A stretch of DNA of 64,000 bases. Origin: Geovibrio ferrireducens. Its GTDB lineage: Bacteria; Chrysiogenota; Deferribacteres; Deferribacterales; Geovibrionaceae. Each line of letters begins with the position of its first letter. Position 1 is the stretch's first letter. Location: positions 248,001 through 312,000 of the forward strand of contig NZ_JAJAPB010000003.1 in the NCBI RefSeq assembly GCF_026226615.1. The letters are read 5' to 3'. The notes beneath the pieces were generated by a model. That model was given only the letters and a program-made list of their open reading frames with translations, was not told the DNA's origin and ran no database searches. The translations under genes were made by a program, and so were the position numbers. Shown in pieces: positions 1 through 64,000 of the stretch.

Positions 1-414
1 CCCAAGACGGAAGAGGATGATTTAGAAGCGGAGATAAACGGAATGCGCCTGAAAGGCAGGCTGGACAGAACAGACGAAAACAGCGGCAGAACGGCTATAA
101 TCGACTATAAACTCAAAACTGTCAAAGATTTCAGAGATTTTAAGCCTGAGAAAATAAAAGATGTGCAGATGCCGCTCTACGCTCTGCTTTTTATGCACAA
201 ACACGGACACCTGCCTGATGAAATCCTTTGGTATGACATAAAAAAAGAGTTCAGAACCGTCAAGGCATTCGATGTAAGCTGCATGGATGAGTTCAGGGAG
301 TTTCTGGGCGGCCTGCTCAACCGGATAGCCGACCCTGAGCAGTCTTACCCCAGAACAGACAAACAGGCGGACTGCAAATACTGCGATTACTCCGATCTGT
401 GCGGGAGAAGCTGA
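1..414 (+). CDS. AddB-like PD-(D/E)XK nuclease, C-terminal part
   Basis: The reading frame is open from base 1 and stops at 412-414, so only the last 137 residues are in the window. The visible part holds a PD-(D/E)XK nuclease core: an Asp in GRLDR, then IIDYKLK supplying the metal-binding Asp and catalytic Lys. It ends with the cysteine group CKYCDYSDLC; in AddB- and Cas4-type nucleases such a group, with one upstream Cys, binds a 4Fe-4S cluster. The next gene is an AddA-like helicase-nuclease that overlaps the stop codon, so the pair probably forms an AddAB-type double-strand break resection enzyme. The upstream helicase-like part lies outside the window, so the name rests on the nuclease tail and context. 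Confidence 0.8.
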   Translation, partial: PKTEEDDLEAEINGMRLKGRLDRTDENSGRTAIIDYKLKTVKDFRDFKPEKIKDVQMPLYALLFMHKHGHLPDEILWYDIKKEFRTVKAFDVSCMDEFREFLGGLLNRIADPEQSYPRTDKQADCKYCDYSDLCGRS

Positions 415-3371
415 TGCAAAATCTTGATAATAAATGTAATATTGCTCTTGTAGCATCCGCCGGAACAGGGAAAACCTTTAACCTCTCCCTTCGGTACATA
501 AACCTGCTGCTCAGCGGTGCGCAGATGGAACAGATTCTCTGCCTCACCTTCACAGTGAAGGCCACCGCAGAAATGCAGGAAAGGATAATTCAGGTGCTGA
601 ACGCCCTAGCTGACGGCAACAGAGCCGACTTTAAAGGGGAAAGAGAGATCCTCCGCCAGCATAATAACCTTACGGATGAAGAACTTGAGGAAAAGGCAAG
701 GCCCGTGCGGGACTATGTGCTGAAAAACTTTTCCCAGATGCGCATACGCACCATCGACTCATTCATAAACCGTATAATATCCCAGTTTCCGTTTGAAGCA
801 AATGTCCGGCCCGGTTTTTCAATAATTCAGGATAAGGAGAAGGAAGAGCTTGAAGCGGAAGCGTTTTTCAGAACATTCCAGATCTTTGCAGCGGAAACCG
901 GGGATATGCTGAAAAATGCCGCCCGCGCACTGGAGCAGACACCGAAAGCACTGATGGATGAGATACGCAAACAGCAGTCAAACTTTGAGAATCAGTTGAT
1001 CGGCCTCCCTCTGCTTGCCGAAAAATACAGAACATCGCTGGAAAGCTTCACTGCCCTTATTGACGGCGTAAACTTCTATAAACAACAGACAGTTGCCGCA
1101 TCCCGATCCTTCGGAACCGAACTGCTCGGTTCAAAGCTCAACGGAAACCAGAAAAAACAGGCGGAAGGCCTCGCAGCAGGCGCTGACTTTAAAAAGATAA
1201 GCGGAACAGCCCTTTACGCCGCATGTGACCCGGCTGTCGGCTATTTCAAAGCCTTTGAATACACCGAAACACAGAAAAAAGCCTACAGCGAAGTCACAGA
1301 GAACATCGGCAGATGCCTTGAGGCGAAAGGCGAGATGATGATCCGCCTTTCCGTAAAGTTTTACACCCTCTTCTTTGCCGAGGTTGAGCGGCTGAAAAAA
1401 TCCCGCAATGTACTCACATTCGCAGACATAACAATGAAGGCATACAGCATGCTGGTGGAAAACAGCATTGCCGAGGACACGGAATACCTTTATTTCCGTC
1501 TGGACGGGCGCATACTCCACATCCTTATTGATGAGTTTCAGGATACGAGCCTTGCCCAGTGGAAAATTCTGGAACCCCTTGTACAGCAGGCGCTTGCCGG
1601 TGTCGGTCAGCAGGATGCGGTTAAGTCATTTTTCTATGTGGGCGACCCCAAACAGACCCTTTACAGGTTCAGAGGGGGCGAAAGCCGCCTTTTTGATACT
1701 GTTACAGAGAGCTACAGCGACTTCATAACAGAACGCCAGCTTGATGTAAACTACCGGAGCGCAAAGGCGGTCATGGAGTTTGCCAATCTGCTTTTCGGCA
1801 AACTGAAAGATGAAACCTTCCGCTATACAGAGCAGAAGGGCAACAGACCTGACGAAGGTTATGTCAGTGTGGAAATTATCGAAAAGGACAGCAATGAGGA
1901 GTATATCCTCGGATGCGTAAACGACCTTCTGGAGCGAGGTTTCAGAGCATCAGAAATCGCTGTGCTCACAGAAACCAACCTCAAGGCGGACACATGCACC
2001 GAATATCTGAACGGGAACGGCATACCGGCACGGAGTGAAACAAGGCAGAAACTCACGGACAGCGCGCCGTTTAAAATAATCATGAACATTTTCAGCCATA
2101 TATTTTACGGAGACAGCCTCAGCGCATTTTCCTTCCGCATGACGGAACCTGCGGTGAACTCCGCTGAGGAGGCGGCTCAGGAAGGCTTCTGTGAAAAAAT
2201 CAGGGAGGAGCTGAAAGAGTTCGCAGAAAAAATAAACGGACAGAACGGACGCTCAGCCTTCGCAATGGCTGTGAATGAGTTTTACCTCGCGGAGAGGTTC
2301 GAGGGGGACGCAAACTTCAAAAAGCTTTGCGACATAGCGGCTTATATCCCTGTGACAGCCAATCTTCCCGCCTTTTTTGAGGAGTTCAGGCGCAGGGCGG
2401 AATCCGAAAACGCCCTCTCCGCCGGAAAGTCTGACGCTGTGACGGTTATGACTGTCCATAAATCAAAGGGTCTTGAGTTTGAAGCGGTTATCATTGCCGA
2501 CCTTGAAATCAGTGTAAAGCCCAACGCCAATAACTCTCGGATGATATTTTACTCTGAAAGCGGCTCCATGCTGGCCGACAGCATAATATTCAACCACGGC
2601 GAAAAGCTGAACGGTTTTGTCAGCGGCAGCTTCCGCGATGCTTACGAAGCGGAGGAAAAAGCCGCCTACCATGACAGACTTAACCTGCTTTACGTTGCAG
2701 TCACAAGGGCAAAGCGAGAGCTTTACATCCCAGTTAAAGAGGAACCTTCGGCAAACTCGCTGGAGCAGCTTCTGGCGAACAATGCGGAAATACCTCTGAC
2801 AATAGGCACAAAATACAGAAAAACATTCTCGCCGCAGGCGGAAGAAAAAAAACGCAGAGCGGAAAAGTTTGTACCCCGCCCCGCTCCCGAATACCCCATC
2901 ACGGAGGAAAGCACGGACTTCCAGGGAGAAATATTCGGAACAGCACTGCACGAGGCTATCTTTCTCGGTGTGCATTTCAGCCATGAGGAGGCGGAAGAAA
3001 CAGCCCGCTTCACCGTTATGAAGCATTCGCCGTATCTGGGCAGTGATGATCAGGAGAGGATAAAAAACGCCCTGTTGATGCTGTATTCTGATCCGTTTTT
3101 TCAGGAAATAACACTGAACGCCGAAATTTTCCGTGAAAGAAGTTTCTCGGATGAAGAAGGCATAAAAACAGTGGACTTCTATTCCGTCAAGGATGAAGCG
3201 GTCTGCTGTCTGGATTTCAAAACAGGCGGCATAACATCAAAAATGATGGAGGAATACACAGAGCAGATAAACGGATACGCCGACATTCTCTCAAAGCTTT
3301 ACAGAAAGCCCGTGAAAAAGTATCTGGTAAACTTCGTTTCCGGCAGACTGGAGTGGATAGGGATTGATTAA
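414..3371 (+). CDS. AddA-like UvrD/Rep-family helicase-nuclease
   Basis: A superfamily 1 helicase fused to a RecB-type nuclease, acting in double-strand break end resection with the preceding AddB-like protein. Near the N terminus is the Walker A motif ASAGTGKT. Further on are Walker B ILIDEFQDTS, motif III VGDPKQTLYRFRGGE, motif V VMTVHKSKGLEF and motif VI LLYVAVTRAKREL. The C-terminal PD-(D/E)XK nuclease is marked by FGTALHEAIF and CCLDFKTGG. The frame also opens at a GTG at 399. I prefer ATG 414 because GGGAGAAG sits just upstream and the ATG overlaps the previous stop as TGATG. The length (985 residues) is slightly short for AddA (about 1200), so it may be one of the shorter bacterial variants. 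Confidence 0.9.
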   Translation: MQNLDNKCNIALVASAGTGKTFNLSLRYINLLLSGAQMEQILCLTFTVKATAEMQERIIQVLNALADGNRADFKGEREILRQHNNLTDEELEEKARPVRDYVLKNFSQMRIRTIDSFINRIISQFPFEANVRPGFSIIQDKEKEELEAEAFFRTFQIFAAETGDMLKNAARALEQTPKALMDEIRKQQSNFENQLIGLPLLAEKYRTSLESFTALIDGVNFYKQQTVAASRSFGTELLGSKLNGNQKKQAEGLAAGADFKKISGTALYAACDPAVGYFKAFEYTETQKKAYSEVTENIGRCLEAKGEMMIRLSVKFYTLFFAEVERLKKSRNVLTFADITMKAYSMLVENSIAEDTEYLYFRLDGRILHILIDEFQDTSLAQWKILEPLVQQALAGVGQQDAVKSFFYVGDPKQTLYRFRGGESRLFDTVTESYSDFITERQLDVNYRSAKAVMEFANLLFGKLKDETFRYTEQKGNRPDEGYVSVEIIEKDSNEEYILGCVNDLLERGFRASEIAVLTETNLKADTCTEYLNGNGIPARSETRQKLTDSAPFKIIMNIFSHIFYGDSLSAFSFRMTEPAVNSAEEAAQEGFCEKIREELKEFAEKINGQNGRSAFAMAVNEFYLAERFEGDANFKKLCDIAAYIPVTANLPAFFEEFRRRAESENALSAGKSDAVTVMTVHKSKGLEFEAVIIADLEISVKPNANNSRMIFYSESGSMLADSIIFNHGEKLNGFVSGSFRDAYEAEEKAAYHDRLNLLYVAVTRAKRELYIPVKEEPSANSLEQLLANNAEIPLTIGTKYRKTFSPQAEEKKRRAEKFVPRPAPEYPITEESTDFQGEIFGTALHEAIFLGVHFSHEEAEETARFTVMKHSPYLGSDDQERIKNALLMLYSDPFFQEITLNAEIFRERSFSDEEGIKTVDFYSVKDEAVCCLDFKTGGITSKMMEEYTEQINGYADILSKLYRKPVKKYLVNFVSGRLEWIGID

Positions 3372-3379
3372 ATTAGGAA

Positions 3380-3401
3380 GGGGGCGCATCGCTGCACCCC
3401 C
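3380..3401. terminator. hairpin after addA-like gene
   Basis: An inverted repeat with a 9-base stem (GGGGGCGCA / TGCACCCCC, one mismatch) and the loop TCGC lies 9 bases after the helicase stop. No T-run follows, so it may be a stability element or a factor-assisted terminator. Confidence 0.4.
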
Positions 3402-3509
3402 AGGACAGTATTTACGTGATTTTGCAACCACGCTTTCGACGCCGTAGTAAATGTTTCCCCGCTGCCGCAATTTTATATATGCGCCCTCACGAAGAGAGGC
3501 GGAGCGGGC

Positions 3510-3529
3510 GGAACCTTATCAGAGGTTCC
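3510..3529 (-). terminator. hairpin at the stop of the 137-aa gene
   Basis: GGAACCT and AGGTTCC form a 7-base stem around a 6-base loop, overlapping the stop codon of the minus-strand gene. There is no T-run on the downstream side, so its efficiency as a terminator is uncertain. Confidence 0.35.
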
Positions 3530-3932
3530 TGAAACGGAGCAGAAGCTCGCGAATCCTTCTGGAGTAGTCCTCGCCTATTCCGTTTTCGGCCAGTCTTTTC
3601 ATGCGTTCTATCTGGTAATCCACATATTCCGCAAAGCTCAGTCCGCCTTCGGCGAAGTCCTGCTCCTGCATGTCTGAAAAAGGGAATGCGCTTTTGCGCT
3701 GCTCTGCCGCTGTTTTCGGCAGTTCTATCAGAACAAGGTGCAGATAATTAAGCTCTTTCATATTGATTTCATCATGAGCCACAAGCTCGATGAGCTTAGT
3801 TATCACTTCTGCGGGAAAATCTTCCGGGTATCGGTACACCCTGTCACAGAACCTTATTTCCGATACAGGTATAAGTTTTGCCTTGCGCCTCTCAGTAAAG
3901 GGTATTGCTGTAATCTGCCCGGCGGTCTGCAT
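3519..3932 (-). CDS. hypothetical protein behind a sigma-54-type promoter
   Basis: A 137-residue soluble protein of a family I do not recognise. It has no signal peptide or membrane segment. The C-terminal half is charged and helical (YVDYQIERMKRLAENGIGED and a basic RRIRELLLRFRNL end). The start is supported by AGGA six bases before ATG 3932. Its promoter region holds a near-consensus sigma-54 site at 3971-3986, about 28 bases before the start codon after allowing for the start point. Sigma-54 control suggests a role in motility, nitrogen or another regulated function, but nothing in the protein decides which. It is monocistronic. A hairpin (GGAACCT / AGGTTCC) at 3510-3529 spans its stop codon. 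Confidence 0.7.
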   Translation of the reverse strand: MQTAGQITAIPFTERRKAKLIPVSEIRFCDRVYRYPEDFPAEVITKLIELVAHDEINMKELNYLHLVLIELPKTAAEQRKSAFPFSDMQEQDFAEGGLSFAEYVDYQIERMKRLAENGIGEDYSRRIRELLLRFRNL

Positions 3933-3970
3933 CTCTTATCCTGCCTTTATCAATCTCTGTAACTGTTTTA

Positions 3971-3986
3971 AGCAGGAAACGTGCCA
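3971..3986 (-). promoter_or_regulatory. sigma-54 (-24/-12) promoter
   Basis: Read on the minus strand this is TGGCACGTTTCCTGCT. Against the RpoN consensus TGGCACG-N4-TTGCW, only the first T of the -12 box differs. The GG and GC dinucleotides have the correct 10-base separation. The expected start point is near 3960, giving a leader of about 28 bases to ATG 3932. Confidence 0.7.
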
Positions 3987-4066
3987 GAAAAAATCAGGAA
4001 AAAATTGCCGTATTCAGGGTTCTGCGGCAACAGGCTCAGAATAATGTATACTGTAATAACGCAGAA

Positions 4067-4094
4067 GGCTCCTGCGGATTAATCCGGAGGAGCC
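4067..4094. terminator. long palindromic hairpin
   Basis: GGCTCC and GGAGCC flank an inner palindrome CGGATTAATCCG, giving a nearly continuous stem. It lies downstream of the minus-strand 61-residue gene (4169-4354) and is its likely transcription end. There is no strong T-run on either side. The stretch 3987-4168 otherwise holds no gene. Confidence 0.45.
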
Positions 4095-4168
4095 CTCAAT
4101 CCAGCGGCTTTCTCACAAAGCCGTCATACTATATAATACCACAACAAAGCAGCTCAGATATAATTATT

Positions 4169-4354
4169 TCAAACCAATCTCTTAGCTTTGCTTAATACTG
4201 TTTCCAGATCCTCTGCCAGCCTGTTCACCACTGCACAGCCGTTCGGCTCCTGAGAGGCAAGCTCTCTGCACTTTTCAAGAACCTTTTCAAGCCTGTCTAT
4301 GGGTGCGGTGCTGCTGGATTCATCATTCATTAAGTCATTCTCTGACTGGTGCAT
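4169..4354 (-). CDS. small helical hypothetical protein
   Basis: A 61-residue acidic protein of unknown family. After a Ser/Asp/Glu-rich start it has two amphipathic helical stretches (RLEKVLEKCRELA and RLAEDLETVLSKAKRLV) joined by a Pro/Gly/Cys turn, which looks like a helical hairpin. I start it at ATG 4354, where GGAG lies seven bases upstream; the in-frame ATG at 4378 has no ribosome site. A LexA-like box (4413-4426) lies about 60 bases upstream, so DNA damage control is possible. Confidence 0.55.
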   Translation of the reverse strand: MHQSENDLMNDESSSTAPIDRLEKVLEKCRELASQEPNGCAVVNRLAEDLETVLSKAKRLV

Positions 4355-4412
4355 GGCACATCTCCGCTGCCTTTCCAATCGGCATCAGGCCGTATAACTT
4401 AAAAAAGCCTTC

Positions 4413-4426
4413 CGAACAGGTGTTCA
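4413..4426. promoter_or_regulatory. LexA (SOS)-like box
   Basis: CGAACAGGTGTTCA matches the Bacillus-type SOS consensus CGAACRNRYGTTCG at all positions but the last. It contains the perfect dyad GAAC-N4-GTTC. It sits upstream of the minus-strand gene starting at 4354. Whether LexA of this lineage uses such a box is not known to me. Confidence 0.45.
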
Positions 4427-4495
4427 GTTATTAGCACGCTTAGGGTAAAATCCCGGTAAAGATCATTTACTCAAAACAGAAATGTACTTTTTTTC

Positions 4496-4795
4496 CTACA
4501 GGTCCATTTTTTCCATAACGCTTTCCACTTTTCGGCTCATGCCCGTCTCCCTGTTTCTGCGGTAATCCATCTTTATGGAAACTGAAATACGGTTGCAGTC
4601 GCTCAGCTCCTCCACTGCGGAGTTGATAACGCCGAGAACGGCAGCAGGGCTTTCCCCCTCGATTATTGTCCCCATAGGCGTAAGCCGCCAGTCAAGCCCG
4701 CTGTTTTTGATCACCCGCACAGCTCTGGCCACATACTCGGAAACGCCCTCCCCCTCGCCCAGAGGGGTTATGGATACAAATGCCATAGCGCTCAT
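4496..4795 (-). CDS. MTH1187 family thiamine-binding protein
   Basis: A 99-residue protein of the MTH1187/YkoF-like (former DUF77) family: small ferredoxin-like-fold proteins that form oligomers and bind thiamine or related compounds in the cytoplasm. Family features are the N-terminal strand AFVSITPLGEGEGVSEYVA, the central WRLTPMGTIIEG and the C-terminal VSIKMDYRR. The length is typical. AAGGAGG precedes ATG 4795. No other thiamine gene lies nearby and no TPP riboswitch is visible upstream, so the pathway link rests on family knowledge only. Confidence 0.85.
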   Translation of the reverse strand: MSAMAFVSITPLGEGEGVSEYVARAVRVIKNSGLDWRLTPMGTIIEGESPAAVLGVINSAVEELSDCNRISVSIKMDYRRNRETGMSRKVESVMEKMDL

Positions 4796-4863
4796 ACACG
4801 CCTCCTTTATTTTTCATGCTTTTGCTGATAGTATAAACTTAATTTAAAGCGATGAGGAAATAA

Positions 4864-5727
4864 ATGGCTGAAAAAAAGCGGATCAATGTAAACTTCTTCA
4901 ATATAGAATCTCAGGAGGACGGGGTTTTCATGACCCTTTCCGAAAAACTCTCCACACTGTTTGAAAGCGGAATGGACTACGGCTTTTTCGAGACAAAAAG
5001 CAGAGAGATAATGTTCAAGCTGTTCGAATCTTTCGAGGTGAACAGCTACCCCGCCTATCTTTTCGGGCTTATCAAAGAGAAGTCAAGCTGGCCTGTCTGG
5101 TATGACAGAAACGGGGAACTCAGCGAAGTTCCCCTTAATTCCGGCACTCTGGGGGACATAACCTACGGACTGGCTCTCCCGCAGGACAGGCTCATCCTCA
5201 CTGCCTCCGGCACGGCAGGCAAGGGAGCGTTCACAGAGTTTCTGCGCTGGCTTGCGGATGATAGTACTGTGATCCTTGATCCGGTTTTCATCGGGGATGC
5301 GTATAATAAAATCCAGAACTGGGAAGTTTTCAGAAAGTTTGAAATCAGTGTGGAAGCACCCACCGCAGACTTTGTGGACACTGTGCTCACCAGCGAATCC
5401 GGGCGCGAGTTTGGCTCCATAATGGGTACTCTGGAGGGACTTAAGATGGATATAACCGTGAGCATGGGCAACACCAAGGGGAGCATGTCCGCACCTCAGC
5501 TTAAGGCCCTCCTCGGAGGCATAATCTCCGACAACTACGCAAAAAAACTCACAATAACCGGAAAAGGCTTTGAGGATGAGGCCAGTGAAAGCATAGACGT
5601 AATGAGTGCCAAGCTGAAATACTCGGCGGATGTGGCGGTGAGCAAAACCTACCTAAGCCCGGATGAGGCACGCACAGCGTTTCTGGAAGGTTATTACAAT
5701 AACCAGCAGTACCTCGTTAAGGATTAG
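4864..5727 (+). CDS. hypothetical protein, unrecognised family
   Basis: A 287-residue cytoplasmic protein with no signal peptide, membrane helix or enzyme motif that I can identify. It begins with a basic segment followed by INVNFFNIESQ, has alternating strand-like and helical stretches throughout, and ends in a helical YLSPDEARTAFLEGYYNNQQ tail. A short purine run (GATGAGGAAATAA) precedes ATG 4864. It is transcribed alone: divergent from the thiamine-binding gene and convergent with the capsule-type transferase, whose stop overlaps its own by four bases. The look of the N terminus recalls stand-alone proteins of mobile or defence contexts, but I cannot name a family. Confidence 0.75.
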   Translation: MAEKKRINVNFFNIESQEDGVFMTLSEKLSTLFESGMDYGFFETKSREIMFKLFESFEVNSYPAYLFGLIKEKSSWPVWYDRNGELSEVPLNSGTLGDITYGLALPQDRLILTASGTAGKGAFTEFLRWLADDSTVILDPVFIGDAYNKIQNWEVFRKFEISVEAPTADFVDTVLTSESGREFGSIMGTLEGLKMDITVSMGNTKGSMSAPQLKALLGGIISDNYAKKLTITGKGFEDEASESIDVMSAKLKYSADVAVSKTYLSPDEARTAFLEGYYNNQQYLVKD

Positions 5728-7127
5728 CGGATAACCGTGGGATTTTCAGACTTTATATAGCTGAGAACAGAATTAAATCCTTTCGCCGCGGCTTTGAAAT
5801 TGGCTTCCTGAACATTTCCGTCACTGACTTCTCTGCCGTAGACCGAACCTTCAAATGAGTTTTTGATCAGCTTTGCCAGAAAAGCCGTGCAGGCTGCCCT
5901 GTCCGGGTTTCTGTCCGAGTCCATGCATTTTTTCAGGACATCAGGCAGTTCCTCCTGACTGCGGCATCTGTACACAAGGGGCAGTTCGGCAAAAAATACA
6001 TCGGAGAAGACAACGGAGGGTGTGCCCAGAAGTGCGGCCTGATAAGCAACAGTGCCTGAAACAGTAACCACTGCAAACGCTCCTGCGGTCAGCTCCCAGT
6101 TATCTGATTCGGGGTGCACAAGCACAGCGTTCGGCAGGTCGTTCACGGCGTTGTAAAACTCACGCACTCTGTCCCCCACTGCCTGCGGATGCTCCTTTAC
6201 GACCACCACGGCATCCGCCGGAAGTGAACGGGCAATATTCTGGATTATGTGAAACTGATCTGAGTTATAGGAACCGAGAACGTCAATACTCGCCTCCGGC
6301 TGCATGTGCAGGTTATAGACGCAGTATTTCTGCCCCTTAAGAAAGGAAATATCCCTGCTCAGCCTCAGCCTTTTCAGCCTTTTTGCATTGTTCCGGCGGA
6401 AAATGCGCTGATCAAAAAGATAATCCAGATCAGGGCGGGTCATATCCTTATCCCTGTGAAACATCATATATGTCAGGTGTTTTTTAAACTTGCGGAGATT
6501 TTCACCGCTGAACAGGGAAAAATCACGCTTTATGTGAGCATAATCCGGCACAGGACGATGATTTACAAACCTGTCATAAAACTCTTCGGCAGCTTCCAGA
6601 TCAGAGTCAAAAACAGGCTTTTCCATAAACAGTTTATCCTGAAAGAACCCTTTGAAAAAAGTGAACCTTCCGTTCGGTATTCTTGTTGTGGCGGGTGTAA
6701 GGAATGGTATACCGCATTTCTCTGCCGCAGCCGAGGCTGCAAGCTCCGCCGTCCATGTGGATTCACCGAAAACAACATCTATATTATTATCCGTAATGAA
6801 CTGTTTAATCATTTTATAAACTGAGGAGATATACGAATATGCCTTTTCTCTTGATTTATGCCGCAGGAGCCTGTCGGACATAATCATCGCAGAAGCTTTA
6901 AAGGCGGAGTGTTTCTCCATCTCAAGAACTGCATCCAGATCAGTATCTTCATCACCGTACGCAAAAGCGAGATCCAGAATACGCTCTCTCGGCACTTTCT
7001 TTGATTCCAGAAAGCTTACCCAGTCAGGATCGCCCGTGGAAATCCAGTAGCACTCCGCATCAAGATGGGATGATATTCCGTAAAAAGTTTCGGTTCTGAG
7101 ATGGCTGTTCACAAATGCCGCTTTCAA
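5724..7127 (-). CDS. capsule polysaccharide-type glycosyltransferase
   Basis: A 467-residue protein resembling the Capsule_synth/KpsC-KpsS group of surface-polysaccharide transferases. The C-terminal nucleotide-sugar-binding half shows VVVVKEHPQAVGDR and the loop VTVSGTVAYQAALLGTPSVVF, both typical of GT-B-like capsule enzymes. The N-terminal half has a short Rossmann-like start without a signal peptide, so it should act at the cytoplasmic face of the inner membrane. The start is TTG 7127, overlapping the flippase stop as TTGA, with AGGAG six bases upstream. Coupling to the flippase suggests a shared surface-glycan pathway. Acceptor and sugar are not evident. Confidence 0.7.
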   Translation of the reverse strand: MKAAFVNSHLRTETFYGISSHLDAECYWISTGDPDWVSFLESKKVPRERILDLAFAYGDEDTDLDAVLEMEKHSAFKASAMIMSDRLLRHKSREKAYSYISSVYKMIKQFITDNNIDVVFGESTWTAELAASAAAEKCGIPFLTPATTRIPNGRFTFFKGFFQDKLFMEKPVFDSDLEAAEEFYDRFVNHRPVPDYAHIKRDFSLFSGENLRKFKKHLTYMMFHRDKDMTRPDLDYLFDQRIFRRNNAKRLKRLRLSRDISFLKGQKYCVYNLHMQPEASIDVLGSYNSDQFHIIQNIARSLPADAVVVVKEHPQAVGDRVREFYNAVNDLPNAVLVHPESDNWELTAGAFAVVTVSGTVAYQAALLGTPSVVFSDVFFAELPLVYRCRSQEELPDVLKKCMDSDRNPDRAACTAFLAKLIKNSFEGSVYGREVSDGNVQEANFKAAAKGFNSVLSYIKSENPTVIR

Positions 7128-8389
7128 GTGACGCTCCTGCGGACATCACTGAGGAGTCCGCTCTTCATTATATATAGGATAAGAAAAAGGCTGTAGGCCG
7201 CCTCTGATGAAACAAGGGCAAAAGCCGCACCTTTCTCGAAAAAAGCGGGAATCAGAATAAACGAAAGCAAAAGTCCAAGAAGCTTCGCCGCCAGAGTAAG
7301 GCTGAGAAACGCCCTGCCCCTGTCAAAGCATACCAGAGTCTGCACCCCCAGTATATTGTTAACCGAGAAAAAGAAAAGATAAACCGCGAGCATTTGCAGA
7401 ACAGATACACTGGCCATGAACTCGCTGCCCAGAACCAGTCTTACGCCAAAATCCGAAAAAAGAAAGATTGCGGCGGAAAGAAGAGCGGCAAAAACAGCCA
7501 CAGCGGCTCCTGCTTTTTTGATAAAGCCGAACCATTCTTTCTTTGAGCGGGCTGCTGTTTTTCGGGAATGGGGGAATATAGCCTGAAACACAGGGGAAAG
7601 CATGGCGCGTACTGCATCCATAAGCTTTTCGGCAGAGCCGTAAAAGCCCACAGCCGCATCCCCCGCTATGAAACCGAGAATGACCGTATTTGTTATCTTG
7701 GCGAAGTTATCCGTGATTGCCTTGGCGAAGTATGTGAAACCGCCCCGCAGACCTTCGGTTATTCCGCTGAATACAGGGGCTGTGAATCTGAGGCCGAATT
7801 TTGCATATACTGTCCATATGCCGTATAAGCCGGCGAGGGTATAGGCGATGAAATTAGCCAGAGGCACAAGGGCATAGTCCGCCTCTGTCTTCACCATGAT
7901 AAGAACCAGAACCAGATAGCCTGTTTTCACGGCGACAAGGCAGAAGGCTATGAACTTCATCCGCTCCATGCCTCTGTAAAACCACGAAGGGATAAGAATC
8001 TGCCCGCCTATCATACCGAAACTCAGGAGGATAAGCCGCCATTCCTCTCTGAATTTACCCACTGCTGCGATTAGGATGAGGATAATGATGAAACCGGCAA
8101 AGCCCAGAAGAAGCTTGGCTGCCATTACATTGTGAAATATTTCTGAAAGCCGCTTTTTGTCGTGCTGGTTTTCGGCTATCCGCATGGTTCCCCACATATC
8201 AAAGCCGTAATCAGCAAGGAATATAAAATAGGTTATTACGGACTGCGCTAATATCACAAGCCCGTATTTGGAAGGCCCCAGAACACGGACAAGGTAAGGA
8301 ACCGCAGCAAGGGATATGGCATATGTTATAAGCTGAAGGATAAACAGCGATGATGCGTTGGAAAATATCCGCCTGATGTCCGATTTCAT
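7124..8389 (-). CDS. oligosaccharide flippase family protein (Wzx-like)
   Basis: A 421-residue integral membrane protein with about 12 hydrophobic segments, in the polysaccharide-transporter branch of the MATE/MVF superfamily. The N-terminal PYLVRVLGPSKYGLVILAQS stretch is characteristic of Wzx-type flippases, which move lipid-linked sugars across the inner membrane. It is the first gene of a two-gene unit with the capsule-type transferase. No Shine-Dalgarno sequence precedes ATG 8389, and a TTGACG / TATAAT promoter (8399-8425) would start transcription only about three bases before it, so the mRNA may be leaderless. Confidence 0.85.
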   Translation of the reverse strand: MKSDIRRIFSNASSLFILQLITYAISLAAVPYLVRVLGPSKYGLVILAQSVITYFIFLADYGFDMWGTMRIAENQHDKKRLSEIFHNVMAAKLLLGFAGFIIILILIAAVGKFREEWRLILLSFGMIGGQILIPSWFYRGMERMKFIAFCLVAVKTGYLVLVLIMVKTEADYALVPLANFIAYTLAGLYGIWTVYAKFGLRFTAPVFSGITEGLRGGFTYFAKAITDNFAKITNTVILGFIAGDAAVGFYGSAEKLMDAVRAMLSPVFQAIFPHSRKTAARSKKEWFGFIKKAGAAVAVFAALLSAAIFLFSDFGVRLVLGSEFMASVSVLQMLAVYLFFFSVNNILGVQTLVCFDRGRAFLSLTLAAKLLGLLLSFILIPAFFEKGAAFALVSSEAAYSLFLILYIMKSGLLSDVRRSVT

Positions 8390-8398
8390 GGAAACGAG

Positions 8399-8425
8399 AT
8401 TATATCAGAAACATACGCCCGTCAA
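8399..8425 (-). promoter_or_regulatory. promoter of flippase-transferase operon
   Basis: On the minus strand the -35 box TTGACG is at 8425-8420 and the -10 box TATAAT at 8404-8399, with a short 15-base spacer. The predicted start near 8392 is almost on ATG 8389. Confidence 0.45.
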
Positions 8426-8453
8426 TCCGTCTTACTTAATAACAGTAATCCGT

Positions 8454-8515
8454 GCATCCTGCCGAGCAAAGCGAAGAGTCTCAGCATATAGATTCTTCAC
8501 TGCGTTCAGAATGAC
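8454..8515. repeat. dispersed intergenic inverted repeat (GTCATxCTGA type)
   Basis: Two inward-facing arms, CATCCTGCCGAGCAAAGCGA and AGATTCTTCACTGCGTTCAG (ending in AATGAC), form an imperfect inverted repeat. They belong to the widespread intergenic family whose arms read GTCATTCTGA...GAAGAATCT. A related half copy lies at 40289-40315. It has no coding content and sits between two operons. Confidence 0.6.
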
Positions 8516-8549
8516 TGAAACAAAGCCATGCTCTATTTCATACATTCAG

Positions 8550-10439
8550 TTAAGGGTGTCCCTTGAAATACTTAAGCCCCACCGACAGGTACTTCGACAT
8601 GTGATTAAGCGCCTTGCGGAGCTTCTCCTGATTGTACATGGAAAGGCTTTCCGGGTTTACAAACTTGCTGATCCTCTCTCCGGAGTGAGCCTGCCTGATC
8701 TGCTCATTCAGGGTTATATCCACCAGAATCTCATAGGCATCCTGAGTCTGAGAGACAAGCTCATCTGAAAGAATCTTCTTGCGGCGCAGGTGCTTAAGGC
8801 GCTCTATGGTGTTCAGATCGCTTAAACCGCATTTCAGAGTAAATGCACGGGTCACATCCACAATAAAAGCCAGAGCCGCTATTTTCATATTCATCTTTCC
8901 GGTGTGCTCCCCTTCCTTTTCAGTGATAAATTTTCCGAAAAGGTTTATGGGCCTGCGCTGGTTGGAGTCATTTTCCAGCATGTATATCAGGAATATAGGC
9001 TTCTGGGATATTTTCATATTGATATATTCTCTGAGTTCCCAGACAAGCTTTTCATCCCCTGCTAACCCATCATAATCAAAGACTATATTGCTCCAGAGGA
9101 TGCTTTTGCCCGCCGAGCCGTCCACCCAGTCACGAACCTTATTTTTCCATTCTGAAAGCCGCATGGACATTTCCGGATTTGTAACCATCACATTGCCCGG
9201 ACATTTTTTATAGCCGACAAACTCAAGGTTATCAGTAAACATCTCGCCGAATTTAAGGAACATCGCTATGTCCTCATCCGAAACATCATCAGCAAAGATA
9301 AAACCGTTGTCCTGATCGGGGTCCAGCATCATCTCTCTGCGCCCGCCGCTGCCCATTATAATAAGCGAATGCTTCACCTTTGTTATGTCATAACCTGTTT
9401 CAGCGGCAAATTTCTCCGCGGTGAGGCGGTAGACCTTCTTCTGAATATTAAGATGTATAGCAGATACAGCGGGCAGAACATCATAGGTCAGCCTTGAGCT
9501 CCCCACGAGTCCTTCGGCTATTTTATAAAGCCCGGCGTGCGAGGCGCGCAGCTCCTCAAGACCGGAAACACCTTCTATATATGTGTTGTGGATTGATGTA
9601 TTTCTGAACAGAGTGCGCATAATGTCGTTATTGGAGATTATGCCCACCGGTTTATTCTTCATGGATATAAGGGCGTATTCCTGCCCTTTCATCTGCATTT
9701 CCCCCAGTGCTTCGGCAAGCGGAAACTCCGCAGGAAGCACCAGCGGCTCCTTTTCCATGAAATTTTTCACGGACGGAGCCCGGAGGCTGCTGTCTATATT
9801 TGCCAGAAACCTGTGAACCATGTGCTTGCTGGTTATGAGCCCTGCCAGAGCCTCCCTGTCGCCCAGAACCGCCAGAGCGCCTATATTATACTCTGACATG
9901 ATTCTGCCCGCATCCATTACCGTATCAGCCGTTTTAACAGTTATTACAGGGCTGGTCATGTAACTGCCCACAGGTTTATATGTGCTGGATTCTATGCTTG
10001 CGGTGTCTTTTCCCGTGATGGCGCTCATCCTTCTGGTCACAAGTCCGTAGAAACGTTCCCTGAAATCCTCTGAGACCTCCATAAGCTTGTATATGCTGAG
10101 CTCCGGTATGAAAATAAACTCAGAATCCTTAGAGGCTGTGGCGCTGACATGGTAAACCGATTTGCCCACGAAGTTTGAGAGACCTGCGAAATCACCTGCA
10201 TCGATCACGGCTTTCAGGCCGGAATCGCCGTAGAGTTCCACTTCACCGGAAAATATAAGGTAAACACCTTTATGGTACGACTCGCCTTTTTTAAATATGA
10301 CTCCGCCCTGCTCCACGGAAACAGGCTCGCCTTTCTCAAGCAGAAGCCTGAGACGGGAGTATTCTATACCCTTAAAGACATAAAATCTTGTAAGCCTGTC
10401 GAGAATGTCTGTCATTCCGTTCATGGAGCTGATTTCCAT
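8550..10439 (-). CDS. cNMP-binding/CBS/DUF294 nucleotidyltransferase-like signalling protein
   Basis: A 629-residue cytoplasmic regulator. Domains in order: a cyclic-nucleotide-binding fold (about 15-130; VYLIFSGEVELYGD), two CBS domains (about 150-270; SYMTSPVITVKTADTVMDAG and VKNFMEKEPLVL), a GlnD-like DUF294 nucleotidyltransferase core (GSGGRREMMLDPDQDNGF, about 365) and a DUF294 C-terminal helical domain. The GlnD-like G-S-G-G-R-x-E and D-x-D motifs are intact. Homologues are repeatedly encoded beside acetate permeases. Here it is divergent from yjcH-actP, so control of acetate uptake by adenylate or second-messenger state is a reasonable inference. GGAGG lies four bases before ATG 10439. 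Confidence 0.85.
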   Translation of the reverse strand: MEISSMNGMTDILDRLTRFYVFKGIEYSRLRLLLEKGEPVSVEQGGVIFKKGESYHKGVYLIFSGEVELYGDSGLKAVIDAGDFAGLSNFVGKSVYHVSATASKDSEFIFIPELSIYKLMEVSEDFRERFYGLVTRRMSAITGKDTASIESSTYKPVGSYMTSPVITVKTADTVMDAGRIMSEYNIGALAVLGDREALAGLITSKHMVHRFLANIDSSLRAPSVKNFMEKEPLVLPAEFPLAEALGEMQMKGQEYALISMKNKPVGIISNNDIMRTLFRNTSIHNTYIEGVSGLEELRASHAGLYKIAEGLVGSSRLTYDVLPAVSAIHLNIQKKVYRLTAEKFAAETGYDITKVKHSLIIMGSGGRREMMLDPDQDNGFIFADDVSDEDIAMFLKFGEMFTDNLEFVGYKKCPGNVMVTNPEMSMRLSEWKNKVRDWVDGSAGKSILWSNIVFDYDGLAGDEKLVWELREYINMKISQKPIFLIYMLENDSNQRRPINLFGKFITEKEGEHTGKMNMKIAALAFIVDVTRAFTLKCGLSDLNTIERLKHLRRKKILSDELVSQTQDAYEILVDITLNEQIRQAHSGERISKFVNPESLSMYNQEKLRKALNHMSKYLSVGLKYFKGHP

Positions 10440-11066
10440 AAAGCCTCCGAAAAAATTTCCCGTTCAGATGCGGTGTCAAAATAAACATATATAATAATCA
10501 ACCGCCATTTTACATATGCGCAAACAGGCTCTGACAGCCTTTTTCTTTTGATTATATACATATCTGACATTTTTTAACAGGCTATTTTTAAACTCTTAGG
10601 ATATTTATACACTATCAATTGTATTGCTTAAAACAAAATATATTTTTGTTTCACAGACCCGTTCTTTCACATATTTTCTAAACATAAGTTACTTATATAC
10701 TATACTTTTCACTTAAATACATATTTTTTTATCATGAATAAACACCTCCATTAAACCAATTATTTATGAACATATTTATTTATCATAAATTATATACCAA
10801 TGTCTCATTAATCATTAATCAAATAACTTTAAATAAACATACAGATCTATTAATTTTTTACACCTTATATCAACATACTTATAACATTTTCCTGTATATG
10901 GGTTTATAAAATACTCTTGACAAATACAGTCTATATAATTTAATAATACATACATTATATAAAGTGGTTTTACTTTAAGGCGCACGCGGATTTAAACATG
11001 AATTAAACCGCATAATTAAAACTGCTTGTATTTTTACACTTTTTCCAAAACAGGTAGGAGGTCTTT
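10440..11066. promoter_or_regulatory. 627-bp AT-rich divergent regulatory region
   Basis: No gene is visible between the DUF294 regulator and yjcH. The stretch is very AT-rich. It holds two near-identical 21-base copies of an ACATATTTWTTTATCATRAAT motif (10719-10739 and 10770-10790), an inverted repeat ATTTATGA / TCATAAAT (10762-10790), and a sigma-70-type promoter near the yjcH side (10917-10946). The length and composition suggest binding sites for regulators or nucleoid proteins. Confidence 0.5.
10917..10946 (+). promoter_or_regulatory. promoter of yjcH-actP
   Basis: A perfect -35 TTGACA at 10917-10922 is followed 18 bases later by TAATAA (10941-10946). A second, shorter-spaced TATAAT at 10934-10939 is also present. 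This leaves a leader of over 100 bases before ATG 11067. Confidence 0.5.
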
Positions 11067-11360
11067 ATGAACGCTCACGAAATCGTGAATTCTGACAGGT
11101 TTAAAACCCTCGTCAGAAAGAGGTGGACTTTCAGCTACATAATGCTGGCAATCCTCTTCGTGGTGTATTTCGGGTATCTGTTCCTTATTTCGCTGGATAA
11201 GGAACAAATGGTCACACTCGTTGCACCTAACATTACTTTAGGGATAGTGCTGTTCGTCGCAGTAATACTCATTGCATGGGTTCTCACCATTATTTATGTT
11301 CTCTGGGCAAACAGCTCATACGACAAAGAAGTCGAAGAACTCAAAAAGATGCTGAAATAG
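11067..11360 (+). CDS. yjcH: DUF485 membrane protein YjcH
   Basis: A 97-residue DUF485 protein with two transmembrane helices (about 26-46 and 58-80) and a charged C-terminal tail, the form of YjcH proteins that precede acetate permeases. The N-terminal F-x-x-L-V-R-x-R-W motif before the first helix is the family signature. TAGGAGG lies before ATG 11067. It is the first gene of the yjcH-actP operon, 13 bases before actP. Its exact role is unknown; it is thought to assist the symporter. Confidence 0.9.
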
Positions 11361-11373
11361 GAGAGGCGCACTT

Positions 11374-12942
11374 ATGAATGAAGTTATTGCTCAAAGACTT
11401 GCAAATTTCCAGGCGGGCAAGGCAGACCCTATTTCCCTTCTCTTCTTCGCCATAATCGTTGCCGGTACGCTGATGATCACATACTGGGCAGCAAAAAAAA
11501 CCAAAACCACAAGTGAGTTTTACGCAGCAGGACGCAGCGTTACAGGTTTTCAGAACGGCCTCGCCCTCGCCGGCGATTATATGTCCGCCGCTTCTTTCCT
11601 CGGTATTTCAGGCATGGTTGCCCTTCAGGGTTATGACGGCGCAATATACGCAGTCGGCTGGCTCGTGGGATGGCCTGCTCTTATGTTCCTTATAGCAGAG
11701 CCCTTAAGAAACCTCGGTAAATTCACCTTCGCCGATGTTGTTTCATCCAGACTTAAAAACCGTCCGATACGTATCGCCTCCGCAGTGGGCGGAATCCTCG
11801 TGGTTCTCTGCTACACAATCGCGCAGATGGTGGGTGCGGGCAAACTTATCCAGCTTATGTTCGGCATGCCCTATGAACTGGCGGAGATCCTCGTCGGTAC
11901 TGTTATGCTCCTGTATGTTCTCTTCGGCGGCATGCTTGCAACCACATGGGTACAGATAATCAAAGCTGTTCTTCTTCTTTTCGGCGTAACCGTTCTTGCG
12001 GGACTTGTCCTTGTTAAATTCGGCTTTAATCCCGGAACACTTTTTGCAGCAGTAGGCGACACATACGGATTTGAAAGCATGTTCAAACCCGGCGGGTTTG
12101 TAACCAGCCCCTTAGAGGCTCTTTCACTCGGTCTGGCGCTTATGTTCGGTCTTCTCGGTCTGCCGCACATTCTTATGAGATTTTTCACAGTGCCGGATGC
12201 TAAGGAAGCCAGAAAGTCAGTTGCATACGCAACAACCTTCATCGGCTATTTCTACCTTGTTATCCCCATAGTGGGCTTCGGTGCTGCTGCAATAGTCGGC
12301 AAAGACTTCATACTCGGCATTGACAAGGGCGGAAACATGGCTGCCCCCATCCTTGCTGCCGCTCTCGGCGGTAAACCTTTCCTCGGCTTCATAGCCGCTG
12401 TTGCGTTTGCCACAATCCTTGCGGTTGTTGCGGGGCTTACCCTTGCGGCTTCCTCCGCAATGAGCCACGACATATACGTGAGCGTTTTCAAGAAAGGTCA
12501 GGCAACAGAAGCTGAGCAGGTTAAAGTTGCAAGAATAGCTACGGTTATCTTCGGCATTACTGCTGTTGCTCTCGGCATCCTTTTCAAAAACCAGAACGTT
12601 GCGTTCCTAGTCGGTCTAGCATTTGCCATTGCCGCAAGCGCCAACTTCCCGGCTCTGCTTCTTTCCATCACATGGAAAAAGTTCACCACAAGGGGCGCTG
12701 TATGGTCAATCATAGCCGGAGCAGTTTCCGCCACTGTCTGCATACTGTTCAGCCCTGTTATATGGGTTAACATATTCGGCTTTGAAAAGGCTATCTTCCC
12801 GCTGAAAAACCCTGCTATCGTTTCAATGACAATAGCCTTCCTTGCTGCTTACATAGGCTCTGTCAGTGCACCTGAGCCTGAGTCGCAGGAAAAATTCGAG
12901 CAGGAAAAAATAAGAACATACCTTGGAATCGGCGCAGAATAG
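11374..12942 (+). CDS. actP: cation/acetate symporter ActP
   Basis: A 522-residue sodium:solute symporter of the inner membrane with about 13 hydrophobic segments, matching ActP in order and length. It shows the SSS signatures [32 protein letters not shown] (split across helix 2; quoted here by its ends TSEFYAAGR and [10 protein letters not shown]) and [21 protein letters not shown]. It would take up acetate, and perhaps other short carboxylates, with a cation. It lies directly after yjcH and before a strong bidirectional terminator. The divergent DUF294/CBS protein is its likely regulator by context. Confidence 0.92.
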
Positions 12943-12982
12943 CACGATACCTTTTGTCTCCTAAAAACAACAAAACAAAAAA

Positions 12983-13007
12983 GGGGCTCTCCGGAGCTCC
13001 TTTTTTT
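12983..13007. terminator. bidirectional Rho-independent terminator
   Basis: GGGGCTC / GAGCTCC form a 7-base stem followed by a run of seven T, with an A-run on the other side. It ends the actP operon and, on the other strand, the glycerophosphodiesterase gene whose stop lies at its edge. Confidence 0.85.
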
Positions 13008-13857
13008 ATTTTATAAGTTCTTTGAGAATACTCTCCGCGCGGTCGGAGAAGATCATGTCAATTCCGTCCATGGCAGCAAAACGTCTGTACGAGTTGATTT
13101 CGTTTACAGAATAAATCCACAGTTTAAGCCCGTTATCAGCACAGTAAGAAACAAGCTCCGGGCAGACAAGGTTTTTTGCCACGCATACGCCGCCGCCTGA
13201 TTTCTGTATGACCCTGAGCAGATTATCCGGCAGAGTACGGCAGCGCAGGGAATGAAAATACCCCTGATAAAGCTCACGCGGGACGGACTCAAAAACATTT
13301 CTGCCGGTAAACACATTGTATTTTTTTACTTTTATACGGTTCTGAGCAAAAAACTCCGTGAACCTTCCCCGCAGCCCGTAGGAAAAAAGGCTCTGGTGGG
13401 AAAGAAACAACGGGGCGGAAAAACCTTCCCTGCTGAAATTCATCAGCGAAAGAGCACACCATGAAACTATGGCAGTCTGCTTTTCCATTCCATGCTTTTC
13501 TATCAGTCGTATATGCTCCTTTTCAAAGCCTATGTCCTTCACATCAAGACAGAAAACCCTATCAGTCGGGAATTTTTTACTGAATACCCCAAGTGCATCA
13601 TCAAGGCGCGGTACAGGCTCATCCGCATATATCTTCAAGCCGTCAAGAACGCTGCTCTCCGTCTGTGGAAATGAATGCCCCTGAATGTACGGATCATGAA
13701 AAACGTAGAGAACGCCGTCCTTTGAGGCTCTGGTGTCTATCTCAAAATACCTAACGGAGCTTTTTGCCGCCTCAAGAAAGCCGGAAAAGGTGTGCTCAAC
13801 CGGAGCATAACCCCTGAAACGGTGACTCAGAAGCTTTTCCACAGGTGATTTGGTCAT
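13006..13857 (-). CDS. glycerophosphodiester phosphodiesterase family protein
   Basis: A 283-residue member of the GDPD family, which hydrolyses glycerophosphodiesters to glycerol 3-phosphate and an alcohol. The TIM-barrel motifs are present: SHRFRGYAPVEHT (a variant of HRG..PENT), FEIDTRASKDGVLYVFHDP with the metal-binding E-x-D and catalytic His, FCLDVKD, and LWIYSVNE near the end. HRG is replaced by HRFRG, so substrate range could differ. I start at ATG 13857, with GGAGG nine bases upstream; the frame runs further to 13938 but without a ribosome site. No signal peptide, so it should be cytoplasmic. Confidence 0.85.
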   Translation of the reverse strand: MTKSPVEKLLSHRFRGYAPVEHTFSGFLEAAKSSVRYFEIDTRASKDGVLYVFHDPYIQGHSFPQTESSVLDGLKIYADEPVPRLDDALGVFSKKFPTDRVFCLDVKDIGFEKEHIRLIEKHGMEKQTAIVSWCALSLMNFSREGFSAPLFLSHQSLFSYGLRGRFTEFFAQNRIKVKKYNVFTGRNVFESVPRELYQGYFHSLRCRTLPDNLLRVIQKSGGGVCVAKNLVCPELVSYCADNGLKLWIYSVNEINSYRRFAAMDGIDMIFSDRAESILKELIK

Positions 13858-13889
13858 AAACTTTTCCTCCGCTCCGCAATATATCAAAT

Positions 13890-13905
13890 TGGCATGCGGA
13901 CTGCT
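13890..13905 (+). promoter_or_regulatory. sigma-54 (-24/-12) promoter
   Basis: TGGCATGCGGACTGCT fits the RpoN consensus TGGCACG-N4-TTGCW at all but two positions, with the GG and GC correctly spaced. The predicted start is near 13916, leaving about 26 bases to ATG 13942. Confidence 0.6.
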
Positions 13906-13941
13906 ACTTATAAAAAAACGAAAACAAACCGGAGGCAAAAA

Positions 13942-14391
13942 ATGCAGGTCACAGCCAAGAGCATAATGCTGGAGCAGTACAACAAACTTCTTAAAAACGA
14001 CGCATCCACAACACTTCAGTCGGCAAAGGAGAATGCCAGTCCGCTCCTCATAGGCAAAACCTCATCTGAAACCGATTCATCCACTTCCGTTCTTGACAAG
14101 GTGCAGATCTCTCAGGCGGCTCTGGATATGCTGAAAAATTTCTCATCAGAAGATACAGCTACAACTGAAGCACAGCAGGCTGCACTGAAAAAATTTTTCC
14201 AGCTCGGTTCAAACTTTTTCGGAACTGAAGGAAGCACAAACCTTGAGGCTGTTATAGAAGCTCTGGAAGCGAAGCTGAAAGAAGGTGAAGATGACAGTCT
14301 GCTTAAAACCATTGCCGAATCCAACAGAGCCGCAAATGCAGGCAAAGGGCACATCAGCTACAGTGCGGATGTTTCATCACTCTTTGAATAA
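13942..14391 (+). CDS. hypothetical protein behind a sigma-54-type promoter
   Basis: A 149-residue, Ser/Thr/Ala-rich protein that I do not recognise. The middle segment VLDKVQISQAALDMLKNF recalls short motifs found in flagellar export and anti-sigma proteins, but this is too little to assign a role. The C-terminal half is an acidic helical region. The start is ATG 13942, with CGGAGG upstream; the frame also opens at 13894 without a site. It is a single gene, convergent with bioD, and the two coding regions overlap by 34 bases. The sigma-54 promoter makes motility or surface regulation plausible. Confidence 0.7.
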   Translation: MQVTAKSIMLEQYNKLLKNDASTTLQSAKENASPLLIGKTSSETDSSTSVLDKVQISQAALDMLKNFSSEDTATTEAQQAALKKFFQLGSNFFGTEGSTNLEAVIEALEAKLKEGEDDSLLKTIAESNRAANAGKGHISYSADVSSLFE

Positions 14392-14963
14392 AGGGATTCA
14401 GAGAAATAATATATCACAGAAGCGGGGATAAGTTTTTCTATTATTCCCGCATTTTTTGTGTCGCTCTCTGTTTCCGAAAAATGTCTGTTCATGGCAAACC
14501 CTTTGAAGGAGATAGCTTTCTCCGTAAGGAAAGAATAATTAAGCACAGCTTCATTAACGCAGCCGAGCCTATCGGGAACAACTATGATCACCTCAAGTCC
14601 GCATTGTTTGGGGATCTCCCATGTCATCCGGGTGTAATCCAGAGGAACGGCTATTCCGCCGGCGCCTTCAACAATAAGTACTTCGGATGAATCATCATTT
14701 ATAGCTGAGACAGCCTCCTCAAACGGAAATTTATCAAAACACAGACAGGGGGCAACGGGCGGCTCTGCGGTAAAAAGCGTCTTCGCCTTTGATATGCCGG
14801 AAAAACTTTTTACAAATGCGGCATCATCATCCGCAGGATAGCCTGTCTGGACGGGTTTTATGTACGAAACATCCCTGCCCTGCCCATGAAAATGCTTCGC
14901 CAGAAGGGCGGAAAAAAACGTTTTGCCAACCCCTGTCCCGGAACCTGATATGAAAAGCCTCAA
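14358..14963 (-). CDS. bioD: dethiobiotin synthase BioD
   Basis: A 201-residue ATP-dependent dethiobiotin synthetase, catalysing carboxylation of 7,8-diaminononanoate in biotin synthesis. It shows the P-loop GSGTGVGKT, the substrate-loop Lys in KPVQTGY and the VEGAGGIAVPL motif, all family hallmarks. The start is TTG 14963, overlapping the bioA stop as TTGA, with GAGGTG five bases before it. The 3' end overlaps the convergent 13942-14391 gene. It is the second gene of a bioA-bioD unit. Confidence 0.92.
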   Translation of the reverse strand: MRLFISGSGTGVGKTFFSALLAKHFHGQGRDVSYIKPVQTGYPADDDAAFVKSFSGISKAKTLFTAEPPVAPCLCFDKFPFEEAVSAINDDSSEVLIVEGAGGIAVPLDYTRMTWEIPKQCGLEVIIVVPDRLGCVNEAVLNYSFLTEKAISFKGFAMNRHFSETESDTKNAGIIEKLIPASVIYYFSESLYSKSDETSAL

Positions 14964-16300
14964 CCGAGCACCTCTTTCACAGATTCCCGCGCTATGTCCA
15001 CAAGCGTTTCCGTCTCATCCCTGCTGATGATATAGGGCGGCATGAAGTAGATTATATCCCCAAGATTACGCAGGAGAGCACCCTTTTCCACCGCTTTTCT
15101 GTATATCTGAAAACCTGTTCGCAGCCCGGATTCAAAGGGCAGGTTCCCTTCTTTGTTTTTTACAAGCTCAACAGCGGAGACAAAGCCCGTGTGCCGTATT
15201 TCCCCCACATTCGGATGCCCGCCGAAGGCCTCCTCAATGCATTTGCGCATATGGGCAAACTTAGGCTTGTTGTTTTCTATAACATTCTCATCACGGAAGA
15301 TTTTCAATGTTTCCGCTGCAACGGAACAGGCAAGGGGATTACCGGTATAGCTGTGGCTGTGCAGAAAAGCCTTTCCCGCAGAGTAGTCATCATAAAACCC
15401 GTAGAATATTTCGTCCGTGGTGAGAACAGCGCTCAGCGGCAGATAGCCGGAGGTTATCCCTTTTGAAAGGCAGAGCATATCAGGGCAGACACCTGCCTGT
15501 TCAAGGGCAAACATTGTGCCTGTTCTGCCGAAGCCGACCGCTATTTCATCAAAAATGAGATGTATATCAAGCTCTGTCGTGAGCCTGCGAAGTTTTACGA
15601 GGTATTCCGGCGGATACATCCTGAATCCGCCCGCGCACTGGATCAAAGGCTCAATAAGAACAGCGGTGAGTATTCCGGCGTTCTCCCGCAGAGCCTTCTC
15701 CATAAAGCTGAAACACTCCGCAGAGCATCCGCCGCGTTTTTTGCCGCAGGGACACCTGAAACAGTCAGGCCCAAGAACCTTTATATTATCTATCATTATA
15801 TCGCCGTACAGATCAGTGTAGAGAGTCTCCCCGCAGACGGAAAGACAGCCCAGCGTTTCGCCGTGGTAGCCGTCAGTGAGGAAGGCATAGCGGTTTTTTC
15901 TGTGGCTGCCTGTGTTTCTGCGGTAGCCGTAGCTCATTTTCATCGCGGATTCCACAGCGGATGAACCGTTATCGGCAAAGAAGATCTTATTCAGTTCCGG
16001 AGGGGTAAGTGCAAGGAGCCCTTCCGCAACCTCCTCCGCAGGTTTGTGGGTTGCTCCGGCGAATATAACATGCTCAAGCCTGTCGGCCTGTTTTTTCAGT
16101 GCGTTCGTGAGTCTGGGGTTACAGTGACCGAAAAGGTTCACCCACCATGACGAAACAGCGTCTATATACCTTTTGCCGTTCCTGTCTATGAGATAGACCC
16201 CCTCACCCCGCTCTATTTCAAGGAGAGGATGGGTTTCAAGGTCTTTCATCTGTGTGCATGGATGCCAGATATTTGTGGGACATTTTGAATCTGTTTTCAT
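14960..16300 (-). CDS. bioA: adenosylmethionine-8-amino-7-oxononanoate aminotransferase BioA
   Basis: A PLP-dependent class III aminotransferase converting 8-amino-7-oxononanoate to 7,8-diaminononanoate, normally with S-adenosylmethionine as amino donor. Diagnostic motifs are IWHPCTQMKD at the start, DAVSSWWVNLFGH, LIFDEIAVGFGRTG and the PLP Lys in LCLSKGITSGYLPLS. In-frame starts exist at 16336, 16309 and 16300, none with a good ribosome site. I choose ATG 16300 because the promoter (TTGCGC, 17 bases, TAAAAT) predicts transcription starting at or next to it. A CPCGKKRGGC cysteine group near residue 180 is a small insertion. Confidence 0.92.
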   Translation of the reverse strand: MKTDSKCPTNIWHPCTQMKDLETHPLLEIERGEGVYLIDRNGKRYIDAVSSWWVNLFGHCNPRLTNALKKQADRLEHVIFAGATHKPAEEVAEGLLALTPPELNKIFFADNGSSAVESAMKMSYGYRRNTGSHRKNRYAFLTDGYHGETLGCLSVCGETLYTDLYGDIMIDNIKVLGPDCFRCPCGKKRGGCSAECFSFMEKALRENAGILTAVLIEPLIQCAGGFRMYPPEYLVKLRRLTTELDIHLIFDEIAVGFGRTGTMFALEQAGVCPDMLCLSKGITSGYLPLSAVLTTDEIFYGFYDDYSAGKAFLHSHSYTGNPLACSVAAETLKIFRDENVIENNKPKFAHMRKCIEEAFGGHPNVGEIRHTGFVSAVELVKNKEGNLPFESGLRTGFQIYRKAVEKGALLRNLGDIIYFMPPYIISRDETETLVDIARESVKEVLG

Positions 16301-16307
16301 GGTTTTC

Positions 16308-16336
16308 ATTTTACTATATTCGTTGACACCGCGCAA
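16308..16336 (-). promoter_or_regulatory. bioA promoter
   Basis: On the minus strand the -35 box TTGCGC (16336-16331) and -10 box TAAAAT (16313-16308) are separated by exactly 17 bases. The expected start at about 16301 coincides with ATG 16300, implying a leaderless mRNA. Confidence 0.45.
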
Positions 16337-16350
16337 GCATGGGTTATATC
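16323..16350 (+). promoter_or_regulatory. bioF promoter
   Basis: A perfect -35 TTGACA (16323-16328) and a -10 TATATC (16345-16350) have a 16-base spacer. The expected start is near 16357, just before ATG 16360. It overlaps the divergent bioA promoter, so one regulator could control both. Confidence 0.5.
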
Positions 16351-16359
16351 CTTAAAAAT

Positions 16360-17514
16360 ATGAGAGAAAAGCTGAAACATGAACTGGAAAAAATAAAATC
16401 CGAGGGGCTTTACCGCAGTCTGCCCGATATAGACGAAGGAGCGGGGAAATACATTATTTCCGGCGGAAAGCGTCTTTTAAACCTTGCCTCTAACAATTAT
16501 CTGGGTATTTCCGAAAAAAAGGAACTGACTGATGAAGCCCAAACGGCGCTCGTTGCCCTTGGCTGTTCCAGCGGCGCCTCCAGAGTTGTCACGGGGAATT
16601 TCTCCCTGTACGGCACTCTGGAAAAAGAGATGGCGGAGTTTAAGGGAACGGAAGGCTGTCTTGTTTTGAACACGGGCTATATGGCTAATCTGGCAGTAAT
16701 AGCCTCTCTTGCGGGGAGACATACTGCGGTTTTTTCGGATAAGCTCAACCACGCAAGCATAATAGACGGAATAAAGCTCAGCGGGGCAAAACATATACGC
16801 TACCGCCACAATGATACCGCCCATCTTGCTGAGCTTCTGGAGCAATATAAAAGCACGGAAGAGAAGATAATTGTCACCGACAGCGTTTTCAGCATGGACG
16901 GCGACCGGGCTGATCTGAAAGAAATAACCCGCCTTGCGGAAAAATACGGCGCACTTACCATAGTAGACGAGGCTCACGCTACAGGCGTACTCGGCTGCGG
17001 CAGAGGGCTTGCCCATGAACTTGGGCTTGAAAAGCGCATAGATGTTCACATGGGAACATTCAGCAAGGCTCTGGGCTCGTTCGGCGCATATATAGCAGGA
17101 GATGCCTATATTACAGACTTCATCCGCAATAAGGGGCGCGCGTTCATATTCACCACATCCCTGCCCCCGGCGGTAATCGGGGCAAATCTCGGCGCTCTCA
17201 GATGGCTTAAAAGCAATCCGTCCTGCGGTGAGGAACTTCTCAAAAAAGCGGCAGAAGTGAGGAATGCCCTGAATCTGGCAGGATTTGATACTGCCGGTTC
17301 CTCCACGCAGATAATTCCTGTTATAATAGGAGATAACTTCAAGGTTCAGCAGGCGGGCAGGCTTCTGGAAGATGCCGGAATCAGGACAGGGGTGATACGC
17401 CCCCCCACGGTTCCTGACGGCACGGCGAGACTGCGCCTCTCAATCCGCCTTGATCTGAACCATGATGAGCTTGAGCACGTTGTTCATTCCGTCAGGAGGC
17501 TGAAAAATGCTTAA
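16360..17514 (+). CDS. bioF: 8-amino-7-oxononanoate synthase BioF
   Basis: A PLP-dependent alpha-oxoamine synthase condensing pimeloyl-ACP with alanine to 8-amino-7-oxononanoate. Motifs include LNLASNNYLGIS, DKLNHASIIDGIKLS, IVDEAHATGVLG and the PLP Lys in TFSKALGSFGAY. The frame opens at ATG 16339, but that codon lies inside the promoter and lacks a ribosome site. ATG 16360 (MREKLKHELEKIKSEGLYR) matches the usual BioF start and the predicted transcript start. The downstream esterase gene overlaps by eight bases. Confidence 0.93.
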   Translation: MREKLKHELEKIKSEGLYRSLPDIDEGAGKYIISGGKRLLNLASNNYLGISEKKELTDEAQTALVALGCSSGASRVVTGNFSLYGTLEKEMAEFKGTEGCLVLNTGYMANLAVIASLAGRHTAVFSDKLNHASIIDGIKLSGAKHIRYRHNDTAHLAELLEQYKSTEEKIIVTDSVFSMDGDRADLKEITRLAEKYGALTIVDEAHATGVLGCGRGLAHELGLEKRIDVHMGTFSKALGSFGAYIAGDAYITDFIRNKGRAFIFTTSLPPAVIGANLGALRWLKSNPSCGEELLKKAAEVRNALNLAGFDTAGSSTQIIPVIIGDNFKVQQAGRLLEDAGIRTGVIRPPTVPDGTARLRLSIRLDLNHDELEHVVHSVRRLKNA

Positions 17515-18127
17515 ATTCGTTTCCGGCTGGGCGGGTTTTCCCGCTCTCTTTCCCCAGATTTCCTCCGCCTATCCGTTTTATCTCCCATTTGTAACCCACT
17601 CGGAAAACGAAATTGAAAACGCTCTGGCCGAAGGCGGCGAGATTCTGGCGGGGTGGTCCACAGGGGCACACATTATTCTCAAAAACATAGACAGCATAAT
17701 GAATAAATATGAAAAAATTTTTCTGTTCGCGCCGTTTATAAGCTTCTGTGACTACTTTCATTCTCAGGCTGTTATGCTGATGATAAAGAAAATGAAGCGC
17801 GATCCGCAGGCCGTTCTGCGTGATTTTTACGATAAATGCGGGCTGGCGGACTTTGCACCTGCAACAGATGAAAAAACAATATCTGCTCTGATCAGCGGTC
17901 TTGAGTTTCTGCTGGAAAGCCGTGCGGATGTAAAAGGCAGTGATGCCGCGGATAAAGTTATCCTTGTGCAGGGTGCTGCGGATATGATAGTAAATTTCCG
18001 CGCCAGTGAGGATGTGGCGGACATGCTCCACGGGGAAAAGCTCATCACCATTGAAAGCGGTCACTATATTAAAGAAAAGGTCATTGCCGACATAATCTAT
18101 GAAAATACACATAAAAAGATTCTTTGA
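17507..18127 (+). CDS. alpha/beta hydrolase, likely pimeloyl-ACP methyl ester esterase
   Basis: A 206-residue alpha/beta hydrolase between bioF and bioC, the position held in other genomes by BioG, BioH or similar esterases that remove the methyl group from pimeloyl-ACP methyl ester. The catalytic triad is visible: Ser in GWSTG, Asp in QGAADMIV and His in ESGHYI. It is shorter than BioH (about 256) and close to BioG in size, and its N terminus (MLKFVSGWAGFPALFPQ) resembles the BioG type. It overlaps bioF by eight bases and bioC by 29, so the three are translationally coupled. The substrate is inferred from context. Confidence 0.75.
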   Translation: MLKFVSGWAGFPALFPQISSAYPFYLPFVTHSENEIENALAEGGEILAGWSTGAHIILKNIDSIMNKYEKIFLFAPFISFCDYFHSQAVMLMIKKMKRDPQAVLRDFYDKCGLADFAPATDEKTISALISGLEFLLESRADVKGSDAADKVILVQGAADMIVNFRASEDVADMLHGEKLITIESGHYIKEKVIADIIYENTHKKIL

Positions 18128-18854
18128 CAAAGCGGCGGACTGCTATGATTCCTCTGCGGATATACAGAAAATCGCAGCAGCGAGGCTCTGCTCGCTCATT
18201 GAGGCTGACGCACCGCATACTGCGGTGGAGATAGGCACAGGCAGCGGCATTTTCACCGGAATGTTCATAAGCAGATGCAGACCTCAGCGCTTCATCGGCC
18301 TTGACATAGCCTACTCCATGGCAAAAGCCTCGTCGTCATTTCCCGGCCTGTTCATTCAGGCGGACGGAGAGAGGCTCCCGCTGAAAAACGGATGCGCGGA
18401 TATTCTCGTAAGTTCATCCGTTCTGCAATGGTTTCAGCGGCCTGAAATCTCCATTCCTGCGGCGCTTGACACACTCAGAACAGGGGGAAGGTTCTGCTTT
18501 TCCGTTTTCTGTGACGGAACCTTTGCGGAAATGGCGGTGCTGAACAGAATAACAGGTTTCGGCAGTGTTTATCCCCTGAAAACTGCCGCATTTTATGACA
18601 GTCTCCTGTCAGAAATTCCCGGAATAAGCCATCAGCTTGAAATACACGACTATGTGCTGAAATTTCCCGATGTAAAAGAATTTCTGAAAAAACAGAAAGC
18701 CACCGGAGCAAGGTTCACAGGCAGAACAACAGCCGCAGGAAAAGATTCATACCGCAGATTCTGCGAGCTTTACCAGTCATTCTTCGGTGACGGTGAAACC
18801 ATTCCCGTAACCTACCGCATAGCCTACATCACAGGCAAAAGAGCGCATGCTTAA
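18099..18854 (+). CDS. bioC: malonyl-ACP O-methyltransferase BioC
   Basis: A 251-residue SAM-dependent methyltransferase that masks malonyl-ACP as a methyl ester, so that fatty-acid enzymes can build pimeloyl-ACP. Typical BioC features are the N-terminal RFFDKAADCYDSSADIQ, motif I VEIGTGSGIFTGMF, LPLKNGCADILVSSSVLQW and the C-terminal Arg/Tyr-rich region. It is the last gene of bioF-esterase-bioC, overlapping the previous gene by 29 bases. A BioB is not encoded in this window and must lie elsewhere. Confidence 0.88.
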   Translation: MKIHIKRFFDKAADCYDSSADIQKIAAARLCSLIEADAPHTAVEIGTGSGIFTGMFISRCRPQRFIGLDIAYSMAKASSSFPGLFIQADGERLPLKNGCADILVSSSVLQWFQRPEISIPAALDTLRTGGRFCFSVFCDGTFAEMAVLNRITGFGSVYPLKTAAFYDSLLSEIPGISHQLEIHDYVLKFPDVKEFLKKQKATGARFTGRTTAAGKDSYRRFCELYQSFFGDGETIPVTYRIAYITGKRAHA

Positions 18855-18900
18855 TTAGCAATTCAGTTTACCTCATCACTGTCAACCATATGTCATTCTT

Positions 18901-18929
18901 TTGTTACAAAAAATTACACTCTTTATATT
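18901..18929 (+). promoter_or_regulatory. promoter of the kinase-like gene
   Basis: TTGTTA (18901-18906), a 17-base spacer and TATATT (18924-18929) lie in an AT-rich stretch and would start transcription about 75 bases before TTG 19012. Confidence 0.4.
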
Positions 18930-19011
18930 GAACACTGCATCCAAAACGGCAATATTATTTTTAATGTGCATAGCATGATTATGATTCAGCACAGAATTTC
19001 CGTGAGGCAGA

Positions 19012-19764
19012 TTGACTTATTTCAGATACGAAACCGCAGACAGCGCACATGATTGCGAAGATCTGCTGGTGAACATCAAACATCTATTTGATCAAAATTT
19101 CAGAGTGTTGCAGAAAGCCAGGAATGAAATCAGGATCGTCCGCTATAAAGGCATGGATCTGGTTCTGAAATCATTTAAAGTTCCGGCATCCTTTAACAGG
19201 GTCGCATACTCCTTTTTAAGGGACAGCAAAGCGAAAAGGTCTTTCATGAATGCAGTCGCTCTGAAATCTCTGGGTATCGGCACTCCGGATCCGCTCGGAT
19301 ATATCGAGTTCTTCTCCGGCGGCCTGATAAAGGAGAGCTTCTATGTTTCGTCCTATTCCGAAAATGACTTTACAATAAGAAAAGCCATTCTTGATAAAGA
19401 AATCAAAGACAGGAACAGACTGCTGAAATCCTTTGCCGCCTTCACTTTCAGACTGCATAAAAAGAATATCCATCATCTGGACTATTCACCCGGAAACATA
19501 CTTGTCAGTAAAAACGGCTCTGACTGGAAGTTCGAGCTTGTGGACATCAACCGCATGCATTTCAGAAAGCTGACCTATGAGCAAAGGCTCAAAAACTTCA
19601 TAAAACTCTGGCCGGATGACGACACTATGACGATAATGATGAGAGAATATGCTGCCTTTTCGGGTGATAATCCGGGAAATGCCGTCAGGGATGCGCTTAA
19701 GTGGCTGCACTGCTACAAGAGAGTTATAAACCTCAAGAAAAAGCTGAAAAAGGCTCTCAGATAA
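19012..19764 (+). CDS. lipopolysaccharide kinase-like protein
   Basis: A 250-residue protein of the protein-kinase-like fold, in the WaaP/InaA/Kdo-kinase group that phosphorylates core sugars of lipopolysaccharide. It has the catalytic-loop motif HHLDYSPGNILV (H-x-D-x4-N) and the metal-binding motif LVDINR in place of DFG. The N-lobe Lys is probably in DLVLKSFKVP. It starts with TTG 19012 behind GAGG, since a stop lies three codons upstream and no ATG occurs in the first 47 codons. It is convergent with the next gene, with an 8-base overlap. The exact sugar target is unknown. Confidence 0.75.
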   Translation: MTYFRYETADSAHDCEDLLVNIKHLFDQNFRVLQKARNEIRIVRYKGMDLVLKSFKVPASFNRVAYSFLRDSKAKRSFMNAVALKSLGIGTPDPLGYIEFFSGGLIKESFYVSSYSENDFTIRKAILDKEIKDRNRLLKSFAAFTFRLHKKNIHHLDYSPGNILVSKNGSDWKFELVDINRMHFRKLTYEQRLKNFIKLWPDDDTMTIMMREYAAFSGDNPGNAVRDALKWLHCYKRVINLKKKLKKALR

Positions 19765-20566
19765 TCTGCCGGAGATGCTCAATGGCGCGCATAACTTTCA
19801 GGTTGTTGTCCTTTTCGGTTCCGGCTGTTTTCTCCCACCATCCGCGGTGAACACCCCTCACCATTACAGGAATACTCTTCATACCCAGAATCTGCGCCAT
19901 AGCAAGGCGGTGGAGACCTTTGGCGGTTTTCACAGGCCTGCCGTCCATGTCCAGTGCGATACAGACAGGGTCCTTCTCCAGTGAGGTGTCATAGCCGTGA
20001 ACCTCAAGCTGCTGCATAAATTTCAGATATATTTCCAGATATTTGCAGACCTTATCCTCCGTATTCAGATAAATTCCGGAACGGTTTTTATTGAATTCGG
20101 TGTAAGGAGTCCCCCGCTTTATCATCTCTGTCAGTTCGGTATATTTTCTGCTTTTCCGCAAATCCTGTCTGTTTTCCCAAATATCCGACATCAGGGCGTA
20201 TCTGTCAGTGTCTCTGAACACAGCTTCACCCCTGTCCCAGTCACCGTCCCATATAAACACCCCGGCCGTTCTTCGGCGGTGATGCTTTGAGGCGAAAACA
20301 GCCATACGGTTCAGGGATTCCGGCGGAAGGCTGAGAATAAGAGCATTACCATACCTGTTTCTTACCGCGTGTCCGGGCAAGCCGGAACGCTCAATGAGCC
20401 CGCTGAATGCGGAGTGGTTCAGCCAGAGGCTGAGAAGAACACTCTCCAGCGGGGAACCTGCCGCCTTCTTAAAGGCACTGCTCAGAAGGCTTTTCACTGC
20501 TTTCAGCATAGTCCGGGGGATAAGCACAGGGTGGTAGAGCTCGTTAAAAGCCTTGTCATCAATCAT
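19757..20566 (-). CDS. hypothetical protein with ParB/Srx-like C-terminal segment
   Basis: A 269-residue cytoplasmic protein that I cannot place firmly. The C-terminal part, DMDGRPVKTAKGLHRLAMAQ followed by ILGMKSIPVMVRG, resembles the G-x-H-R-L-A loop of ParB/sulfiredoxin-fold domains that bind nucleotides. The rest is basic and helical, with a WDGDWDRG segment. It is coupled to peptide deformylase by an ATGA overlap and converges with the LPS kinase-like gene. Proteins of this style occur in surface-polysaccharide loci, which fits the neighbouring kinase. No catalytic residues can be assigned. Confidence 0.6.
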   Translation of the reverse strand: MIDDKAFNELYHPVLIPRTMLKAVKSLLSSAFKKAAGSPLESVLLSLWLNHSAFSGLIERSGLPGHAVRNRYGNALILSLPPESLNRMAVFASKHHRRRTAGVFIWDGDWDRGEAVFRDTDRYALMSDIWENRQDLRKSRKYTELTEMIKRGTPYTEFNKNRSGIYLNTEDKVCKYLEIYLKFMQQLEVHGYDTSLEKDPVCIALDMDGRPVKTAKGLHRLAMAQILGMKSIPVMVRGVHRGWWEKTAGTEKDNNLKVMRAIEHLRQII

Positions 20567-21096
20567 GAAAGTCCGAGCACCCTTCTTCTGTACTCACTTT
20601 CGGAATAAATATCAGAACAGTCCGCAACGCGCAAAGGGAAAAGTATACCTTCCAGATGGTCAAACTCATGCTGAAAAATCCGTGCGGGAAAACCCTGAAG
20701 ACAGGTTTCCTGCTCTCTTCCGCTCAGATCAGAGAAGCGCACGCTGATCCCCGTTTGTCTGGGGACAAGCCCTCTCAGACCGGGAACACTCAGACAGCCC
20801 TCCCACATAGTGTCAAAGCACTCTGAGAATGAGATTATTTCAGGATTTACCATGATCAGCGGCTCCATATCTGGAGCATCGGGGTAACGCTCATTAGGTT
20901 TGGAGTGGATAATAAGAACACGCTTTGAGACCCTTATCTGCGGCGCAGCTATACCCACGCCGCCGTGGGTTTTCATTGCTATCAGCATATCTTTTGCAAG
21001 CTGCTTTATCAGAGGGTCGGCAGGGTCTTCAACCTCTTCGGCTCTGAGACCCAGAACCTTCTCGCCTCTGAGAGCTATGCTTATATGTTCGGGCAT
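20563..21096 (-). CDS. def: peptide deformylase
   Basis: A 177-residue metalloenzyme that removes the N-formyl group from nascent proteins at the ribosome. All three family motifs are present: GGVGIAAPQI, EGCLSVPG with the metal-binding Cys, and QHEFDHLEG with the two metal-binding His and catalytic Glu. AAGGAGA precedes ATG 21096. A promoter with TGGACA and TATTAT (18-base spacer) lies at 21120-21149. It is cotranscribed with the ParB-like gene through an ATGA overlap, and no fmt gene follows. Confidence 0.95.
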   Translation of the reverse strand: MPEHISIALRGEKVLGLRAEEVEDPADPLIKQLAKDMLIAMKTHGGVGIAAPQIRVSKRVLIIHSKPNERYPDAPDMEPLIMVNPEIISFSECFDTMWEGCLSVPGLRGLVPRQTGISVRFSDLSGREQETCLQGFPARIFQHEFDHLEGILFPLRVADCSDIYSESEYRRRVLGLS

Positions 21097-21119
21097 AAGG
21101 CTATCTCCTTGGGTAAGTT

Positions 21120-21149
21120 ATAATATACCTCAAAGAGAAAATATGTCCA
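21120..21149 (-). promoter_or_regulatory. def promoter
   Basis: On the minus strand -35 TGGACA (21149-21144) and -10 TATTAT (21125-21120) are separated by 18 bases, 24 bases before ATG 21096. Confidence 0.5.
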
Positions 21150-21159
21150 CGGTGTATGC

Positions 21160-21294
21160 CTAACTTTCGTGCTTGCCGCCGCCGCAGCAGCTTTTACCGT
21201 CGCCGCAGCCGCAGCCTTTGCTTTTAAAAAATTTGTGGTAAAGGAAGTACACTGCGCAGGCCAGTATGGCAAAGAGAATAAGTTTTTCAATCAT
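21160..21294 (-). CDS. FeoB-associated Cys-rich membrane protein-like
   Basis: A 44-residue protein with one N-terminal transmembrane helix (about 4-20) and a Lys-rich, then Gly/Cys-rich tail (KGCGCGDGKSCCGGG). This plan matches FeoB-associated cysteine-rich membrane proteins, thought to handle ferrous iron at the membrane. AGGTGA lies five bases before ATG 21294. It stands alone between mrpE and def, without feoA or feoB beside it, so the iron link is by similarity only. Confidence 0.65.
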   Translation of the reverse strand: MIEKLILFAILACAVYFLYHKFFKSKGCGCGDGKSCCGGGKHES

Positions 21295-21635
21295 AGTTCA
21301 CCTACTTAGAAATATCTAACTTAGTAAATCTATATGCCGGATATGCCGATACTGCAACATAAAAATTTTAAAAATTTTTGTTTAAATAACCCTAAACTCC
21401 GCAAATCAGTGGTATACTGTATACAAAATACATTAAGCGGTATCAGTTATAGTTTTTTAAGATATGTCTCATACATAAACCCTATAGCGCAGGCTGCCTT
21501 CTTTTCGGTAATACTGACTATTTGCATTGTTTACAATATCTTAAAAAATAAAACCCTGTATACGGTTTTTCCGAAAAATATTGACTACATCTTCAAAACT
21601 GATACTATAAACCTGTTTTGTTTTAAGGAGCGGGG
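21295..21635. promoter_or_regulatory. intergenic region before the mrp operon
   Basis: This 341-base AT-rich stretch holds a palindrome GTATACTGTATAC (21412-21424), a third GTATAC at 21558-21563, and a weak promoter TTGACT / TATAAA (21581-21611, 19-base spacer) facing mrpE. An open frame from 21334 exists but looks non-coding. TAAGGAGCGGGG is the ribosome site of mrpE. Confidence 0.4.
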
Positions 21636-22118
21636 ATGACATTCATATTCACATTTCTGGTGCTTTTCATCTTCTGGTTCATGTTATCAGGAGAGTTCAG
21701 CGGACTTTTGGTGGCTTTTGCGGTGATTTTCAGTCTGACAGCCGCATATCTCAGCCATGACTTCTTTCTGCGCAGGCTCAGGAAGGATCACATCCGGATA
21801 GTTAAGGATATTATCCTTTATCTTCCGTGGCTTATGAAGGAGACAATTGTTGCCAACCTTCAGGTGGTCAAAATAATACTGAGCCCTTCGATGCCCATCG
21901 ATCCGCAGATTGTGGAATTCAAGTCCGACTTGAAGACCGATCTGGGACTGACAATTCTGGCAAACTCAATCACAATAACGCCGGGAACTGTCACGCTGGA
22001 CATTAAGGAAGATAACATTTTTGTTGTTCATGCACTCACGCCGGAGCATGCGGACGGTCTCTTAAGCAGAGAGATGGAACGCAGGGTGCTCAAAATTGAG
22101 GGGAGCGGAAATGTTTGA
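21636..22118 (+). CDS. mrpE: Na+/H+ antiporter subunit E (MrpE)
   Basis: A 160-residue membrane protein, first gene of the Mrp-type antiporter operon. It has two or three N-terminal hydrophobic segments, then the MrpE cytoplasmic part with DLGLTILANSITITPGTVTLD, the family signature. The Mrp complex exchanges cytoplasmic Na+ (or K+) for protons across the inner membrane; MrpE is an accessory subunit. The length is typical (about 160). AAGGAGCGGGG precedes ATG 21636 and the next gene overlaps its end. Confidence 0.92.
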   Translation: MTFIFTFLVLFIFWFMLSGEFSGLLVAFAVIFSLTAAYLSHDFFLRRLRKDHIRIVKDIILYLPWLMKETIVANLQVVKIILSPSMPIDPQIVEFKSDLKTDLGLTILANSITITPGTVTLDIKEDNIFVVHALTPEHADGLLSREMERRVLKIEGSGNV

Positions 22119-22365
22119 AACAGCAGCGGTACTCATCCTTCTTTCGGTATTTATTTCCGGAGCCAGAATGCTTAAGGGTCCTACGGTCTTTGACAGAATT
22201 CTGGCGGCGAATCTGATCGGCACGAAAGCCATCATCATTATCCTGCTTCTGGGATATATCTACGGCAGACCTCATTTCTCCGATCTCGCCCTTGTCTACG
22301 CACTGATCAACTTCATTGTCACCATAGCTCTCCTCCGCTTCATGGAGAGAGGCCGGCTGGACTAG
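22111..22365 (+). CDS. mrpF: Na+/H+ antiporter subunit F (MrpF)
   Basis: An 84-residue membrane protein with three transmembrane helices and the MrpF motif RMLKGPTVFDRILAANLIG, followed by the C-terminal ALINFIVTIALLRFME. In the Mrp complex this subunit lies beside MrpG in the sodium-path module. ATG 22111 has GAGGGGAGCGG before it, and the frame overlaps the mrpE stop by eight bases. The frame also opens at a TTG at 22096, which is less likely. Confidence 0.92.
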   Translation: MFETAAVLILLSVFISGARMLKGPTVFDRILAANLIGTKAIIIILLLGYIYGRPHFSDLALVYALINFIVTIALLRFMERGRLD

Positions 22366-22374
22366 GGGGAAATC

Positions 22375-22683
22375 ATGGAAATTAAACTCATATTAAGCGG
22401 TATTTTTATTTTTGTCGGATGCTTTTTCGTCATCACGGCATCAATAGGGATACTGAGGCTCCCCGGCTTTTACCTCCGGCTGCACGCTGGCAGCAAGGCG
22501 GATTCTCTCGGACAGACTCTGATTATCATCGGACTGATCATTTATGAAGGCTTCAATATACTGAGCCTCAAAATGCTGTTCGTAATAATTTTTATCTACA
22601 TCGCAAACCCCACAGCAGCGCATGCAATAGCAAAAGCCGCATGGGTTGAAGGGCTTAAGCCATGGAGGAAGAGAAATGATTAA
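22375..22683 (+). CDS. mrpG: Na+/H+ antiporter subunit G (MrpG)
   Basis: A 102-residue membrane protein with three helices. The family signature GILRLPGFYLRLHAGSKADS is clear, as is the C-terminal NPTAAHAIAKAAW. It forms the small-subunit core of the antiporter with MrpF. GGGGGAAATC precedes ATG 22375. The following gene overlaps its stop by eight bases. Confidence 0.93.
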   Translation: MEIKLILSGIFIFVGCFFVITASIGILRLPGFYLRLHAGSKADSLGQTLIIIGLIIYEGFNILSLKMLFVIIFIYIANPTAAHAIAKAAWVEGLKPWRKRND

Positions 22684-23209
22684 CCTTATGCTGCTTCTCT
22701 TTCTGGTAATAATAGCCATAGCCGCAATTCAGGCTAAGGACATACTCAACTCCATAATGTATCTGGGCGCATACAGCCTTTTCATAGCGCTTGTGTGGAC
22801 GGAGCTTAACGCGGTTGACGTCGCCTTCACAGAGGCCGCTGTCGGCGCGGGGGTGTCCGGTGTTTTCATGATAGGGGCGCTAACACGGATGAACCGCTTT
22901 GAATCATCCAGAGAAAGAACAGGCCTTGCCAAGTACGGGCCGCTGTTCATTGTTATGGTCACGGCAGCCATGCTCTTCTACGCAACGGTGGACATGCCCG
23001 ACTACAACAACCCCGAAGCGCCGATTCATAATCATGTGGCGCCGTACTATATACAGAATTCAGAGAGTGACACAGGCTCCGTCAACATCGTAACATCAAT
23101 TCTCGCCAGCTACAGGGGGTTTGATACCCTCGGAGAAACATCAGTGGTTTTCACTGCTGCCATCTCCGTGATTCTGCTTTTGAGAAGGAGGGATAAAAAT
23201 GAAAGATGA
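22676..23209 (+). CDS. MrpA C-terminal-like subunit (DUF4040/MbhD plus MbhE-like)
   Basis: A 177-residue membrane protein equivalent to the C-terminal MbhD/MbhE part of large MrpA subunits, here encoded separately. The DUF4040 segment ILNSIMYLGAYSLFIALVW and VDVAFTEAAVGAGVSGVFMI is unmistakable. A later periplasmic loop (about 110-145) precedes a last helix with FDTLGETSVVFTAAISVILL, typical of MbhE. GGAGGAAGAGAA lies before ATG 22676. The split from MrpA resembles Mbh/Mrp complexes of archaea and several anaerobic bacteria. Confidence 0.85.
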   Translation: MINLMLLLFLVIIAIAAIQAKDILNSIMYLGAYSLFIALVWTELNAVDVAFTEAAVGAGVSGVFMIGALTRMNRFESSRERTGLAKYGPLFIVMVTAAMLFYATVDMPDYNNPEAPIHNHVAPYYIQNSESDTGSVNIVTSILASYRGFDTLGETSVVFTAAISVILLLRRRDKNER

Positions 23210-23621
23210 TGTAATTCTGCGCACAGTCGCCAGATGTATGGTTCCTTTTATCCTCCTGTTCGCTTTTTATGTTCAGGCGCACGGCGAAATCAGCCCCGGC
23301 GGCGGCTTTCAGGCCGGCGTTATCTTTGCTTCCGCCTTCATCCTCATAGCCCTTGCAGTGGGCAAGGAAAAGGCCAGAGAAAAATTCAAAAAGAAAATAA
23401 GTGACATCACATGCTCTCTGGGGCTGATGATATACGCAGGAATAGGTTTCATCACCGTACTTTGCGGCGGTCTGTTTCTGGAATACGGCAAACTCCCCTT
23501 CGGCTCAGCCCAGGCGGGCAACCACCTCGGCATGATAGGGATTGAACTGGGTGTCGGTCTTGCGGTTGCCTCGGTAATGGTTACGATATTCTTTGAGATT
23601 GCGAGGAAGGACGATGATTGA
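23199..23621 (+). CDS. mrpB: Na+/H+ antiporter subunit B (MnhB domain)
   Basis: A 140-residue four-helix membrane protein of the MnhB family. The signature FYVQAHGEISPGGGFQAGVI, with its loop between the first two helices, is complete. The second half has GNHLGMIGIELGVGLAVASV, also conserved. It overlaps the preceding gene by 11 bases, and mrpC overlaps its own 3' end by eight bases. It is part of the ion-translocating membrane domain. Confidence 0.92.
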   Translation: MKDDVILRTVARCMVPFILLFAFYVQAHGEISPGGGFQAGVIFASAFILIALAVGKEKAREKFKKKISDITCSLGLMIYAGIGFITVLCGGLFLEYGKLPFGSAQAGNHLGMIGIELGVGLAVASVMVTIFFEIARKDDD

Positions 23622-23994
23622 TTTTATTGCCGCAAAATACAATTACCTTATATGCGTCTGCCTGATGATGATAGGCTTTTACGCCGTTATCGCCAAGCAG
23701 AACCTTATGAAGAAAATCATAGGTTTAAGCATATTCCAGACATCCGTTTTCCTTTTCTACATCTCAATGGCTAAGGTTAAAGACGGCACAGCGCCCATTA
23801 TATGGGAGGGGGCAATCAGGTATGACAACCCGCTTCCCCATGTTCTGATACTCACGGCGATAGTGGTTTCAGTGAGCACAACTGCGGTGGCGATAGCTCT
23901 TATAATCAAGATCTATCAGGCCTACGGAACGATAGAAGACGATAAAATAAGAGAGATAGAAGCCGGAAGCTCCGGCGGGAGTGCAGGCCGATGA
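23614..23994 (+). CDS. mrpC: Na+/H+ antiporter subunit C (MrpC, NuoK-like)
   Basis: A 126-residue, three-helix membrane protein homologous to NuoK. It shows IGLSIFQTSVFLFYISMA and, in the third helix, NPLPHVLILTAIVVSVSTTA, the MrpC/NuoK signature with the conserved PHVLILTAIVV core. GCGAGGAAGG precedes ATG 23614. The tail after the third helix is acidic and Gly/Ser-rich. It overlaps mrpD by four bases. Confidence 0.93.
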   Translation: MIDFIAAKYNYLICVCLMMIGFYAVIAKQNLMKKIIGLSIFQTSVFLFYISMAKVKDGTAPIIWEGAIRYDNPLPHVLILTAIVVSVSTTAVAIALIIKIYQAYGTIEDDKIREIEAGSSGGSAGR

Positions 23995-25511
23995 ACTTAT
24001 CAGCTAACTTTCCCGCTTTTCTTGTTGCTCTTCCTTTGATATTTGTTCCTGTGATCCCTCTTCTGGGTATGTACAGCAGAAAAATATGCTGGTACGTGAC
24101 TGTCGCTGTTATAACAGCCTCATTCGGCATGATAATGTCGCTGCTTGCCAAGGTGAGCGCCACAGGTCCCATCTCATATTTCATGGGCAACTGGGCTCCC
24201 CCCATCGGCATAGAATACAGAATAGACATGCTGAATGCGTTTGTTCTGGCTGTCATATCGTTCATATCCCTCGTCTCGCTCCTCTTCGGGAAAGAGCTTG
24301 TGGAAAAGGAAATACCGGAGGAGAAGCACCCCGCTTTCTACTCTGTGTTCATCCTCTTTGTTGTTGGTATGATGGGCATCACGGTCACGGGCGACCTTTT
24401 CAACGTTTATGTTTTCCTTGAGATAACATCCCTCTCTGGCTATGCCCTCATAGCCGTCAGCAGCAAAAGATATGCTCCCATGGCAAGCTTCAACTATCTG
24501 GTCATAGGCACAATAGCCGCTACGTTCATCGTTCTCGGCATCGGCTACCTTTACATGGTGACCGGCACACTGAACATGGCGGATCTGGCTGAAAGGGTCA
24601 AGCCTCTGCACGGTTCAAGCGTTGTACTTGCGGCCTATGCATTCATTCTGGTGGGACTGTTTGTGAAAATGGCGGTTTTCCCCCTTCACCTTTGGCTGCC
24701 TGACGCTTACACCTACTCACCCTCAGCGGTGAGCGCCGCCATGGCAGCAACATCCACCAAAGTCGGGGCTTATGTGCTCATAAGGCTTATGTACTCAGTG
24801 TTTGACATTGAGTTCAGCCTCGGCTCAATACCCATGACAAGTATAATCATCTTCTTCGCTTCGCTCTCAATAATCGCAGGTTCTGTGATAGCCATAGCGC
24901 AGACAAACATAAAGAAAATGCTCGCTTACTCCAGCGTGGGGCAGATAGGCTACATCCTTCTGGCTGCTGCTATGGTCAATACAGAAGCGCTCACAGGCGG
25001 CATGGTGCATATATTCAGCCACGCTCTTATGAAGGGCGGTCTGTTCTTTGTTGTGGGTCTTATAGTGTTCAACATAGGCACAGAGAGGATATGCGACTTT
25101 GCGGGACTGGGCAGGAGAATGCCCTTTATGGCTGCGGCGTTTACCGTCTTCTCCTTTTCAATAATCGGCGTGCCGCTCACGGTGGGCTTCGTCAGTAAAT
25201 GGTATCTGATAATGGGTGCAATAGCCTCAGGCCACTGGTACGCAATCGGTGTTGTGCTCCTCAGTTCCCTGCTTACGGCAATCTACTTCGGCAAGGTAAT
25301 ATTTGTAATGTACTTTAAAGGCGGTCATGAGTGTGATGTTCATACTGATGCTCACTCCGCGGAAAGAAAGCTCAGCGAACCGATGGGCATGGTTATCCCC
25401 ATGGCTTTTGTCGCCTTTCTCTGCATATATTTCGGCATTTTCGCCACCTTCCCTGTGGAGATGGCCGCCAAAGCTGCTGAGGCTGTTCTCGGAGGTGTGG
25501 CATGGAAATGA
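23991..25511 (+). CDS. mrpD: Na+/H+ antiporter subunit D, first NuoL/M/N paralogue (MrpD)
   Basis: A 506-residue polytopic protein (about 14 helices) of the proton-antiporter family shared with complex I subunits NuoL, NuoM and NuoN. Markers are the helix-5 Glu in NVYVFLEITSLSGYALIA, FVKMAVFPLHLWLPDAYTYSPSAVSA around the helix-7 Lys (quoted by ends FVKMAVFPLH and PDAYTYSPSA), and the helix-8 Lys in MAATSTKVGAY. Such residues form the proton path. It is the first of three such paralogues in this operon and overlaps the next by ten bases. Confidence 0.92.
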   Translation: MNLSANFPAFLVALPLIFVPVIPLLGMYSRKICWYVTVAVITASFGMIMSLLAKVSATGPISYFMGNWAPPIGIEYRIDMLNAFVLAVISFISLVSLLFGKELVEKEIPEEKHPAFYSVFILFVVGMMGITVTGDLFNVYVFLEITSLSGYALIAVSSKRYAPMASFNYLVIGTIAATFIVLGIGYLYMVTGTLNMADLAERVKPLHGSSVVLAAYAFILVGLFVKMAVFPLHLWLPDAYTYSPSAVSAAMAATSTKVGAYVLIRLMYSVFDIEFSLGSIPMTSIIIFFASLSIIAGSVIAIAQTNIKKMLAYSSVGQIGYILLAAAMVNTEALTGGMVHIFSHALMKGGLFFVVGLIVFNIGTERICDFAGLGRRMPFMAAAFTVFSFSIIGVPLTVGFVSKWYLIMGAIASGHWYAIGVVLLSSLLTAIYFGKVIFVMYFKGGHECDVHTDAHSAERKLSEPMGMVIPMAFVAFLCIYFGIFATFPVEMAAKAAEAVLGGVAWK

Positions 25512-26986
25512 TACACTCCGCTATGCCTCTTTATGCTGTGCTGGTTTCCCTTGTAGCCATAGTCCCCATTTATCTCTCCCGCAGAAACCCGAACCTGCGT
25601 GAAAGCTGGACTATAATAGCCGCTGTCGCCAAGTTCGTCATTGTTCTCAGTATGGTTCCGGCGGTTCTCGGCGGAAAGGAGATATATTTCAAGCTTGTCA
25701 CCGCCTATCCGGGCATTGATATTGCCTTCAAGGTGGACAGTCTGGGGCTTTTCTTCGCCCTTACGGCATCTTTCCTGTGGATTCTCACCTCATTCTACTC
25801 CATAGGCTATGTCAGGGCGCTTAATGAGCATGCGCAGACCAGATACTTCATCTGCTTCGCGGGCTCGCTCTCCGTGACAATAGGCGCTGCCTTCGCGGCG
25901 AACCTGTTCACTATGTACATATTTTATGAAGCGCTTACGCTCTTCACATATCCGCTTATCGCACACGAAGAGAACGAGGAGGCATTCAAAGGGGCAAGGA
26001 TTTACCTTGTATACCTTCTGGGAACCTCAATAGCGTTCCTTCTTCCCGCTATAGTGTTCACCTACTTCACAGCCGGAACCATGGATTTCAGGTTAGGCGG
26101 CGTTTTCGGTGACACAGGCGGAATACACAGCCTCTTCTTCGGTGTCATATTCGCCTTCTACATCGCGGGCATAGCAAAGGCAGGGATAATGCCCTTCCAC
26201 TCATGGCTGCCCAACGCCATGGTGGCGCCCACACCGGTCAGCTCGCTTCTGCATGCTGTTGCGGTGGTGAAGATGGGTGTTTTTGTGGTGCTGAGGGTTA
26301 TTCTTTATGTCTTCGGTGTTGACCTCCTCAGGGAGATAGGCGCGGGAGCATTCCTCGCATCTTTCGCGTGCGTCACCATTGTGGTTTCATCCCTGATAGC
26401 CATGAGGCAGGACAATATCAAGGCAAGGCTCGCCTACTCCACCATAAGCCAGCTTTCATACATTGTCGTGGGGGCGGCTCTGCTTTCCCCGTCAGGCATT
26501 AAAGCAAGCATAATCCACATAACCATCCACGCCTTCTCGAAGATAAGCCTCTTCTTTTGGGCGGGTGCGGTTTATGTGGCTCTGCATAAGAAGTACATCA
26601 GCCAGATAAGCGGCATAGCCAAAAAAATGCCTGTCTCCATGGCGGTGTTCACCATAGGCGCACTGAGCCTCATAGGCATACCGCCCCTCTCAGGCTTCAT
26701 AAGCAAGTATTACTTTGTTTCAGGCGCTGTGGAAGCGGGGATGCTCCCCGTGGCTGTGGTATTCGCTGTGAGCTCATTCCTCAATGCGCTGTACTTCCTG
26801 CCTATTATCTACACAGCGTACATGAAGCCTCTGGATGCGGGTATGGACGACAAAGTCACCGAAGCCCCCCTTGCCATGCTCATTCCCATGTGCATAACAG
26901 CGGGCGCAGCGGTGCTTCTGTTCTTCTTCCCGCAGGTTCTCACCGGCTTCACTGACATAATAGTCAGCGGACTTTTTACAAAGTAG
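25502..26986 (+). CDS. Na+/H+ antiporter subunit D, second NuoL/M/N paralogue
   Basis: A 494-residue membrane protein of the same family. It has the helix-5 Glu in FTMYIFYEALTLFTYPLIA, the helix-7 Lys in GIAKAGIMPFHSWLPNAMVA, TPVSSLLHAVAVVKMGVFV and DNIKARLAYSTISQLSYIVV. These are the same proton-path positions as in mrpD, so it should be an active proton-translocating subunit. GGAGGTGTGGC precedes ATG 25502. Sequence features are closest to the NuoM/MrpD branch, and two MrpD-like subunits in a row are a feature of split Mrp clusters. Confidence 0.9.
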   Translation: MEMIHSAMPLYAVLVSLVAIVPIYLSRRNPNLRESWTIIAAVAKFVIVLSMVPAVLGGKEIYFKLVTAYPGIDIAFKVDSLGLFFALTASFLWILTSFYSIGYVRALNEHAQTRYFICFAGSLSVTIGAAFAANLFTMYIFYEALTLFTYPLIAHEENEEAFKGARIYLVYLLGTSIAFLLPAIVFTYFTAGTMDFRLGGVFGDTGGIHSLFFGVIFAFYIAGIAKAGIMPFHSWLPNAMVAPTPVSSLLHAVAVVKMGVFVVLRVILYVFGVDLLREIGAGAFLASFACVTIVVSSLIAMRQDNIKARLAYSTISQLSYIVVGAALLSPSGIKASIIHITIHAFSKISLFFWAGAVYVALHKKYISQISGIAKKMPVSMAVFTIGALSLIGIPPLSGFISKYYFVSGAVEAGMLPVAVVFAVSSFLNALYFLPIIYTAYMKPLDAGMDDKVTEAPLAMLIPMCITAGAAVLLFFFPQVLTGFTDIIVSGLFTK

Positions 26987-26995
26987 GAGGGCATT

Positions 26996-27124
26996 ATGGC
27001 TGCAAAACATGACAAGGAACTCGAAGAGCTTAAACACGATGCGGTACCGGGCTATAAGCCTGTTTTCGGCGCTGTGCTTGCAGCGGCTGTTCTGTACCTC
27101 GCTTATATATTTTTATCTCACTAG
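26996..27124 (+). CDS. 42-residue single-helix membrane protein of the mrp operon
   Basis: A 42-residue protein with a charged, His/Glu/Lys-rich cytoplasmic N terminus (AAKHDKELEELKHDAVPGY) and one transmembrane helix (about 23-40). AGGAGGGCATT precedes ATG 26996. It lies 9 bases after the second antiporter subunit and 14 bases before the next small gene, inside the operon. I do not know a family for it; it may be a small accessory subunit. Confidence 0.65.
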   Translation: MAAKHDKELEELKHDAVPGYKPVFGAVLAAAVLYLAYIFLSH

Positions 27125-27138
27125 GGGGCGGATTAATC

Positions 27139-27390
27139 ATGAAGGATACCGAAAAGAAATATATTTTCGATAACCCCCGGAACATAAAGATAATTCTGAT
27201 TATTCTCTATGTTCTGTGCGCTGTTATCTTTTTTGCGGATATATTCGTCCACAAGCATGCCTATTTCTTCTTTGAGGAAAAAACAGGCTTTTACGCCGTT
27301 TACGGTTTCATTTCCTACGTCGGGCTGGTGCTTTTTGCCAAGTATGTTATCCGCCCGCTGATCATGAGAAAGGAGAACTACTATGAGTAG
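27139..27390 (+). CDS. 83-residue two-helix membrane protein of the mrp operon
   Basis: A small membrane protein with two transmembrane helices (about 16-36 and 50-70) joined by an aromatic loop (HKHAYFFFEEKTGFYAVYG). Helix 2 ends in basic residues. GGGGGCGGATTAATC precedes ATG 27139. The next gene overlaps its 3' end by eight bases. Similar proteins accompany split antiporter clusters in other anaerobes to my knowledge, but their role is not established. Confidence 0.75.
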   Translation: MKDTEKKYIFDNPRNIKIILIILYVLCAVIFFADIFVHKHAYFFFEEKTGFYAVYGFISYVGLVLFAKYVIRPLIMRKENYYE

Positions 27391-29167
27391 CGGTCTTCTC
27401 ATTCCTCCTTTTATGTTTTTCATGCTCGGCGGAGTCATTGCGGGCTTCCTCAAAGGCAATCTGCGCAATGCACTGCTTATTGCCGTTCCGGTGCTGAGCC
27501 TTATCAACCTCGCCATGATCCCCCACGGGGTTTACCTCCAGTACGAGTTTCTGGGGCATGAACTCGCCCTTTTCAGGGTGGACAAGCTCTCTCTCGTTTT
27601 CGGATATGCCTTCCACATAGTTTCCATTGCCGTTCTGGTTTACGGAATACATGTGAAAAGCAATAAAGAGTTCATAATCGGCCTCATATACGCGGGCGGC
27701 GGTCTGGGTGCGGTTTTCGCCTATGACCTTATAACTCTCTACATTTTCTGGGAGATAATGACAGTCGCCTCCACCTTCATAATCTGGCGCAAGGACTCTC
27801 AGGAGGCTGTGGGAGCGGGCTTCCGCTACTTCATATTCCACCTTGTGGGCGGACTTGCACTGCTCATCGGCATTGTGATCTATATCATAACCACGGGCAA
27901 TGCCGCCTTCGTACACATGGGCTGGACAGACCTTGCCACAGGGCTGATAATGATAGGCTTCGGCGTGAACGCCGCGTGGCCGTTCGTCCACACATGGCTT
28001 GTGGATTCATACCCCAAGGCAAGCTTCCTCGGCACTGTAATGCTCAGCGTGTTCACCACAAAAACAGCTATCTACACCCTCACCAGAGGCTTCTCCGGCG
28101 AAGAGGTGCTCATAGTCACCGGAGCGGTGATGACCGCCTTCCCCATATTCTACGCTGTGCTTGAGAATGACCTGCGCAAGGTTCTCTCATACAGCCTTAT
28201 CAACCAGCTCGGCTTCATGGTTGTGGGTATAGGCGTGGGGAGCGAAATGGCGATAAACGCCGCTGTGGGGCAGGCTTTTGTACATATAATGTTCAAATCC
28301 CTGCTGTTCATGGGCATGGGCGCTGTTCTCCACCAGACAGGCAAAATAAAGGCAACAGAGCTCGGCGGGCTTTACAAATACATGCCGTTCACCACGGTTT
28401 TCACCATAGTCGGTTCGATGACGATCTCAGCCTTTCCTCTGTTTTCGGCATTCGTAACAAAATCCATGATCCTGTCATCCGTTGCGACGGAAGGCTTCAT
28501 GGTAATCTGGCTTGTGCTCCTGTTTGCCTCTGCGGGCGTTCTTGACCACTCAGGGATCAAGATTCCGTTCTTTGCCTTCTTCGGGCATGACAGCGGTCTG
28601 AAACCGAAGGAAGCGCCGCTCAATATGCTCATGGGCATGGGCTTTCTGGCGTTCCTGAACATCTTCCTCGGCATTTTTCCGGGCTATCTGTTTCAGATAC
28701 TCCCATATGAAGTCACATACAACGCATATACGGCAGACCACACCATCTTCCAGCTTCAGCTTCTGCTGTTCTCCATACTGGCGTTCACGCTGCTGCTGAG
28801 AAGCGGGCTTTACCCTGCGGAGATAAAGTCAGTCAATCTCGATTTCGACTTTTTCTACAGAAAAGGCTACAAGCTTTTCGTATGGCTTGTGGACAATATA
28901 CTGATCAGGTTTATGGATTTCGGCAAGGCTCTCTTCTTCGGCTATATACCGAAAACGCTGGGGATGCTCACCAGAAACCCCGTGGGGCTCCTGCTTATAA
29001 TGGTTCCCGACAACAGGTTCAAGGGGCTCAGGGAGAAAATGGCAAAATCTGAGGATGGTTATGTGGAAGGTCTGATTGAATACTGGTCAATAGGCATATC
29101 CGCCTTTGTGATATGCTTCTTCCTGCTGTTTTATCTGCTGTTTTTCCTCGTACAGAAGCTTATCTGA
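27383..29167 (+). CDS. large NuoL/MrpA-type antiporter subunit, third paralogue
   Basis: A 594-residue membrane protein of the NuoL/MrpA/MrpD family, the longest in this operon. Core residues are the helix-5 Glu in LITLYIFWEIMTVASTFII, the NAAWPFVHTWLVDSYPKASF loop and NDLRKVLSYSLINQLGFMVV. At position 7 a Gly-x-N-A-A-W motif replaces the usual Lys region, so the proton path may differ from the two other paralogues. A long C-terminal part with extra helices (about 470-594) recalls the NuoL lateral-helix end. AAGGAGAACTACT precedes ATG 27383. It is the last gene of the operon, before a GC-rich hairpin. Confidence 0.88.
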   Translation: MSSGLLIPPFMFFMLGGVIAGFLKGNLRNALLIAVPVLSLINLAMIPHGVYLQYEFLGHELALFRVDKLSLVFGYAFHIVSIAVLVYGIHVKSNKEFIIGLIYAGGGLGAVFAYDLITLYIFWEIMTVASTFIIWRKDSQEAVGAGFRYFIFHLVGGLALLIGIVIYIITTGNAAFVHMGWTDLATGLIMIGFGVNAAWPFVHTWLVDSYPKASFLGTVMLSVFTTKTAIYTLTRGFSGEEVLIVTGAVMTAFPIFYAVLENDLRKVLSYSLINQLGFMVVGIGVGSEMAINAAVGQAFVHIMFKSLLFMGMGAVLHQTGKIKATELGGLYKYMPFTTVFTIVGSMTISAFPLFSAFVTKSMILSSVATEGFMVIWLVLLFASAGVLDHSGIKIPFFAFFGHDSGLKPKEAPLNMLMGMGFLAFLNIFLGIFPGYLFQILPYEVTYNAYTADHTIFQLQLLLFSILAFTLLLRSGLYPAEIKSVNLDFDFFYRKGYKLFVWLVDNILIRFMDFGKALFFGYIPKTLGMLTRNPVGLLLIMVPDNRFKGLREKMAKSEDGYVEGLIEYWSIGISAFVICFFLLFYLLFFLVQKLI

Positions 29168-29181
29168 AATAATATTGCATG

Positions 29182-29199
29182 GCCGCCCCTGAGGGCGGC
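29182..29199. terminator. terminator between mrp operon and diguanylate cyclase gene
   Basis: A perfect 7-base stem GCCGCCC / GGGCGGC with a CTGA loop sits between the two convergent stops. The T-content downstream is modest on both strands (TGTGCTGTTTT on the plus strand). It may serve both transcripts. Confidence 0.7.
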
Positions 29200-29212
29200 T
29201 GTGCTGTTTTCC

Positions 29213-30811
29213 CTAATTTCTTGTATATCTGTTTTTTCCGTTCTTTTTTGATATGTAAAGCGCTTTATCAGCCTTTTCAAATACCTCGGCTGTGCAGTTT
29301 CCGCTTTCCCAGAGAGAGATGCCTATGCTGCACCCGACTCTGACTGATTTCCCGTCTATATCAACAGGCATTGAGACAGACTCTATTATTCTTGCTGCGA
29401 CATTTTCCCCGGTAGTCAAATCACTGGCAAAGAGAACGGCGGCAAACTCGTCCCCGCCTATTCTGGCTGCTATCTCCTCTTTGCGGACTGACGCAGTAAG
29501 CCTTCTGCCCACCTCTTTCAGCACCTCATCCCCGGCTGCGTGACCGTAGGTATCGTTTATCGGTTTAAAACCGTCCAGATCTATGTACATAAATTCAAGA
29601 GCAAACCCCTGTCTGGCTGCCAGAGCGGTATTTTTCTCCAAATATCTCTCCAGTGCCGCCCGGTTGGGCAGTCCGGTGAGTTTATCAGCCAAAGCAATAC
29701 TGCGCATGTTGTTCAGCTCGGACTCGGTGCTGGAAAGGCTGAGAATGAGATCATTTATTGAATCCGAAAGAACCTCAATCTCTTTTATCCCTTTGTAGAC
29801 AGGGATAGGGGCAATCTTGCCGAACCTCAGTTTATCCGCAGCCTTCGCAACAGAGACAATAGGACTTGATACTGCACCCGCAAAAACCCACCCGGCAGCA
29901 GAAAATATAAGAGTGAAAAGAACTCCGGTGGATATTATAAAAACCTGCAACTGCTGAACAGGCTGATAAGCCACATTAAGCGGCTGTCTGATGAGGACAG
30001 TCCAGCCGAGCCCTTTGTAATCCCCGTAACCGTTGCTGAATGAGTAGCCTGTAAGATATTTGCTGCCATCCCCCCAGTCCTCTACCCGCCAGCCGGAGTC
30101 ATTGTTCCGGGCATACTTCAGGCTGTCGAGTGCAATCGTCATTCCGATCTCCTCTTTCGGCCCCAGAAGCACGGTATTATCCTGACTGATTATGTATACG
30201 GAAATATTTTTCCGTTTATTCACAGGTTCCAGAATCTTATTCTTTATATCATTGACCCACTCCCAGCTGAGATGCGCAGCAAGAACACCTTTCCTGCTTC
30301 CAGATGCATCCTCAACAGCGAAGCTTACATCCACAAACTTCATAGGTTCTCCGCTGGGATTTGGGAGGAGCTTGGCAAGCAGAACAGCATCATGTACATC
30401 CCCTACAAACTCACCCTTAATCCCCTCAGTGAATACAGGACGTTTTGATATGTCTATTCCTTCGAGAATCCCGCCCGTACTGGCCTTCACTGTACCGGCA
30501 GTATCGGTAAAACCTATCCATGAAAATGAAGGAATATTCTTCTGAAGATTTTCAATGGTTTTTCTGATTGAGGTATAATTTTCCGTTTCTGCCACAGCCT
30601 CTATCCTTGAGAAGGTTTTTATTTCGCTGTAGCGTGACCACATGTAACGATCCAGCTTATCCGATGTAAGATACGCTGTTTCCGCAAGAGTTTCCCCTAT
30701 ATCCCTCTTTTTATCGGAAATCGATTTCATGCCGATAACAGCCGTCATTGCGGCAGTGAGCAGAACGCATAATAAAGTTATACGCAGTGTTACGTATTTT
30801 CTCATTTCCAT
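29213..30811 (-). CDS. diguanylate cyclase with periplasmic Cache sensor
   Basis: A 532-residue membrane-bound cyclic-di-GMP synthase. It has an N-terminal helix (about 9-27), a double-Cache-like periplasmic sensor (about 35-285), a second helix (about 290-312), a HAMP linker and a C-terminal GGDEF domain. The active site RIGGDEFAAVLF is intact and LADKLTGLPNRAAL marks the domain start. The inhibitory I-site is degenerate (RKEE rather than RxxD), so product feedback may be weak. It stands alone, with ATG at 30811 (an alternative ATG lies six bases inside). Confidence 0.9.
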   Translation of the reverse strand: MEMRKYVTLRITLLCVLLTAAMTAVIGMKSISDKKRDIGETLAETAYLTSDKLDRYMWSRYSEIKTFSRIEAVAETENYTSIRKTIENLQKNIPSFSWIGFTDTAGTVKASTGGILEGIDISKRPVFTEGIKGEFVGDVHDAVLLAKLLPNPSGEPMKFVDVSFAVEDASGSRKGVLAAHLSWEWVNDIKNKILEPVNKRKNISVYIISQDNTVLLGPKEEIGMTIALDSLKYARNNDSGWRVEDWGDGSKYLTGYSFSNGYGDYKGLGWTVLIRQPLNVAYQPVQQLQVFIISTGVLFTLIFSAAGWVFAGAVSSPIVSVAKAADKLRFGKIAPIPVYKGIKEIEVLSDSINDLILSLSSTESELNNMRSIALADKLTGLPNRAALERYLEKNTALAARQGFALEFMYIDLDGFKPINDTYGHAAGDEVLKEVGRRLTASVRKEEIAARIGGDEFAAVLFASDLTTGENVAARIIESVSMPVDIDGKSVRVGCSIGISLWESGNCTAEVFEKADKALYISKKNGKNRYTRN

Positions 30812-30945
30812 TGTGTCTGTCCGTAAGATAAATTTTAACTGATAAACTCAGAATAGCAGAAAAAAATATGAATAAAACATAAATACATTAGATCATCTAA
30901 AGAAAATCCCGGTTCTCCCTCAACAGTTACTGCCTCTCAGGTTTT

Positions 30946-32073
30946 TCAGAATCCGTTCATTTTCGCCAGAATATCAAGGGTTTCCTTGGCCCCCTTGCGG
31001 TACGGGAAGTCGTCCGGTATCTCAACATTCCTCCTTTGCGCCAGAACAAAAAAGTTTGTCCCGAAGCCACCCTCCGGCATTATAAGCGCCTTAACCGATG
31101 CCTTCTGGAGGTCTGTTTCCGCATTTTCTATTTCGCTCAGAATGCCCGACTGCACAAGAAACAGCCACTGCGGTGTAAGTGAAACCGGCTCCAGCCCCGC
31201 ATCCCTGCCATAGCTCTGCAATGAAGTGAAATCCACAAAGGCGGTTATATCCTGATCACCTATTCTCTCGAAAAAGTCATTGTTCTGGGAATGTTTAAAG
31301 TAGCAGGTAACAGTTCCGTCCCTGCGGTAGGAGGCGAATATATTTTCTGCCGGGTAGCCGTAGTCCACGGTGAAAACCATGCCTTTTTCTATCTTCGAGG
31401 CCAGAGCCTGAACCCAGCCTATCATGTCCAGATTGAGATCGACTATCTGCCCGTCCGTTATTCTGAGGTTTATCCTGTCGAGATATTCCTGTATCTTCGG
31501 GGTGGAAAGCCTGTCAGGATAAAATGTCAGCCCGCCCTCATGCTCAATTACATAGAGTTCCTTAACATCTTCCCCCAGCCTGATGACCCTGTGCACCGGA
31601 AAAGCGTCCACCAGTTCGTTTGAGAAGAAAATACCCTGAAATCCGCCGAACTCCTCAAAGCTTTTCCAGCTTACTTTTCCTTCATGCTCTTTAAGCAGTT
31701 CACGCTGACAGTCAATGAGATAGCCGCTTTTCTCTATGATGGTGTAGCTGAGCCCTGCATAAAATTCAGGTTTGGAAGTTTTAAGATGCGTGAGAATATC
31801 ATTAGCCAGCATGCCGCTTCCCGCACCCATTTCACAGAAACAGGCGGGCAGAGAAAGTCTTTCCGCCGTATCAGCAAAAGCATTGGCAAGGGTTCTGCCG
31901 AAGGATGCGGAAGCGTTTACGGAGGTGTAAAAGCTCCCCTGATGACCGAAGGGGTTCTTTTTCTGATAGTAGCCCTGCTCCGGCTCGTACAGAGCCATAT
32001 TCATAAATTCAGCAAAAGTTATCATACCTTTATCGGCAATGCGGGCGCGTATTTTTTCAGTAAGAGAATTCAT
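30946..32073 (-). CDS. SAM-dependent methyltransferase, MidA/NDUFAF7 family
   Basis: A 375-residue class I methyltransferase of the former DUF185 family; the mitochondrial member NDUFAF7 methylates an arginine of complex I. The family core is visible: MITFAEFMNMALYEPEQGYY at the start, CFCEMGAGSGMLANDIL for SAM binding, and FFSNELVDAFPVHRV. It overlaps the tonB stop by one base (TAATG), so it is cotranscribed with exbB-exbD-tonB, although no functional link is known. The target in this organism is unknown. Confidence 0.88.
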   Translation of the reverse strand: MNSLTEKIRARIADKGMITFAEFMNMALYEPEQGYYQKKNPFGHQGSFYTSVNASASFGRTLANAFADTAERLSLPACFCEMGAGSGMLANDILTHLKTSKPEFYAGLSYTIIEKSGYLIDCQRELLKEHEGKVSWKSFEEFGGFQGIFFSNELVDAFPVHRVIRLGEDVKELYVIEHEGGLTFYPDRLSTPKIQEYLDRINLRITDGQIVDLNLDMIGWVQALASKIEKGMVFTVDYGYPAENIFASYRRDGTVTCYFKHSQNNDFFERIGDQDITAFVDFTSLQSYGRDAGLEPVSLTPQWLFLVQSGILSEIENAETDLQKASVKALIMPEGGFGTNFFVLAQRRNVEIPDDFPYRKGAKETLDILAKMNGF

Positions 32074-32786
32074 TATCTAACCTTGAAGTAGAGAGTTATT
32101 TCAGCGGAGTCGTTGGTTGCGTATGTAACTGAGTTGAACTTGAGCCTTTCCACAAATTCAACAGCCAGCTTCTCTATGTTTGAATCGCTTCTGGTTATGA
32201 GGACTATTCCGTATGTGGTTCCCTGTTTGTCTATCTTGAAACGCACGTTCACCTTTGTGTCGTTAGACAGAGAAAATGTGGGCTTAGGCGGCACATGGGT
32301 TATGCGGCGTCTGTTGTTGCTTATATTTTCCAGCACAAAGAAGCTGCTGTCCGCGTATTCCTTCGCCTCAGTGGTGGACTTTTCGCCCTGCCCTGCCCTG
32401 ACTTCCTTTTCCACGGTCTCACGGGTGGACTGAATCTCTGAGAGGAGCCTTTTATCCACTCTGACTTCAGAATCGGTGGTGACACGGCTTACCTTAAGGT
32501 CAGGAATTTCGACCTCGTAATTTGTATCAACATCAACCTTCGGAATATCAAGCTCCGGCATGGTTATTGTGGGTTCAACATTTCTGAAAGGGTTTTCCGC
32601 AGGCCGTTCCGGCACACCGGTAACCTTTACGGGCGGTTTGGGCAGAATCTTAGGCCTCGGAGGAATTATCTCCACCGCTATGGGTTCGGATCTGCTCGAA
32701 AAATCGACCTTAAATTCCGGCAGAAAGCCCAAAGCGGCTATATGCGCCAGAACAGAGATCAGAACAAACGGAAAAAGCCGTGCCAA
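32073..32786 (-). CDS. TonB-like energy transducer
   Basis: A 237-residue protein with an N-terminal membrane anchor (about 4-20), a Pro-rich periplasmic stretch (IPPRPKILPKPPVKV) and a C-terminal TonB-type domain (FKIDKQGTTYGIVLITRSDS, then an EFVERLKF helix and a last strand). With ExbB and ExbD it would transmit proton-motive force to outer-membrane receptors. The long middle segment is charged and strand-poor, more like TolA/TonB hybrids. The start is TTG 32786 behind GAGGAG. It lies two bases after exbD and overlaps midA. Confidence 0.8.
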   Translation of the reverse strand: MARLFPFVLISVLAHIAALGFLPEFKVDFSSRSEPIAVEIIPPRPKILPKPPVKVTGVPERPAENPFRNVEPTITMPELDIPKVDVDTNYEVEIPDLKVSRVTTDSEVRVDKRLLSEIQSTRETVEKEVRAGQGEKSTTEAKEYADSSFFVLENISNNRRRITHVPPKPTFSLSNDTKVNVRFKIDKQGTTYGIVLITRSDSNIEKLAVEFVERLKFNSVTYATNDSAEITLYFKVR

Positions 32787-32788
32787 GA

Positions 32789-33190
32789 CTACTCCTCGTC
32801 AACTGCTATTGCGAACTTTGCAAAGCCGGTTTTTCTGGCAGCGTCCATAACAAAAACCACCTTTCCGTGGGTTGCCGCCTTATCGGCTTCTATAACAACC
32901 GTCGCCTCAGGGCTTTCATTCTTAAGGCTGTCCAGTATTCCCGCCACCTTGTCATCAGCGTAAAGAACGCCGTTAACATGGATTCCGCCTTCGCTGTTTA
33001 TGGAAATACGGATATTTTTCTTAACCTCCACCGGGTCACCCTTCGCCTTGGGCAAATCAACATCAATGGAGCTCGAAACTATGAATGATGTTGATACCAT
33101 GAAGAAAATAAGCAGAAGGAAGACCACGTCTATCAGAGGCGTAATGTTTATATCAAGGCTCTGTTTGCGGTCGTCTCTGGAAAATTTCAC
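32789..33190 (-). CDS. biopolymer transporter ExbD/TolR family
   Basis: A 133-residue inner-membrane protein with one helix (about 20-40) preceded by the family motif DINITPLIDVVFLLLIFFMV, whose Asp in PLIDVV takes part in proton flow. The rest is the periplasmic ExbD domain. The start is GTG 33190, overlapping the exbB stop as GTGA. The gene order exbB-exbD-tonB supports TonB rather than Tol function, since no tolA, tolB or pal is nearby. Confidence 0.9.
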   Translation of the reverse strand: MKFSRDDRKQSLDINITPLIDVVFLLLIFFMVSTSFIVSSSIDVDLPKAKGDPVEVKKNIRISINSEGGIHVNGVLYADDKVAGILDSLKNESPEATVVIEADKAATHGKVVFVMDAARKTGFAKFAIAVDEE

Positions 33191-33810
33191 TGTCCGCCCT
33201 CTTTGAAGATAAGGTTAATCATTTTACTGGTGGCCTGTTCAAGCTCAAGGCTCACCCTGTCAGACCTGTGGCGCACTATGTAGTAAAATATCATGGTGGG
33301 GATAGCCACACTGAGACCTGCCGCAGTGGTAAGCAGCGCCTCGGATATACCCCCGGCGAGAGCCTGAGCATCGCCCACACCCTGAGAGCTTATCACGATG
33401 AATGTCTTAATCATACCGAGAACCGTACCCAAAAGACCGAGCAGAGGGGAAACGCTGGCTATGGTCTGGAGCGTGGGGAGATATTTCTCAAGCCTGCGGG
33501 CTTCGTAACGGCCTGATTCCTCAGTGGCTTCCATCAGTCTGGAAATGGGCAGGTCAAGGTTGTTCAGCACATCAGAGGCGATTTTGGCAGCAGAACTGGC
33601 ATCAGCGCTGCTGATTGTTCTTGCCGCTCCGAGATCTTTTTTGCTGAGTGCCTCAAAAAGCTTATCCAGAAAAAGCTTCGGCATGTATCTTTCTTTTCTG
33701 AGGGCATAAAGCCTCTCAAGGAATATTCCAAGGGAAATCATGGACAGAAACAGAATCGGATACATAAGCACTCCGCCCTTCTCCATAATCTGCACGAATG
33801 AATCCAACAT
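33187..33810 (-). CDS. MotA/TolQ/ExbB proton channel family protein
   Basis: A 207-residue three-helix protein forming the proton channel of an ExbBD-TonB system. It has the first helix near residues 12-30 and the TolQ-type segment SPLLGLLGTVLGMIKTF, then GISEALLTTAAGLSVAIPTM. I start it at ATG 33810 with GGAGGT six bases upstream; the in-frame TTG at 33813 is unlikely. It is the first gene of exbB-exbD-tonB-midA. Its promoter region lies inside the first copy of an 89-base duplicated sequence. Confidence 0.92.
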   Translation of the reverse strand: MLDSFVQIMEKGGVLMYPILFLSMISLGIFLERLYALRKERYMPKLFLDKLFEALSKKDLGAARTISSADASSAAKIASDVLNNLDLPISRLMEATEESGRYEARRLEKYLPTLQTIASVSPLLGLLGTVLGMIKTFIVISSQGVGDAQALAGGISEALLTTAAGLSVAIPTMIFYYIVRHRSDRVSLELEQATSKMINLIFKEGGQ

Positions 33811-33827
33811 CAATAGACCTCCAATTA

Positions 33828-33916
33828 TATAAATACCTTAAATATATTACACATTTATACACTATCTTACGCCGCAGACGGTCACAAGACTGTACAGTTT
33901 GAAAAAACTACATCCT
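33828..33916. repeat. 89-bp direct duplication, copy A
   Basis: The first of two almost identical copies; they differ by one substitution and two single-base indels. It includes the palindrome ACTGTACAGT and the first arm of a hairpin described below. It adjoins the exbB ribosome site, so it may carry the exbB promoter. Confidence 0.85.
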
Positions 33917-33992
33917 GTGTTTTTTTCAAACACGCTCGCGGACGGATAAACCGTCCTTCGCTCCGCACGGCGGGCTCCCTTCCATGGGAACC
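33897..33992. repeat. structured intergenic repeat, copy 1
   Basis: In order: hairpin A (GTTTGAAAAAA / TTTTTTCAAAC, 33897-33931), the constant block CACGCTCGCG, hairpin B (GGACGG / CCGTCC, 33940-33956), the block TTCGCTCCGCACGGCG, and CCATGGGAACC. Copy 2 at 42820-42914 keeps the blocks but has different, still complementary, hairpin arms. Confidence 0.7.
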
Positions 33993-34020
33993 TATCACGC
34001 TCATCCGCTATCCGAACCGA

Positions 34021-34109
34021 TATAAATACCTTAATATATTACACACTTATACACTATCTTACGCCGCAGACGGTCACAAGACTGTACAGTTTGAAAAAAA
34101 CTACATCCT
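34021..34109. repeat. 89-bp direct duplication, copy B
   Basis: The second copy, 193 bases after the first. The two copies flank the rest of the structured repeat, so one may have arisen when that element or segment was inserted or duplicated. The whole stretch 33811-34292 contains no gene. Confidence 0.85.
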
Positions 34110-34130
34110 ACAGCTTGCCCCCACTCGCAT

Positions 34131-34216
34131 GAGAGATTGCTTCACTCTTAAAGAGTTCGCAATGACATCTTAACCGTCACTGCGAGGAAGGCGTGAGCCT
34201 GACGCGGCAGTCTCTT
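34131..34216. repeat. dispersed intergenic inverted repeat (GTCATTGCGA type)
   Basis: Two inward-facing arms: one reads, on the minus strand, GTCATTGCGAACTC and on to GAAGCAATCTC; the other reads GTCACTGCGAGG and on to CGCGGCAGTCTC. Each arm contains a small hairpin of different sequence. It is a form of the widespread GTCATTGCGAGG...GCAATCTC intergenic repeat. Confidence 0.65.
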
Positions 34217-34257
34217 CCATGGAAACCTGCTCAGCTATTAATGCCCTGAACGACCCT

Positions 34258-34276
34258 CCCCCTTTTAAAAAGGGGG
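34258..34276 (-). terminator. hairpin downstream of the TPR gene
   Basis: CCCCCTTTT and AAAAGGGGG (with one extra A) form a 9-base stem 17 bases past the TPR-protein stop. No separate T-run follows. Its C/T-rich surroundings resemble another common intergenic repeat. Confidence 0.45.
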
Positions 34277-34292
34277 AAAGAGGGGGATTTCC

Positions 34293-36950
34293 CTATTTCC
34301 CGCTGAGCTTCTTCTCCAGCACCTGAGCCTCAGAAGTTTTTCCGAGCTTCTTATATATATCGACCGTTTTTCTTAAACTTTGTTTCGCATATTTTGATTC
34401 GGGGAAGAGGTAATACCCCTTCATATATGCTGCTGCCGCCTGTTCAGGCTGTTTTTTAACCTCAAGTATTCTGCCCTGATGAAAATACGCACCCGGCATA
34501 ACGGAAACATTCTTGCTTACCAGCATATCCTTAACCGTCTGCTCGTTTTTAACAAGCTCCGCCCCGTCAAGGAGTGAGAGGTATCTGTCCATACCCGTAT
34601 AGTAAAGCTCCGAATCCTTGTCCTTAAAATATTCAGCGGATTTCAGAACTTCCGCAGGGTTTCTGGAAACCTCGGCAATCTTGCTGTTGGCAAGCTCCCT
34701 GAACCTTTCGGATTCAGTAAGCTGGAGATATATTTTAACAGCCGCAGCAGAATCTTTGGCTTCCGTGCAGTCAGCTTTTAGGAAAAGGGCATCCTCTTTT
34801 GAGCCGCCGATAGCCATAAGCCTGTCCGCATCAGCTATACACTGTTCAAGCCTGCCTGTATTTTTGAACAGCCTTCCGCGCAGAAGATACCCCTCGCGCA
34901 CATACTGGGAATCGGGAAACTCGCCGAAAAAGCGGTTAACCATCTTGGTTGCCAGATCAATCTCCTTGAGATCAATGGCCAGTCTGGCTGCCTGAATGAG
35001 CAGGAAATCCTTTCTCTCAAACCTGCCCAGTCCGGTGAGTGACATCTCTCCGGTTTTCAGGAACTCAGTCTTCATATTCCTTGCCGCATAGCCGGAAAGC
35101 AGACCGTAAACCGAGTCGAATATAGCGTAATTTTTGGCGATTAGCGTGCGGTAAATAGGCTCCGCATCGTCATAACGCTTCATCGAGGTGTAAACCTTAG
35201 CCTTCAGCAGAAGGTTTTTCGGCTCATTGTCCGTGGAGTTCAGCAGATCAAGCACACGCCTGTAGTCACCTGCGAGGAACAGACTCTCCGTCAGAGTGTC
35301 GAAAAACTGCATGTCTGCAAAATGTTTTCTGTATATTTTCACTGCCTCGTCATGCTGATCCAGCTTGAGATACGTGAGCATGAGGAGGTAATCAGTCTCT
35401 TTTTCAGTGTGGGGAACCTTTTTCAGTTCGGCCAGAGCGCCCTTGAAGTCTTTTTTATTGTAAAGAATCGCAGCGCGCAGTTTGGAGGCTTTTTCTCCCT
35501 GAAGATTGCCGAGAAGTCCTTCCGCAGCCTCATATTTCTGCCCGCCGATGGCTATTTCAGCCTTAAGCAGCTTGCAGTCATCTGTGAAGCAGTCCTCCAC
35601 CAGCATCAGCGCATCCGCTGTTCTGCCCCGGAGGTAGTAAATCTGCCCCAGAACATAACGGGCTATTTTAACCTTTTCGTCCTCTTCGCTGGAATCTATG
35701 TATTTCAGGAGGAGAAACTCGGTTTTTGAAATATCCGTGCGGAAATATGCTATACCGCGGTAGAAATATGCACTCTCCATCAGTTCGCGGCTGAATATTA
35801 TGCTGTCCAGACGGCGCACCGCCTGCGGATAGTCTTTCCCCGCCATTGCCGCAAGGCCGTTATAGTAGTTTATATAGTCCTTATTGATTTTCTTATCAAA
35901 GTTTATGCGGTCGCCGAAGGCGGGATCAAGCGCAGGGAACATCTGCCTGACGTAGAAGAAGAAAACGTTCAGCCTGTTTTCATCCGCCTTAAGCTTTCCG
36001 GTAAGCTCAGCCGCTCTGTTGACATTCCTGCCGAGAACAGCAAGCTTCGCGTTCAGAACATTTTTTGCCTCACCCTCAGGCATGGCATTAATCAGCTTTT
36101 CAGCCCCGGCTCTGTCTCCCCGTGAAAGAAGGGTGTCGGCTATCATGGGTGCTGTGTTCGCTGTTGCTTTGCCGGCAAGCTTTGCCACCTCTTCCGGTTT
36201 GCCGAGAAGGTAGTCCGCCACCACAGCGAAATCATACATATAAGGGAACTTGTCAAAAAGCTCCTTCTGCTCCGCAGCGGTCTTCTCTATCTGAGCGTAG
36301 TCCTTCCTCTGCATGAGGGAGTAGAGGTATGTATAAAGTGAATATTCGGTAAACTTCGGCTGTTCCCTGCCTGCGGTTATGACGGCAGGGTAGTTCTTTG
36401 TGTTGAAGTAATATGAGAAAAGGCTGTCTGTGGCTATATCACCCGCAGCACCGCCGGATTTGATAACGGTTTTAAGCGCATCCGCACCGCCTGAGAGATT
36501 GCCCGTTTCCATAAGGGAAAGACCGTAAAGGAGCGAACATTCCTGAATATAAGGTGTTCCTGCAAGCCTCTGTCTGTATTTCCCGTATGATTCAATAACC
36601 TGAATATATTCCTTTCGGATGAAGTTTTTCACTATGTTGTTGCGGTAGGCCCTTTCCCCCACAAAAACGGAAGAAAGGCTTGTGCCGAAGCTGCCGGAGT
36701 ACATCCCGCCCGGTTCGGCGGATGAGTACTCTTTTTCCTGAGTGTTTTCCAGCCGGAAGCTTTCCTGCCTGATGTAGGTATCAAAGCCGGAGGCAACATT
36801 GAACGAAAGTGAAACGTCCATGTAGGAAGGCGCCACGCTGAACTTGGAAATATCCTCCCCCGTGAACGCAAATTCAGGGATGAGCACATCGGCAAAAGCC
36901 GGAACAGCGGTCAAAACAAAAAGCAGACAGGAGGCAACAAATTTTTTCAT
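34293..36950 (-). CDS. tetratricopeptide repeat protein, exported
   Basis: An 885-residue protein with a Sec signal peptide (MKKFVASCLLFVLTAVPAFA, cleavage after AFA). The rest is a long series of degenerate TPR-type helix pairs, for example YFRTDISKTEFLLLKYIDSS and YYLRGRTADALMLVEDC. No catalytic motif is visible. It most likely lies in the periplasm as a scaffold, as such proteins do in cell-envelope or gliding/secretion systems. The ATG at 36950 overlaps the stop of a 40-residue lipoprotein gene as TAATG. Together with surE upstream they form a three-gene unit. Confidence 0.8.
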   Translation of the reverse strand: MKKFVASCLLFVLTAVPAFADVLIPEFAFTGEDISKFSVAPSYMDVSLSFNVASGFDTYIRQESFRLENTQEKEYSSAEPGGMYSGSFGTSLSSVFVGERAYRNNIVKNFIRKEYIQVIESYGKYRQRLAGTPYIQECSLLYGLSLMETGNLSGGADALKTVIKSGGAAGDIATDSLFSYYFNTKNYPAVITAGREQPKFTEYSLYTYLYSLMQRKDYAQIEKTAAEQKELFDKFPYMYDFAVVADYLLGKPEEVAKLAGKATANTAPMIADTLLSRGDRAGAEKLINAMPEGEAKNVLNAKLAVLGRNVNRAAELTGKLKADENRLNVFFFYVRQMFPALDPAFGDRINFDKKINKDYINYYNGLAAMAGKDYPQAVRRLDSIIFSRELMESAYFYRGIAYFRTDISKTEFLLLKYIDSSEEDEKVKIARYVLGQIYYLRGRTADALMLVEDCFTDDCKLLKAEIAIGGQKYEAAEGLLGNLQGEKASKLRAAILYNKKDFKGALAELKKVPHTEKETDYLLMLTYLKLDQHDEAVKIYRKHFADMQFFDTLTESLFLAGDYRRVLDLLNSTDNEPKNLLLKAKVYTSMKRYDDAEPIYRTLIAKNYAIFDSVYGLLSGYAARNMKTEFLKTGEMSLTGLGRFERKDFLLIQAARLAIDLKEIDLATKMVNRFFGEFPDSQYVREGYLLRGRLFKNTGRLEQCIADADRLMAIGGSKEDALFLKADCTEAKDSAAAVKIYLQLTESERFRELANSKIAEVSRNPAEVLKSAEYFKDKDSELYYTGMDRYLSLLDGAELVKNEQTVKDMLVSKNVSVMPGAYFHQGRILEVKKQPEQAAAAYMKGYYLFPESKYAKQSLRKTVDIYKKLGKTSEAQVLEKKLSGK

Positions 36951-37072
36951 TATTCGCTTTCGGTTTTCTTTTCGGGCGAAGTAGCGTCAGAGCATCCGCC
37001 CTCGCATCCCACTATACCGCTGAAAAGCGAAACAGCCACGATAAGAACCATAAAAAGTCTAGTTAATTTCAC
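36950..37072 (-). CDS. 40-residue lipoprotein
   Basis: A tiny lipoprotein with a basic start (MKLTRLF), a hydrophobic stretch and the lipobox SGIVGC, so the mature lipidated Cys would be residue 23, leaving an 18-residue acidic tail (CEGGCSDATSPEKKTESE). The start is GTG 37072, inside the end of surE, with GGAGGA upstream. The stop overlaps the TPR gene start. Proteins this short are often missed. A shorter start at ATG 37051 would lose the basic n-region. Confidence 0.6.
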   Translation of the reverse strand: MKLTRLFMVLIVAVSLFSGIVGCEGGCSDATSPEKKTESE

Positions 37073-37826
37073 CGCCGTCCTCCGTTGATCTTAATTTGTT
37101 ATAAAGCCCGTGATGTGTCATATCAAACATAAGAGGCGTAACGCTGACATACCCCTGAGAAACCACATAGTCGTCAGAATTATCACGGTCGTCCCTCTTG
37201 TATTCCTCTCCGGTGAGCCAGAAGTATTTGTTCCCTTTCGGGTCTTCCCTCACGGCAAAGCTGTCCAGAAACTTGGTGTTGCCCTGAACAGCGTATCTCC
37301 ACCCTTTAAGCTCCTCGTATTCAAGAGGAGGAACATTTATATTCAGAAGCATCCCGTTGTCAGTGTCCATATGGTAAAGCTTTCTGGCGAAAAATGCGCC
37401 GACCTTGGCCGCAGGTTCAAAGTTGCGGCATCTTTTGGAGGCGAGGCTGACCGCTATGGACTTTATGCCCAGCATAGCCCCTTCGGTAGCGGCGGAAACA
37501 GTGCCGGAATAAATTACGTTTGTGGCGACATTCGCACCGTGATTAATTCCGGAAACAACAAGATCCGGCTTTTCCGCAACGATGTTTGAGAGAGCTATTT
37601 TCACACAGTCGGCAGGGGTTCCCTTCACCGCAGTGCCGAAAAATTTGCCGTATCTGTAGAACTCCTCCGTGCGGAGGGGATCGTAAATTGTAATGGCATG
37701 CCCCACGGCGGACTGTTCTGTCAGCGGAGCAACAACGGTGACATCCGCAAACTCAGACAAGGCAAGGTAAAGCTGATATATGCCGTCAGAGTAGATTCCG
37801 TCATCATTGGTAAGCAGAATTTTCAT
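37059..37826 (-). CDS. surE: 5'/3'-nucleotidase SurE
   Basis: A 255-residue metal-dependent nucleoside monophosphate phosphatase. SurE hallmarks are MKILLTNDDGIYSDGI with the two metal-binding Asp, GTPADCVKIALS, VSGINHGANV and YSGTVSAATEGAMLG. The length is typical. It is the first gene of surE-lipoprotein-TPR. No rpoS or pcm gene is adjacent, unlike in enterics. A promoter with TTGAAA and TATGGT lies at 37875-37903. Confidence 0.95.
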   Translation of the reverse strand: MKILLTNDDGIYSDGIYQLYLALSEFADVTVVAPLTEQSAVGHAITIYDPLRTEEFYRYGKFFGTAVKGTPADCVKIALSNIVAEKPDLVVSGINHGANVATNVIYSGTVSAATEGAMLGIKSIAVSLASKRCRNFEPAAKVGAFFARKLYHMDTDNGMLLNINVPPLEYEELKGWRYAVQGNTKFLDSFAVREDPKGNKYFWLTGEEYKRDDRDNSDDYVVSQGYVSVTPLMFDMTHHGLYNKLRSTEDGGEIN

Positions 37827-37874
37827 AAATCACCCGTAGTTTGCGGCATATGTTTTAAACACACGCCACATTTA

Positions 37875-37903
37875 ACCATACATGAAGCGGGGATATTTTT
37901 CAA
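37875..37903 (-). promoter_or_regulatory. surE promoter
   Basis: On the minus strand -35 TTGAAA (37903-37898) and -10 TATGGT (37880-37875) are 17 bases apart, about 40 bases before ATG 37826. Confidence 0.4.
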
Positions 37904-37941
37904 GCGGGTCAATTGTTAGGAAAATTATATAAGCACAAAGT

Positions 37942-38793
37942 TCAAAGCTGTTCCGCAGGGCGCATAACCACTTCAATATCGGCTGGTTTCCCCCAGTAAA
38001 CAGACGAGGTCACCGCAACATCTATCCCTGTGCGGGCATATTCCTCAGCGTTTGAGGCATTTACCCCCCCTGCGGCGGCTATGACTATACCGGGGTATTC
38101 GGCCTTTATCAGCTTCACCCATTCACCGAGGGTTTCAGGTTTAACTTTATCAAACTGAATGTTGCCCGCTCCGGCTCTGGCGGCTCTGAGTGCCGCATCA
38201 AGGGAATCCGCCTCCACGGCAGGCTTTTTTTCGGGCAGGTGTGCGCATGCTTTTTCAAAGGCGGCATAAGCCTCAGCTTCGGATTTGAAAAAAACGGTGT
38301 GGTTCTCAAACAGCAGGAAAGTTTCGGAAAGACCAAGCCTGTGCGGAACAGCCCCCCCTGCCTCAACTGCGTTCATGCAGATTGTCTTCGCTCCGGGGAG
38401 GCTTTTGCGGGTACAGGCAACAACAACTGCGGGGTTCCCTCTTTTCGCACTGTCCACAACTTCCCTTGTCCGGGTGGCTATGCCGGAGGCATATTCCATT
38501 ATATTCTGAGACACCTTCCAGCCTGTATGAAGCTGCCCGGCTGTCCCGGCGGCTATCATAAACAATGTTCCGGCCTTTACCCTGCTTCCGCTGGGAAAAA
38601 GCACTTCCGGCTCCGCCCCGGCTTTTCTGAGCACGTCGCAGGCCTCCGCCACACCGCCCAGAACACAGTCAAACCGTGCCCTGAACTCCATTATGCCTTT
38701 TATGCGTGAAATGCCCATGGCTTCGGTTGTTATATCCCCGTAGGGCACGTCTTCTGTCAGTATTCTTTCAATAAGATAGTCGTAAATAATCAA
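37942..38793 (-). CDS. modD: ModD protein (NadC-like, molybdenum-associated)
   Basis: A 283-residue homologue of quinolinate phosphoribosyltransferase found in molybdate operons as ModD. NadC-type motifs are ILTEDVPYGDITTEAMG, the ATRTREVVD helix, CTRKSLPGAK and the C-terminal barrel loops NIQFDKVKPE and AAGGVNASNAEEYA. ModD members differ from NadC in the N-terminal arm and by operon context. Here it closes modE-modC-modA-modB-modD, with 25 bases between it and modB. Its substrate is not established. Confidence 0.85.
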   Translation of the reverse strand: MIIYDYLIERILTEDVPYGDITTEAMGISRIKGIMEFRARFDCVLGGVAEACDVLRKAGAEPEVLFPSGSRVKAGTLFMIAAGTAGQLHTGWKVSQNIMEYASGIATRTREVVDSAKRGNPAVVVACTRKSLPGAKTICMNAVEAGGAVPHRLGLSETFLLFENHTVFFKSEAEAYAAFEKACAHLPEKKPAVEADSLDAALRAARAGAGNIQFDKVKPETLGEWVKLIKAEYPGIVIAAAGGVNASNAEEYARTGIDVAVTSSVYWGKPADIEVVMRPAEQL

Positions 38794-38818
38794 AACACGC
38801 CTCCTTCAGGCACGGTCT

Positions 38819-39493
38819 CTAAAGGGCGGAGAGCTTTTTCAGCGAGAAAAACACCGCCAGAGATATGCTTCCCAGAAGTATACAGAGAAAAGCCGCTCCG
38901 GTAAAGTCGGCATCCATCACGGAGTTATATATTTCAAGGGAAACAGTGTTGGTTTTGCCTATGATGTTGCCGCCAACCATCAGGGTTATGCCTACTTCGC
39001 CCAGACTTCTCCCCGCTGCAAGGATGAGCCCCGCACCGAGGCTGCGCCTTACGGAGGGGACCACCACAAGAAAAAAAGTCTGAAACTCTGTTTTCCCCAG
39101 AGTTCTGGCGGCTTCGGCGAGTTTCAGCACCTCCCGCTCAATTGCGGACTGAACAGGCTTCACCACAAGGGGCAGACCTGCTATAAATGCGGCTGTGATT
39201 ACCCCTTTTTCGGTAAATATAATGTCAGGTGTGACGGCGCCGCCCGTAAGTGAGGCTATGAGTCCGTTGCGGCCTAAAAGATAGAGCAGTATAAAACCCG
39301 TACCTACCGGGGGAAACACAAGAGGAAGAGTCACCAGAAAATCAACAAACCCGGCAAATATCCCTTTTCTTTTACCAAGATAGTAGCCGAGCATAAGCCC
39401 CGCCGCGCAGTGGAGCACCAGCACGGCAAGGCATGTTCTTGCGGTAAGCAGAATACTGAAAACTATGTTTTCGTCATTCAGTATATCGATCAT
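38819..39493 (-). CDS. modB: molybdate ABC transporter permease ModB
   Basis: A 224-residue inner-membrane permease with about five or six helices. The EAA-type loop EAARTLGKTEFQTFFLVVVPS, contacting the ATPase, is intact. The final part GEVGITLMVGGNIIGKTNTV is characteristic of ModB/CysT permeases. It overlaps the modA stop by four bases. With ModA and ModC it imports molybdate or tungstate. Confidence 0.9.
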   Translation of the reverse strand: MIDILNDENIVFSILLTARTCLAVLVLHCAAGLMLGYYLGKRKGIFAGFVDFLVTLPLVFPPVGTGFILLYLLGRNGLIASLTGGAVTPDIIFTEKGVITAAFIAGLPLVVKPVQSAIEREVLKLAEAARTLGKTEFQTFFLVVVPSVRRSLGAGLILAAGRSLGEVGITLMVGGNIIGKTNTVSLEIYNSVMDADFTGAAFLCILLGSISLAVFFSLKKLSAL

Positions 39494-40209
39494 AATCCGT
39501 GTTTTTTGGCTATTTTAGCAGACTCGGCATCGGCGAAACAGCTTTTCAGTCTGAGCGCGGCGGCGCTGCCCTCGCTCTCTTTAAGAAAAGCAGCAACTAT
39601 GGGGATCTCTGCGTAGCCTTCGTTTATCTCTATATAACCGCCGATTTTATCAGCTATACCCATAGTGTCCGTGAGGTTTGAGAACCCCGCGTCCACCTCT
39701 CCGGCTGCGATGTATGAGTTAACCTGCGGAACAGTGGCAACAACAACCAGCTTCTCCTTAACCTTGACAGCAAGACCTGAACTTGCCAGATACTGAGTTC
39801 CGGCTATGCCGTATATGGCGTTTTCGGTATTGGGAATGGCCAGACGCTTTATTTTGTCTGCGGTTATTTCATCAGCGGAAGCAATCTCAATACCTTTTCT
39901 CCATGCAAGGACAAGCTTGCCTTTGCCTATGGGCTGAAAATCGCTTATATCAAGCTTTGCTTTTGTGAAAAAGTTTTTATCACCCACAACAACAGGAATC
40001 AGCCCGCTTGCCTTAACCTGCGCAATAACCTGACCGAGGTTGCCGAAGGACATATTCACTTTTATGCCTTCCTTTTTTTCGCAGTATGCTGCCATTTCGG
40101 TCACAAGCTTTCTGTAACCCGCACCTGCTGCCACTGTTACTTCATCCGCGGCAAAAGCCCCTGCGGCCATAACGAAAACAACTGTGATTACTATAAGTTT
40201 CTTAAGCAT
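39490..40209 (-). CDS. modA: molybdate ABC transporter substrate-binding protein ModA
   Basis: A 239-residue periplasmic binding protein with a signal peptide (MLKKLIVITVVFVMAAGAFA). It has the ModA-like start EVTVAAGAGYRKLVTEMAAY, FGNLGQVIAQVKASG and the domain-crossing loop FQPIGKGKLVLAWRKG. I start it at ATG 40209 with AGGAGG before it; the frame runs upstream to 40275 without a site. The oxyanion-binding loops deviate from E. coli ModA, so tungstate or another oxyanion is possible. Confidence 0.88.
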   Translation of the reverse strand: MLKKLIVITVVFVMAAGAFAADEVTVAAGAGYRKLVTEMAAYCEKKEGIKVNMSFGNLGQVIAQVKASGLIPVVVGDKNFFTKAKLDISDFQPIGKGKLVLAWRKGIEIASADEITADKIKRLAIPNTENAIYGIAGTQYLASSGLAVKVKEKLVVVATVPQVNSYIAAGEVDAGFSNLTDTMGIADKIGGYIEINEGYAEIPIVAAFLKESEGSAAALRLKSCFADAESAKIAKKHGL

Positions 40210-40288
40210 CAATAACCTCCTGAATATTATAATGAACACTCCCCGCCTCATTGCAAACACAGTAAAAACACTCACGGCGCAAGCATTT

Positions 40289-40315
40289 GAGATGCTTCAC
40301 TCTGTTCAGCATGAC
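40289..40315 (-). repeat. half copy of the GTCATxCTGA intergenic repeat
   Basis: On the minus strand this reads GTCATGCTGAACAGAGTGAA and then GCATCTC, one arm of the repeat seen at 8454-8515. It sits in the 123-base gap between modC and modA. Confidence 0.55.
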
Positions 40316-40332
40316 GAGGAACAGCATTTGCT

Positions 40333-41076
40333 CTAAGACACCCTCAGCCGCCTGTTGGGGGTGACAAACTTTTTGGTGAACTGGGCGGAGCAGTAAGGGC
40401 ATACTTCTTTTTCCGGTTTATGGAAAATTTCGTTTACAGTGCCGCATGAAACAGCTTTGCCGCCTTTGAGCACCACAACATAATCAGCAAGGCGTATCAT
40501 TTCATCGTATGAGTGAGTCACAAGAATAACAGGGATGCCGCTTGCCGCAGGCAGTCTGCCGATGAATGGAATAAGCTCCTCTTTTCTCTCAGAATCCAGA
40601 GAACTCATAGGCTCGTCCATAAGCATAATTTCCGGATTTGAAAGCAGCGCACGGCCTATGGCGACCCTCTGCGCCTCACCGCCGGAGAGAAAAACAGGCT
40701 TTCGCTTAAGCAGATGTCCTATGCCCAGAAGCCTCACAGTTTCCTCAAACCCAAGGGAGGATTCGCCTTTTCTGCTGGCAAAGAGAAGGTTTTTCTTAAC
40801 CGAAAGGTAAGGAAACAGGCGCTTATCCTGAAAGATGCAGCCGCATCTGCGCCTTTCAGGGAGCAGATTCAGCTTTTCGCCGGAATCAAAGAAGGTTTTG
40901 CCGTTTACGGATATATGCCCGCTGTCCGGAGTGAGAAGACCCGAAATCATATTGATGAGGCTGGTTTTCCCCGCACCGGAATGACCGTAGAAAACAGTGA
41001 TTCCTGTCCGCGGAATACTGATATTAACATCTATAAATGTCTGCCCAAGCTGCTTCTTTACGTTAATTTCCAGCAT
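40333..41076 (-). CDS. modC: molybdate ABC transporter ATP-binding protein ModC (lacks MOP domain)
   Basis: A 247-residue ABC ATPase powering molybdate import. It has Walker A GHSGAGKT, the signature LSGGEAQRVAIGRALL, Walker B IMLMDEPMSSLDS and the switch His in LVTHSYDE. It is about 100 residues shorter than typical ModC: the C-terminal molybdate-sensing MOP/TOBE domain is missing. In its place is a short basic tail with a CPYC pair (EVCPYCSAQFTKKFV). ATG 41076 has GGAGG six bases upstream; the frame also opens at 41121. The lost regulatory domain could be compensated by ModE, which has two MOP domains. Confidence 0.88.
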   Translation of the reverse strand: MLEINVKKQLGQTFIDVNISIPRTGITVFYGHSGAGKTSLINMISGLLTPDSGHISVNGKTFFDSGEKLNLLPERRRCGCIFQDKRLFPYLSVKKNLLFASRKGESSLGFEETVRLLGIGHLLKRKPVFLSGGEAQRVAIGRALLSNPEIMLMDEPMSSLDSERKEELIPFIGRLPAASGIPVILVTHSYDEMIRLADYVVVLKGGKAVSCGTVNEIFHKPEKEVCPYCSAQFTKKFVTPNRRLRVS

Positions 41077-41149
41077 GCCCCGCCTCCGGACAGCAGAATA
41101 TTGTCCGTAATTAAACGGCACAGCATTCTGTTATAATTTTTTAAAGGGA

Positions 41150-41941
41150 TTAGTCGTTTACGCCTATAATGACAGAAGAAGCCTTGAACGCTCCTGATAT
41201 TTTGCTGCCCTTTTTAATGCCGAGCGAGGCGAGTGATTCTTTGGTGATTACACCCGTCAGCTCACTTCCGCCTTCAAGTTTTATTGTTACAAAGGCGTTT
41301 ACCTCTCCGGCATCCAGTTCCCCGACTGTGCCGGTAAGGAAGTTTCTCACACTGAGCTTATCCTTAACGGCAGGGTCAGCGATTATAACTGAGGAAGCTT
41401 TTATCATGGCGAAAGCCTCGCCTCCGACCTTAAGCCCAAGTCTTTCCACGCTTGATTTTGTAATTGTTGCGGCTATTTCATCGCCGCCTTTGATCTCAAG
41501 AATAACCTCGGCATTTACCTGACCGAGATAAATCTCTTTAACCTTGCCGAAATACTGGTTTCTTACACTTGTTTTCACGCTTAGCCTCCGAAGTGCTGCC
41601 ATAAGCTCATCCAGATCGTGGATGCTCTCCTGTATCTCAGACATAATAGTGCCAAGCTTGCCGTTTACGAGGTCATATGAGGTGACCAATTTCACTGCGT
41701 AGGGGCTGAGCTCAGCGCCGCCTCCGCCTGTACCGCCTGTTTTTTTAATAACAAGCGGGCTCTCGCTCACTTCATTCATAACCTGTATGGCATCCCAGGC
41801 AGCTTTATAGCTGAGTCCGACGTGTTTTGCCGCCTGCGAGATTGATCCCGTTTCGGCGACAGCTTTAAGAAGGTTTATTCTGCCTGCGCTGATAAAAAAA
41901 TTATCTGCCGCGTTAAAACCGAGTTCACCTTTTATTTTCAT
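41150..41941 (-). CDS. modE: molybdate-responsive regulator ModE
   Basis: A 263-residue transcription factor. The N-terminal winged helix (about 17-80) has ETGSISQAAKHVGLSYKAAW as the DNA-binding helix-turn-helix. Two MOP domains follow (about 125-190 and 195-262), each with a characteristic SVRNxFxGxV-like start (SVRNQYFGKV and SVRNFLTGTV) and a KASSVIIA/KASSVIIG end, which bind molybdate. It heads the mod operon. A ModE box and a strong promoter overlap directly upstream (41951-42003), so it probably represses its own operon when molybdate is plentiful. Confidence 0.93.
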   Translation of the reverse strand: MKIKGELGFNAADNFFISAGRINLLKAVAETGSISQAAKHVGLSYKAAWDAIQVMNEVSESPLVIKKTGGTGGGGAELSPYAVKLVTSYDLVNGKLGTIMSEIQESIHDLDELMAALRRLSVKTSVRNQYFGKVKEIYLGQVNAEVILEIKGGDEIAATITKSSVERLGLKVGGEAFAMIKASSVIIADPAVKDKLSVRNFLTGTVGELDAGEVNAFVTIKLEGGSELTGVITKESLASLGIKKGSKISGAFKASSVIIGVND

Positions 41942-41950
41942 CTCAAGCTC

Positions 41951-41976
41951 TCGTTATATACATTGGTACATAGCGT
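41951..41976. promoter_or_regulatory. ModE-binding box
   Basis: TCGTTATATA-CATTGG-TACATAGCGT matches the ModE palindrome (A)TCGNTATATA-N6-TATATAACGA(T) perfectly in the first half and at seven of ten bases in the second. A further half-site GCGTTATATA follows at 41973-41982. Confidence 0.7.
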
Positions 41977-42003
41977 TATATACCCTAAATACCTGTGTGT
42001 CAA
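41975..42003 (-). promoter_or_regulatory. mod operon promoter
   Basis: On the minus strand a perfect -35 TTGACA (42003-41998), a 17-base spacer and -10 TATAAC (41980-41975) predict a start near 41968, inside the ModE box. Bound ModE would block initiation. Confidence 0.7.
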
Positions 42004-42118
42004 TACTCCGTTCAGCAGATATTTTTTATAAGTGCTTAAAAATATTAACCGGATACCCCGCAGGCTGCGGAATATCCGGAATCGCTGTTTTTTCACACTT
42101 TTTTCAAAAAAATATCCT

Positions 42119-42131
42119 GCCGCTGAGCGGC
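42119..42131 (-). terminator. terminator of elbB
   Basis: GCCGC / GCGGC form a short stem just after the elbB stop, followed on the minus strand by AGGATATTTTTTTG. The T-run and position fit a Rho-independent terminator. Confidence 0.6.
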
Positions 42132-42136
42132 GGCCT

Positions 42137-42799
42137 TTATATCATAGCCAGAAGTTTTTTCACCGTTTTTTCTATCCCTTCGGCGACTTCCGGTATGCTC
42201 TGCCCCAGCATGTACGCCGGGGAGGTCACTATTTTATTATCTTCATCCGCCACAAAGTCCTTCACAGGGCAGTTCACATGGGCTGTTCCCAGCGCTTCCA
42301 CGGCCTGAGCCGTGCCTGCATCGTTTCCTATGGTCACGGATGTTTTTATTCCTGTTCCCGCAAGGGCTTTGGCAATTACCACCGGGGCAATGCACACCGC
42401 ACCCAGAGGCTTTTTAGCCAGAACAGTTTCGCGGACTATGCGGAGCACATCGCTGTTAATGCCGCAGTCAGAACCTTTCAGAGCAAAATCAGTCAGGTTT
42501 TTTGCCGCTCCGAACCCGCCGGGGAAAATAAGCGCGTCAAAATCGCTTACTTTAACATCGGCAAGGTTTTTTATGTTGCCTCTGGCTATGCGCGCGGACT
42601 CGGTGAGAACATTTCTTTTTTCTCCCGAAGCCACCTCACCCCTGAGGTGGTCAACAACATGAAGCTGCTCAATATCAGGAGCCATGCAGATTGTCTCCGC
42701 TCCGTTTTTCTGGAGAAAATAGAGTGTGAGAACGGCCTCATGTATCTCGGCTCCGTCAAAAACTCCGCAGCCGCTTAAAACAACTCCGACTTTCGGCAT
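42137..42799 (-). CDS. elbB: isoprenoid biosynthesis glyoxalase ElbB
   Basis: A 220-residue class I glutamine amidotransferase-like/DJ-1-superfamily protein. It shows the ElbB start KVGVVLSGCGVFDGAEIHEA, ALIFPGGFGAAKNL, and the nucleophile elbow GAVCIAPVV with the catalytic Cys. E. coli ElbB raises lycopene yield and has weak glyoxalase activity; the physiological role is unclear. AAGGAGGGTAT precedes ATG 42799. It is a single gene between the mod promoter region and an intergenic repeat. Confidence 0.9.
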   Translation of the reverse strand: MPKVGVVLSGCGVFDGAEIHEAVLTLYFLQKNGAETICMAPDIEQLHVVDHLRGEVASGEKRNVLTESARIARGNIKNLADVKVSDFDALIFPGGFGAAKNLTDFALKGSDCGINSDVLRIVRETVLAKKPLGAVCIAPVVIAKALAGTGIKTSVTIGNDAGTAQAVEALGTAHVNCPVKDFVADEDNKIVTSPAYMLGQSIPEVAEGIEKTVKKLLAMI

Positions 42800-42819
42800 A
42801 TACCCTCCTTAATCTGATA

Positions 42820-42914
42820 ATTCAAAATTTGCCCTCCATGGAAATTTTGAATACACGCTCGCGCCTTGCAAAGCAAGGCTTCGCTGCGCACGGCGCGGTT
42901 CCATCCATGGAACC
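42820..42914. repeat. structured intergenic repeat, copy 2
   Basis: Hairpin A (ATTCAAAATTT / AAATTTTGAAT, 42820-42852), CACGCTCGCG, hairpin B (CCTTGC / GCAAGG, 42864-42878), CTTCGCTGCGCACGGCG, then hairpin C (GGTTCCAT / ATGGAACC, 42897-42914). The layout is the same as copy 1, but the stems of A and B differ in sequence while remaining paired. Confidence 0.7.
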
Positions 42915-42936
42915 GTATAGACAAATCTTAACCGTC

Positions 42937-44304
42937 TTAAGCCTGCTTTTCAAGTGAACGGGCGATTGATTCGGTTATTTCAAGGCTTCTGCGTGTGCAG
43001 TCGTTCAGGGCTATGCCGTGCAGGACGTTTCCGCCCACGTAAACGCCGCCGATCCGTCCGCAGATGGACTCAACAGCCTTCACTTTTTCGGCGTGGCCGG
43101 GGTAATACTGCGGGATGGCTTTGTCCCAGCGGAAATGTTTATGATGAACGGGTTTTGCTGTTATTCCCAGTGTGTCCTTAACCTGATCGTAGGCTATGTC
43201 CACAAGCTCCTCATCAGTCTTGGCCATGAGCGATCTGCCCAGGTCAGTATCTCCGCCCATGATTACCCTGACGAGTTTTTTATCCTTCGGTCTTCTGGAG
43301 GGGAATATGGAGGAGGTGAAGAGTGCTCCGAGGATTTTCTTATTCTCCAGTTTGGGAATGAGATAGCCGAAGCCGTCCAGTTCGTCCTTAACATCAGCCT
43401 CGTTAAAGCCGAGGCCAGCCACAAATGCCGGAGAATAAGGTATGCCCGCCATTATTTCAGCCAGTTCCTTATCAAGCGTGCTGAAAAACTTTGCCGCTTC
43501 ATAAGCCGGAGCGGCGGAGATTACATTATCAAAGTAATATTCGCCTTTGGTGGTGACAAGCCTGAACCCGTTTTCACCCTTATGCACTTCGCTGACTGTG
43601 CAACCTTTAATTATCTCCACTCCGGCGCACTTTTCCTCAAGGTCGTTTACACCCTGCATGAGTCCGCCTATGTATGATGTAAGCACGCCGCCGGGACCAG
43701 CGGGGCCGCTTTTCTTCTTAGGTTTTTTGAGCATTCCCTTAAAGAGTCCGCCGTATTTTGATTCAAGCTCGCAGATAACCGGAAAAGCAGATTTAAGACT
43801 GAGCTTCGCCGCATCCCCTGCAAAAACACCGGAAACCATAGGTGCGATCATATAATCCGCCGCTTCCTGTCCGAGTCTGCGTATGGCAAACTCCTGAACA
43901 GTTTCATCATGGTCGTCCTTCTTCTGGGGAACAAGAAGCTCGCCCATCAGCCTGAGCTTGCCTTTGAAACTGATCAGATCAGTCCTGAAAAATGCAGGTG
44001 CGCTTTCGGGAACCCTGATAAGCCTGCCGTAGCGCATGATAAAGCGCTTGCGGGCGGCATCGTTGCTGGGCAGAAGCTTTTCGCCGAGACCGGCATCTTT
44101 AAAAAGCTGAACCGTGTGCGGCTTGCTGTCCAGAAATCCGTTCGGTCCTGCCTCGATTGTAAATCCGTTTTCACTTGCAGTTCCTATGCAGCCGCCGAGT
44201 CTGTCATCCTTTTCAAAAAGAGTGACAGATACCCCTTCCACGCGTGAAAGCCAGAATGCAGCGGACAAACCCGCTATTCCTCCGCCGATAATACCTACTT
44301 TCAT
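42937..44304 (-). CDS. hemY: protoporphyrinogen oxidase, HemY type
   Basis: A 455-residue FAD enzyme oxidising (copro)protoporphyrinogen in heme synthesis. It has the dinucleotide-binding start GIIGGGIAGLSAAFWLSR, RLGGCIGTASENGFTIEAGP, and the C-terminal FAD contact IGGVYVGGNVLHGIALNDC. The family uses oxygen as acceptor in aerobes; in an anaerobe another acceptor would be needed, so the sequence alone does not settle which porphyrin or acceptor is used. No other heme gene is adjacent. It is followed closely by the GHL13-like gene upstream on the same strand. Confidence 0.88.
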   Translation of the reverse strand: MKVGIIGGGIAGLSAAFWLSRVEGVSVTLFEKDDRLGGCIGTASENGFTIEAGPNGFLDSKPHTVQLFKDAGLGEKLLPSNDAARKRFIMRYGRLIRVPESAPAFFRTDLISFKGKLRLMGELLVPQKKDDHDETVQEFAIRRLGQEAADYMIAPMVSGVFAGDAAKLSLKSAFPVICELESKYGGLFKGMLKKPKKKSGPAGPGGVLTSYIGGLMQGVNDLEEKCAGVEIIKGCTVSEVHKGENGFRLVTTKGEYYFDNVISAAPAYEAAKFFSTLDKELAEIMAGIPYSPAFVAGLGFNEADVKDELDGFGYLIPKLENKKILGALFTSSIFPSRRPKDKKLVRVIMGGDTDLGRSLMAKTDEELVDIAYDQVKDTLGITAKPVHHKHFRWDKAIPQYYPGHAEKVKAVESICGRIGGVYVGGNVLHGIALNDCTRRSLEITESIARSLEKQA

Positions 44305-44322
44305 AAATAAACCTTCCTTTTT

Positions 44323-45486
44323 TTACCTGAAACAGCCGCCGGATATTTCCGAAGACCTGTTAACAGGCACTATTGCCTTGCTGATACTGCCGTATGAATC
44401 TATCAGACGGCATATACCCTCAAGCTCGCCGCGGTCTACGCCGCTTTTATCCGCCCATGAAACTCTCTGTAGTTTCATGAGGATTCTTTCTTTTTCATCA
44501 ACATTACTGACAAGGTTCTGGAGCATTCCGTTCACATATTCCTTAGCGCCTTCATAGTCCAGCTTCATTTCCCTTGCTATCTGGTCGTGGTAGCTCATCA
44601 CCGCCAGATAGTCAAACCCCGCATCCAGCAGCATATCCACCGACTGGGAGTACCAGCTTATCCCCTTCATGGAATCGGCCGGGGTCTCATAGTATATATT
44701 CGCGGCAAAGCGCACTGAGGGATTGCGCACCAGAACAGCCTGTCTCAGTTCGCGGAAGAAATCCGCCATTTTCTGCGCTTTCCAGTATGCCCATGGAATA
44801 TATGTCTCGTTGCAGCCGCCTGGAACCTTAGTGCGGTTCTCCTTCTCAAGACAGCCGAAAAGGTCGCCGGAGGTGAGCATAAGCCCTGTGTCCATATAGT
44901 AGGCATGCAGGGCGGAGAGGCTTGCCCCTTCCCTGTGGCGCATTATAAAATCATCCTGAAAGAGGATTCCGTCTATGTCATATGCGGCCAAATCCTCAAA
45001 AAGGCGCACTAGCTTCCGCCTCACTGCGGACATAAAAATACTCGCACCGTAGCCCTCACCAGTGCCCTGACCGTCTGCGAAGGTTTTTTCCATAAGGAGG
45101 GGAGTCTTGAGGAAAGAGAGAGTGCGCGTAGCCATCCATGCATAAAGCTTTATGCCTCTTTTGTGCGCCTCTTCTATCATCACGGGGAGGAGATCATCCA
45201 CAACGCATGCTTCATCAGTCTGAAAATAAACGCCTGTGGCGCATTCGCTGTTTTTGAGGAAGTGGTATCTGTCTGAGGAGTTATGGAAGACACGGAAGAA
45301 AACCGTGTTGCCCCCCTGCTTCTTCACCTCATCAAAAAACCTGCCGGGGTTCTTCTCATAAGCCGGGTCAAGCACGAACACCTGAACACCGTTGAGAAGC
45401 GGGCGGGTCTTCTCCAGAAGAGTGACGGAGCCGGCATAAAGATACGCCGGCAGAAGAAATGTGATAAGCAGTATTATCCGCTTCAT
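44323..45486 (-). CDS. exported GHL13/PgaB C-terminal-like glycoside hydrolase
   Basis: A 387-residue protein with a signal peptide (MKRIILLITFLLPAYLYAGS). The TIM-barrel-like body resembles the hydrolase domain of PgaB and the GHL13 family of putative glycoside hydrolases. The likely acidic active-site residues are in YDIDGILFQDDFIM. Other conserved pieces are GIKLYAWMATRTL and FDYLAVMSYHDQ. The deacetylase half of PgaB is absent. It overlaps the SPOR gene by ATGA. Probable place: periplasm, acting on a poly-N-acetylglucosamine-like or wall-derived glycan. Substrate unknown. Confidence 0.75.
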   Translation of the reverse strand: MKRIILLITFLLPAYLYAGSVTLLEKTRPLLNGVQVFVLDPAYEKNPGRFFDEVKKQGGNTVFFRVFHNSSDRYHFLKNSECATGVYFQTDEACVVDDLLPVMIEEAHKRGIKLYAWMATRTLSFLKTPLLMEKTFADGQGTGEGYGASIFMSAVRRKLVRLFEDLAAYDIDGILFQDDFIMRHREGASLSALHAYYMDTGLMLTSGDLFGCLEKENRTKVPGGCNETYIPWAYWKAQKMADFFRELRQAVLVRNPSVRFAANIYYETPADSMKGISWYSQSVDMLLDAGFDYLAVMSYHDQIAREMKLDYEGAKEYVNGMLQNLVSNVDEKERILMKLQRVSWADKSGVDRGELEGICRLIDSYGSISKAIVPVNRSSEISGGCFR

Positions 45487-46244
45487 AGTTCCGATTTTAC
45501 GATTATGGGTTCAAGGCGGTACTTCGCCTTTATGTCATCCCGTTTTTTCTGCGCTTCCGCATAGGTTGCGCTGGGCGAGCAGCGGAGCCTGTACCAGATC
45601 CCCTTTGCTCCCAGATCTATTTTAACATAATAAATATCGGGAAAGTTCTTTTTCAGCTTATTCAGCTCGGCTTTTGCAGTCGCCTCATCCTTATAGGCGG
45701 CAAGCTGGAGCACGTAAGCGCCCTTTGCGGACGGCTTCGGAGCTTCCTTCGCGGCAGGTTTAGGCTCCGGCTTCTTCTCCGCGGGCTTTGCCGTGGGTTT
45801 AGGCTCCGGCTTTTTCTCCGCAGGTTTCACAGGCTCCGGTTTCTTTTCAGCGGGTTTGGGAGCAGGTGCGGGTTTATTTTCTGCCGCAGGAGCAGGCTTA
45901 GGCTTCTCCGGTTCCTTTTTCTCAGGCGGAGCCGCAGGTTTTTCCTCCGGTTCCTCATAGGGCAGCGGAGCGGGAATTTTCTTCTCCTCCGGCGCTGCGC
46001 CCGGTGCTCTTTCTGAAACTTCCACACTTCCGTCGTAGCCCAGTTTATAGGTCAGCTCACCCGCTTCGGAAGGGTCTGTCATCTCCTCCGGTTTTTCCGC
46101 AGGTTTCTGAGCGGTTGTTACTTTGGACGGTTCAGACACCTTCTCTGCCACATATACAAAGAAATACGCCGCAAGCCCGAAAAGCAGGAAGAACAGAAAA
46201 ACCGACTGAATCTTCCTGCCGAAATTGTCCCTGTTGTCCGACAA
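45483..46244 (-). CDS. SPOR-domain protein with Pro/Lys/Glu-rich linker
   Basis: A 253-residue protein with one N-terminal helix (about 12-32), a long linker of imperfect PAEKKPEPKP-type repeats (about 85-175) and a C-terminal SPOR domain (YVLQLAAYKDEATAKAELNK to the end), which binds denuded peptidoglycan at division sites. The repeats are visible at DNA level (45730-45990). It starts with TTG 46244 behind AAGGA, next to the argS stop. Such proteins act in cell division or wall remodelling. Confidence 0.85.
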   Translation of the reverse strand: MSDNRDNFGRKIQSVFLFFLLFGLAAYFFVYVAEKVSEPSKVTTAQKPAEKPEEMTDPSEAGELTYKLGYDGSVEVSERAPGAAPEEKKIPAPLPYEEPEEKPAAPPEKKEPEKPKPAPAAENKPAPAPKPAEKKPEPVKPAEKKPEPKPTAKPAEKKPEPKPAAKEAPKPSAKGAYVLQLAAYKDEATAKAELNKLKKNFPDIYYVKIDLGAKGIWYRLRCSPSATYAEAQKKRDDIKAKYRLEPIIVKSEL

Positions 46245-46245
46245 G

Positions 46246-47895
46246 TTACATCCTTTCCGGCGCGCTCACTCCGAGGAGGTCAAGACCGAAACGCACAGCA
46301 GCGGCAACACCTGCGCAGAGGCTCAGTCTGGCTCCGGAGAGTTCAGGGCTTTCCGGGTTTATGATAACGTTATTGTAATAGTAGGAGTGGAACATAGAGG
46401 CCAGCTCCTGAAGGTAGTATATCACTCTGTGGGGCTGTCTGTGGAATGCCGCAGTCTCCACTATGCCTTTAAGTTCATAAAGCTTTCTTATTATTTCTTT
46501 TTCTTCATCAAGCTCAAGGAGATGAAGGTTAGCTCCCTTCTCCCATTCAAGCCCCTGCTCCGCAGCCTTGGAGTAAAGCCCGTAAACCCTTGCGTGGGCA
46601 TACTGAACATAATAAACAGGGTTGTCCGAAGTGCGCTTTTTGGCAAGGTCTATGTCAAAGTCGAACTGAGCTTCAAAATCTCTCATAAGGTAGAAGAACC
46701 TTGCCGCATCCACACCTATTTCGTCTATGAGCCATTTCAGCGTGATGAACTCACCCGCACGGGTGGACATGGAGGCGCGTTCACCGTCCTTAATAAGATT
46801 CACCATCTGAATCAGCGAAACATTGAAATCAAAGTCCTCTATGCCGAGGGAGTAAACCGCTGAGGCAAGCCTTTTCACGTAACCGTGGTGGTCAGCTCCC
46901 CAGACATCGATACTGGTTCTCACCCCTCTTCTGAATTTGTTGCGGTGGTAGGCTATGTCTGAGGCAAAGTAGGTGTATTCGCCGTTCTGACGTTTAACCA
47001 CCCTGTCTTTATCATCGCCGAATTTTGTTGAGGCAAACCACACAGCACCTTCACTGTCATAGACATGGCCAAGGGTGCGGAGTTCAGTAAGGCATTCCTC
47101 AACCTCTCCGCTTTCGTACAGGGATTTTTCGCTGAACCATCTCTGGAATGTGACACGGAACTCTTTCAGATCCGCCTCTATTCCGCCCCTTATATCCTCA
47201 AGGCCGTATTCAAAGGCGATGTTCAGCGCCTCGGCCTCATTCATTGAAAGAAGCTTGCCGCCGTGTATTTTATGGAGCTCTTTTGCTATGTCTGTTATGT
47301 AGTCACCCTTGTAGCCGTCCTCCGGGAACTCAACATCCTGCCCGCACACCTGAAGGTAGCGCACATAAATGCTTTTGCCGAGGTTGCTCATCTGCTTGCC
47401 TGCGTCATTCACGTAATATTCTGTCATAACCTCAAATCCGGCGGCTTTAAGTATCCGTGCCAGACTGTCCCCGTATGCGGCGTTGCGGCCGTGACCTATG
47501 TGAAGCGGCCCTGTGGGGTTGGCGCTTACAAACTCCACCATCGCCTTTCTCCCTCCGCCCATGTCAGACATGAAGGGGGAGTCAGAACTTATGCAGTCAC
47601 GGAGAAGGTCGGTATAAAAGGTTTTTGATATAAAGAAATTTATAAAACCGGGACGGACGGGCTCGCATTTTTCGATAAGAGAATGCTTCATCCTTCCCGC
47701 TATGTCAGCGGCTATGTCAAACGGGTTTTTTCTTAAGGATTTTGAGAGCTTAAGGGCAGCATTCGCCGCGAAATCGCCGTGATCCTTGTTGTTAGGCACT
47801 TCAACGGTGTATTCCGGCAGTTCGGCTTCAAGCCCGCTTTCCTTTAATATTTCCTCAACTGCTTTATCGATAAGGGATTTAATGACAGCCTTCAA
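46246..47895 (-). CDS. argS: arginine--tRNA ligase
   Basis: A 549-residue class I synthetase charging tRNA-Arg. It has the HIGH-type motif NPTGPLHIGHGRNAAYGD and, as in most ArgS, a KMSKS-like loop with a variant first part (DGERASMSTRAGEF). The N-terminal Add1 domain and the C-terminal DALR anticodon domain (ending SAPERM) are both present. It begins with TTG 47895, with GGAGG about eight bases upstream. It heads argS-SPOR-GHL13. Confidence 0.95.
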   Translation of the reverse strand: MKAVIKSLIDKAVEEILKESGLEAELPEYTVEVPNNKDHGDFAANAALKLSKSLRKNPFDIAADIAGRMKHSLIEKCEPVRPGFINFFISKTFYTDLLRDCISSDSPFMSDMGGGRKAMVEFVSANPTGPLHIGHGRNAAYGDSLARILKAAGFEVMTEYYVNDAGKQMSNLGKSIYVRYLQVCGQDVEFPEDGYKGDYITDIAKELHKIHGGKLLSMNEAEALNIAFEYGLEDIRGGIEADLKEFRVTFQRWFSEKSLYESGEVEECLTELRTLGHVYDSEGAVWFASTKFGDDKDRVVKRQNGEYTYFASDIAYHRNKFRRGVRTSIDVWGADHHGYVKRLASAVYSLGIEDFDFNVSLIQMVNLIKDGERASMSTRAGEFITLKWLIDEIGVDAARFFYLMRDFEAQFDFDIDLAKKRTSDNPVYYVQYAHARVYGLYSKAAEQGLEWEKGANLHLLELDEEKEIIRKLYELKGIVETAAFHRQPHRVIYYLQELASMFHSYYYNNVIINPESPELSGARLSLCAGVAAAVRFGLDLLGVSAPERM

Positions 47896-47967
47896 ATTTC
47901 GTCCTCCGTGTTTTCCTTGAAAAGCAGATAGTATCAGGTTGAAAAACCAAATTCAAGAGGGGAATGG

Positions 47968-48048
47968 AACATGCCCGCCGTACATGTTTAAGGAGGTTTA
48001 TCCAATGGACAATTTTTCCCGTTTACGGTAAATTGATTAGAAATTTAC
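47968..48048. promoter_or_regulatory. operator-like repeats and an 8-codon reading frame before the response regulator gene
   Basis: An inverted repeat AACATG / CATGTT (47968-47988) is followed by AAGGAGG and a short frame MDNFSRLR (48005-48031). A second inverted repeat GTAAATT-N7-AATTTAC (48028-48048) overlaps its end. Whether the short frame is a translated leader is open. Confidence 0.3.
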
Positions 48049-48097
48049 GCCGAATGGTGTAGAATATTATTAGAATAACAATTTAAGGGGTTTTGCA

Positions 48098-49423
48098 GTG
48101 ATTGAAGCGGAAAGCGGGCTGATTGACAAGCTCTCCATACTTTATGTCGAAGATGAGGATTCCATAAGGGAGCGCCTTTCCCGTTTCCTCCAGAGGCGCA
48201 CTCAGACCCTGTATCAGGCATCCAACGGCCGCGAAGGGCTTGAGATGTTCCTTGAACACAAACCGGACATCATAATAACCGACATCCGCATGCCCGTCAT
48301 GGACGGCCTCAGCATGGCAGAGCAGATCCGCGAGCATAATACAGACATACCCATTATAATAACCACCGGGCATAATGACGAGGAATTCTTCCTCCGCTCC
48401 ATAGACATAGGCATTGATAAATACATAAAGAAACCCATCAACTTCAAGGAATTCATACAGGTGCTGATACGCACGGCGAAAACCGTTATTCAGCAGAAAG
48501 AGCTGGATTCCAAAAACCAGTTCATCAAAACCATACTGGATATTAACCCGCAGATGCTTTTAATCACTGACGGCGAAAAAATATCTTATCTCAATAAGTC
48601 ATTCCTGAAATTCATAAAATGCGAACATATCGACCAGTTTCAGGATAAGTTCGGCTCCATAGACTACTTCCTGATCGAAAAAGATGACAGCTTCTACCGA
48701 AACAAGCCTTTCAGCGAGTGGGTGAAAACCGTAATAAACAGCCCAGAGAAAGACCATATGCTGATAATGACAAACGATCTCCAGCATAAGGACCCCAACA
48801 ACTCGGACAATTCCTCTTTCATGATAAGGGTTAATAAAGTTCCGGGGCACGCTGAATGGCTGCTGAGTTTCAGTGACATAACCAAGCTTGAGCAGGAGAA
48901 GGAGCTCTACATGGTTATGTCCAATCAGGATTACCTCACGGGCATATTCAACAGAAAGAAATTTTATGACGAACTGAACAAAGAGATAGACAGGGTTCGC
49001 AGATACAGCCAGAAGCTCAGCGTGATAATGTTTGATGTCGACCATTTCAAAATGGTTAACGACACTTACGGGCATCAGGTCGGAGATACCGTGCTTCAGG
49101 AGATCTCAGCCATTGTTCAGAGGGCGATCCGCAAGACGGATGTATTTGCCCGTTACGGGGGCGAGGAGTTCACAGTGCTTATGCCCGGAACCTCCCGTCA
49201 GGGCGCTACCGAGATAGCGGAAAGGCTTCGGGTGGAAATAGAAAACGCAGCTTTCCCCCATACTGGCAGAATAACATGCAGCTTCGGCGTGGCGGAAATT
49301 GATGACCATGACAATTCAGACACCTTCATAAACAAAGCGGATGTAGCCCTCTATAAAGCTAAAGACAAAGGGCGAAACATGGTCGAGGTTTTTGACAGCG
49401 GCGGAATTATATGCAAAAAGTAG
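48098..49423 (+). CDS. response regulator diguanylate cyclase (REC-PAS-like-GGDEF)
   Basis: A 441-residue soluble regulator. The receiver domain (about 12-125) has ILYVEDEDS, the phosphoacceptor Asp62 in IIITDIRMPVMDG and Lys112 in IKKPI. A PAS-like middle region (about 145-265) follows, then a GGDEF domain with RYGGEEFTVLM. The inhibitory I-site RxxD is intact (RKTD), so product feedback is likely. The start is GTG 48098 behind AAGGGG. No histidine kinase lies beside it. Confidence 0.9.
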   Translation: MIEAESGLIDKLSILYVEDEDSIRERLSRFLQRRTQTLYQASNGREGLEMFLEHKPDIIITDIRMPVMDGLSMAEQIREHNTDIPIIITTGHNDEEFFLRSIDIGIDKYIKKPINFKEFIQVLIRTAKTVIQQKELDSKNQFIKTILDINPQMLLITDGEKISYLNKSFLKFIKCEHIDQFQDKFGSIDYFLIEKDDSFYRNKPFSEWVKTVINSPEKDHMLIMTNDLQHKDPNNSDNSSFMIRVNKVPGHAEWLLSFSDITKLEQEKELYMVMSNQDYLTGIFNRKKFYDELNKEIDRVRRYSQKLSVIMFDVDHFKMVNDTYGHQVGDTVLQEISAIVQRAIRKTDVFARYGGEEFTVLMPGTSRQGATEIAERLRVEIENAAFPHTGRITCSFGVAEIDDHDNSDTFINKADVALYKAKDKGRNMVEVFDSGGIICKK

Positions 49424-49493
49424 CCTCAGGGTGCTCTTTTTCGGTGATTAACATTTGATATTGTTGTTTTTTGCATGTACCATTCAGTTCATA

Positions 49494-49511
49494 GGCGCAT
49501 TTGTGTGCGCC
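49494..49511 (+). terminator. hairpin between the diguanylate cyclase gene and ftsE
   Basis: A perfect 6-base stem GGCGCA / TGCGCC with a TTTGTG loop, without a T-run. It could be a weak terminator or an attenuating leader hairpin of ftsE, which starts 22 bases later. Confidence 0.35.
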
Positions 49512-49533
49512 GTAATTCCTTAAGATTTTCGGT

Positions 49534-50238
49534 ATGATAAAGCTATACAATGTTAACGTATCTTTTTTTGGCGAAAAGAAAGCTCTGGACGGTGTAAACC
49601 TCAAGGTCGCCCCCGGCGAGTTCCTCTATATTACCGGGGAAAGCGGAGCCGGGAAATCCACACTGCTCAGGCTGATTTACGCCGATCTCAACCCCACCAG
49701 AGGCATAGTCATGGTGGACGGTCAGAATGTCAGCAATATGAACCATAAGACAATCCCATACCTCAGACGCAGCATAGGCGTAGTTTTTCAGGACTTTAAG
49801 CTTCTTGAGGAAAAAACGGTTTATGATAATCTCCGCATGGCGCTTGAGATATATTACCTCAAGCCGAAAGTGATGGAGGAAAAGATATTCCCCCTTCTGC
49901 GGAAGCTGGGCATCTTCGTTAAGCGTGACACAATTGTGAAAAAGCTCTCCGGCGGTGAAAAGCAGAGGGTGGCAATAGCCCGTGCCCTGATAAACGAACC
50001 GAAGGTAATTCTGGCGGATGAGCCCACGGGGAACCTTGATAACGATAACGCAGATTCCATAATGCGCCTGCTCCTCGAAAACAGGGACAAGGGCTCCACA
50101 GTTATAGTCGCAACCCATGACCAGAGGCTGATGGAGCACTTTCCGGCTCGGATGGTGGAACTGAAATACGGCAAAATAAAATCAGACAGCGCCACAGGCT
50201 TCAAAGCCCCCGAAAAGGAGGAAAACGATGAAGATTAG
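49534..50238 (+). CDS. ftsE: cell division ATP-binding protein FtsE
   Basis: A 234-residue ABC ATPase that, with FtsX, controls murein hydrolase activation at the septum. Motifs are Walker A GESGAGKST, Q-loop VVFQDFKLLEEKTVYDNL, signature LSGGEKQRVAIARALI, Walker B VILADEPTGNLD and the switch His in VATHDQ. FtsE-specific features are the short length and partner FtsX overlapping by 11 bases. The order ftsE-ftsX-envC matches the known pathway. Confidence 0.93.
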   Translation: MIKLYNVNVSFFGEKKALDGVNLKVAPGEFLYITGESGAGKSTLLRLIYADLNPTRGIVMVDGQNVSNMNHKTIPYLRRSIGVVFQDFKLLEEKTVYDNLRMALEIYYLKPKVMEEKIFPLLRKLGIFVKRDTIVKKLSGGEKQRVAIARALINEPKVILADEPTGNLDNDNADSIMRLLLENRDKGSTVIVATHDQRLMEHFPARMVELKYGKIKSDSATGFKAPEKEENDED

Positions 50239-51121
50239 CGTTGTTCTCCGCAACGGGTTCAGACTTTTCAGGGAAACCCTCTCCCTTAACCTCGCATCCG
50301 TCATAACAGTTATAACAGTGCTTTTCATCTACAGCACCTTCGTGATAATCGGCAGTTCGTCTGACACCTTCCTGAAAGAGATCACCAAGACCGATTCCAT
50401 GAGGGTTTATGTTAAGTCATCCTCCAAAACCTCCATTGAAGCTCTTTTGAAACAGCTTGAGGAGACAGACGGGGTGGAAAGCCTTAAGTATTACTCGCCC
50501 GATGACGCATATAACTACCTGAAAGGCTCCACGGTAAACATAAACTATCTGGACAAAATACCCGCCGAGCTTTTCCCGGCTTTTATAGAAATAAGCATAA
50601 AGGAAGACTTTCAGGATGTTACCCGCCTCAGGGAGATGGAGCGCAGGGTAATGGCTCTTGCCAATGTTGATGTGGCAAGCTACGGTGAAAAATGGATTCA
50701 GAACTTCAATGATATACGCTCAGCGGTGAAAATCTTTCTGGTGGTGCTCACCCTGCTGCTCACCGTTTCCGTGGGCATAATAATTTTCAACACAATCCGC
50801 CTCAGCCTGTTCCGCTACAGGGAGGATATTAAAATCTACAACCTCGTGGGCGCGACCAGAACATTTATAGAGACCCCGTACATGATCTGCTCATTCGTGG
50901 AGATAAGCATAGCCTACGCCATATCATCCTCATTTGTGTATCTGTTCATGCTGTTTCTGAACGTTAAGCTGCTTGCCCCTGTGGGTCTTAACTTCATTGT
51001 GCTCCCTGATATTTTCTACTTTATCAAAACCTATGTCTACCTTGCGGTTATAAGCGCGGTAGCCAGTATGATAAGCGTTGCCTCCTTCCTGAATAAGGTG
51101 AAAAGCATAAATGAATCTTAA
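50228..51121 (+). CDS. ftsX: cell division protein FtsX
   Basis: A 297-residue membrane protein with one N-terminal helix (about 20-42), a periplasmic loop (about 45-170; residues such as DSMRVYVKSSSKTSIEALL and VESLKYYSPDDAYNYL) and three C-terminal helices, the topology of FtsX. The periplasmic loop recruits the EnvC-type activator encoded next. GAGGAAAACG precedes ATG 50228. It overlaps both neighbours, ftsE (11 bases) and envC (11 bases). Confidence 0.93.
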   Translation: MKISVVLRNGFRLFRETLSLNLASVITVITVLFIYSTFVIIGSSSDTFLKEITKTDSMRVYVKSSSKTSIEALLKQLEETDGVESLKYYSPDDAYNYLKGSTVNINYLDKIPAELFPAFIEISIKEDFQDVTRLREMERRVMALANVDVASYGEKWIQNFNDIRSAVKIFLVVLTLLLTVSVGIIIFNTIRLSLFRYREDIKIYNLVGATRTFIETPYMICSFVEISIAYAISSSFVYLFMLFLNVKLLAPVGLNFIVLPDIFYFIKTYVYLAVISAVASMISVASFLNKVKSINES

Positions 51122-52292
51122 AGCCGCCGCCGCAGGCCTGCTGCTGCTCACAGCCGCATACGCCTCTGCCGATTATTACGAAGACAGGCTTAAGGAAACC
51201 AGAAGCTACCTGACCGACATAAAAAAACGGCTGGACGAGGAACGCAGACAGATCGACAAAATTGATAATACCAAAAAAACCGTTGCCCTAAAGGTGGATA
51301 ACCTCAACGAAACTCTGGATGTGCAGGGAAAAATGATCTCCGAACTCACCGGGGAGTCCGTGCAGCTCAGGAGAGAGGTTCAGGCGCTGGAAAGGGAAAC
51401 AAAAACACTCAACAGCGAAATAGCCACCATAAGGGACTCGGTGGAGACCAGCAACATTTACCTGATTGACAACATAGAGTATGTGAATATCAAGCTTCTG
51501 CTCTTCACCAGAGAATCAAGGGACACCATAAAAAACATGGAGATAGTGGAAAATATAAACACTATCCTGATGAAAAAAGCGGATGAAATTGCCGCCAAAT
51601 CCGCCCGCCTCCGGCAGGTAAAGGATGAAAAAGAAGGAAAGTCCCGCGATATTGAGCATCTTCTCCGCATGAAGCAGCGTCTAGTGGATGAGTACAACAC
51701 AGAAAAAACAAAACTAAACCAGCTTGTTGCTGTCATGGAACAGGATAAGGAAAGCAAGCGGGAATACATAAAAATCCTCAGCCAAAAACAGCAGGATTTT
51801 GAAAAAAAGATGGACAGAATCCGTGTTCAGCTTGAGGAAAACCGTAAAAAGGAAAAGGCCGATGAAGGGGACGCAACCCTGTTCGGAAGGCTTAAGGGAA
51901 AGATGGACTGGCCCCTGGAGGGAGAAATCATAGAATTTTTCGGCCCCAAGAAAGTTGAGGGTTTTCAGGGTACAATTCAGAATAAGGGAATAAAAATCAG
52001 CCCTTCAAAACACGGAGATGTGCGGGCTGTATCCGAGGGAACGGTAAAATATGTGGATAACATAAGAGGGTTCGGAAATCTGGTCATTGTCGGACACCCC
52101 GGCGCATACTACTCTCTGTACGCAAATATGGGCAGAGTAAACGTGCAGACCGGAAACAATGTGGCCGCAGGACAGGCAATAGGCTCCGTAGCTGTTGACC
52201 AGCAGCCTGAAACGCCTTATCTTTACTTTGAAATACGTAAGCATAACGAAGCTCTCAACCCTGCTGAGTGGCTTAAACCCGTTAGGAGATAA
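51111..52292 (+). CDS. murein hydrolase activator EnvC (coiled coil, M23 domain)
   Basis: A 393-residue periplasmic protein with a signal peptide (MNLKAAAAGLLLLTAAYASA). It has a long coiled coil (about 25-260) followed by a LytM/M23 domain (about 265-393). The M23 metal ligands look degenerate: the usual H-x-G-x-D is ISPSKHGDVRAV, and H-x-H is replaced in YLYFEIRKHNEALNP, as in EnvC-type activators that do not cleave murein themselves. It would transmit FtsEX activity to amidases. Confidence 0.88.
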   Translation: MNLKAAAAGLLLLTAAYASADYYEDRLKETRSYLTDIKKRLDEERRQIDKIDNTKKTVALKVDNLNETLDVQGKMISELTGESVQLRREVQALERETKTLNSEIATIRDSVETSNIYLIDNIEYVNIKLLLFTRESRDTIKNMEIVENINTILMKKADEIAAKSARLRQVKDEKEGKSRDIEHLLRMKQRLVDEYNTEKTKLNQLVAVMEQDKESKREYIKILSQKQQDFEKKMDRIRVQLEENRKKEKADEGDATLFGRLKGKMDWPLEGEIIEFFGPKKVEGFQGTIQNKGIKISPSKHGDVRAVSEGTVKYVDNIRGFGNLVIVGHPGAYYSLYANMGRVNVQTGNNVAAGQAIGSVAVDQQPETPYLYFEIRKHNEALNPAEWLKPVRR

Positions 52293-52297
52293 ACAGT

Positions 52298-53536
52298 ATG
52301 AACTTCAAAAAGAAACTTTTACCGCTTCTCGCAGCGTCCGCCCTTCTTATTTTTCTGGCCGCTTCGGGAATATTCATCAAGGAAACCGGCACAGCTTCCG
52401 CCAAGTCCAGCAGGTATGAAAACCTGGACTCGTTCACGGAAGTTATGTATCTGATAGAAAAAAACTATGTTGAGCCTGTTGAGAACAAAACCCTTGTGGA
52501 CGGAGCCATAAAAGGCATGCTTCAGGGTCTTGACCCCCACTCAACCTACTTCACCGAAAAAGAGTACAAGGACTTTCAGGTGGAGACCAAGGGTGAGTTC
52601 GGCGGACTGGGCATAACCATAGGCATGAGGGACAATATCCTCACCGTTATAGCCCCCATTGAGGACACGCCCGCATTCAGAGCCGGACTCAAATCCGGCG
52701 ATAAAATCATCAAGATAGAAGACAACGCCACAACAGGCCTGTCCCTTGAAGATGCGGTTAACAAGCTCAGGGGCAAGCCCGGAACAAACATCACAGTAAC
52801 CATCCACCGCGACAGCATCCCGAAACCCTTTGACGTGACCCTCACCAGAGCCATCATCAAGGTTAAGGCAGTTAAGGCGGACATGATCGGCAAGGATGTT
52901 GCCTACATAAGGGTAACCCAGTTCAAAGAGGATGTATCCGGAGAGATCAAAACCGCAATCGAACAGCTGAGAAAAAATAAATATAAGGGCATAATAGTTG
53001 ACCTGCGCAATAACCCCGGCGGTCTGCTCAGCGAGGCTATAAATGTTTCAAGCATATTCCTCCCCTCCGGCAAAGAGGTTGTGTACACCAAGGACAGAAC
53101 AGGCAAGGATCAGCACTTCAAGTCATCCACATTCACCCTGAGGGAGGAGAAAACCCCGCTTGTGCTCCTTGTTAACGAAGGATCGGCCTCAGCGTCCGAA
53201 ATCCTCGCCGGAGCCATTCAGGACTATAAAAGAGGCGTTCTTGTCGGTAAAAAAACCTACGGCAAAGCCTCAGTTCAGTCGATAATACCTCTCAGGGACG
53301 GTTCCGCTGTCAAACTCACAACGGCGAAATACTACACGCCCAAAGGCAGAATGATCCACGATAAGGGCATAGAGCCCGACCTTTCTGTTGAGGATGTTTC
53401 GGATAACGTTACCCTTACTCAGGAAGAGATAGACAAGCTCGCCGCTGATATAAGCAAGCCTGTGATCGACCTCCAGAGGGACGAACAGCTTAAAGCCGCT
53501 GTGGAAAAACTGAGGGAAATGATAAAAAATGGCTGA
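52298..53536 (+). CDS. ctpA: S41 family C-terminal processing peptidase
   Basis: A 412-residue exported serine protease. It has an N-terminal membrane anchor or signal (about 7-25), an N-terminal helical segment YLIEKNYVEPVE, a PDZ domain (about 95-180; GGLGITIGMRDNILTVIAP) and the S41 catalytic core with the nucleophile in NEGSASASEILAGAI and the general-base Lys in KTYGKASVQ. It lies five bases after the EnvC-like gene, as is common (envC-ctp-yibQ), pointing to envelope protein turnover at division. Confidence 0.92.
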   Translation: MNFKKKLLPLLAASALLIFLAASGIFIKETGTASAKSSRYENLDSFTEVMYLIEKNYVEPVENKTLVDGAIKGMLQGLDPHSTYFTEKEYKDFQVETKGEFGGLGITIGMRDNILTVIAPIEDTPAFRAGLKSGDKIIKIEDNATTGLSLEDAVNKLRGKPGTNITVTIHRDSIPKPFDVTLTRAIIKVKAVKADMIGKDVAYIRVTQFKEDVSGEIKTAIEQLRKNKYKGIIVDLRNNPGGLLSEAINVSSIFLPSGKEVVYTKDRTGKDQHFKSSTFTLREEKTPLVLLVNEGSASASEILAGAIQDYKRGVLVGKKTYGKASVQSIIPLRDGSAVKLTTAKYYTPKGRMIHDKGIEPDLSVEDVSDNVTLTQEEIDKLAADISKPVIDLQRDEQLKAAVEKLREMIKNG

Positions 53537-54755
53537 AAGAAAAAAACCGGCACGCAAACCGGGAAGACGCAGAACAACAGGGGCGGGTAAAACCGCCTCT
53601 TCAAAACAGTTATATATACTCGGCGGCATTCTTGCCGCCGTTTTAGTGCTTCTTCTGGGAATTTACCTCGGAATGAAGGCCGCCGGCAAAGGCGAACTCA
53701 CTGAGAAAAAAGAGATAAAATCCCCGCTGAGCTCTGTTCAGGAAGAGGTGGTGACAAAGGATAACAAATCCGCCACCGTCGAAGAGGCGGACAAGGCGCT
53801 TAAGCTCGTCATGTTTAATCTCGGAATCAGCAGCGAAACCATCAAGTCGCGCAAAATGGATGACGGAAGCGTTCCTGTCATCACATATGTAATCAGTCTG
53901 CCTGAGGATAAAAAGGACGAACTCACAGAAGAACTCAGACCCATGCTTGAGAATCTGGGGTTTAAGACAACCCTCAGCGACAACCTCAGCGCATCCGGCG
54001 AAAACGGCAGCATTATACTGATCTTCCCCGTGGAAAAAACAGAAAAACCCAAGGATAAGGACAAGCCAGTGGTTCTGCCCGCTGATGCCCCGAAGCTGGC
54101 GATCCTGATTGATGACTGCGGCTACAGTGTTCCGCTGGCAAAGAGACTCGCGGCAATCAAATACCCTGTCACCTTCGCCATACTTCCCCATCTTCCCCAT
54201 GACACAGAAACTGCTGAAATCGCCCGCGCAGGCGGGAAGACAGTGTTCCTGCACTTTCCCATGGAACCCTTATCATACCCCGATACTGATCCGGGCAAGG
54301 GCGCCGTTCTCCTGAACATGCCCCCCAGCATAATAGAGGCTCAGGCGGACAACAACGTTAAGCGGATAGGGAAGCTGGACGGTTTCAATAACCACATGGG
54401 CTCCGCATTTACGGAAAGCGAAACCAAGATGGAGCAGGTTCTGGGCTTCATGAAGAAGTATACTGACACCTACATAGACAGCTATACCTCCGGCAAGTCA
54501 GTTGCTTATGATGTCTGCCTTAAGCAGGGGATGAAGTGCGGTCAGAACAGAAAATTCATTGACAATGAAAACAACGAAACATATATCAGAAAAAAAATCA
54601 TGGAAGGGGTTGAACTCGCCAAAAAGAACGGCAGCCTCATCATGATCGGCCACCTGAGAGAGGAAACCGTGCGCACCCTTGAAAAACATCTGGCAGATGT
54701 GGAAAAGGCGGGTGTCCGAATTGTTTCCATCAAAGAACTGGCGCACAGGAAATAA
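53529..54755 (+). CDS. divergent polysaccharide deacetylase family protein (YibQ-like)
   Basis: A 408-residue protein with an N-terminal basic, then hydrophobic segment (about 27-50) and a C-terminal divergent polysaccharide deacetylase domain (about 180-408; former DUF610). Characteristic pieces are KLAILIDDCGYSVPLAKRLA, PVTFAILPHLPHD, FLHFPMEP and FNNHMGSAFT. The Asp-Asp and His positions suit a metal site, although activity is not shown for the family. It overlaps ctpA by eight bases. The middle region (about 60-170) is charged and helical. Confidence 0.82.
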   Translation: MAERKKPARKPGRRRTTGAGKTASSKQLYILGGILAAVLVLLLGIYLGMKAAGKGELTEKKEIKSPLSSVQEEVVTKDNKSATVEEADKALKLVMFNLGISSETIKSRKMDDGSVPVITYVISLPEDKKDELTEELRPMLENLGFKTTLSDNLSASGENGSIILIFPVEKTEKPKDKDKPVVLPADAPKLAILIDDCGYSVPLAKRLAAIKYPVTFAILPHLPHDTETAEIARAGGKTVFLHFPMEPLSYPDTDPGKGAVLLNMPPSIIEAQADNNVKRIGKLDGFNNHMGSAFTESETKMEQVLGFMKKYTDTYIDSYTSGKSVAYDVCLKQGMKCGQNRKFIDNENNETYIRKKIMEGVELAKKNGSLIMIGHLREETVRTLEKHLADVEKAGVRIVSIKELAHRK

Positions 54756-54774
54756 CATTTAAGAGGAACACTTT

Positions 54775-55758
54775 TTGCTTTTTTTAGGTATAGAAACTTC
54801 ATGCGATGAAACCTCAATGGCGGTGTATGACACCGCCCGCGGGGTTCTCTCCACCCATACAGCCTCTCAGGCGGACATCCATAACCTCTTCGGCGGAGTG
54901 GTTCCTGAAGTCGCCTCCAGAAACCACATCCTCAAGCTGGAACCGCTTTACGAAAAATGTATGGCTGATGCTTCTGTCAAGCCCTCTGATCTTGATGTAA
55001 TTGGCGTTACCAACGCTCCGGGGCTTATCGGGGCGCTTTTTGTGGGTGTGGGCTTTGCCAAGGGGCTGGGCTACGGACTCAGGATTCCCGTTATGCCCGT
55101 GAACCACCTCTCGGCGCATATTCTCGCCGCAGAGCTTGAGCACAGGGAGCTTAAACCCCCTTACCTCGCTTTGATCATCAGCGGCGGGCACACGCATATT
55201 TATGATGTGGATGCGGCGCTGAACTTCCGCCTTGTGGCAAAAACAGTGGATGACGCAGCGGGTGAAAGCTTTGATAAAGTGGCAAAAATGCTTAACCTCG
55301 GCTATCCGGGCGGACCTGCAATAGAAAAACTGGCAAAATCCGGCAGAGGGGACGCTGTGCCCCTTCCCGTTGCAATGAAAAAAGATGACAATTTCAGCTT
55401 CTCAGGTCTCAAAACCGCCGTGCTGAACAGCCTTAACAAAGGCATATACACTGACGAAGACCTCGCCGCCTCATTCCAGAAAACAGCGGCGGACACACTT
55501 GTACTGAAAACCATGCGCATAGCCCGCAGGCTGAAAAGAGAAAATGTCGTTGTTTCCGGCGGCGTTGCCTGCAACGGCTACATAAGGGAAGCCTTCAGAA
55601 ACTCCTGCAAAAAGGGGGAGAATGTGTACTTCCCCTCGTTCCGCCTCTGCACTGACAACGGCGATATGATAGCCTACGCCGCCAGCAGATTTTACAACAG
55701 GCGCAGATTTTTCTCTCTGGAAGGAACAGCTTATGACACTCAGCCCGAAATCGGATAA
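54775..55758 (+). CDS. tsaD: tRNA threonylcarbamoyladenosine synthase subunit TsaD
   Basis: A 327-residue ATPase-fold enzyme that transfers threonylcarbamoyl to A37 of ANN-decoding tRNAs, with TsaB, TsaC and TsaE. It has the family start FLGIETSCDETSMAVYD, the metal-binding His pair in VNHLSAHIL, LIISGGHTHIY and VVSGGVACNGYIRE. The start is TTG 54775 behind GAGGA, since no ATG gives the N-terminal strand. It overlaps dusB by 26 bases. Confidence 0.95.
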   Translation: MLFLGIETSCDETSMAVYDTARGVLSTHTASQADIHNLFGGVVPEVASRNHILKLEPLYEKCMADASVKPSDLDVIGVTNAPGLIGALFVGVGFAKGLGYGLRIPVMPVNHLSAHILAAELEHRELKPPYLALIISGGHTHIYDVDAALNFRLVAKTVDDAAGESFDKVAKMLNLGYPGGPAIEKLAKSGRGDAVPLPVAMKKDDNFSFSGLKTAVLNSLNKGIYTDEDLAASFQKTAADTLVLKTMRIARRLKRENVVVSGGVACNGYIREAFRNSCKKGENVYFPSFRLCTDNGDMIAYAASRFYNRRRFFSLEGTAYDTQPEIG

Positions 55759-56719
55759 CATAATCACAAAAACCCTGAGCAAAAATATCTTTGTCGCTGC
55801 CCCCATGGCCGGTGTCAGCACGCCTCCGTTCCGACTGGCTGTGCGTGACTTCTTTGACGGAATCATCTTCTCCGAGATGGTCTCCGTGGAAGGGTTGATC
55901 AGGGGCGGTAAAAAGACCCTTGAGTACATTCACCTCACAGAAAGGGATAATCCTTACGCTATTCAGCTTTTCGGTTCCAGACCGGAATCAGTCAGTGATG
56001 CCCTGAAAGTGTGCGATGAATACTCAGAGGCTGAGTTTTATGACATAAACATGGGCTGCCCTGTGAAAAAGGTTCTGAAAAGCGGCAGCGGTGCGGCACT
56101 GCTCAAGGATACGGCTAAAATCAGGGAAATAGTGAGAGCCGCCAGAAAAGCAACGGAAAAGCCACTCACAATTAAAATCCGCCTCGGCTGGGACAGAAGC
56201 AGCATAAACTACCCCGAAGTGCTGGAAATAGCCGCAGGGGAAGGCATTAACGCCGTTAGCCTCCACGGACGCACCAAAACCGAGATGTTTTCAGGAGATG
56301 TGGATTACGCCATGATAGCCGATGCTGTGAGGAGAAGCCCCATTCCTGTGATAGGCAACGGAAACGTTTTCTGCACGGAGTCCTGCCGCCGCATGCTTGA
56401 AACAGGAGCAGCAGGGGTTATGATCGGCAGAGGCATGATGAAAGCGCCGTGGATTTTCAAAGCCCTCGCAGAAGGCAGAAACCCGGAAGGTTACCTCACT
56501 CCGCAGGAAATACACTCGCTCATATACAGAATGGTCAGATACGAAGCCATGTACAGGGAAGAGAAATACTACATGGACGCTGTGAAAAAGTATGCCGTCT
56601 GGTTCACCAAAGGTCTGCCCGAATCAACTGCTTTCAGAACTGAAATCTACACTGTGAAAACCATGGATGAGACCGCAGAACTCATTGACAGATATTTTGA
56701 AAACCTCACCCCTGCCTGA
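55733..56719 (+). CDS. tRNA-dihydrouridine synthase (DusB type)
   Basis: A 328-residue FMN enzyme reducing uridines in the tRNA D-loop. DUS motifs are VAAPMAGVSTPPFRLAVR, NMGCPVKKVLKSGSGAALL with the catalytic Cys, LTIKIRLGWD, SLHGRTKTEMFSG and GNGNVFCTESC. The DusB subfamily is suggested by the N-terminal and KVLKSGSG features. It overlaps the end of tsaD by 26 bases and is the last gene of the ftsE-to-dus run. Confidence 0.92.
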   Translation: MTLSPKSDNIITKTLSKNIFVAAPMAGVSTPPFRLAVRDFFDGIIFSEMVSVEGLIRGGKKTLEYIHLTERDNPYAIQLFGSRPESVSDALKVCDEYSEAEFYDINMGCPVKKVLKSGSGAALLKDTAKIREIVRAARKATEKPLTIKIRLGWDRSSINYPEVLEIAAGEGINAVSLHGRTKTEMFSGDVDYAMIADAVRRSPIPVIGNGNVFCTESCRRMLETGAAGVMIGRGMMKAPWIFKALAEGRNPEGYLTPQEIHSLIYRMVRYEAMYREEKYYMDAVKKYAVWFTKGLPESTAFRTEIYTVKTMDETAELIDRYFENLTPA

Positions 56720-56780
56720 CAGTTCCGGACATACGCAGATAATCTTTACAATTTAATCTGACATTTTTTAACATTTTGAC

Positions 56781-56810
56781 TTGATAATCACCTCAAAAAG
56801 CATATATGAT
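56781..56810 (+). promoter_or_regulatory. promoter of the metal-ATPase operon
   Basis: -35 TTGATA (56781-56786), 18 bases, -10 TATGAT (56805-56810), start near 56817, about 50 bases before the coding region. The -35 box is part of TTGATAAT, a sequence resembling one arm of Fur-type sites. Confidence 0.45.
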
Positions 56811-56865
56811 TAGACAGAAACTAACTTTGTTAACATCATTCTTAATAAAGTTATAGGTGGCTAAA

Positions 56866-56879
56866 TTGATAATAATCAA
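56866..56879. promoter_or_regulatory. FNR-type palindrome across the ATPase start codon
   Basis: TTGATAATAATCAA is a perfect TTGAT-N4-ATCAA site. It overlaps the chosen start codon and encodes the first residues, so it may be chance, or a repressor-type site downstream of the promoter at 56781-56810. Confidence 0.3.
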
Positions 56880-59076
56880 ACACTCTCTCAAAGGGCGTAT
56901 CCGCCTGAAATATAAAAATCTGATCGGCTCTCCCTCCCTCGCTTCCGCTGTGGAGGAAGCACTCCGTAGCCTTAAGGGTGTGAGCGGTGCGAGATGCAGC
57001 CACATAGGGGGCAGCATAGTGATAAACTATGACTGCACCGTTGTTCTGCCGTCGGAGCTGATTAAGGCAGTGACAGAAGTGAAACCCGCCCCGCGCAGAG
57101 CGGCAAAAGAACCCGCCTGCAAGAGGCAGGGCTGCGTATGCGTGAGGAATGAGGAGCCCAAGGCAGACACAACTGCAACGGAGTTCGGCATACTTTCCGC
57201 CGTCCTTGGCGGCGTTTTCATACGCACAAAAATATTAAGGCTGGCGGTCGGCCAGTCCCTGTTCAGCCCGCTGGGGCTTATAGCAGCCGCTTTCTCTGTT
57301 CCTATTATAGCACGGGCTGTGAAGGACTTCGGCAAAACAGGCAAAGTTTCCCTGAACAGCTTTCTCGGAGCCGGTGTAGCATCTGCCGCAATAGCGGGCG
57401 AAGCGCTCACAGCACTTGAGATACTCTGGGTAAACACGGGAAGCGACCTGCTGAACGGCTATGTCACCGAGAAATCCCGCAAGGCGATAAAAAATATACT
57501 GGATGTCACATCCAAAACAGCCTTCGTCTACAGAGACGGACAGGAGCTTGAAGTCCCCGTGGAGCAGATTCACGTCGGCGACACAGTGGTCATCCACACA
57601 GGGGAGAAAATCTCAGTTGACGGGCTCATAACCTGCGGTGAGGCTGCTGTAAATGAGGCCTCCATAAACGGCCGCAGCGAGCTTGTGCACCGTTTCGAGG
57701 GCGAACAGGTATTCGCCGGAACCTACGTGCAGAACGGGCTGATATATGTTCAGGCAAGCCACGTGGGTGATGCCACATATCTTTCAAGGATACTCTGCCT
57801 TGTGGAAGATTCCCTCGGAAACAAGGCTCCCATAGAGCTTGAGGCGGACAGACTGGCCAGAAGGCTGGTGAACACAGGCTTCTGGATGACACTGGGAACC
57901 TTCCTCATCACCCGCAATTTTTACAGGGCATTCTCCGTACTGCTGGTGATGACATGCCCCTGCGCCACAGTTCTCGCCGCATCCTCCGCCGTGAGTGCGG
58001 CCATTTCAAACGCCGCGTCCAGAGGTATACTTATCAAAGGGGGCAGATACCTTGAGGAAGCAGGTTCGCAGGAATCATTCTGCTTTGACAAAACAGGCAC
58101 AATCACCACTGATGAGCCGAAGGTTATCTCCATCATCCCCGTTAAAGGAAAAACAGAGTACGATGTAATATATTCAGCATATACAGCGGAGCTTCACAAC
58201 AGGCATCCCGTAGCCGTGGCGATACGCGACAAGGCGCGGGAGATGTGCAGCACGGAAAGCACCCATGCCGTGTGTGAAACCATCCTCGGAATGGGTGTGC
58301 GGGCGGAAGCCATGGGCAGGGAGATTTTCATCGGCAACGCCAAGCTGATGAACAGATACGGCATAAATATCTCCAAGCTCACCAAAGCGCGGGATGAAGC
58401 TGAAAAGCTCGGTTTAAGCGTCATATATGTGGCGGAAGACGGCAGGGCGATCGGTATTCTCACTGTGGAAAACAGGCAGAAGGATAATGTTGAGGCTGTT
58501 ATAAAAGGCCTCCGTGAGGAAGGGGTGAAGGAGTTCATCCTTGTGACCGGAGATGAAAAATACTCCGCTCAGGCCATGGCGGACAGGCTGGGCTTCAACA
58601 AATGCCACTACTCGGTTCTGCCCGAACAGAAGGCGGACATAGTAGCTGAGATTCAGCAGTACCACAAGGTCACCATGATAGGCGACGGCATAAACGATGT
58701 ACTGGCTCTTGCCAAGGCGGATCTGGGCATAGCCATGGGTGCGGCGGGGTCTGACGTTGCTGTGGAAGCGGCGGACATAGCCCTTGTGGACGATGACCTT
58801 GAAAAAATACTTTACCTGAGAAAACTCAGCAGAAAAACAAAGGAAGTAATACACCAGAACTTCATGCTCGCAACAGGCTCAAATGTGGCGGGCGCGTTTC
58901 TCGGCGCGGCGGGGCTTCTGCCTCCGGTTATGGCAGGTCTCCTGCACATAGCCCACACAGCGGGTGTTCTGGCAAACTCTTCCAGACTTTTAAAATATGA
59001 AATGCAGCCTCTCAACGTTGCAGAGACGGAAGCGGTTGAATTAACGGAGGATGGGGAAAAATGCTCGAAGATTTAA
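56866..59076 (+). CDS. P1B-type heavy-metal ATPase with CPC motif and degenerate TGE motif
   Basis: A 736-residue membrane ATPase. The N-terminal domain lacks GMxCxxC but opens with IIIKHSLKGRIRLKY. A Cys-rich stretch ACKRQGCVCVRNE (about 85) follows. The transport helix has MTCPCATVLAASS and the phosphorylation site DKTGTIT; HP (NRHPVAVA), TGD and GDGINDV are intact. The actuator loop reads INGRSELV where active pumps have TGES, so the dephosphorylating Glu is Arg. I choose TTG 56866, with AGGTGG five bases upstream, over GTG 56857, which lacks a site. It heads a seven-gene operon with a second ATPase. Confidence 0.85.
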   Translation: MIIIKHSLKGRIRLKYKNLIGSPSLASAVEEALRSLKGVSGARCSHIGGSIVINYDCTVVLPSELIKAVTEVKPAPRRAAKEPACKRQGCVCVRNEEPKADTTATEFGILSAVLGGVFIRTKILRLAVGQSLFSPLGLIAAAFSVPIIARAVKDFGKTGKVSLNSFLGAGVASAAIAGEALTALEILWVNTGSDLLNGYVTEKSRKAIKNILDVTSKTAFVYRDGQELEVPVEQIHVGDTVVIHTGEKISVDGLITCGEAAVNEASINGRSELVHRFEGEQVFAGTYVQNGLIYVQASHVGDATYLSRILCLVEDSLGNKAPIELEADRLARRLVNTGFWMTLGTFLITRNFYRAFSVLLVMTCPCATVLAASSAVSAAISNAASRGILIKGGRYLEEAGSQESFCFDKTGTITTDEPKVISIIPVKGKTEYDVIYSAYTAELHNRHPVAVAIRDKAREMCSTESTHAVCETILGMGVRAEAMGREIFIGNAKLMNRYGINISKLTKARDEAEKLGLSVIYVAEDGRAIGILTVENRQKDNVEAVIKGLREEGVKEFILVTGDEKYSAQAMADRLGFNKCHYSVLPEQKADIVAEIQQYHKVTMIGDGINDVLALAKADLGIAMGAAGSDVAVEAADIALVDDDLEKILYLRKLSRKTKEVIHQNFMLATGSNVAGAFLGAAGLLPPVMAGLLHIAHTAGVLANSSRLLKYEMQPLNVAETEAVELTEDGEKCSKI

Positions 59077-59366
59077 TCGCGGCGAAAAAATACGTCACGG
59101 TGGCTCACCATGTGGAAGGAAGGATAAGGCTCAAGGTTGACCCTTCCGTGGTGAAGGATCCCGTGAGCAAGAAACTGGAACAGATAAGCAGCAGCCTCCC
59201 CGGTGTGCTCGACACAAGGGTGAACATAATGGCGCGCTCCGTGGTTATACGCTACGACCCGAACATCATAGACCCGAAAACATTTGAAAACCTGATAACA
59301 ACAAAAGATACAGAAATTTGCAGAGAGATACTCAAACGTTACGAGGACACTTACATGCAAAGTTAA
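59061..59366 (+). CDS. stand-alone HMA-like domain protein with GRIRLK motif
   Basis: A 101-residue protein of ferredoxin-like (heavy-metal-associated) pattern. After an N-terminal helix it has VTVAHHVEGRIRLKVDPSV, a helix (KKLEQISSSLPGVLDTRV) and strands VVIRYDPNII. The metal-binding Cys pair is absent. The same GRIRLK domain begins both ATPases of the operon. This layout resembles FezC-type proteins of ferrosome clusters. GGATGGGGAAAA precedes ATG 59061, inside the 3' end of the ATPase gene. Confidence 0.75.
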   Translation: MLEDLIAAKKYVTVAHHVEGRIRLKVDPSVVKDPVSKKLEQISSSLPGVLDTRVNIMARSVVIRYDPNIIDPKTFENLITTKDTEICREILKRYEDTYMQS

Positions 59367-59377
59367 GGAGGCAGTAA

Positions 59378-60061
59378 ATGGGAAAAAAAGCCGCTGATGC
59401 GGAAAATCCCGTAAAGGAAGAAAGCTGCACCGATAAGCCGCAGAAAGATTCTGCATCGGGAAAAGAAAAAACAACGGAAGACACTCCTCAGAATGCCTTC
59501 AGAGCATCGGAGAAACCGGAAAGCGCAGAAGAAGCGCCCGCCGGAAACCAAACGGAAATACCCTACGGATACGCACCAAACGGAGAAGAGTTCACAGGTA
59601 TGCCTGAATACGGATTTCAGCAGCTGCCCTACGGCCATATGCCGCCGCCTCCCCCTCCTTACGGTTACGGCTTTATGCCGCCTCAGCCGCCTTACGGGTA
59701 TATGCCTCAGATGCCGTACGGATATATGCCGCCACCGCCGCCGCCGTACGGTTACATGCCGCCTCAGCCGCCTTACGGCTATATGCCGCAAATGCCTCAT
59801 GGGGCACAGCACACAGAGCACCACGGGGAAGACCCCTTCGGCATGATCTTCGGCAAATTCGGGGACATGATCAAGGAAAACCCCAATCTTTCCGCAGTGG
59901 GAAAAATTGCGGATGCGTCAGGAAGCGACTTTATCAAGGGAATGCTGATCGGAGCGGGCGTTGCCATGCTCTTTTCCAACGATTCCATAAAGGATTCACT
60001 GATGAGTATTTTCTCTAAAACACTCGGCGGCATGACAGACGATGCCGAAGAGACCGAATAA
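59378..60061 (+). CDS. Pro/Tyr/Gly-Met-rich repeat protein with C-terminal membrane segment
   Basis: A 227-residue protein in three parts: a charged N terminus (1-60; Lys/Glu/Ala/Pro), a low-complexity middle (about 80-142) built of repeated PYGYMPPQP and PYGYMPPPPP units, and a C-terminal hydrophobic segment (SDFIKGMLIGAGVAMLFSND, about 185-204) with a following amphipathic helix. The C-terminal segment shares the pattern KGxxxGAGxAxLxxN with the later 104-residue protein. TAAGGAGGCAGTAA precedes ATG 59378. Such tyrosine-proline repeats suit a flexible coat or self-associating scaffold. No known family is recognised for the whole protein. Confidence 0.8.
   Translation: MGKKAADAENPVKEESCTDKPQKDSASGKEKTTEDTPQNAFRASEKPESAEEAPAGNQTEIPYGYAPNGEEFTGMPEYGFQQLPYGHMPPPPPPYGYGFMPPQPPYGYMPQMPYGYMPPPPPPYGYMPPQPPYGYMPQMPHGAQHTEHHGEDPFGMIFGKFGDMIKENPNLSAVGKIADASGSDFIKGMLIGAGVAMLFSNDSIKDSLMSIFSKTLGGMTDDAEETE
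59625..59800 (+). repeat. imperfect tandem repeats encoding PYGYMPP units
   Basis: DNA-level repetition with a longer period of about 78 bases: the segment CCGCCTCAGCCGCCTTACGG occurs twice (59680 and 59758 regions). It lies within the 227-residue protein gene and could change length by slippage. Confidence 0.7.
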
Positions 60062-60072
60062 GGAGGATTTTT

Positions 60073-60477
60073 ATGCACCATCTGGCAAAAGCGGCCGCAG
60101 GAGCCTCTCTCATAGGGGCGGCGGCAGGCGCTGTAGTGGGCGGAGCAGTTTCCGCGGCAAAACAGGCGCAGGATGTTAAGGAAGGAAAAATCACCAAGGA
60201 AGAAGCGGCCAAAAGAACCGCAAAAGACGCAGCAGGCGCAGGAGCTGCGACAGCAGTGGGCGTTGCGGCTGTGAGCCTTCTCAGGCTCGGCGGCGTTTTC
60301 GGCATACTCACGGTTTTTGCCGTTGCCGCAGGCACAAAATACCTTCTGGACACCGAAGGCAAAAAGGTCTGTAAAAAAGTGAAAGCAGCAGCAGGCAAAG
60401 CCGCCGGAAAAGTAAGCGAAGCGGCAGCCTCCGTCAGTGAAAAGCTTAAAGACGAAGAACCCTTAAAATCAGAATAA
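60073..60477 (+). CDS. glycine-zipper membrane protein
   Basis: A 134-residue Ala/Gly/Val-rich protein. Its start AAAGASLIGAAAGAVVGGAV and a second stretch AGAGAATAVGVAAVS are glycine-zipper-like hydrophobic segments that could pack in membranes. A third hydrophobic segment GGVFGILTVFAVAAGTKYLL follows, then a Lys-rich helical tail (KKVCKKVKAAAGKAAGKV). AAGGAGGATTTTT precedes ATG 60073, one of the strongest ribosome sites in the window. No family is known to me. The composition recalls glycine-rich magnetosome or organelle-membrane proteins, which is only an analogy. Confidence 0.75.
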   Translation: MHHLAKAAAGASLIGAAAGAVVGGAVSAAKQAQDVKEGKITKEEAAKRTAKDAAGAGAATAVGVAAVSLLRLGGVFGILTVFAVAAGTKYLLDTEGKKVCKKVKAAAGKAAGKVSEAAASVSEKLKDEEPLKSE

Positions 60478-60498
60478 TATATAAAAAAGGAGATTAAC

Positions 60499-60813
60499 AT
60501 GAGCGATCAGAAACAGAATCCCCAGAACCCTCAGGCCCCCCAGTACGGATATTACCCCTACCCCTATCCTCCCCAGCAGCAGTATGCGGATGCTTCCGTT
60601 TACCCCCACCTTAAACAGTGGTTCAACTTCCGTGAGCCCAACTATGTAAAAGGCTTTGCAGTGGGTGCGGGCATTGCCCTTCTGCTCACCAACCCCACTG
60701 TTAAAAAAGCCATAGTCAAAGGCGTTGTTAAGGTTTGGGGCGGACTTCAGTCCGGCGTTGAAGAACTGAAAGAGCAGATCAGGGACGTTCAGGCGGAAGT
60801 CGAAGGAGAATAA
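60499..60813 (+). CDS. Pro/Tyr-rich small membrane protein (YtxH-like)
   Basis: A 104-residue protein. Its N terminus is Gln/Pro/Tyr-rich (QYGYYPYPYPPQQQYADASV); then comes NYVKGFAVGAGIALLLTNPT, a single membrane segment, and a charged amphipathic C-terminal helix (VEELKEQIRDVQAEVEGE). The membrane segment repeats the KGxxxGAGxAxLxxN pattern of the 227-residue protein, so the two are paralogues sharing a Pro/Tyr-rich head and a short tail anchor. AAAGGAGATTAAC precedes ATG 60499. Confidence 0.75.
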   Translation: MSDQKQNPQNPQAPQYGYYPYPYPPQQQYADASVYPHLKQWFNFREPNYVKGFAVGAGIALLLTNPTVKKAIVKGVVKVWGGLQSGVEELKEQIRDVQAEVEGE

Positions 60814-60815
60814 GC

Positions 60816-61037
60816 GTGAGCGGCGAAAAGAAGGCGGCGAAGAAGAAAAACCCGTCCGCCGTAATGCGCAAACGCAGGCTGGTCAAAAACGCCATGATAC
60901 TCACCATGGCGGCGACTGTTGTCTCAGGGTTCGGTAAAGGCAAGGCGGCTAAGCATGTGCACATAGCCGCCGGGTGCGCCCTTGTGGGCTTAAGCATTTA
61001 CCACAACTACCTTTACCCTGAAAATATGAAAAGTTAG
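60816..61037 (+). CDS. 73-residue basic two-helix membrane protein
   Basis: A small protein with a very basic N terminus (EKKAAKKKNPSAVMRKRRLV), a first hydrophobic segment (AMILTMAATVVSGFG) and a second with HVHIAAGCALVGLSIYHNYL. The His-rich H-V-H-I-A-A-G pattern resembles small membrane proteins with histidine ligands for heme or metal. It starts with GTG 60816 behind AAGGAGA, two bases after the preceding stop. No family is certain. It could play the FezA-like small-membrane-protein role in a ferrosome-type cluster, but that is a guess. Confidence 0.7.
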   Translation: MSGEKKAAKKKNPSAVMRKRRLVKNAMILTMAATVVSGFGKGKAAKHVHIAAGCALVGLSIYHNYLYPENMKS

Positions 61038-61060
61038 AAGGTGCTGTCATTTTAGGCTCA

Positions 61061-63160
61061 ATGTTTTTCACCGGACTGGAAAAAGTCGGAATAGTGCATG
61101 ACATGCCGGGGCGAATCCGCCTCAAGGCTCCCGTTCTGGGCAACCCCGCTCTGGATGCAACCCTTGTGGAATCCGGTCTGGAGCAGATTAAGGGCGTGAA
61201 GTCCGTCCGTGTTAACCAGAAGGCAAAAACGGCAGTGGTCAGCTTTGACAAAAATACAGATGTACGGGGCGATGTTCTGGATGTTCTCTCAGCGTTCAGC
61301 CATACGGTTTTCAACGCAGAGGAGGAACTCCAGAACTCTCCGGATTTAATCAATGTCTACTGGGCGGGAACAATGTGGATTCTCAAGCTGTTCCTGCCGC
61401 AGGGGCTCAGGCGCCCGCTTACTTATCTCGGCGCCGCACCTATCCTCATGGAGGGTATAGAAACCCTGTTCACCAGAGGGCTCAAGGTAGAAGTGCTGGA
61501 TGCGGCGGTTATCTCCATGCTGCTTGCCAGAAAAGACTACTTCACGGCAGGCTCCATAACCTTCCTGCTTAATCTGGGGCATTATCTTGAGGAATCCGCC
61601 GAGTACAGATCCGACAAGATGCTGAAAAGCCTCATCAAGCCCGAAGTGGAATACGTCTGGGTTGTCAGGGGGCAGTCGGAGGAAAAAACGGCGGTCAGTG
61701 ACCTCCAGATTGGCGATATGGTGCGTGCAGGTTCCGGGGAGATGATACCTGTGGACGGCAAAGTCGCCTCCGGAGAGGGGCTTGTGAATCAGGCCTCAGT
61801 AACCGGGGAAAGCCTGCCTGTTCATATCAAGCCGGGGGACTACGTATATTCCGGCACAGTGATGGCGGAAGGAAAAATCATCATCGAAGCCGAAAAGGTC
61901 GGCTCCGAAACAACAACGGCCCGCATAGCCAAATTCATAAGCAACTCGCTTAAAAACAAATCCAGAACGGAAGTGAAAGCCTTCGCCGCGGCTGACAAAA
62001 TGGTTCCCGTGACCTTTGCCGCAGGGCTTGCGACACTGCTTATCACCAGAGATTTCAGACGCGCCTCCTCCGTTCTTTCCGTGGACTATTCATGCGCACT
62101 CCAGCTTGTCACGCCGACAGCCATAAAAGCCAGCATGTTCAACGCCGCAACGGAAGGCATATTCATCAAGGGCGCTCAGGCGCTTGAGAACCTTGCGGAG
62201 ATTGACACAATCATCTTTGACAAAACAGGAACGCTCACAAAAGGGATGCTCTCCGTGACGGAGGTTCAGCCCTATAACGGATATAATGAAAACGAAATAG
62301 TCAGAATTGCGGCCTCTGCCGAGGAATATTACTCACACCCCATAGCCTCCGCCGTTGTGAAGGAGGCCGAAAACCGCGGCCTCAAAACGGAGCAGACAGG
62401 CGAGGTGGACTTCATCATAGCCCACGGCGTTTCCGCCTATGTAGGGGGCAAAAACGTCCTTGTGGGGAGCCATCACTTCGTGGCGGAGGATGAAAAAATT
62501 GTCTGCTGTTTCGCTGATGAAGATGCCCGGAAAATGCGTACAAAGGGGCAGACAATACTTTATGTCGCCATAGACGGAAAGCTCTGCGGGCTGATTGCGC
62601 TCAAAGATACCTTGCGTGATGAATCCGCTCAGGTTATAAAAGAGTTAAAGAAGCACGGCGTTAAAAAGACCGTAATGCTCACAGGCGACCACCGTGATTC
62701 CGCACTGCATGTGGCGGAACTGCTCGGAATAGACGAAGTTTATTATGAAATGAAGCCCGAAGACAAAGCGGGCATAGTGAAACAGCTTAAGAATCAGGGG
62801 TGCAGAATCGCCTTCGCAGGAGACGGGGTGAACGACGCACCCGCCCTGCTCACCGCAGATGTGGGCATCAGCCTTCCGCAGGGGGCGGATCTCGCTAAAG
62901 AGACAGCCGCAGTCATACTCCTTCGGGAAGACCTTATGGGAATAGTCAAGGCAAGGGTTCTTGCCGTGAAAACCATGAAGGTTATAAGGCAGATGTTCCG
63001 GTTTAACATAGGCGTGAACACCGCTACCGTCGCTCTCTCGCTCATGGGCAGGATAAGCCCGCTGGCAAGCGCCCTGCTCCACAACGGAACCACGCTTTCG
63101 ACACTGATTTACGCCCTCAGCCTCTCCTCATACGGCGTAAAAAGAAAAAAGGAGAAGTAG
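61061..63160 (+). CDS. P1B-6-like metal ATPase with SCA motif (FezB-like)
   Basis: A 699-residue membrane ATPase. The N-terminal HMA-type domain has VGIVHDMPGRIRLKAPVLG and no CxxC. All catalytic motifs are present: TGES (residue 248), DKTGT (D387), the HP pair in YYSHPIASA, LTGD and GDGVNDAPAL. The metal-binding helix has VDYSCALQLVTP instead of CPC, with Cys345. SCA-type P1B ATPases of this kind are the core (FezB) of ferrosome clusters, where they are thought to load iron. TAGG lies a few bases before ATG 61061. A FeoA-type gene follows directly (next base). Confidence 0.85.
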   Translation: MFFTGLEKVGIVHDMPGRIRLKAPVLGNPALDATLVESGLEQIKGVKSVRVNQKAKTAVVSFDKNTDVRGDVLDVLSAFSHTVFNAEEELQNSPDLINVYWAGTMWILKLFLPQGLRRPLTYLGAAPILMEGIETLFTRGLKVEVLDAAVISMLLARKDYFTAGSITFLLNLGHYLEESAEYRSDKMLKSLIKPEVEYVWVVRGQSEEKTAVSDLQIGDMVRAGSGEMIPVDGKVASGEGLVNQASVTGESLPVHIKPGDYVYSGTVMAEGKIIIEAEKVGSETTTARIAKFISNSLKNKSRTEVKAFAAADKMVPVTFAAGLATLLITRDFRRASSVLSVDYSCALQLVTPTAIKASMFNAATEGIFIKGAQALENLAEIDTIIFDKTGTLTKGMLSVTEVQPYNGYNENEIVRIAASAEEYYSHPIASAVVKEAENRGLKTEQTGEVDFIIAHGVSAYVGGKNVLVGSHHFVAEDEKIVCCFADEDARKMRTKGQTILYVAIDGKLCGLIALKDTLRDESAQVIKELKKHGVKKTVMLTGDHRDSALHVAELLGIDEVYYEMKPEDKAGIVKQLKNQGCRIAFAGDGVNDAPALLTADVGISLPQGADLAKETAAVILLREDLMGIVKARVLAVKTMKVIRQMFRFNIGVNTATVALSLMGRISPLASALLHNGTTLSTLIYALSLSSYGVKRKKEK

Positions 63161-63880
63161 ATGCTTAACCTTCAAAACGCCGAAAGCGGCCGCTGCTATA
63201 TAATAAAAGGAACCCCGCAGGGGGAATCCGCCCAGAAGCTCGCTTCTCTTGGGCTTTATAAAGGCAGTGCCGTAACCAAGCTCGAAACTGAAGATATAAA
63301 ATGCCCTACCGTCAAAGTTGACACAAAAAACGGCGTAAGGGTGATAAGCGGCCAGCTCGCCAAACATATCACCGTCCGTGCGGGTTCAGGAGAGCCGAAA
63401 CCCTTTTACACTGCCCCTCTTTCATCCACTGTAATCACTCACAGTCTCGGCAGGTGCGATAAAAACGCCGCCAGACTCGCCATGCTCGGCATAAAGGAAA
63501 GAATAAAGCTGAAAATAATAAAATACCTGCCCCCAATGGAGTATGTGGTTATGGTTAATCACAAAAACCGTGTGCGCATCTCAGAGGCTGTAGCCGCAAT
63601 GATAATAGGCGATACGGAGAACAGGAAGAATTTTCAGTTCACATTTTCACCCAAAGGGGCGGAATTTAAAGTTAACGGCATAGCGGCAGGGAAGAAAATA
63701 ACCGCCTTCCTCTGCGGTGTTGATATATGCGTAGGGTCTGTAATAAGCATGGAAGGAATAGAAAGCGGCAAGCGTGTGGATCTGGATGCTGAACAGGATG
63801 TCGTTCTCCATACCCATGAAGGGCTTATAATAACCATGTCTGCGAAAACCGCCTCGATGATTGAGGTCGGGCAGGGATAG
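63161..63880 (+). CDS. protein with tandem FeoA-like domains
   Basis: A 239-residue cytoplasmic protein made of about three SH3-like FeoA-type repeats (about 1-75, 80-160, 165-239). Each has the small beta-barrel pattern with an L-x-x-x-G-I/L-x-x-G segment: AQKLASLGLYKGSAV, AARLAMLGIKERIKL and FLCGVDICVGSVI. FeoA normally is a 75-residue partner of the ferrous iron transporter FeoB, so the trio points to iron. No FeoB begins before the window ends. AAAGGAGAAGTAG precedes ATG 63161 and the gene directly follows the second ATPase. Confidence 0.75.
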   Translation: MLNLQNAESGRCYIIKGTPQGESAQKLASLGLYKGSAVTKLETEDIKCPTVKVDTKNGVRVISGQLAKHITVRAGSGEPKPFYTAPLSSTVITHSLGRCDKNAARLAMLGIKERIKLKIIKYLPPMEYVVMVNHKNRVRISEAVAAMIIGDTENRKNFQFTFSPKGAEFKVNGIAAGKKITAFLCGVDICVGSVISMEGIESGKRVDLDAEQDVVLHTHEGLIITMSAKTASMIEVGQG

Positions 63881-63884
63881 CCGC

Positions 63885-63910
63885 TGCATGTATCAGTAGT
63901 GATACCTGCA
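63885..63910 (+). terminator. hairpin at the end of the metal-ATPase operon
   Basis: TGCATGTATCA / TGATACCTGCA form an 11-base stem with one mismatch and a GTAG loop, four bases after the FeoA-protein stop. No T-run follows. It contains the dyad TATCA-GTAG-TGATA; a second dyad TATCA-ATC-TGATA lies at 63934-63946, so it may also be a regulatory site. Nothing else is recognisable from 63911 to 64000. Confidence 0.5.
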
Positions 63911-64000
63911 CTGAAAAATAACTATATGACTGTTATCAATCTGATACACAAGCCTGTGTTCATGATCGATTCGCCTTGACCATTTTCCTGCTAATGAAAA

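Follow-up and report, generated by a model that had tools for sequence, protein, structure and literature searches.

The region from position 56866 to 63880 of the window (the whole stretch of 64,000 nucleotides analysed here, belonging to a 2.97-Mb genome) most probably corresponds to an enlarged and conserved eight-gene ferrosome (fez) operon, with a FezC split over two genes, a second pump (A1) and a putative FeoA-type adaptor. We assign to this reading a probability of about 0.8. It is built on the phylogeny of an SCA-type ATPase, on the matches of the small proteins to Fez components and on the conservation of the gene set in other genomes.

Organization of the locus

Eight co-oriented open reading frames were found on the plus strand, separated by gaps of 23 bp or less or by short overlaps, and they form one operon-like block. 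The features are:

56720..56865, plus strand: intergenic leader (sequence reading)
56866..59076, plus strand: A1, P1B-type ATPase with CPC in M4, HIAH in M6, a degenerate HMA_2 N-domain and a Cys-rich linker
59061..59366, plus strand: stand-alone HMA_2 protein matching the N-terminal half of FezC (Pfam and profile search)
59378..60061, plus strand: Pro/Tyr/Gly-rich protein with a C-terminal FezA-like glycine-zipper helix (sequence)
60073..60477, plus strand: glycine-zipper membrane protein, homologous to magnetosome MamC (NCBIfam)
60499..60813, plus strand: FezA-like protein with a P/Y/Q-rich N-terminus, a GxGxA helix and an E-KE-D-AE amphipathic tail (profile search)
60816..61037, plus strand: probable FezC-type cytochrome half, basic, two-helix, with invariant K24, H49 and H63 (alignment, profile)
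61061..63160, plus strand: FezB, P1B-6-type ATPase with DYSCA in M4 and HNGTT in M6 (tree, motifs)
63161..63880, plus strand: triple FeoA-like protein (Pfam, profile, model)

The order is thus A1 (CPC ATPase), HMA_2 protein, P/Y-rich protein (227 aa), glycine-zipper protein (134 aa), P/Y-rich protein (104 aa), 73-aa protein, SCA ATPase and FeoA-like protein (239 aa). All eight frames were retrieved on the plus strand where the original prediction had placed them, and each gene that it listed is present; its count of seven is valid only for the genes preceding the FeoA-like one, the total being eight. Shine-Dalgarno-like sequences (AGGAG, GGAG or AGGTGG) precede seven of the eight starts, in agreement with the mostly strong ribosome sites announced earlier, and the upstream sequence of the FezB start (61061), inspected like that of the seven others, contains no obvious one. 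The longest frame of the first gene begins at GTG 56857, but the TTG at 56866, preceded by AGGTGG, is preferred because the GTG lies inside this Shine-Dalgarno sequence; the start chosen in the original prediction is therefore the better one.

Pfam and NCBIfam searches of the block identified two heavy-metal P-type ATPases with HMA_2 domains, the stand-alone HMA_2 protein and a FeoA domain, and the TM6 (M4) motif reads CPC in gene 1 and SCA in gene 7, so that family matches and motifs both bear out the predicted gene types. None of the four small proteins reached the cut-off of a Pfam or NCBIfam family. Rfam and tRNA scans of the window were empty. The block ends at 63880 and the genes beyond lie on the opposite strand: a YefM/YoeB toxin-antitoxin pair directly past the operon (L007:7894-8395), straddling and lying just beyond the window end, followed by a gene for an S1-domain Tex-like protein.

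Phylogenetic position of the SCA ATPase

In a tree of 113 rows, the SCA ATPase (61061-63160) falls within the DYSCA/DFSCA FezB clade (SH-aLRT 99), far from the CopA-like and ZntA-like (Cu/Zn) pumps. The same clade contains the putative FezB of a three-gene reference cluster, whose genome we take to be that of Desulfovibrio magneticus RS-1; the two proteins belong to different ones of the two main FezB clades. At the M6 position, FezB carries H-N first, without a second histidine. No FezB relative was found in viral contigs. By its sequence, the SCA ATPase is best identified as FezB. The original prediction of a ferrosome-like (Fez) cluster is strengthened by this result, since the comparison with FezB on which it had hung groups the ATPase with FezB and not with Zn/Cu exporters, and since the small proteins match Fez parts. 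Its proposal that the second, SCA-type ATPase is foreign to known clusters fails, the SCA ATPase being by the tree FezB itself, and the idea of this protein as the odd member of the cluster was dropped.

A ferrosome gene cluster, fezABC, was reportedly described in D. magneticus by Grant and colleagues in 2022. In the putative D. magneticus locus, fezB is flanked by genes for an 86-aa and a 146-aa protein, i.e. a FezA-FezB-FezC layout. The window resembles it by its FezB-type SCA ATPase, an adjacent FezA-like helix protein, and HMA_2 and two-histidine FezC parts, and would therefore contain FezB and a FezA-like protein, together with a FezC divided between two genes; it differs by this splitting and by the additional CPC ATPase, MamC-like, P/Y-rich and triple-FeoA genes. 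As D. magneticus makes ferrosomes and its putative cluster has three genes, the A1, MamC-like and FeoA proteins should be accessory at most.

Conservation and co-inheritance

The eight genes follow one another in this order in 9 of 12 genomes belonging to the same family, as they do in six loci of Desulfobacterota (L179-L183, L188), and this recurrence indicates that the block is not a chance assembly. In a Desulfarculaceae MAG, the set is distributed over two contigs (L138, L048), and the 13 further Desulfovibrionaceae loci examined have all eight components, with one gene displaced upstream in five of them. Window-type FezB (FezB-I) was defined in Desulfovibrionaceae by an E-value below 1e-160, a threshold picked on the listing of matches. 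Among 288 Desulfovibrionaceae genomes, FezB-I is present in 43, A1 in 45 and both in 42 (Fisher 1e-45), and, of the 141 genomes whose FezB-like matches were all of other types, a single one (G624) has A1. In 41 of 44 paired loci, A1 and FezB-I lie on one contig at a distance of 3.7-5.1 kb; the three remaining pairs are on different contigs of fragmented assemblies. Furthermore, the pairwise distances of A1 and FezB are correlated over 28 loci (r = 0.97, Mantel p = 1e-4), a value which partly reflects shared species history, yet shows that A1 is inherited with the cluster.

Several variants were met in the same survey. Seven Desulfovibrionaceae loci (L234, L235, L236, L242-L244, L250) have a third P1B ATPase, with ACA or VCS in place of SCA, adjoining the eight-gene cluster; in some cases, HMA and MamC-like genes of its own accompany it on the opposite strand. 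Fez loci devoid of A1 (L045-L047, L079, L176) include in the cluster a protein of 200-250 aa, identified as a DUF2202 protein in L079 (Pfam) and L176 (annotation), and several of these proteins end in a glycine-rich hydrophobic helix. Other families of the same taxonomic order (L034-L039) have a minimal trio, in which FezB (SCA) is joined by a small protein with a glycine zipper and by an HMA_2 protein about 100 aa long. In L185, two different CPC ATPases (CPCAT and CPCGIGL) flank an HMA gene in a fez-like block, with no FezB detected in the 16 kb covered. DYSCG P1B ATPases flanked by HMA_2-like proteins occur in L089/L159 (a Bacteroidales MAG) and L193 and could possibly represent another compartment- or metal-related group. 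Finally, the FezB-like frame of L248 has 1012 aa, about 300 residues more than other FezB.

The CPC ATPase A1

The SCA ATPase being assigned to FezB, the extra pump of the cluster is the CPC ATPase, A1. In the 113-row tree, A1 and its relatives (27 rows) stand together as a separate clade (support 100). This clade is nested in a wider group (support 97) that also includes FezB along with some further P1B ATPases, and most members of the group have HMA_2-like N-domains. The residues conserved in A1 are C367-P-C369 of M4 and H697-x-x-H700 of M6 (numbering from the GTG frame). A Cys-rich linker, located between the degenerate, non-CxxC HMA_2 domain and the first helix, has on average 3.3 cysteines in 19 fez-linked A1 proteins versus 0.3-0.5 in FezB. 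The A1 model has a P1B fold (mean pLDDT 79), and the closest solved structures are CopA and ZntA.

CPC sites usually mean copper or zinc, which counts against the role proposed here for A1. With the fold and CPC motif that it shares with CopA (P1B-1) and ZntA (P1B-2), A1 might be an ordinary Cu/Zn exporter of the plasma membrane, guarding against metals mis-imported in iron starvation, with ferrosomes built by the other genes only. We regard this as rather unlikely, given the co-inheritance of A1 with FezB-I and its separation from CopA and ZntA by clade, HxxH motif, non-CxxC HMA_2 domain and Cys-rich linker. In addition, the TM7/TM8 signatures of the P1B-1 (Cu; YN(X)4P and MXXSS) and P1B-2 (Zn; K and DXG) exporters (PMC4932525) are lacking in A1, where QNF...N and H-I-x-H-T...NSSR are found instead. 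Some A1-like genes outside fez loci also have feo genes close by: feoB is the direct neighbour in L184 and lies two genes away in L158, and feoA is nearby in L186. No feo neighbour was detected for the others (L187, L189-L192). These neighbours point to an iron-related cargo, though without proof, and A1 would transport Fe(II) or a companion thiophilic metal.

A FezC encoded by two genes

The 101-aa HMA protein (59061..59366) matches Pfam HMA_2 (1.9e-8). Profiles of this protein and of the 73-aa protein (60816..61037) both match the putative D. magneticus FezC (8e-16 and 3e-12, respectively), one half of this 146-aa protein corresponding to the HMA profile and the other half to the 73-aa profile. 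An alignment of 22 relatives of the 73-aa protein, among them the putative D. magneticus FezC, shows no substitution at K24, H49 or H63. The window 73-aa protein alone gives no significant match to Pfam DUF4405 (E 0.18), its support for this domain being the family-wide pattern only, in which 12 of 22 members match DUF4405. In Desulfurispirillum indicum, FezC has been demonstrated to be a haem-b cytochrome of DUF4405-like type (PMC10979944). These data are in agreement with the 73-aa protein as the FezC-type cytochrome half and the HMA_2 protein as the other half, so that the DUF4405-like region, the histidine pair and the HMA domain of FezC would all be represented, as two genes, and the 73-aa protein is predicted to bind haem.

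The small membrane proteins and the MamC relative

The 86-aa gene preceding the putative D. magneticus fezB matches the profile of the 104-aa protein (60499..60813) modestly (2e-5), compatible with a small glycine-zipper membrane protein of FezA type beside fezB. In the 227-aa protein (59378..60061), a stretch of 85 residues contains 28 P, 14 Y and 12 G. The fez loci of Hahella, Rhodomicrobium and Sulfurospirillum, and those of an Arcobacter plasmid and an Azospirillum plasmid, encode relatives of the P/Y-rich, the glycine-zipper and the 104-aa protein, and these proteins are thus ordinary parts of the loci of one FezB clade. A neighbourhood survey of the 227-, 134- and 104-residue proteins, suggested with the original prediction, hence places their relatives in fez loci of several bacteria, contrary to the view that these proteins are an unusual part of the gene set.

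The 134-aa protein (60073..60477) matches NCBIfam MamC at 2.6e-11 with 43.7 bits; this score is below the curated cut-off of 100 bits, which makes the protein a relative of MamC and not MamC or an equivalog itself. MamC is matched by 21 of 22 members of the glycine-zipper family (best 4.7e-19), the alignment covers nearly the whole length of the profile, and two reversed-sequence controls gave no match. From these alignments, the family appears homologous to magnetosome MamC. Searches of the MamC-like family against the PDB gave no meaningful match. In the part of the open-access literature naming both terms that was covered, a homology link between ferrosomes and MamC is absent.

Since P1B ATPases extrude cytosolic metal, the whole locus might alternatively be a metal-efflux operon delivering Fe(II) to the periplasm without any organelle. 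We consider this improbable, as the ATPase lies inside the FezB clade, the small membrane proteins have their counterparts among Fez parts and in MamC, and the block contains no outer-membrane or periplasmic efflux partner. The MamC match of the 134-aa protein could also be taken to indicate a piece of a magnetosome island, which is hardly credible in view of the FezA/FezB/FezC content, of the lack of any other magnetosome family among the Pfam/NCBIfam matches in the block and of the presence of the MamC-like gene in the fez loci of numerous bacteria for which magnetotaxis is not known.

The FeoA-repeat protein

Residues 3-73 of the last protein (63161..63880) match Pfam FeoA (1.1e-8, 35.4 bits versus a cut-off of 23). 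Three FeoA-like repeats align mutually by profile (probability 79-93%), repeats 2 and 3 being recognized by profile comparison only, and the FeoA-repeat protein of the original prediction is confirmed with one clear domain and two further repeats. The model consists of three similar units (pLDDT 91), for which Foldseek returned mostly FeoA entries; none was below E 0.001 and, the best E being 0.026, they are used as support only. FeoA proteins are known as FeoB partners. The window protein differs from FeoA by its three tandem repeats and by the lack of linkage to feoB, the two feoB genes of the genome being located elsewhere. Resting on the partnership of FeoA with FeoB, an adaptor role for the triple-FeoA protein is a guess.

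The leader

A likely promoter can be read in the leader (TTGATA 56781-56786, 18 bp, TATGAT 56805-56810). The best Fur-like box of the window leader scores 10/14, reached by 27% of shuffles, and none above chance was found in the window's genus; this counts against the ferrosome explanation. In the relatives of genus g3, Fur-like boxes of 11-13/14 precede the operon (shuffle p 0.03 or less).

Discussion

Taken by its sequence, the block is a fez locus, in which an organelle could be formed as follows. The FezA-like, MamC-like and P/Y-rich glycine-zipper proteins would shape or coat vesicles of the inner membrane, and FezB would pump Fe(II) from the cytosol into their lumen. A split FezC, composed of the HMA_2 protein and the cytochrome half with its two histidines, would handle electrons and set the redox state of the iron. 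A1 would act as an additional pump associated with the ferrosome, carrying Fe(II) or the companion metal, and the triple-FeoA protein might act as a cytosolic adaptor coupling Feo-type iron handling or supply to the pumps.

Rhodopseudomonas palustris has a six-gene fez operon, RPA2333-2338 (PMC12016538). The fez loci of Azospirillum, Rhodomicrobium and Hahella, which we liken to this type by its description, contain HMA_2, MamC-like, FezA-like and FezB genes in a similar order; unlike the window, they have neither CPC ATPase nor FeoA-repeat gene. The MamC-like gene of the window lies outside a magnetosome context. What truly sets the locus apart from simpler fez loci is its CPC ATPase, its triple-FeoA protein and its FezC in two genes, and with these parts the distinct variant envisaged in the original prediction is upheld. 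The locus would belong to an already known type of system, with genuinely new parts, and some of its gene inventory may already be published.

We further propose, tentatively, that A1 founds an undescribed P1B group (CPC in M4, HxxH in M6, Cys-rich linker) specialized for iron compartments, that the ferrosome is here a two-pump organelle, with two iron pumps or with one for iron and one for a second metal, and that the MamC-like protein represents a protein of the membrane or mineral interface which ferrosomes and magnetosomes have inherited from a common ancestor. On the preferred reading of an enlarged fez operon, a second, larger ferrosome architecture would be common to Deferribacterota and many Desulfobacterota, with a co-inherited second pump of unusual metal site and a sequence tie to magnetosome MamC. 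This would bear on the loading of iron organelles in bacteria and on whether both organelle types share parts.
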